Shown one piece after another: positions 1 to 15,307 of a stretch of 15,307 nt of DNA. A model generated the notes under the pieces. That model searched no databases. It worked only from the letters and a program-made list of their open reading frames with translations, and had not been told where the DNA came from. Each line of letters starts with the position of its first letter. Position 1 is the stretch's first letter. Source of the stretch: a bacterium (GTDB lineage Bacteria; Patescibacteria; JAEDAM01; Absconditabacterales; Absconditicoccaceae); assembly GCA_030528665.1 (NCBI GenBank), contig JAUMYK010000015.1:1-15307 (forward strand), written 5' to 3'. Position numbers and translations under genes: made by a program.

Positions 1-673
1 CAGCCTCTTCTAGCTTCTCTATCTTCCCCTCTGCTTCTGAGAGTTGGGACTCGAGAGTTGTGATTTTTGTACTATTTTCTTGCACTTTTTCTTGGTTGAT
101 GTCTGCGATTCCGAGCATATCCCAAGTTTTTGTTCTACTATTCCATCTGTAGGTATTTCCTTTGATATTGACCAATAATCCTTCTACTTTTTCCGCTTCT
201 GTAAAAAACGCAGTAGCTTCACTTTTATTTGCAAAAGTAGGACTTTTAACTCATTTTTTTGCGTCAATTTGCCCCTGGGCGTCTAAAGTTCATTGAGTAA
301 TGACCCCATTGGTAAAGGTTTGCGTCCCATTCCATACTTGAGCCTCGTCTTTATCGATAAAATCACTCGCTCCTGCGGTGATATAACATTTTGTACCATT
401 CCCCCAAGTTTTTTTGTAGTAATCGACCTCTATCGCTGGGTTGTCTTCATTGAGCCCCCTTTTATGAAGGGTCATGATACCATCACTTGCGGAGGCAAAT
501 GCCATCTCAAAAACCGAACCATCTCCATTTTGAAAAACAACAGTTTCATTGGTAAACTCTACTGATTTGGGAGATCAATCTTGATTGGATCGCCCAATAA
601 GAGAAGAAATTCTGACCTGAGTATCTGATGCTTTGAGCTCATCAAGGAGTCTGAATTGATAGAGACTTTTCAT
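1..673 (-). CDS. Tail-fibre/appendage-like phage structural protein (3' end beyond window)
   Basis: Reading TGA as Gly joins the frame from ATG at 673 to the window edge, about 224 codons, with three internal TGA codons (for example 290-292 and 251-253). The protein starts MKSLYQFRLLDELKASDT and continues with a beta-rich, Gly/Asn/Thr-rich region (SSLIGRS, GDGSVFEMAFASASDGIMTL, AQVWNGTQTFTNGVITQGTL). It ends in the window with a heptad-like stretch (INQEKVQENSTKITTLESQL, then SEAEGKIEKLEEA). A beta-rich head followed by a coiled coil is typical of trimeric tail fibres or other virion appendages, but I do not recognise a specific family. It is divergent from the large gene at 790. No convincing Shine-Dalgarno site precedes the start. 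The structural role is inferred from composition and context. Confidence 0.6.
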
Positions 674-724
674 AATGCTATGCAGAGAAATATAAATGTT
701 GATGTGAGAATAGCTAAAAAATTT

Positions 725-746
725 ATGTAAAAAAATTTTTTTACAT
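725..746. repeat. 22-bp perfect palindrome in divergent intergenic region
   Basis: ATGTAAAAAAA is followed directly by TTTTTTTACAT, giving 11-bp arms with no spacer. It lies between the divergent genes at 673 and 790, where an operator or divergent-promoter element would be expected. As RNA it could also form an A/U hairpin. I see no well-spaced -35/-10 pair around it, so its role is not settled. Confidence 0.6.
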
Positions 747-768
747 CTTTTTTTTGGTTATCTTTTGA

Positions 769-783
769 GAGAATTTAATTCTC
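769..783. repeat. Short palindrome just upstream of the large gene start
   Basis: GAGAATT-T-AATTCTC has 7-bp arms around one base and ends 6 bases before the ATG at 790. It occupies the place where a ribosome binding site would sit, so it could act as an operator or as a hairpin that limits initiation. No clear Shine-Dalgarno sequence is present. Confidence 0.45.
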
Positions 784-789
784 ATAAGT

Positions 790-3700
790 ATGAATATGAA
801 AAACTTTCTGCTTCCTTGGCTTAACAAAGAAAATGAATCTTTGACTAAACTCCCAAATAACCCCCTAAATAAACTCCAACTAAGTTCAAGTTTTAATACT
901 CCTAATGGGGGGTTTTTAGGGAAAAAAGCCCCTATAACTCCTATCCCTCATACTGTTCCTATCACGCCAGTACCACAAACTTCTACCAACCCAGTACCTA
1001 TGACACCAGTACCGCAACACATTCTCCCACAAATGCCAAAGTGACCTTTGCATTTGAGAGGACAACATACGGTCATGCCAAATGCGGAGTCAGGATTTAC
1101 GGAGCTAAACATGGGCAATAATTGAGTTGAACAAAAAACAAGGGAAGAGTTAAATACAGTAAATAAACAGGAAGAACTAAAGCAATTTGCCGAATTTGCA
1201 AGTAAGGTATGATCTTTACGCAATTTAAATCCAGAGTATTTGGCTGATCAATTTCCTCTTTTAAGTAGTAATGCCGAAGCTCGAGAATATCTTCAAAGTG
1301 ATATAGAAAAAATTTCAAACCAAGAAAAAACAATGGAGGAACTGCTTTCGGTATATAGTAAACATTTCCCAGGCTACTTGAGTGAAGAATGACCTCAAGA
1401 ATCTCAACTAGGATTTTGGGAGAAGCTCTGAAATAATTTCCTGAATGGAGGACAAACCTATGCAAAGGGAGTAGAAGGATTGCTTAATAAATTTGGTGAT
1501 CTGACTATAGGAACGCAAGACTCAGGGGCTGAGTGGGAATATCTTACCCAAAAGTATAATGTGCAGTATCCTGCTCAAATTGATCCAGAAACGCTTAAAA
1601 AGGAGAGAGAATACCTGAAACAACATCCTGAAGTCCTTAAGGATTATGGGACAACACTCTCGCATGATGTTCTCAATGTAATTGAATGAGGAGCAGATGT
1701 GATGTTTAGTATTTGAGCTCCAGTACTCAAGGGGGCTATGGCGGTAGCTGGTGCTACAGAAGCTGGGGAATGGGCATTATCAGGGCTGGATAAGGTATTT
1801 GGAAAAGCGGGTGAAATTGTTAATCATCTCCCAGTACTTAAACAATTTAGGGATAGTCTCTCTGAGGAAGATAAGAAAAGATTTGATAGTTTTATAGGAG
1901 GATCAGTGACAGCACTTTTTTGAGGACTAAAAGGGAAAAGGAATCTGATCCAATCCAAGAACCCTGCTCAGTTTAAGAAGAATTTCATCAATTTTGTCAA
2001 AGAAAATAGTAATCCTCTGGAGATCATCAATAATTTTCAGGAGAATGTTTTGAATATCCCAAAAAAATTCTTGCCTACAAGACAAAAAGCACAAACAGTC
2101 TCAGGAGGAAAGAAAACTACTCCTGTGGTCGGAGAAGTAGTCACCAAACCACAAAAGCCAAGTATTATAGAAGACTGGTCAGGGGTAACGCAAGACCTCA
2201 AACAAAGGGTACAAAATAATGCTTATGTCCAAGAATACGCTAAACCAATGCTTGAGGAGATCGACCGCGATGGCGTACCAAGCAATAAAGATGAGTATAT
2301 CAATAGACACCTTGAAACCAAGCTCCAAGAGATCGCAGAAGGGCTCGAAGAGCAGAAAAACTTGATCAAAAATGAAGGTGGAAAGGTTTACAAACAGATC
2401 AGGGAAACCAATGTACCTATTGAGCTTTGAGATGCGAAGACAAAAGTAGAAACACTTCTGAATGATAAACAAATCAGCGTAAAGGATGGAAGACTGAATT
2501 TTGATCAAAGTGCAATCATTAAAGCAGAAGATGCAACCGCACTCCAAAGAGTCTACGACAGGATAGCGAGTGGGAAAATCACGAATGCAGAAGAGCTCCT
2601 CAATCTCAGAAAAGTAGCCTCTGACCTCTCTAAATATGATAAAGGCGTAAGTGGAGATGGGGTCTCACTTATTAGAGGAATGAGAAAGGTAATCGATGAG
2701 ATTGCTAAGGAGCAAATTCCAGGACTGAGGGAGGCAGATGCTCACTATGCAGATATGATTGATGTCCTTGATGAGATGCAGGAGGGGATAGTATATAAGG
2801 AAGTAGCAAGAAAAGGGCAGCTCAAGGATAATGCAGTAAATATCCTGAAAAATCTGAATAATCCCAACAGACTTCCTCTCGCAAATAGGCTAGAAAAATA
2901 CTATCCAGGACTTAAGGCACAGATCGAAGCAATCACGATGCTTCCTGAGATCGTCAAAGTCTATACTCAAAAATCCAAGCTCAGTAAATGGCTGGAAAAT
3001 AATGTGGTACAGATAATGATTGCTGGGGGTGTAGGTGGACTTACGAGTGGACTGGGTGGAATCCTTGCAGGTGCTGGAGCTGGGATGATCAGTAAATTGT
3101 CTCAGAACATCTGAAAAAGCGTGATTAAAAAAATGATGAGTAAACAGAGTCCGAAAGCTCTGGAGTCGATGGCAGAAATCCTGAAAAAACAACAAGAGAG
3201 AAAAGAATTGACTGCAGGAGAAAAAAGTCAACTCAACCAATTAACTACAAAGATTATCGAGGAAGGCGAGACGATCAAAAAATCGAAGGCTGAACAGCAA
3301 CAGCGAAATCAGATTAAAAACTATTTGAATAAAGAATTTGGGCAAGCTTTACCTCTCAAAAAGGATGTTCCAAGAAGCTTTTTACCTGCTGGGGAAAAAC
3401 TTGTAGCAGGGGAGGGGTTTGTTAAAAAAGAAAAATCAATCCTTGAACTCGATAAAAGACCCAACATTTTGTGAGACTCAATAGCAAGAAACAGCAAGAA
3501 GATAGACAAAAGACCTGAAAACATCATCGGACTCAAACAACAGAAGACTCCATCAGTACAGTTTAGTGAGGGAATTGAGAAGCTGAGTAAGGGAGAGTTG
3601 CCTGCCAACAGGACGCTCTCACTCGGAGAGCCTCAGGGAAAATTAAAAGAAGTGTTATGAAACGATGATCTTTTCATCACCCAACGCACCTTGAAAACAA

Positions 3701-6700
3701 AATTGAAACAGCATCAGCTCAGTTTTGATGATCTGCAAGGACTCGAGAAAGCTATCGCAGAACCTGTAGTAATTTATGAAGCTGGACAGCATGCAAAATC
3801 AATCATTGTCGTCACTGACCTTAATAAAGGGAACGAGAAAATCGCAGTTGCGATAGGATATGATAGGAAAGGATGGGCGGAAGTTAACGAGATCAAAAGT
3901 ATCCATCCTAAAGACCTCAATCGTCTCCTCGATGAAGCAGAAGGAGGAAAGATCAATAAACTCCACTTTGAGGATACAAAAAAACTTCAAGCTTGGCTTG
4001 GCTCAGTCACTCTCAAAGAGCAACAGCCCACTACCATAGCTTGAAGAATACCTAATGATAACCTTTTTTTTAAAAAAAGCAAGTGAAAAAACATTTTGTG
4101 AGACACGAGGATACACAACAAAAAAGAAAATGATGTGTCATCAAGCATCATTGGACTCAAAACAATGAAAAAAACTTGAAATCCTGAGAAAAGTGAGTAT
4201 ACTATGGGTGGTAAAAAAGAGACCGCCCAGCCGGCTGTGAGCTTCTCCTCGGAGAATGAACCAGCATTGGGTGTCTCTTTTTTCGCTAAAGAGCAAAAGA
4301 TTGCCACAGACAAGAAACATCTCAAGGGGCAATGGCAGATAGAAAGGAATGGAGAAGTGGTTACCAGCAATGTCCGTAAGGGAGATGAGTTTAGTAACAA
4401 AGTAGATTTTGGAATAGAAAAAGGAGAGGAGCAGTACGCAAAAAATCTAGAGAACGTCATTCAAGGAGAAAAGTCGGGAATAATAGGTAAAGTAGAAATA
4501 AAAGGGAAACAAGAAGAAATCAGACTCACGGAGAAATCTTTTCTCCATATCTTCAAAAAGCATAGAGTCTTTAATCCCAATAACCTCATAGCAACGGTAA
4601 ACCGTCCAGACTATACCATAACGAATGTTACCACTAAAGATACCTCAATCGGACTCCAACTGAACAACAAGAATAAGATCAATCTTTTCAAAAAATTGGA
4701 TGATCAGCACTTTTTAGTCGTATGAGCCAATAAGGAGGCGGGTTACTATGTGGCAACCCATTTTGAGGTTGTAGATCGTGCGGGAAATAAGCTGGCTGAG
4801 TATCTCAAAAGAGGCGATCCCTTAGATCAGAAGACAAAAGATTTTGTTGTTCAAAACACCCCTCAAACCAAAAACATTCTCTGAGATACGAGGATTTATA
4901 AGAAAGTGAAGTCTGAAACTAAATACCAACTCGCAGACCAAACCAAAAGCGAGAACTTCAAAAAATGGTTTGGAGACTGGGAGAAAGATCCAAAGAATGC
5001 GAGCAAAGTCGTGAATGAGAAAGGAGAGCCGTTGGTAGTGTATCACGGAACGGATTCAAAATTTTATATCTTTGAGCAGATGGATGCAGGAGGAGGGTTT
5101 CCAGAGGCATCATATTTCTCAAGCAATAAATTAGTCTCCGATACCTACTGAAAGAATATAATGGAGGCTTATTTGGATATTAAAAATCCTTATGAATTTG
5201 ACGCAAAGGGATGAAATTTTAATGATCTTTTTGATGATTTGTATAGTTCTATGCACCATGCTAAAAATAATTGATATGATGGTATGATAATTAAAAACTT
5301 TGATGATGATTGGGCTCAAAAATGAGGATGACCTTTAGGGAATACTTATATCGTCTTTGAACCGAACCAAATCAAATCTGCTACAGACAACATCTGAAGC
5401 TTTGATCCAAATAATCCTGACATTAGATACCAAAAGCACTGAGTAGCGAATCCACTTGAGAAAAACATCTCAGCACAACAAGCAACCCAGCTAAACAACA
5501 TCAGAAACGGTAGAAGCGTACAGGAACTCGCAGATCACTATGGTATTGATATAAAAACTGTAGAGATAATCACGACTCCTGAAGGACTCAAAGCCTATGG
5601 AAAGTATGGAGACTGAGTGATTACCCTTGCTGAAAAAATCAAAGAGGGGACAGCACCGCACGAACTCTTCCACGCTACCTTTGACCTCGTAGATCAGGGA
5701 AGAAAGGAAAGCATCCTCGAGGCGATAAGGAAAGAAAAAAAGCTGGACACACTCAACGCTGAGGAGTTTTTGGCGGATAATTTCGCTGAATACTTTAGAA
5801 CCGGAAGGATGAAGGGAGAAAAAGTCGTAGGAAATGTAGGAAGAAGTCTGAGCAGTAAACTGATGGGGATGGTCAAGGAGTTTTATCAAAGGGTAAAGGA
5901 CTGGATTACAGGAGTAAGTAAGAACAGGAGTCAGGTTAAAAAGCTTTTTGATGAAATCTTGGATGGAGAAGTAGATAGAGAGATGTTAGGAGAAATGTTG
6001 GGAAATAAAAAAAAGGTGGCTACTGACAGCCGTGCACAAGGTGCACCGTCACTGCAACCACCTCTTTCAAGGTTTAGTATACAGATAACAGACAAAAATT
6101 CAAGTTTTTACAAACAAAAATTTGATGCCTTAAAAACTAAACTCAAAATAAATGGATTATCTGCTAGAGAGTTTATAGATGAAATCAAGCTTATTACAAA
6201 AGATAAGTGAAATAGCGGGTATATGATCAAATCAAAAAATGGAGAAAAAGCATCAATCCGTATTTCAGACCATTATGCAAATGCTCAAAATAATAAAAAT
6301 CGTTGAGAATTTGGTAATAATGCGAGTATTGTCATAAAAATACCAAGTAAAAAGAAATCGTTTTTCAAAGCTGATAATGAAGTTAATTTGATAGAATATG
6401 TATATAAGCCAGAAAATCTCACTTTAAAGAAAATGGAGAATATCCTAGACTCTTTTAAAGAATGGATTGATACTACAGAATACAACGATAAATGATATGA
6501 TCTCAAGCATATTTCAACGAAAGCTAGCCTAGAAAATGGGGAAGTGAAGTATCAAAGAGTCTATCACGGCTCTCTGTATGAATTTGAGAAATTTGATAGT
6601 AGTCATATGGGGAAAGGAGAAGGGGCTCAAGCTCACGGTTGGGGGCATTATGTAGCAGTGGATAAGGAAGTAGGGAAAGCGTATGCGAAAGACTGAAGCC

Positions 6701-7074
6701 TCTATGAGGTAGAAATCCCTGATCCAGTAAAATCAAAGACTCCAACAGGTAAGAATTATTGGGAACAACAATGAAAGGTAAAAAGTAGAGCTGTTGATGC
6801 TATAGTCAAACAGCTGAAAAAATGATTGCCTCAGGAGAAGATAATAGAACTAGATGAACTTATAGACAGTTGGGAGAGTGGCTATGATCATAGTATTGAA
6901 TGATGAAGAATGTATAGGATAATAGCCAATACGCTTTGAAGCGATAAAAAAGCATCGCAATTTTTACAATCTCTTGGGTATGATGGAATCCATTATGATG
7001 GAGGAAGAGATTGAGAGGCTTATGTAGTCTTTGATGATGCTAAGCTGGAGATCAAGAAGCATACGAAATTATAA
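790..7074 (+). CDS. Giant polyvalent phage protein with nuclease-like, ART and metallopeptidase domains
   Basis: One frame of 2,094 codons with roughly three dozen TGA codons, ending in TAA at 7072-7074. Seen in order: P-x-T-P-x-P-Q repeats (residues about 48-80); helical regions to about 737; a Gly/Ala-rich hydrophobic segment (738-772); a MuF C-terminal-like or nuclease-like region (968-1075, QLSFDDLQGLEKAIAEPVVI); a second nuclease-like domain (1234-1358, HIFKKH then VNRPDY); an ART domain (1389-1547, VVYHGT, SYF, YIVFEPNQIKSA); a zinc metallopeptidase with HELFH at 1624-1628 and later EEFLADNFAEYF; an unrecognised region (1761-1917); and a second ART-like domain (1925-2094, VYHGS, YVVFDDAKLEI). 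Polyvalent proteins of this kind in phages are thought to travel in the virion and act on the host after injection. Domain calls come from motif reading. Start 790 was chosen as the first ATG; 796 is the alternative. Confidence 0.85.
3615..3631 (+). repeat. Short hairpin in a linker of the giant gene
   Basis: GCTCTC-ACTCG-GAGAGC gives perfect 6-bp arms. It sits in the linker coding region just before the MuF-C-like domain, preceded by a CCTG/CAGG inverted pair at 3601-3612. It is the smallest of three palindromes inside the gene, all in linkers, and on its own could be chance. Confidence 0.4.
4213..4283 (+). repeat. 71-bp palindromic element inside the giant gene
   Basis: The outer arms AAAAAAGAGAC (4213-4223) and GTCTCTTTTTT (4273-4283) are exact reverse complements. 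Inside are CCCA/TGGG (4226-4229 with 4268-4271), GCTG/CAGC (4234-4237 with 4262-4265) and a tight central hairpin TTCTCC-TC-GGAGAA (4243-4256). It is translated in frame as the linker before the second nuclease-like domain. The nested, imperfect arms recall in-gene palindromic insertions such as Rickettsia palindromic elements, or attC-like structures. That comparison is inference. Confidence 0.6.
6013..6065 (+). repeat. 53-bp palindromic element inside the giant gene
   Basis: Nested arms AGGTGG/CCACCT (6014-6019 with 6058-6063), TGAC/GTCA (6024-6027 with 6048-6051) and GTGCAC-AAG-GTGCAC (6032-6046), preceded by an A-run. It is translated in frame as the linker between the metallopeptidase region and the unrecognised domain. 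Its layout matches the element at 4213 (A-run, nested arms, linker position), although the sequences differ. Confidence 0.55.
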
Positions 7075-7078
7075 AGAA

Positions 7079-7109
7079 AAATCTGACACTTAAGTCAGAT
7101 TTCTTTTTT
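7079..7109 (+). terminator. Rho-independent terminator of the giant gene
   Basis: AAATCTGAC-ACTTAA-GTCAGATTT, a 9-bp stem with a 6-nt loop, followed by CTTTTTT. It starts four bases after the TAA stop and should end the giant gene transcript. Confidence 0.85.
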
Positions 7110-7263
7110 CTTTTCAGCTAAACTTCAGCTAAAATCAGATTTTTTATACGATTATCGTATAAAAGAAAGTGAACTAGAAAGCACTTTACAGTAGTCTAGC
7201 ATAGCCATCACTCAATTTTCTATTTTCAGCTAGAAAGATTTTGATTTGAGCTAGAAAGTGAAT
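7110..7263. repeat. Convergent intergenic region with iteron-like repeats
   Basis: No gene is visible between the terminator at 7109 and the P63C stop at 7379. Five related elements share CAGCTAAA or CTAGAAAG cores: CAGCTAAA at 7115 and 7126 (11 bp apart), GAACTAGAAAG at 7171, CAGCTAGAAAG at 7227 and GAGCTAGAAAG at 7248 (21 bp apart). Spacings of one and two helical turns suggest sites for a protein binding one face of the DNA. Possible roles are a replication origin, an attachment region or a regulator site. None is shown. Confidence 0.5.
7142..7164. repeat. 23-nt perfect inverted repeat among the iterons
   Basis: TTTTATACGAT-T-ATCGTATAAAA, 11-bp arms around a single T. It lies between the second and third iteron-like repeats. 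It is long enough to be a dimeric protein site or a hairpin, but no T-tract follows that would make it a good terminator. Confidence 0.65.
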
Positions 7264-7274
7264 TTTTGACGATC

Positions 7275-7298
7275 AAAAAAGCCCCTCTCATCGAGGGG
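7275..7298 (-). terminator. Rho-independent terminator of the P63C gene
   Basis: Read on the minus strand: CCCCTC-GATGA-GAGGGG, then CTTTTTT. A 6-bp G/C-rich stem with a U-tract, 80 bases after the P63C stop codon at 7379. Bases 7299-7378 between them hold a small ACACT/AGTGT hairpin and no gene. Confidence 0.85.
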
Positions 7299-7378
7299 TG
7301 TACACGTACACTGAGGAGTGTAGTGATTAGGGGGAGGATTGTAAGGGGGATTGATTTAAAGTTCCAATCTGTTTGTTT

Positions 7379-8299
7379 TTACTCCTCATTCACTGAGTCA
7401 ATTGTATGTCATTTGGAATCAAATTGGAATGGTAGAGGATACTGACCAGCTTTTCTTGAATTTAATTGGTTAAACATATTCCACATTTGTTCCATATTAT
7501 CAGATAGACGAAATAAGGTCATTATTTCAGCTATTTGTTGTTGTAGATGCGGTTCTCAAACTTCTACTGTTAAAGATTGATGTAACCTTGCTTGATATTT
7601 TCATTTATTATTTTTAGGAGTTCTTGCTTTTAGTTCCTGTAGTACTCATTCAGGTAGTTGATCATAAATAAGTTTATTTGTCCATTTTCCTATGATTATT
7701 GGTCTTTTTTTGATTCAATTTACTGTAAAATCCCATCCATTTAATCTAAATAATTCTTTATAAAAGACATCTGGAAATCTCTTTTGTCGAGGCAATAATT
7801 CTTCACTAATATATTCCTTTAATATCTTTTGCAGTGCATCCTTTTCCCTATCATATTGGTAACCTGTTGCTTCATCAACTAATGCAACTATTCCTACTCT
7901 TGCAAATGCACGAATAAGAATTTCACATTGATCTGCAATAATTTGTTGTCTTGGAGAAAGGTGTATATGTTTTCTAGCCTCTAAAAAGGCATCACATATA
8001 TCAGCCAATACTGTTGCTTCATATCAGTTGATTTTTGTTTTTCAAAAATAACAAGAAATTGGTTGAAAGTGGTCCTGCTTTTTCCCCTTGTAGATAAAGG
8101 GTTCTAAGGTCTTTTGGTTCAAATATCTCTGTAATCTGGTCCCACTTCTTTGTTTGCCATCATCAGCATCATCAACCATTTTTAAGGACTCTTGCATTCA
8201 TCTTGCAGACAAAACTCTTGTTCAATCCTCTAAAACATAACAAGGTATTTTGAAGCCATTTAAGTCCAACTCTCACTGATAGGTAATTTTTTTGCTCAT
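7379..8299 (-). CDS. P63C-domain phage protein
   Basis: ATG at 8299 to TAA at 7379-7381, 306 residues, with several internal TGA glycines. The N-terminal half contains MQESLKM, GTRLQRYLNQ and VLADICDAFLEARK. The C-terminal half carries the hallmark of the P63C domain: RFPDVFYKELFRLNGW (about residues 175-190), KRPIIIGKWTNKLIYDQLP, KARTPKNNKGKYQARLHQSL, then a helix ending AEIMTLFRLSD. P63C proteins are common in phages and some mobile elements; their biochemical function is not established. This gene is transcribed apart from the upstream operon: a terminator (8502-8529) precedes it, it has its own promoter (8461-8488) and a terminator follows. No Shine-Dalgarno site is obvious. Confidence 0.85.
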
Positions 8300-8453
8300 T
8301 GATCAATTGGTTAAGGTATAAAGTATTTCTGAAAATTTTCCATTGTATTTACAAAAAATATGATTATACTGATTGTGTCAGTACCTAGAGCGACCTCCGT
8401 AAGGAGTCGTACCTTCTAGGTCTTTTTTATTATTACACAACTCATAAAGCAAC
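8300..8453 (-). promoter_or_regulatory. Structured 5' leader of the P63C gene
   Basis: From the predicted start near 8453 to the ATG, about 155 nt. It holds a long stem-loop, ACCTAGA (8383-8389) with TCTAGGT (8415-8421), enclosing GACTCC-TTAC-GGAGGTC on the minus strand. A second hairpin TACTGA-CACAA-TCAGTA follows immediately, then a T-run further on. On the plus strand the long hairpin is followed by TTTTTT (8423-8428), so it could also terminate plus-strand transcription or belong to a short plus-strand RNA. A regulatory leader is the likelier reading given the strong minus promoter. Confidence 0.5.
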
Positions 8454-8460
8454 AGTCAGG

Positions 8461-8488
8461 ATTATAGCAAATACAAGAATAATGTCAA
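8461..8488 (-). promoter_or_regulatory. Consensus sigma70-type promoter for the P63C gene
   Basis: On the minus strand, TTGACA (8488-8483), a 16-base spacer ending in TTTGC, then TATAAT (8466-8461). Both hexamers match the bacterial housekeeping consensus exactly, and this is the best promoter in the window. It lies just downstream of the operon terminator and drives only the P63C gene. Confidence 0.85.
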
Positions 8489-8501
8489 TTTTTTTTCATA
8501 A

Positions 8502-8529
8502 AAAACTCCTGCCCACTAGCAGGAGTTTT
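8502..8529 (-). terminator. Terminator at the end of the replication/recombination operon
   Basis: AAAACTCCTGC-CCACTA-GCAGGAGTTTT, a perfect 11-bp stem. On the minus strand it is followed by a T-run. The TAG stop of the last operon gene (8516-8518) lies in the loop. The symmetrical A/T tails would let it work in both directions. Confidence 0.9.
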
Positions 8530-8710
8530 CTTTTGATCTAATCAAATACTCTAGCCTCTCTTTCCGTATAACTATCCTACCCTCAATTTCTTTGTAGTTG
8601 TGGTAGTCTGCGTTGCAATTCTGGGTAATCCTGAGCCATTTGGCTATATTGCTCCAGTGATTGATCTTTTCTTTCAATTCTGCTATCTCCCTAGCGGTAG
8701 TAAGCCTCAA
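8516..8710 (-). CDS. Small unknown phage protein, 64 aa
   Basis: Last gene of the operon, 64 residues, ending in TAG inside the terminator hairpin. The sequence is highly charged and helical (REIAELKEKINHW, then EIEGRIVIRKERLEYLIRSK), without a membrane segment or metal motif. The start is taken as TTG at 8710: an AAGGA sequence lies 6 bases before it, overlapping the stop of the preceding gene, and an in-frame TAA closes the frame at 8735. Coupled translation with the 76-aa gene is therefore likely. I do not recognise the family. Confidence 0.65.
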   Translation of the reverse strand: MRLTTAREIAELKEKINHWSNIAKWLRITQNCNADYHNYKEIEGRIVIRKERLEYLIRSKENSC

Positions 8711-8712
8711 AT

Positions 8713-8943
8713 CTATTCCTTTTGCTTGATAAATTTATAAAATCAATTTTTCATTAGCTCCCATTCTAGCGTTGCCTCCAAAAGCAGAATTGAACCATCC
8801 GCTAAGCATGCTCTTCCATACTTGCCATCCATATTCAGAAACTCAGCTTGTTTTGCGGTGTCTCCGTTTGCTAGCTCCAATCAAGGAGGGAGCTTGAGCT
8901 TTGCACCTTTCGGAAGCTCTCGTGTTTTAATCAACTTTGGCAT
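8713..8943 (-). CDS. Small unknown phage protein, 76 aa
   Basis: ATG at 8943 to TAG at 8713-8715, 76 residues with two TGA glycines (LPP-G-LEL near residue 21 and KN-G-FYK near residue 67). Beginning MPKLIKTRELPKGAKLKLPP, it looks like a small mixed alpha/beta protein; the GSILLLEATLEWEL stretch may be a strand-helix unit. I do not recognise the family. It follows the 130-aa gene after 34 bases, and its leader shares an AGACTTTTA element and an AGAATG start with that gene. If TGA were a stop the frame would break into useless pieces. Confidence 0.75.
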
Positions 8944-8977
8944 TCTCGTGAGTAAAAAAAAGAAATAAAAGTCTGAT

Positions 8978-9370
8978 TTAGATTACACTCCCAAACTGAT
9001 CAAGGAGATTGGTTACATAATCTATACAGTGATCAGGTTGCTCATCTAATGGTTTGGTTTTATGTTTCCATATATTGAGGAGCCTCAAATTAAGTGCATC
9101 TGAACCTTTAAGAAGTTTTTCAATATCCTTCCCCTGATCTATGAGGAGGCAGATTTTTTTATCTAGCCAATCTAGCACATCTCCAATCATTACAGGGTGT
9201 CAGTTGATTTCTTTGATTTCTGAGATTGGTCGCTCATCTCAGCGACATAAACGATAGAGGAAATCTTCTCCATCTGGTTCTTGTGCCTTTATGATACATC
9301 TACACCCAAATGTAAGTTCCTTATTAGCCATCTCTGCATAGATGACTTTGATCTTTTCTTCTCTTGTCAT
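8978..9370 (-). CDS. Unknown phage protein, 130 aa
   Basis: ATG at 9370 to TAA at 8978-8980, 130 residues with TGA glycines in LCR-G-DER and EIN-G-HPV. The N-terminus MTREEKIKVIYAEMANKELT, followed by FGCRCIIK and later HPVMIGDVLDWLDKK, resembles a set of small phage proteins I have seen only as hypothetical. The C-terminal part is helical and charged. Three cysteines near residues 23, 25 and 45 are present, but there is no clear zinc-finger spacing. It sits between the methyltransferase and the 76-aa gene in the same direction. Function unknown. Confidence 0.75.
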
Positions 9371-9486
9371 TCTATCGAAAATAAAGGTTAAAAGTCTAAT
9401 TTAATGTGTTCGTGATGCTACGAATACATCTGATCGCCTCCGACAACATGCAGGGGGATATATCGTTTTGGTATACCCCTATTTTC
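9371..9486 (-). promoter_or_regulatory. Structured spacer between methyltransferase and 130-aa genes
   Basis: About 115 bases without a gene. On the minus strand it can form GGGG-TATA...TATA-TCCCC and TTCGT-AGCATC-ACGAA hairpins, then AGACTTTTA shortly before the AGAATG start at 9370. It may be a leader controlling the small genes downstream or an RNA processing region. No convincing promoter is seen. Confidence 0.35.
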
Positions 9487-9512
9487 TAATTACCCCGAAT
9501 TCGGGGTAATTA
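9487..9512. repeat. 26-bp perfect palindrome at the methyltransferase stop codon
   Basis: Arms of 13 bp run from TAATTACCCC into a central GAATTC and back. The TAA stop (9490-9492) and the last six sense codons of the methyltransferase lie inside it. No T-tract follows on either strand, so a simple intrinsic terminator is unlikely. A binding or methylation-responsive site is possible. Confidence 0.65.
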
Positions 9513-10695
9513 ACATCTCCCTGAATATATGAGCGATCACATCGACCGTCCAGCCATTCCCTAGCATCTTATAACGCTGGGTATTGCTGACGCCTGCGGT
9601 GTAGTCGTCAGGCAAGGTCTGCAACCTCTCGCATTCTATAGGTGTGAGTTTACGGATATGGAATTGATCCATTACCATAGAGTCTTTTTGTACGCTTGTC
9701 AGGCAATTTGCTTTGCCTGAATTATTAGCCTCTAAAGTCTGCTCAGTTGTTCAATCGGATCTATATCTACCTCTTTGAGCCACCGCGAGGTAATTGTTAT
9801 GTTCTCGGCAGTGGCTAGAGAGTGTAGGGCTTTTGTCCTCAAATACTCCTCAGGAGTTGAACCCTCTAGGTTTTTGCACTATTTTTATCCCTTCTCACTT
9901 ATTCGTGGTCAATGTTGGAGACTTATCTCCGTCATATACATTCCCATTCATTCCTCTGCCACTGGGATTAGTATTGAGAATAACCTTTGGCCCTCTATGT
10001 CCTCATTGTGCAGTAGTGAGAGCGTAGGATTTCTCTTTACTATCCGCAGCTCTGAGTAGGGACTCGTAACCATAGCTTTTGAGTCTCTCCAATACCTGAG
10101 GGGAGAGGTAGTACTTAGGGTCTACCTCAGACTCTAGGATGTCTCCTAGAAAAATTCCCTTATCTGCTGGCTGGCTGATGTGGACCTGGGAGTAGGTTCA
10201 GTCTTCATTCCTTTTCCCTACTCGGTAGAGCCTTTTTCTCCTTTGGGCTGAGAGGAGAGCTGAATTAATCTCCACCGGTTGGATGCCGAACAGATGCTCT
10301 GAGATGATATTCTGCCACTCTTTTTTCATTTTAACGTTCTCAAGCAGGAAATATCTCGGCTTCGCCTCGTTTAGAATACGGACAAATTCAAAGAAGAGTT
10401 TAGAGCGAGGATCATCAAAGTTCAGCCCCTTGCCTGCTGTAGAGAATCACTGACACGGAGATCATCCGATGAGGAGGTCTAGTGTATATCAAACCTCCTC
10501 ACAAAAATCGTATCAGCTTATTTCTTCAACAGATCAAATCTGTCAAACATTATCTCGATTATTGGAGCTTACCTGCATTGCATACTTGTCAATCTCGCTA
10601 GCGTAATAGCTATCAACAGCTATCCCAGCCCTCTCTAGGGCTAATCTCCCACAGCTCATACCATCAAAGAGGGAGAGTACGGTTATTGGGTACAT
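9490..10695 (-). CDS. C5 cytosine DNA methyltransferase
   Basis: ATG at 10695 to TAA at 9490-9492, 401 residues. It transfers a methyl group from S-adenosylmethionine to carbon 5 of cytosine in DNA. Motif I is VLSLFDGMSCGRLALERAG at the N-terminus; motif IV is LIGGSPCQGFS with the catalytic Cys; motif VI is YFLLENV; motif VIII is QRRKRLYRVG; motifs IX-X are RKLTPIECERLQTLPDDY and YKMLGNGWTVDVIAHIF. In motif IV two invariant glycines are TGA codons (10462-10464 and 10447-10449). About eleven TGA codons occur in all. Length and motif order are those of a complete enzyme with a target-recognition region between VIII and IX. No restriction endonuclease gene is adjacent, so it probably works as an orphan phage enzyme protecting phage DNA. 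Its start lies 29 bases after the RNA region. Confidence 0.93.
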
Positions 10696-10723
10696 TCTGA
10701 TTTCTAATTTTTTTTCTAAAATT

Positions 10724-11016
10724 CAAGGAAGATGGGGATTGCACCCATAAGCAGTAGCCACTTTCTGAACAAACGAGAGTTTTTTTTGAGTTCAGTCTTT
10801 ATCTCTAAATCCTTATGTTACAAGTCTACTACTGAGCTTCCTTGATAGCTCCCACTGGCTCATAGTTATGACCTACAACCAGTGGGTAGTTTAGAGACCA
10901 TTTCGGTCTTTTAGAGCTATCCTGACTGTAATTCCTGTGCACAGGATACGAGAGCAGGCTGTCAGTTATACTCATGCAGGGAGTATGAACTAATATGTCA
11001 GTCTACCTACAATAGT
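10724..11016 (-). ncRNA. Candidate large structured RNA (downstream helices)
   Basis: Non-coding on both strands. Read on the minus strand it folds into consecutive domains with long perfect helices: AGTT-c-ATACTC/GAGTATAACT (10964-10991); CTGAC/GTCAG enclosing TCCTG-TGCA-CAGGA (10922-10965); GATAGCTC/GAGCTATC (10844-10921) enclosing AGACC-GAAAT-GGTCT and CCCACTGG/CCAGTGGG with TCATA/TATGA inside; CAAGGAAG/CTTCCTTG (10724-10844) enclosing CAGTAG/CTACTG, CTGAAC/GTTCAG and a tRNA-like T-arm ATGGG-TGCAATC-CCCAT. This density of complementary arms is not expected by chance. Its setting (phage, beside a tRNA gene) recalls the GOLLD and ROOL large RNAs, but I cannot match it to either. The strand is inferred from the tRNA-like elements and the operon direction. 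Confidence 0.6.
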
Positions 11017-11019
11017 AGG
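11006..11019 (-). ncRNA. Small hairpin after the tRNA-like gene
   Basis: CCTAC-TATT-GTAGG on the minus strand, a 5-bp stem with a 4-nt loop, 13 bases beyond the tRNA-like 3' end. It may mark tRNA processing or be the first helix of the large RNA. Confidence 0.4.
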
Positions 11020-11031
11020 AATCAAAAGTTG

Positions 11032-11115
11032 AGCAGGGGCGAGGATTTGCACCTCGCAATTACCTTTTGTCCTCAGGCTTTTAGGACGATGCGTCTACCT
11101 ATTCCGCCACCCTGC
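11032..11115 (-). tRNA. tRNA-Leu-like class II tRNA, anticodon uncertain
   Basis: The minus strand gives GCAGGGTGGCGGAATAGG at the 5' end, matching the leucine tRNA start (GGCGGAAT-GGTAGACGC D-arm). It has an extended variable region, a T-arm CGAGG-TGCAAAT-CCTCG and a CCCTGC acceptor 3' strand pairing with GCAGGG. Total about 84 nt; CCA is not encoded. Two things are odd. The T-loop reads TGC where TTC is expected. The anticodon arm (TCGTC-CTAAAAG-CCTGA) pairs poorly, while GTCCT/AGGAC would pair well with a 9-nt loop. I therefore do not assign an anticodon. It could be a functional phage tRNA, a tRNA-like part of the larger RNA, or a decaying gene. Confidence 0.65.
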
Positions 11116-11117
11116 AT

Positions 11118-11220
11118 AGCTCCTCCTTAGAGGAGACGTAAGTAGATTACAACCCCATCAGAGGCACGAAGAACCGTGAAAGCCTACAAGAGGAACAGGC
11201 ACAGTTCTTAATGCCCCTGA
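11118..11220 (-). ncRNA. Stem-loops upstream of the tRNA-like gene
   Basis: On the minus strand, a 63-nt hairpin (11158-11220) has TCAGGGGCA paired with TGCCTCTGA (one G-U), then AAGAAC/GTTCTT, GTG/CAC and CCT/AGG toward the tip. Next comes CTCCTC-TAAG-GAGGAG (11118-11133), just before the tRNA 5' end. They follow the stop codon at 11233 closely and may be the upstream part of the same large RNA, or processing and terminator-like hairpins; there is no U-tract. Confidence 0.5.
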
Positions 11221-11232
11221 TAGTAAGGGACT

Positions 11233-11739
11233 TTACTCTTTAATTCTGATATTTTTGGAGTCTACACCAAACTTCTCAGCAATCTGCTCTAAAGTGAGCT
11301 CTGTGATCTGAGGAGTTTGGGCAATTGGGCGGATTTGGTTCCAAGTAATTCTTTCAAAATCTGATCAACCTTTAAACTCATCTTCTGTCTCTTTGTTTAC
11401 ACAAATGTATCTAAAATCTTTTTGGTTTTCGTATTCTCCAATATAAATTCTCTTTTCCCATTTCTGATCGTCATTATCTCTTACTTCAACTTCCTCTCAA
11501 AAGAGATAAAGAGGACGGAACATATTATACTGATATAACCAATTCAAATTCCCCTTTGCATCTATCTTGTTTACTCTCACTTCTCTTTTTCAGAAAGAAG
11601 CGATTTCTGCAGTCACTCAGAAGAGATGATCCATCTCCCCTCTAGTATTCCAATTGACTATATCTCTCCAGTCTTTTCCAAACTCAGCGATAAATTCCGC
11701 TTCGGTCTTAAATCTTACTTTTTGTCCTACTTTGAACAT
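11233..11739 (-). CDS. Unknown phage protein, 168 aa
   Basis: ATG at 11739 to TAA at 11233-11235, 168 residues, with four TGA glycines (LF-G-VTA, SF-G-KRE, LF-G-EEV, KG-G-SDF). It starts MFKVGQKVRFKTEAEF, a beta-rich opening like small SH3-type or KOW-type barrels. It has a charged middle (GEEVEVRDNDDQKWEKR) and ends TELTLEQIAEKFGVDSKNIR, a helix-turn-helix-like tail of a kind often seen at the end of small phage early proteins. The DNA-binding suggestion is weak. The gene is 25 bases downstream of the 118-aa gene and is the last gene before the RNA region. Confidence 0.75.
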
Positions 11740-11764
11740 TTTCTTAATTTATAAAATATAAAAA

Positions 11765-12121
11765 CTAAACAATATATTTACCTAGCCTCTCTAGGAAACT
11801 AGAATCTTCCTTACATCTCTTTACGACTGCATCGATCAAGGATTGCTCGCTTTTGTCAAACTCTCTAATGGTCATTACCTCTTGAATTGGGGCTTTCTCT
11901 GCTTTGCTATTCTTCATATGGAGGATACCCTCAAGCTCTTTGATCAGATGATACTTGGTTTGATCAGGAGCATTACAGTTGACTACTGCGGTGTGCATCC
12001 TATCGTACACAATCCTCTTAATGAGATAGACCTTTTTATTGAAGGATTTTTGGATGCCTTCAATATCAGGCATAAAGAGCGTAGCTTGATCAGATTTTGA
12101 AAGTACTTTTTCTAAAGTCAT
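11765..12121 (-). CDS. Unknown phage protein, 118 aa
   Basis: ATG at 12121 to TAG at 11765-11767, 118 residues, without an internal TGA. The sequence is mixed and mainly helical and charged: TLEKVLSKSDQATLF, KVYLIKRIVYDRMHTAVVNC, YHLIKELEGILHMKNSKAEK, and a C-terminal helical pair (SEQSLIDAVVKRC, SSFLERLGKYIV). No membrane segment or catalytic motif is visible, and I do not recognise the family. AAGAAAA precedes the ATG as a weak ribosome binding site. It lies in the operon after the NinB-like gene. Confidence 0.7.
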   Translation of the reverse strand: MTLEKVLSKSDQATLFMPDIEGIQKSFNKKVYLIKRIVYDRMHTAVVNCNAPDQTKYHLIKELEGILHMKNSKAEKAPIQEVMTIREFDKSEQSLIDAVVKRCKEDSSFLERLGKYIV

Positions 12122-12138
12122 TTTTTCTTACTATCAAT

Positions 12139-12213
12139 CTAAAGTTCATCTCTGAATATCCATAGCAGATATGCTGCTACACAGAAGATACAGAGGCTAA
12201 GTATTCCATGCAT
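12139..12213 (-). CDS. Possible 24-residue membrane peptide
   Basis: ATG at 12213 to TAG at 12139-12141. The peptide begins MHGILSLCIFCVAAYLLWIF and ends RDEL: one hydrophobic segment of about 18 residues with charges only at the end, as in single-span phage micropeptides. A GAG lies 5 bases before the ATG. An in-frame TAG lies shortly upstream, so the frame cannot extend much. It fills the otherwise empty 139-base gap between the NinB-like and 118-aa genes. So short a frame can occur by chance. Confidence 0.3.
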   Translation of the reverse strand: MHGILSLCIFCVAAYLLWIFRDEL

Positions 12214-12260
12214 TACTCGGTCATTCTAAAAGAATAAAAAGACTGAATTATAGCTTACTT

Positions 12261-12656
12261 TTACTCTTCATCTCACAATCCATTAGCTCTTTTTCGTTCT
12301 TCAGGAGTGGGGATATAGACATTCATCCTATTTAGCATAAAACTTCTAATCTTCTCCACATATTCAGTAAATTCAACGGTATTCAGGCTTGTGGTACTCC
12401 TAGTATGTTTCTGCTTTTTCCCTCGATAATCATACAAGAACATCCCTCAAAAAAACTTGTGAAAGTAATCACTATCAGGGTCTCCGCTTTCTTTACATAT
12501 TGTGCCATATACTCAACCCCAAAGGTAGCGGTTCTGCAAGTTTGTCCTTGTATGCTTAAAGGGTATGATTTCGTATACACCATCTTTAAGCATTCCAACA
12601 TCTTGCTGGAACTTGCTTTTATTTTTGATACTTCCTAAGAATTTTTCAAAGAACAT
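12261..12656 (-). CDS. NinB-like recombination protein
   Basis: ATG at 12656 to TAA at 12261-12263, 131 residues, rebuilt across TGA glycines (LWG-G-VYG, FF-G-GMF, GL-G-DEE). The pattern LKDGVYEI...TNLQNRYLWG, then DSDYFHKFF, STTSLNTVEFTEYVEKIRSF and VYIPTPEERK matches the layout of NinB/Orf family proteins: SLDQNRKLW, a Trp/acidic helix, STS..R..EF...L..I..F, then an acidic tail. These are ssDNA-binding recombination mediators in lambda-like phages. The start overlaps the nuclease gene by 22 bases in another frame, giving coupled translation in the recombination cluster. Assignment is by pattern, not by search. Confidence 0.72.
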
Positions 12657-13153
12657 TCTAATTTCTTACCATACTGAGCTAAAAAGAAGGAAATCTGACA
12701 AGCTTTTGCGATCAAATCCTTTTCAAAATCAGGATCATCTCGATTGACCTTTTGGGTACGGTCAGCTTTCAGTTTTTTGTTATACTGGTGCAAAATAAGA
12801 TCAAGCCCTTGTCTGTTGCACCATCGATTATAGAACCTAAACTGTCGGCTTTCTCTCACATTTTTCTCAGATCGCCGTCAGTTTTTAGTCTTACACTCTA
12901 CGACCTCGTTTCCCTGTCTAAAATCGAGGTAGCCAAGGAGTTCGTAGCCTCCTATCAGTTCCCTCAGCTCTACCTGCTGTTCCCAGCCTTTGAAGAGCGT
13001 CTCAGCTACCGTTTCCTCGTACCTTTTGCCAAACTCGAAAGCTTGCAAAACCGCAGGAGGATAATCAGGCTCTTGTCCGAGGACATATCTCGTATATCGT
13101 GCATCAATATCACTATCAAACAGATTCAAACAAGAGCCTGAAAGGTGCTGCAT
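12635..13153 (-). CDS. PD-(D/E)XK family nuclease
   Basis: ATG at 13153 to TAG at 12635-12637, 172 residues. The core GYLDFRQGNEVVECKTKN (about residues 76-93) supplies the Asp, Glu and Lys of the PD-(D/E)XK fold. The preceding FGKRYEETVAETLF helix and the following QISFFLAQYGKKL helix fit RecB/Cas4-type or phage exonuclease domains. A TGA glycine follows KTKN directly (12878-12880). The frame is open further upstream, but that would overlap most of the Gp157-like end; ATG 13153 lies two bases after the upstream TAG and is preferred. Together with the annealing protein it probably makes 3' single strands for recombination. Confidence 0.8.
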
Positions 13154-13154
13154 C

Positions 13155-13583
13155 CTATTTTTCGGTAATAAGTAAAGAGTTGGTTTTTTGGATATAGACT
13201 CCAGGATAGCTGATAGCTCCGTTTGATATATCCTTTTTGAGCCTTGTTTTATTGAGCGACTTTTTGGTATCAAAGTAGCTCTCATCCACTACTTTTTCGT
13301 CCTCTACAATCAGGCTTCCTACACTTTCTTTGAGTGTAAAAATCACATTTTGCAGCTCTAACTTTTTTACGCCTCCGTTTTCCATATCTGATTTGATTTT
13401 GTCTTTAAAGGCTGTATTTTCTGCTTCCAAAGTTGTAATCTCTTCTTGGAGGGCTAAAGTTTTTTGGTAAAGCTCACTAGCTTTCAGCTCCGCTTGAGCT
13501 TTCACGAGTTCCAAGCTCAATTCTTGGATTTTAAGGTTTCTCTCTCCATAGAGAGCTAAAAGGTTTTCGTTCGTATTCGTCAT
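13155..13583 (-). CDS. Siphovirus Gp157-like coiled-coil protein
   Basis: ATG at 13583 to TAG at 13155-13157, 142 residues. The N-terminal two-thirds is a coiled coil (ERNLKIQELSLELVKAQAEL, QEEITTLEAENTAFKDKI). The C-terminal part (VIFTLKESVGSLIVEDEKVV, DESYFDTKKSLNKTRLKKDI, SNGAISYPGVYIQKTNSLLI) follows the beta-strand/KxxIK pattern of Siphovirus Gp157, a family linked to phage resistance in Streptococcus thermophilus and often placed beside ERF and SSB genes. Here it lies between the ERF gene and the nuclease, with a TAATG overlap to the ERF gene. A partner in recombination or a host-nuclease antagonist is likely. No internal TGA is used. Confidence 0.75.
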   Translation of the reverse strand: MTNTNENLLALYGERNLKIQELSLELVKAQAELKASELYQKTLALQEEITTLEAENTAFKDKIKSDMENGGVKKLELQNVIFTLKESVGSLIVEDEKVVDESYFDTKKSLNKTRLKKDISNGAISYPGVYIQKTNSLLITEK

Positions 13584-14173
13584 TATGCTGTAGCGTAAAG
13601 GGATAAAACTTTGGTTTGCATTGGTTGGGAGATTTGGTAGTGTTGTTTGATAGTTTCGAGTGCTTGTTCTCCACTCTCGAACTCATCTTTTTTCTTTTCT
13701 AAATTCTTAAACTCAGGTTCATTGAATCGAGGTTTACTTACTCAGGAATCAGCTTTTTTGCTTTCTTTTACTCTCTTTTCGGTATTCTCTGTTGTATCAA
13801 AGTCTAAGGAGTTATCCGCAATCCCAAACGCCGTCATTTTCAAGTATCTTTCTGTGTAGGTCATACACCCTCCAATCTGCTGGGCAACATTGGTCGCCTT
13901 GATCTCAGGGATCGCAGTTGATGCTTCGAGTTCGATCTTTTCTCCACTTTCGGTATCGATAATTTCCAATACTCCGTACTCTCAGAGTTCATTCCTTTTG
14001 AGATGAAAAAGGGTTAAAAGTTTGAGTTCATTACAGGCTTTTTGCACAATGCTCGCAACCTGTTCAGGAGTAAAGTAGTCATAATTGGAAAACTTATTTT
14101 TCCCCTGTTTTTTGACTTCCATAGAGGCGATCTTTTGCTTTGCCTCAAAGAGTTTTTTGTAGATGTTTTTCAT
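13583..14173 (-). CDS. erf: ERF family single-strand annealing protein
   Basis: ATG at 14173 to TAA at 13583-13585, 196 residues, joined across TGA at 13982-13984 (NEL-G-EYG) and 13742-13744. It shows the ERF pattern: IYKKLFEAKQKIASM, KFSNYDYFTPEQVASIVQKA, GEKIELEASTAIPEI, then AQQIGGCMTYTERYLKMTAF and GIADNSLDFD. ERF proteins form rings that anneal complementary single strands in phage recombination and genome circularisation. The C-terminal 70 residues are charged (EKKKDEFESGEQALETIKQH), as in other ERF proteins with a variable tail. The stop overlaps the next start (TAATG). The gene order after replication genes and before the Gp157-like and nuclease genes is typical of a phage recombination module. 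Confidence 0.9.
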
Positions 14174-14178
14174 AATAC

Positions 14179-14400
14179 TTAATGGTTAATTGCTAAAATC
14201 GTATCTGCACAATACTGCTCAAAAGCTTCAATTCTTCTTTGTTCTTCATAAGTAGCATAGGTCTCATCCAGGTCAAAGCGGTGCTGTAATTCATCCCTAA
14301 AGTATTCAATCACATTTTCCAGTGCTTCATTATCTACCTCTCAGAATTGGTCTCTGAGTTTGAGGAGATTCTTTAAGAGAAAGGTTTTACTGTGGGGCAT
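14179..14400 (-). CDS. Small unknown phage protein, 73 aa
   Basis: ATG at 14400 to TAA at 14179-14181, 73 residues with one TGA glycine (RDQF-G-EVDNEAL). Two amphipathic helices are suggested: KTFLLKNLLKLRDQF and NEALENVIEYFRDELQHRF, followed by an acidic, aromatic stretch (DLDETYATYEEQRRIEAFEQ). No known motif. It lies 6 bases after the ATPase gene and 5 bases before the ERF gene, so it is an ordinary member of the operon. Function unknown. Confidence 0.75.
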
Positions 14401-14406
14401 CTTTCA

Positions 14407-14937
14407 CTATTTAGAGGATAAAATAGGGTTCAAAAGTCTGGTCTCCGATATTCTTCTATCTTTCCAACCATCGCAAACATAAATATCAGCATTCATCATC
14501 AACCTACTTGCTATTCCTGAGTCTCTTTTTTTGAACTCCTCAAGACTGGAAAGATTGGTGGTAATGATTGTCCTGTAACCTCTCTCAATCCTGTAATCTA
14601 ACCAGTAGTACATCTTCTCGAGATAAGCATCAGTGACCGCCCCCTTTCCGTAATCATCAAAGATCACGACAGGTTTTTTTGCTAAAGCTTCCAAAGGAAA
14701 GAGCTTAATATCGCAAGCGTGTTCCTCAGGCTTCCTCAGCACGCAGGTCTGATTTACGATATGTTGCCTGAAGGTTGGCTCAGAGATAAAGTAATCGTGA
14801 GCGATTAACTGTCTGCAGAGGTAAGTTTTCCCAACTCAAGGTTTACCAATCACAATCAGATTTTTCCCATTCGTTTTGAACTCTCAGTTGAGGTAGTCCA
14901 CAAACGGTTTATTGTTTGAGTCGATGTCTACGGTCAT
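14407..14937 (-). CDS. DnaC/IstB-like helicase-loader ATPase
   Basis: ATG at 14937 to TAG at 14407-14409, 176 residues. Walker A is LIVIGKPGVGKTYLCRQL (about residues 28-45), where the central Gly of GKPGVGKT is a TGA codon at 14836-14838. Walker B is KPVVIFDDYGKG, followed by the sensor I segment RTIITTNLSSLEEF and a GIASRLM arginine-finger region. This is an AAA+ core as in DnaC and IstB, shorter than E. coli DnaC because the N-terminal helicase-binding domain is almost absent. It would load the replicative helicase at the phage origin, together with the initiator just upstream. The start is 9 bases after the upstream stop, with AGGGA in the spacer. Confidence 0.88.
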
Positions 14938-14946
14938 TTTTCCCTG

Positions 14947-15307
14947 CTAAGTTTCTAAATTTCGAGCTTTTGAACTGTACTTTTCTGGCGGAGGTTCAGA
15001 TTTTTTATTCAAATCCTTGTCGATATAATCAGCTTCGGATTTGTATAAAAATACTCTTGCACCGTTTTTCCTATACAAGAACTCTGAAAGCGTCCATTTA
15101 TGTTTAAAGTAGGTTTTTTCCGAATGATAAATTGTTGCATAATTTTCAATCGCTGTTTTTACCTCTTCTTCACTCAAGTCTTTCAAAATTTTGTCTACAT
15201 CATCCTTGATGTTCTGCGTTAATGATTTATGTGCTGTGATCTTTTTTTTGTTTCGTGCATTAAATATATTTTTATATTTACTATCACTTCATATCACATC
15301 ACTTCAT
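14947..15307 (-). CDS. Phage replication initiator, C-terminal part (5' end beyond window)
   Basis: The frame runs from the window edge to TAG at 14947-14949, about 120 residues, with TGA glycines near the edge (15304-15306 and 15289-15291). The pattern FNARNKKKITAHKSLTQNI, DDVDKILKDLSEEEVKTAIE, NYATIYHSEKTYFKHKWTLS, EFLYRKNGARVF is the conserved C-terminal module of many phage replication initiator (replisome organiser) proteins: a basic stretch, a helix ending in IENYA, a short aromatic loop, then a W-x-L-x-x-F-L motif. The N-terminal winged-helix domain would be off the window. Its place directly before a DnaC-like gene fits the usual initiator-loader pair. No start can be given. Confidence 0.75.

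Follow-up and report, generated by a model that had tools for sequence, protein, structure and literature searches.

An 83-nt RNA element at the core of a gene-free gap in the window, the 15,307-nt stretch of phage-like contig analysed here, belongs on comparative sequence evidence to a family of tRNA-like RNAs that lack an anticodon arm and are widespread in phages. Members combine a free acceptor stem, a D-arm resembling that of tRNA-Leu, an insert instead of the anticodon arm, and a T-arm with a 6-bp stem and a TGCAAAT loop. The acceptor-like stem is free in both length and sequence, and the insert is often predicted to form an H-type pseudoknot. The family has no match in Rfam 15 and, among the matches listed, is enriched in phages over cells.

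The contig reads TGA as glycine (code 25), and the methyltransferase motif appears as DLLIGGSPCQGFS under this reading only. With code 25 the last base of the upstream gene's stop codon is 11233 and the methylase starts with an ATG at 10695, which leaves the 537-base interval without a gene that an earlier note on this DNA had described. Pfam domains among the ten proteins of the window comprise C5 methylase, Gp157, ERF, IstB-like ATPase and P63C. A single 2106-aa frame (code 25) occupies 754-7074 of the plus strand, and stretches of it, judged by eye, may resemble ADP-ribosyltransferase/MuF-type phage proteins. In the viral contigs searched, the upstream 168-aa ORF shares a common C-terminal tail only, the methylase matches distant methylases only and the 216-aa ORF has no relatives. 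A protein search with the 168-aa ORF returned one homologue, which came without genomic context, while the 216-aa and ERF proteins gave zero matches across 192 Gracilibacteria-class genomes, in a search run without a positive control. The gap and its predicted structures are as follows.

Positions 10696-11232, minus strand: gene-free gap of 537 nt, flanked by the 168-aa orphan ORF (11233-11739) and the C5 DNA methyltransferase gene (9490-10695), code 25.
Positions 11157-11221, minus strand: long interrupted hairpin from the piecewise fold, upstream of the tRNA-like element; no homologue found.
Positions 11033-11115, minus strand: tRNA-like element of 83 nt, placed by its match to model R1 and its stems, acceptor GCAGGG (11115-11110) / CCCTGC (11038-11033).
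Positions 11091-11109, minus strand: D-arm of this element, TGGCGGAATAGGTAGACGC, an exact match to the family D-arm.
Positions 11058-11090, minus strand: 33-nt insert replacing the anticodon arm, predicted H-type pseudoknot.
Positions 11039-11057, minus strand: T-arm GCGAGG-TGCAAAT-CCTCGC with a 6-bp stem and a G where psi55 would be.
Positions 10933-11019, minus strand: small hairpins from the piecewise fold (11019-11006, 10991-10964 and 10946-10933).
Positions 10844-10921, minus strand: three-way junction GATAGCTC...AGCTATC from the piecewise fold; no homologue found.
Positions 10724-10844, minus strand: second T-armed element from the piecewise fold, acceptor CAAGGAAG/CTTCCTTG.

Covariance model R1, built from the 39 rows of alignment A1 (described below) with the window excluded, recognises the 83-nt element at 68.4 bits (E 4.6e-17), and its next-best match within the window reaches 11.3 bits. 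The element displays the 6-bp T-stem and TGCAAAT loop of the family, directly adjoining a 6-bp acceptor. Its insert ends in AATT and thus departs from the AT ending that is usual, rather than defining, for the family (111/131). The pseudoknot of the insert is composed of the helices GTCCT (11087-11083) / AGGAC (11073-11069) and GCCT (11078-11075) / AGGT (11065-11062), the second of which has 4 bp only, one of them G-U, and it is equalled in 11 of 2000 shuffles. Alternatively the insert folds as 5 bp closing a 9-nt loop, as against the 5 bp and 7-nt loop of an anticodon arm. The tRNA-like gene proposed in the earlier note is thus retained as a tRNA-like unit at 11115-11033 but cannot be called as a tRNA, since ARAGORN calls zero tRNAs in the window and the Rfam tRNA model, in permissive mode, scores the embedded unit at 19.4 bits, below its cut-off of 29. 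The recognisable tRNAs which that note had set against its own reading did not appear at 11033-11115 either.

An exact search of IMG/VR with the window T-arm returned 56 stretches, 46 of which carry the family D-arm (at most 3 mismatches) within 320 nt upstream at widely variable spacing. The acceptor strands flanking the T-arm matches differ in sequence, yet are self-complementary. The family was sampled as 131 distinct pairs of a D-arm (at most 1 mismatch to the consensus) and the first downstream TGCAAAT, with stems not required; D-arms less than 12 nt from a locus end and exact duplicates were skipped and near-identical phages were kept. Forty of these pairs came through the T-arm query, in which part of the T-stem is fixed, and 71 viral pairs through the D-arm query alone. 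Base pairing holds in 92-97% of the 131 pairs at acceptor positions 1-6 and in 95-98% at the six T-stem positions; after permutation of the 3' strands these shares drop to 40-57% at acceptor positions 2-6 and to 54-84% at T positions 3-6. Positions outside 2-6 and 3-6, respectively, are almost invariant G-C. Each of the four Watson-Crick types is represented at acceptor positions 2-6 and T positions 3-5. The 71 viral pairs found by D-arm alone display the same behaviour, with 92-97% versus 40-59% permuted at acceptor pairs 2-6 and 93-99% versus 65-81% at T pairs 3-6. The acceptor extends to at least 7 bp in 94/131 pairs and falls below 5 bp in 16/131, including 5 of the 8 cellular pairs. Removal of these 16 gives the 115-member set used for ARAGORN calls and nearby tRNAs, in which ARAGORN makes 1 call, an internal tRNA-Lys.

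Outside the window, 47 members have inserts of at most 61 nt, and 39 of them make up alignment A1, whose rows were chosen with an acceptor of at least 5 bp; L096, L126, L127, L147, L148, L206, L240 and L256, mostly near-duplicates, were removed by hand. In A1, 99.0% of cells are paired, against 36-43% for slid structures, 162 cells are double-changed, against 43.9 after shuffling, and both-sided change occurs at 12 of the 16 pairs. Covariation among homologues was the check that the earlier note had proposed, and the homologues of the 11033-11115 unit covary strongly. Its interpretation of the gap as structured RNA, possibly of a new large class, is partly supported: the new-class idea holds for the 83-nt central unit, for which homologues were found that form a class without an Rfam model. 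A second type of element also occurs. Type II elements have a T-loop interrupted between TG and CAAAT by a conserved ACTATACGAG...CTCG helix and an additional insert. The type II motif was found at 60 places, 17 of them without a D-arm and 3 without a partner; complete distinct elements number 36, with an acceptor of at least 5 bp in 31. Examples include L189, L213, L169 and L440.

The inserts span 23-227 nt (median 75) in the 131 pairs and 23-192 nt (median 71) in the 115 members, with the AT ending present in 111/131 and 100/115, respectively. They fall into 110 sequence clusters among 131. H-type pseudoknots whose last strand adjoins the T-stem are enriched over shuffles: a score of at least 22 is reached by 30/60 inserts, the window included, versus 12.5 (maximum 17) in 12 shuffles, and a score of at least 24 by 22/60 versus 7.2 (maximum 11). 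In a second set of 27 inserts, which overlaps the first set by 7 members, the corresponding counts are 10/27 versus 1.4 (maximum 4) in 50 shuffles and 7/27 versus 0.6 (maximum 2). No pseudoknot whatever was found in 8/60 inserts. Most of the insert is common to SPP1 and the herellevirus Grass, both B. subtilis phages (44 nt at 93%), as are the two helices of its pseudoknot. By eye, the inserts of L101, L111 and L091 contain a second, ordinary TTC-type T-arm, like nested tRNA-like units.

The D-arm probe, in which type I comprises only elements with TG[CT][AG]A[AG]T or CGCAAAT loops, returned very different mixtures from cells and viruses. Among the 118 cellular matches listed, 102 are ARAGORN tRNAs and 3 are type I elements, the rest comprising 4 that combine a TTC T-loop with a long insert, 6 cut by locus ends and 3 unassigned. 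Among the 120 viral matches listed, 21 are tRNAs and 76 are elements (69 type I and 7 type II), with 7 TTC loops with an insert, 5 cut by locus ends and 11 unassigned. The T-loop starts with TTC in all 121 tRNAs scored, of 123 among the D-arm matches listed; the uniform loop of the type I elements of the probe is partly a matter of construction, because only those loop patterns were counted. In the 192 Gracilibacteria-class genomes, the R1 search scored at most 20 candidates per genome under strict filters and may thus miss elements; its best match among those listed is 43.8 bits, compared with 68.4 for the window. Twenty loci of this class were opened, of which 19 hold a tRNA-Leu recognised by ARAGORN and one, G122:C199, holds a true element with a TGTAAAT loop and a 112-nt insert. 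The family is therefore also present in the Gracilibacteria class. P100-like phage is described in PMC12282133, as far as that source was covered, as having abundant unannotated RNAs near tRNAs; Listeria P100 (131384) contains no element in 1-50000 and 100000-131384.

Member phages include SPP1, phi3T, BUCT082, SPbetaL4, Grass, phiSHEF16, Pd_22F, R24.2, H1-Guo, a Latilactobacillus phage and a Listeria phage. Their host groups are Bacillus, Paenibacillus, lactobacilli, Enterococcus and Listeria, to which the code-25 phage is added. The SPP1 element lies at approximately 3423-3531 of the record, between genes 9 and 11 in the head gene cluster. None of 11 annotated named-phage records carries an RNA label on the element, although in phi3T and in the Listeria phage it overlaps a short CDS annotated as hypothetical. 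In BUCT082 and phi3T the element stands at the start of a 1.7-kb yonN-yonK stretch that has one to three small CDS and a DUF3800-VIII RNA inside. In the SPbeta-like loci L145 (2972-4690) and L143 (2963-4685) the 1.7-kb yonN-yonK stretches resemble each other, with the element at one end and the DUF3800-VIII RNA towards the other. Three of the 40 member loci in the Rfam scan contain ROOL (L122, L134 and L208), and in L208 the element follows it at a distance of 13 nt. The Listeria contig L255 displays the order rliG, element, mcrA RNA and a terminator-like hairpin; the aligned part of rliG ends in the first acceptor strand of the element, and mcrA lies more than 100 nt downstream. The rliG RNA is part of prophage A118 in strain EGD-e, according to the portion of PMC3556495 consulted. 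A recognised tRNA occurs within 2.5 kb of 27/115 members, and some members are housed in tRNA islands.

The minus strand of the gap folds at -174.2 kcal/mol (z -4.92), a value equalled by 0/100 shuffles. Among 202 sliding 300-nt folds with 20 shuffles each, the gap takes the 6th and 9th ranks (z -4.7 and -4.5). Strong folding is not confined to the gap, because 9301-9750 on the minus strand (z -7.2 and -5.9) and 7051-7350 (z -5.1) give lower values. The 9301-9750 region runs from the last part of the methylase gene into the gap that follows, and CCCTGCATG is found there near 9445 and also in the main gap near 10980. The earlier note had counted at least eight helices, and the piecewise folds agree, resolving them into hairpins, the tRNA-like unit, a three-way junction and a T-armed junction. 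The second T-arm it had reported is likewise present, as ATGGG-TGCAATC-CCCAT at 10748-10732 in the second T-armed element, where GAGA/TCTC and CTGAAC/GTTCAG form a candidate pseudoknot by eye. Membership of this second element in the tRNA-like family is unproven, and it is kept outside because R1 gives it 9.1 bits only (E 0.69).

Homologues of the gap outside the 83-nt central unit were found neither in 50,697 phage records nor among the matches listed for 142 loci. Five of the 192 Gracilibacteria-class genomes have short gap matches: in three the D-arm stretch is matched, in one the A-rich end and in one a 26-nt segment. The last corresponds to window positions 10984-10959, ACTCCCTGCA(T/A)GAGTATAACTGACAG, and is identical at 25/26 positions to 569-594 of the Gracilibacteria-class contig L431. 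Its core, CTCCCTGCATG, is complementary to an acceptor strand of the window element, and it recurs near 5806 of phage contig L197, directly after the element of that contig.

Several known RNAs resemble the family in part. ROOL (RF03087) and GOLLD are, like the family, phage RNAs often located near tRNA islands, and GOLLD linkers are able to hold tRNAs, as stated in the sections of PMC12286853 consulted; ROOL shares the loci L122, L134 and L208 with members. In contrast to both, a family member is a separate fold of approximately 80 nt. The earlier note had matched nothing in the gap to GOLLD or ROOL, and the Rfam search agrees. No Rfam model has a match at gathering in the window, ROOL, GOLLD, tmRNA and RNase P included, and these four have none at E<=10 in 10650-11300, on which ground ROOL/GOLLD identity of the element was rejected. 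A tRNA-like end with pseudoknots is also found in tmRNA. The element has instead a tRNA-type D-arm, and its 33-nt insert is too small for a tag ORF; this, together with the missing Rfam match, led to rejection of tmRNA identity. The YrlA Y RNA (RF02553) is, as presented in part of PMC7790460, a bacterial non-coding RNA with a tRNA-like domain. Its model finds nothing in the window and nothing at gathering in 40 member loci, and YrlA identity was rejected; in four member genomes it gave only matches far below the cut-off of 69 bits, the best at 35.9, and each of the four loci opened is a tRNA array. The tRNA-Other of the B. cereus group is alike in being a pseudo-tRNA inside a larger RNA, unused in translation, and unlike the element in its Trp anticodon and in being described, in the portion of PMC3399842 consulted, from that group only. 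The Lacto-int motif, entered in a table of PMC2864571 as a doubtful candidate from 'Lactobacillales, phages' without an Rfam number, is comparable by that entry alone and may overlap the family. The Listeria RNAs rliG (RF02415) and mcrA (RF03010) flank a member in L255. Among the matches listed in a literature search of titles and abstract openings there was no description of the element, and an earlier one is possible.

The whole explanation considered best, which approaches but does not reach the probable, joins a tRNA-like phage family to processing or protection of a non-coding transcript that is read through the elbow. Its mechanism is put forward tentatively, from the sequence pattern. 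Host machinery that binds the tRNA elbow would read the element, the elbow and the coaxial acceptor/T-stem being recognised by RNase P and possibly by RNase Z or other tRNA-handling proteins. The element might then be excised from the phage non-coding transcript that hosts it, or might protect that transcript. The fast-changing insert would be the specific part, contacting a host factor, and the remaining structured pieces of the gap would be neighbouring modules on one transcript with the element. A fixed acceptor plus T length of 12 bp is a property of tRNAs, and the free acceptor length counts against this mechanism, because acceptors of at least 7 bp (94/131) on a 6-bp T-stem do not fit it. 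Also counting against this explanation are the 110 insert clusters in 131 members, which disfavour a single shared target, the AATT end and the 4-bp second pseudoknot helix of the window insert, the 8/60 inserts lacking a pseudoknot, the tRNA neighbours of no more than 27/115 members and the 16/131 pairs whose acceptor falls below 5 bp. As a decoy, the element would instead be an anticodon-less tRNA mimic, itself uncleavable, that occupies host anticodon nucleases, toxins or modification enzymes. The retained elbow with a replaced anticodon arm, the phage enrichment and the divergence of the inserts are consistent with such a role. However, many tRNA enzymes might bind the element less well because of the G at the psi55 place and the unconstrained acceptor end. 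A decoy is judged unlikely, and a role in processing or stability appears the better reading.

The element could also be the folding domain of one large ornate RNA that takes up the whole 537-nt gap, comparable to ROOL/GOLLD or to the SPbeta-like 1.7-kb region. The member 13 nt past ROOL in L208, the member between rliG and mcrA in L255, those at the end of a 1.7-kb CDS-poor stretch with a DUF3800-VIII RNA (BUCT082, phi3T) and the capacity of GOLLD linkers to carry tRNAs (PMC12286853, in the part consulted) point in this direction. Against it, the other gap pieces gave no homologues in the searches above and ROOL occurs in only 3/40 member loci scanned. The tie of the element to ornate RNAs is one of neighbourhood only, and this reading is quite unlikely. 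The two remaining readings, both very improbable, stay closer to tRNA genes. Decay of tRNA-Leu genes into vanishing pseudogenes with chance folds would account for the tRNA-Leu type of the D-arm and for the members within tRNA islands, but is already contradicted by the strong compensatory change in both stems, and the common T-loop change, the AT before the T-stem in 111/131 and the pseudoknot enrichment also oppose it. A normal tRNA-Leu of type II with unusual features, or a tRNA containing an intron, that ARAGORN overlooked would agree with the 19.4 bits of the Rfam tRNA model and with the TTC T-loop plus long insert of 7 viral and 4 cellular D-arm matches listed. The insert, however, forms 5 bp with a 9-nt loop or a pseudoknot rather than a 5-bp/7-nt anticodon arm, the T-loop is unlike that of TTC-loop tRNAs, and ARAGORN does recognise tRNA-Leu in 19/20 of the Gracilibacteria-class loci opened. 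A decoding or intron-bearing tRNA was accordingly rejected as the identity of the element, which has no ARAGORN call, no anticodon arm and a T-loop that differs from TTC tRNAs.

In a further reading, whose points taken jointly fall somewhat short of probable, the tRNA elbow frames would hold interchangeable, often pseudoknotted payloads, in the second type also within the T-loop. They would be shared by unrelated phages of one host and form a regular building block of large non-coding phage RNAs, alongside ROOL, rliG, mcrA and DUF3800-type RNAs. The family may be a common phage tool, and phages would then possess tRNA mimics in addition to tRNAs. Some members are found in easily manipulated model phages, SPP1 among them, and the family offers a handle on the roles of ornate phage RNAs and of tRNA islands.
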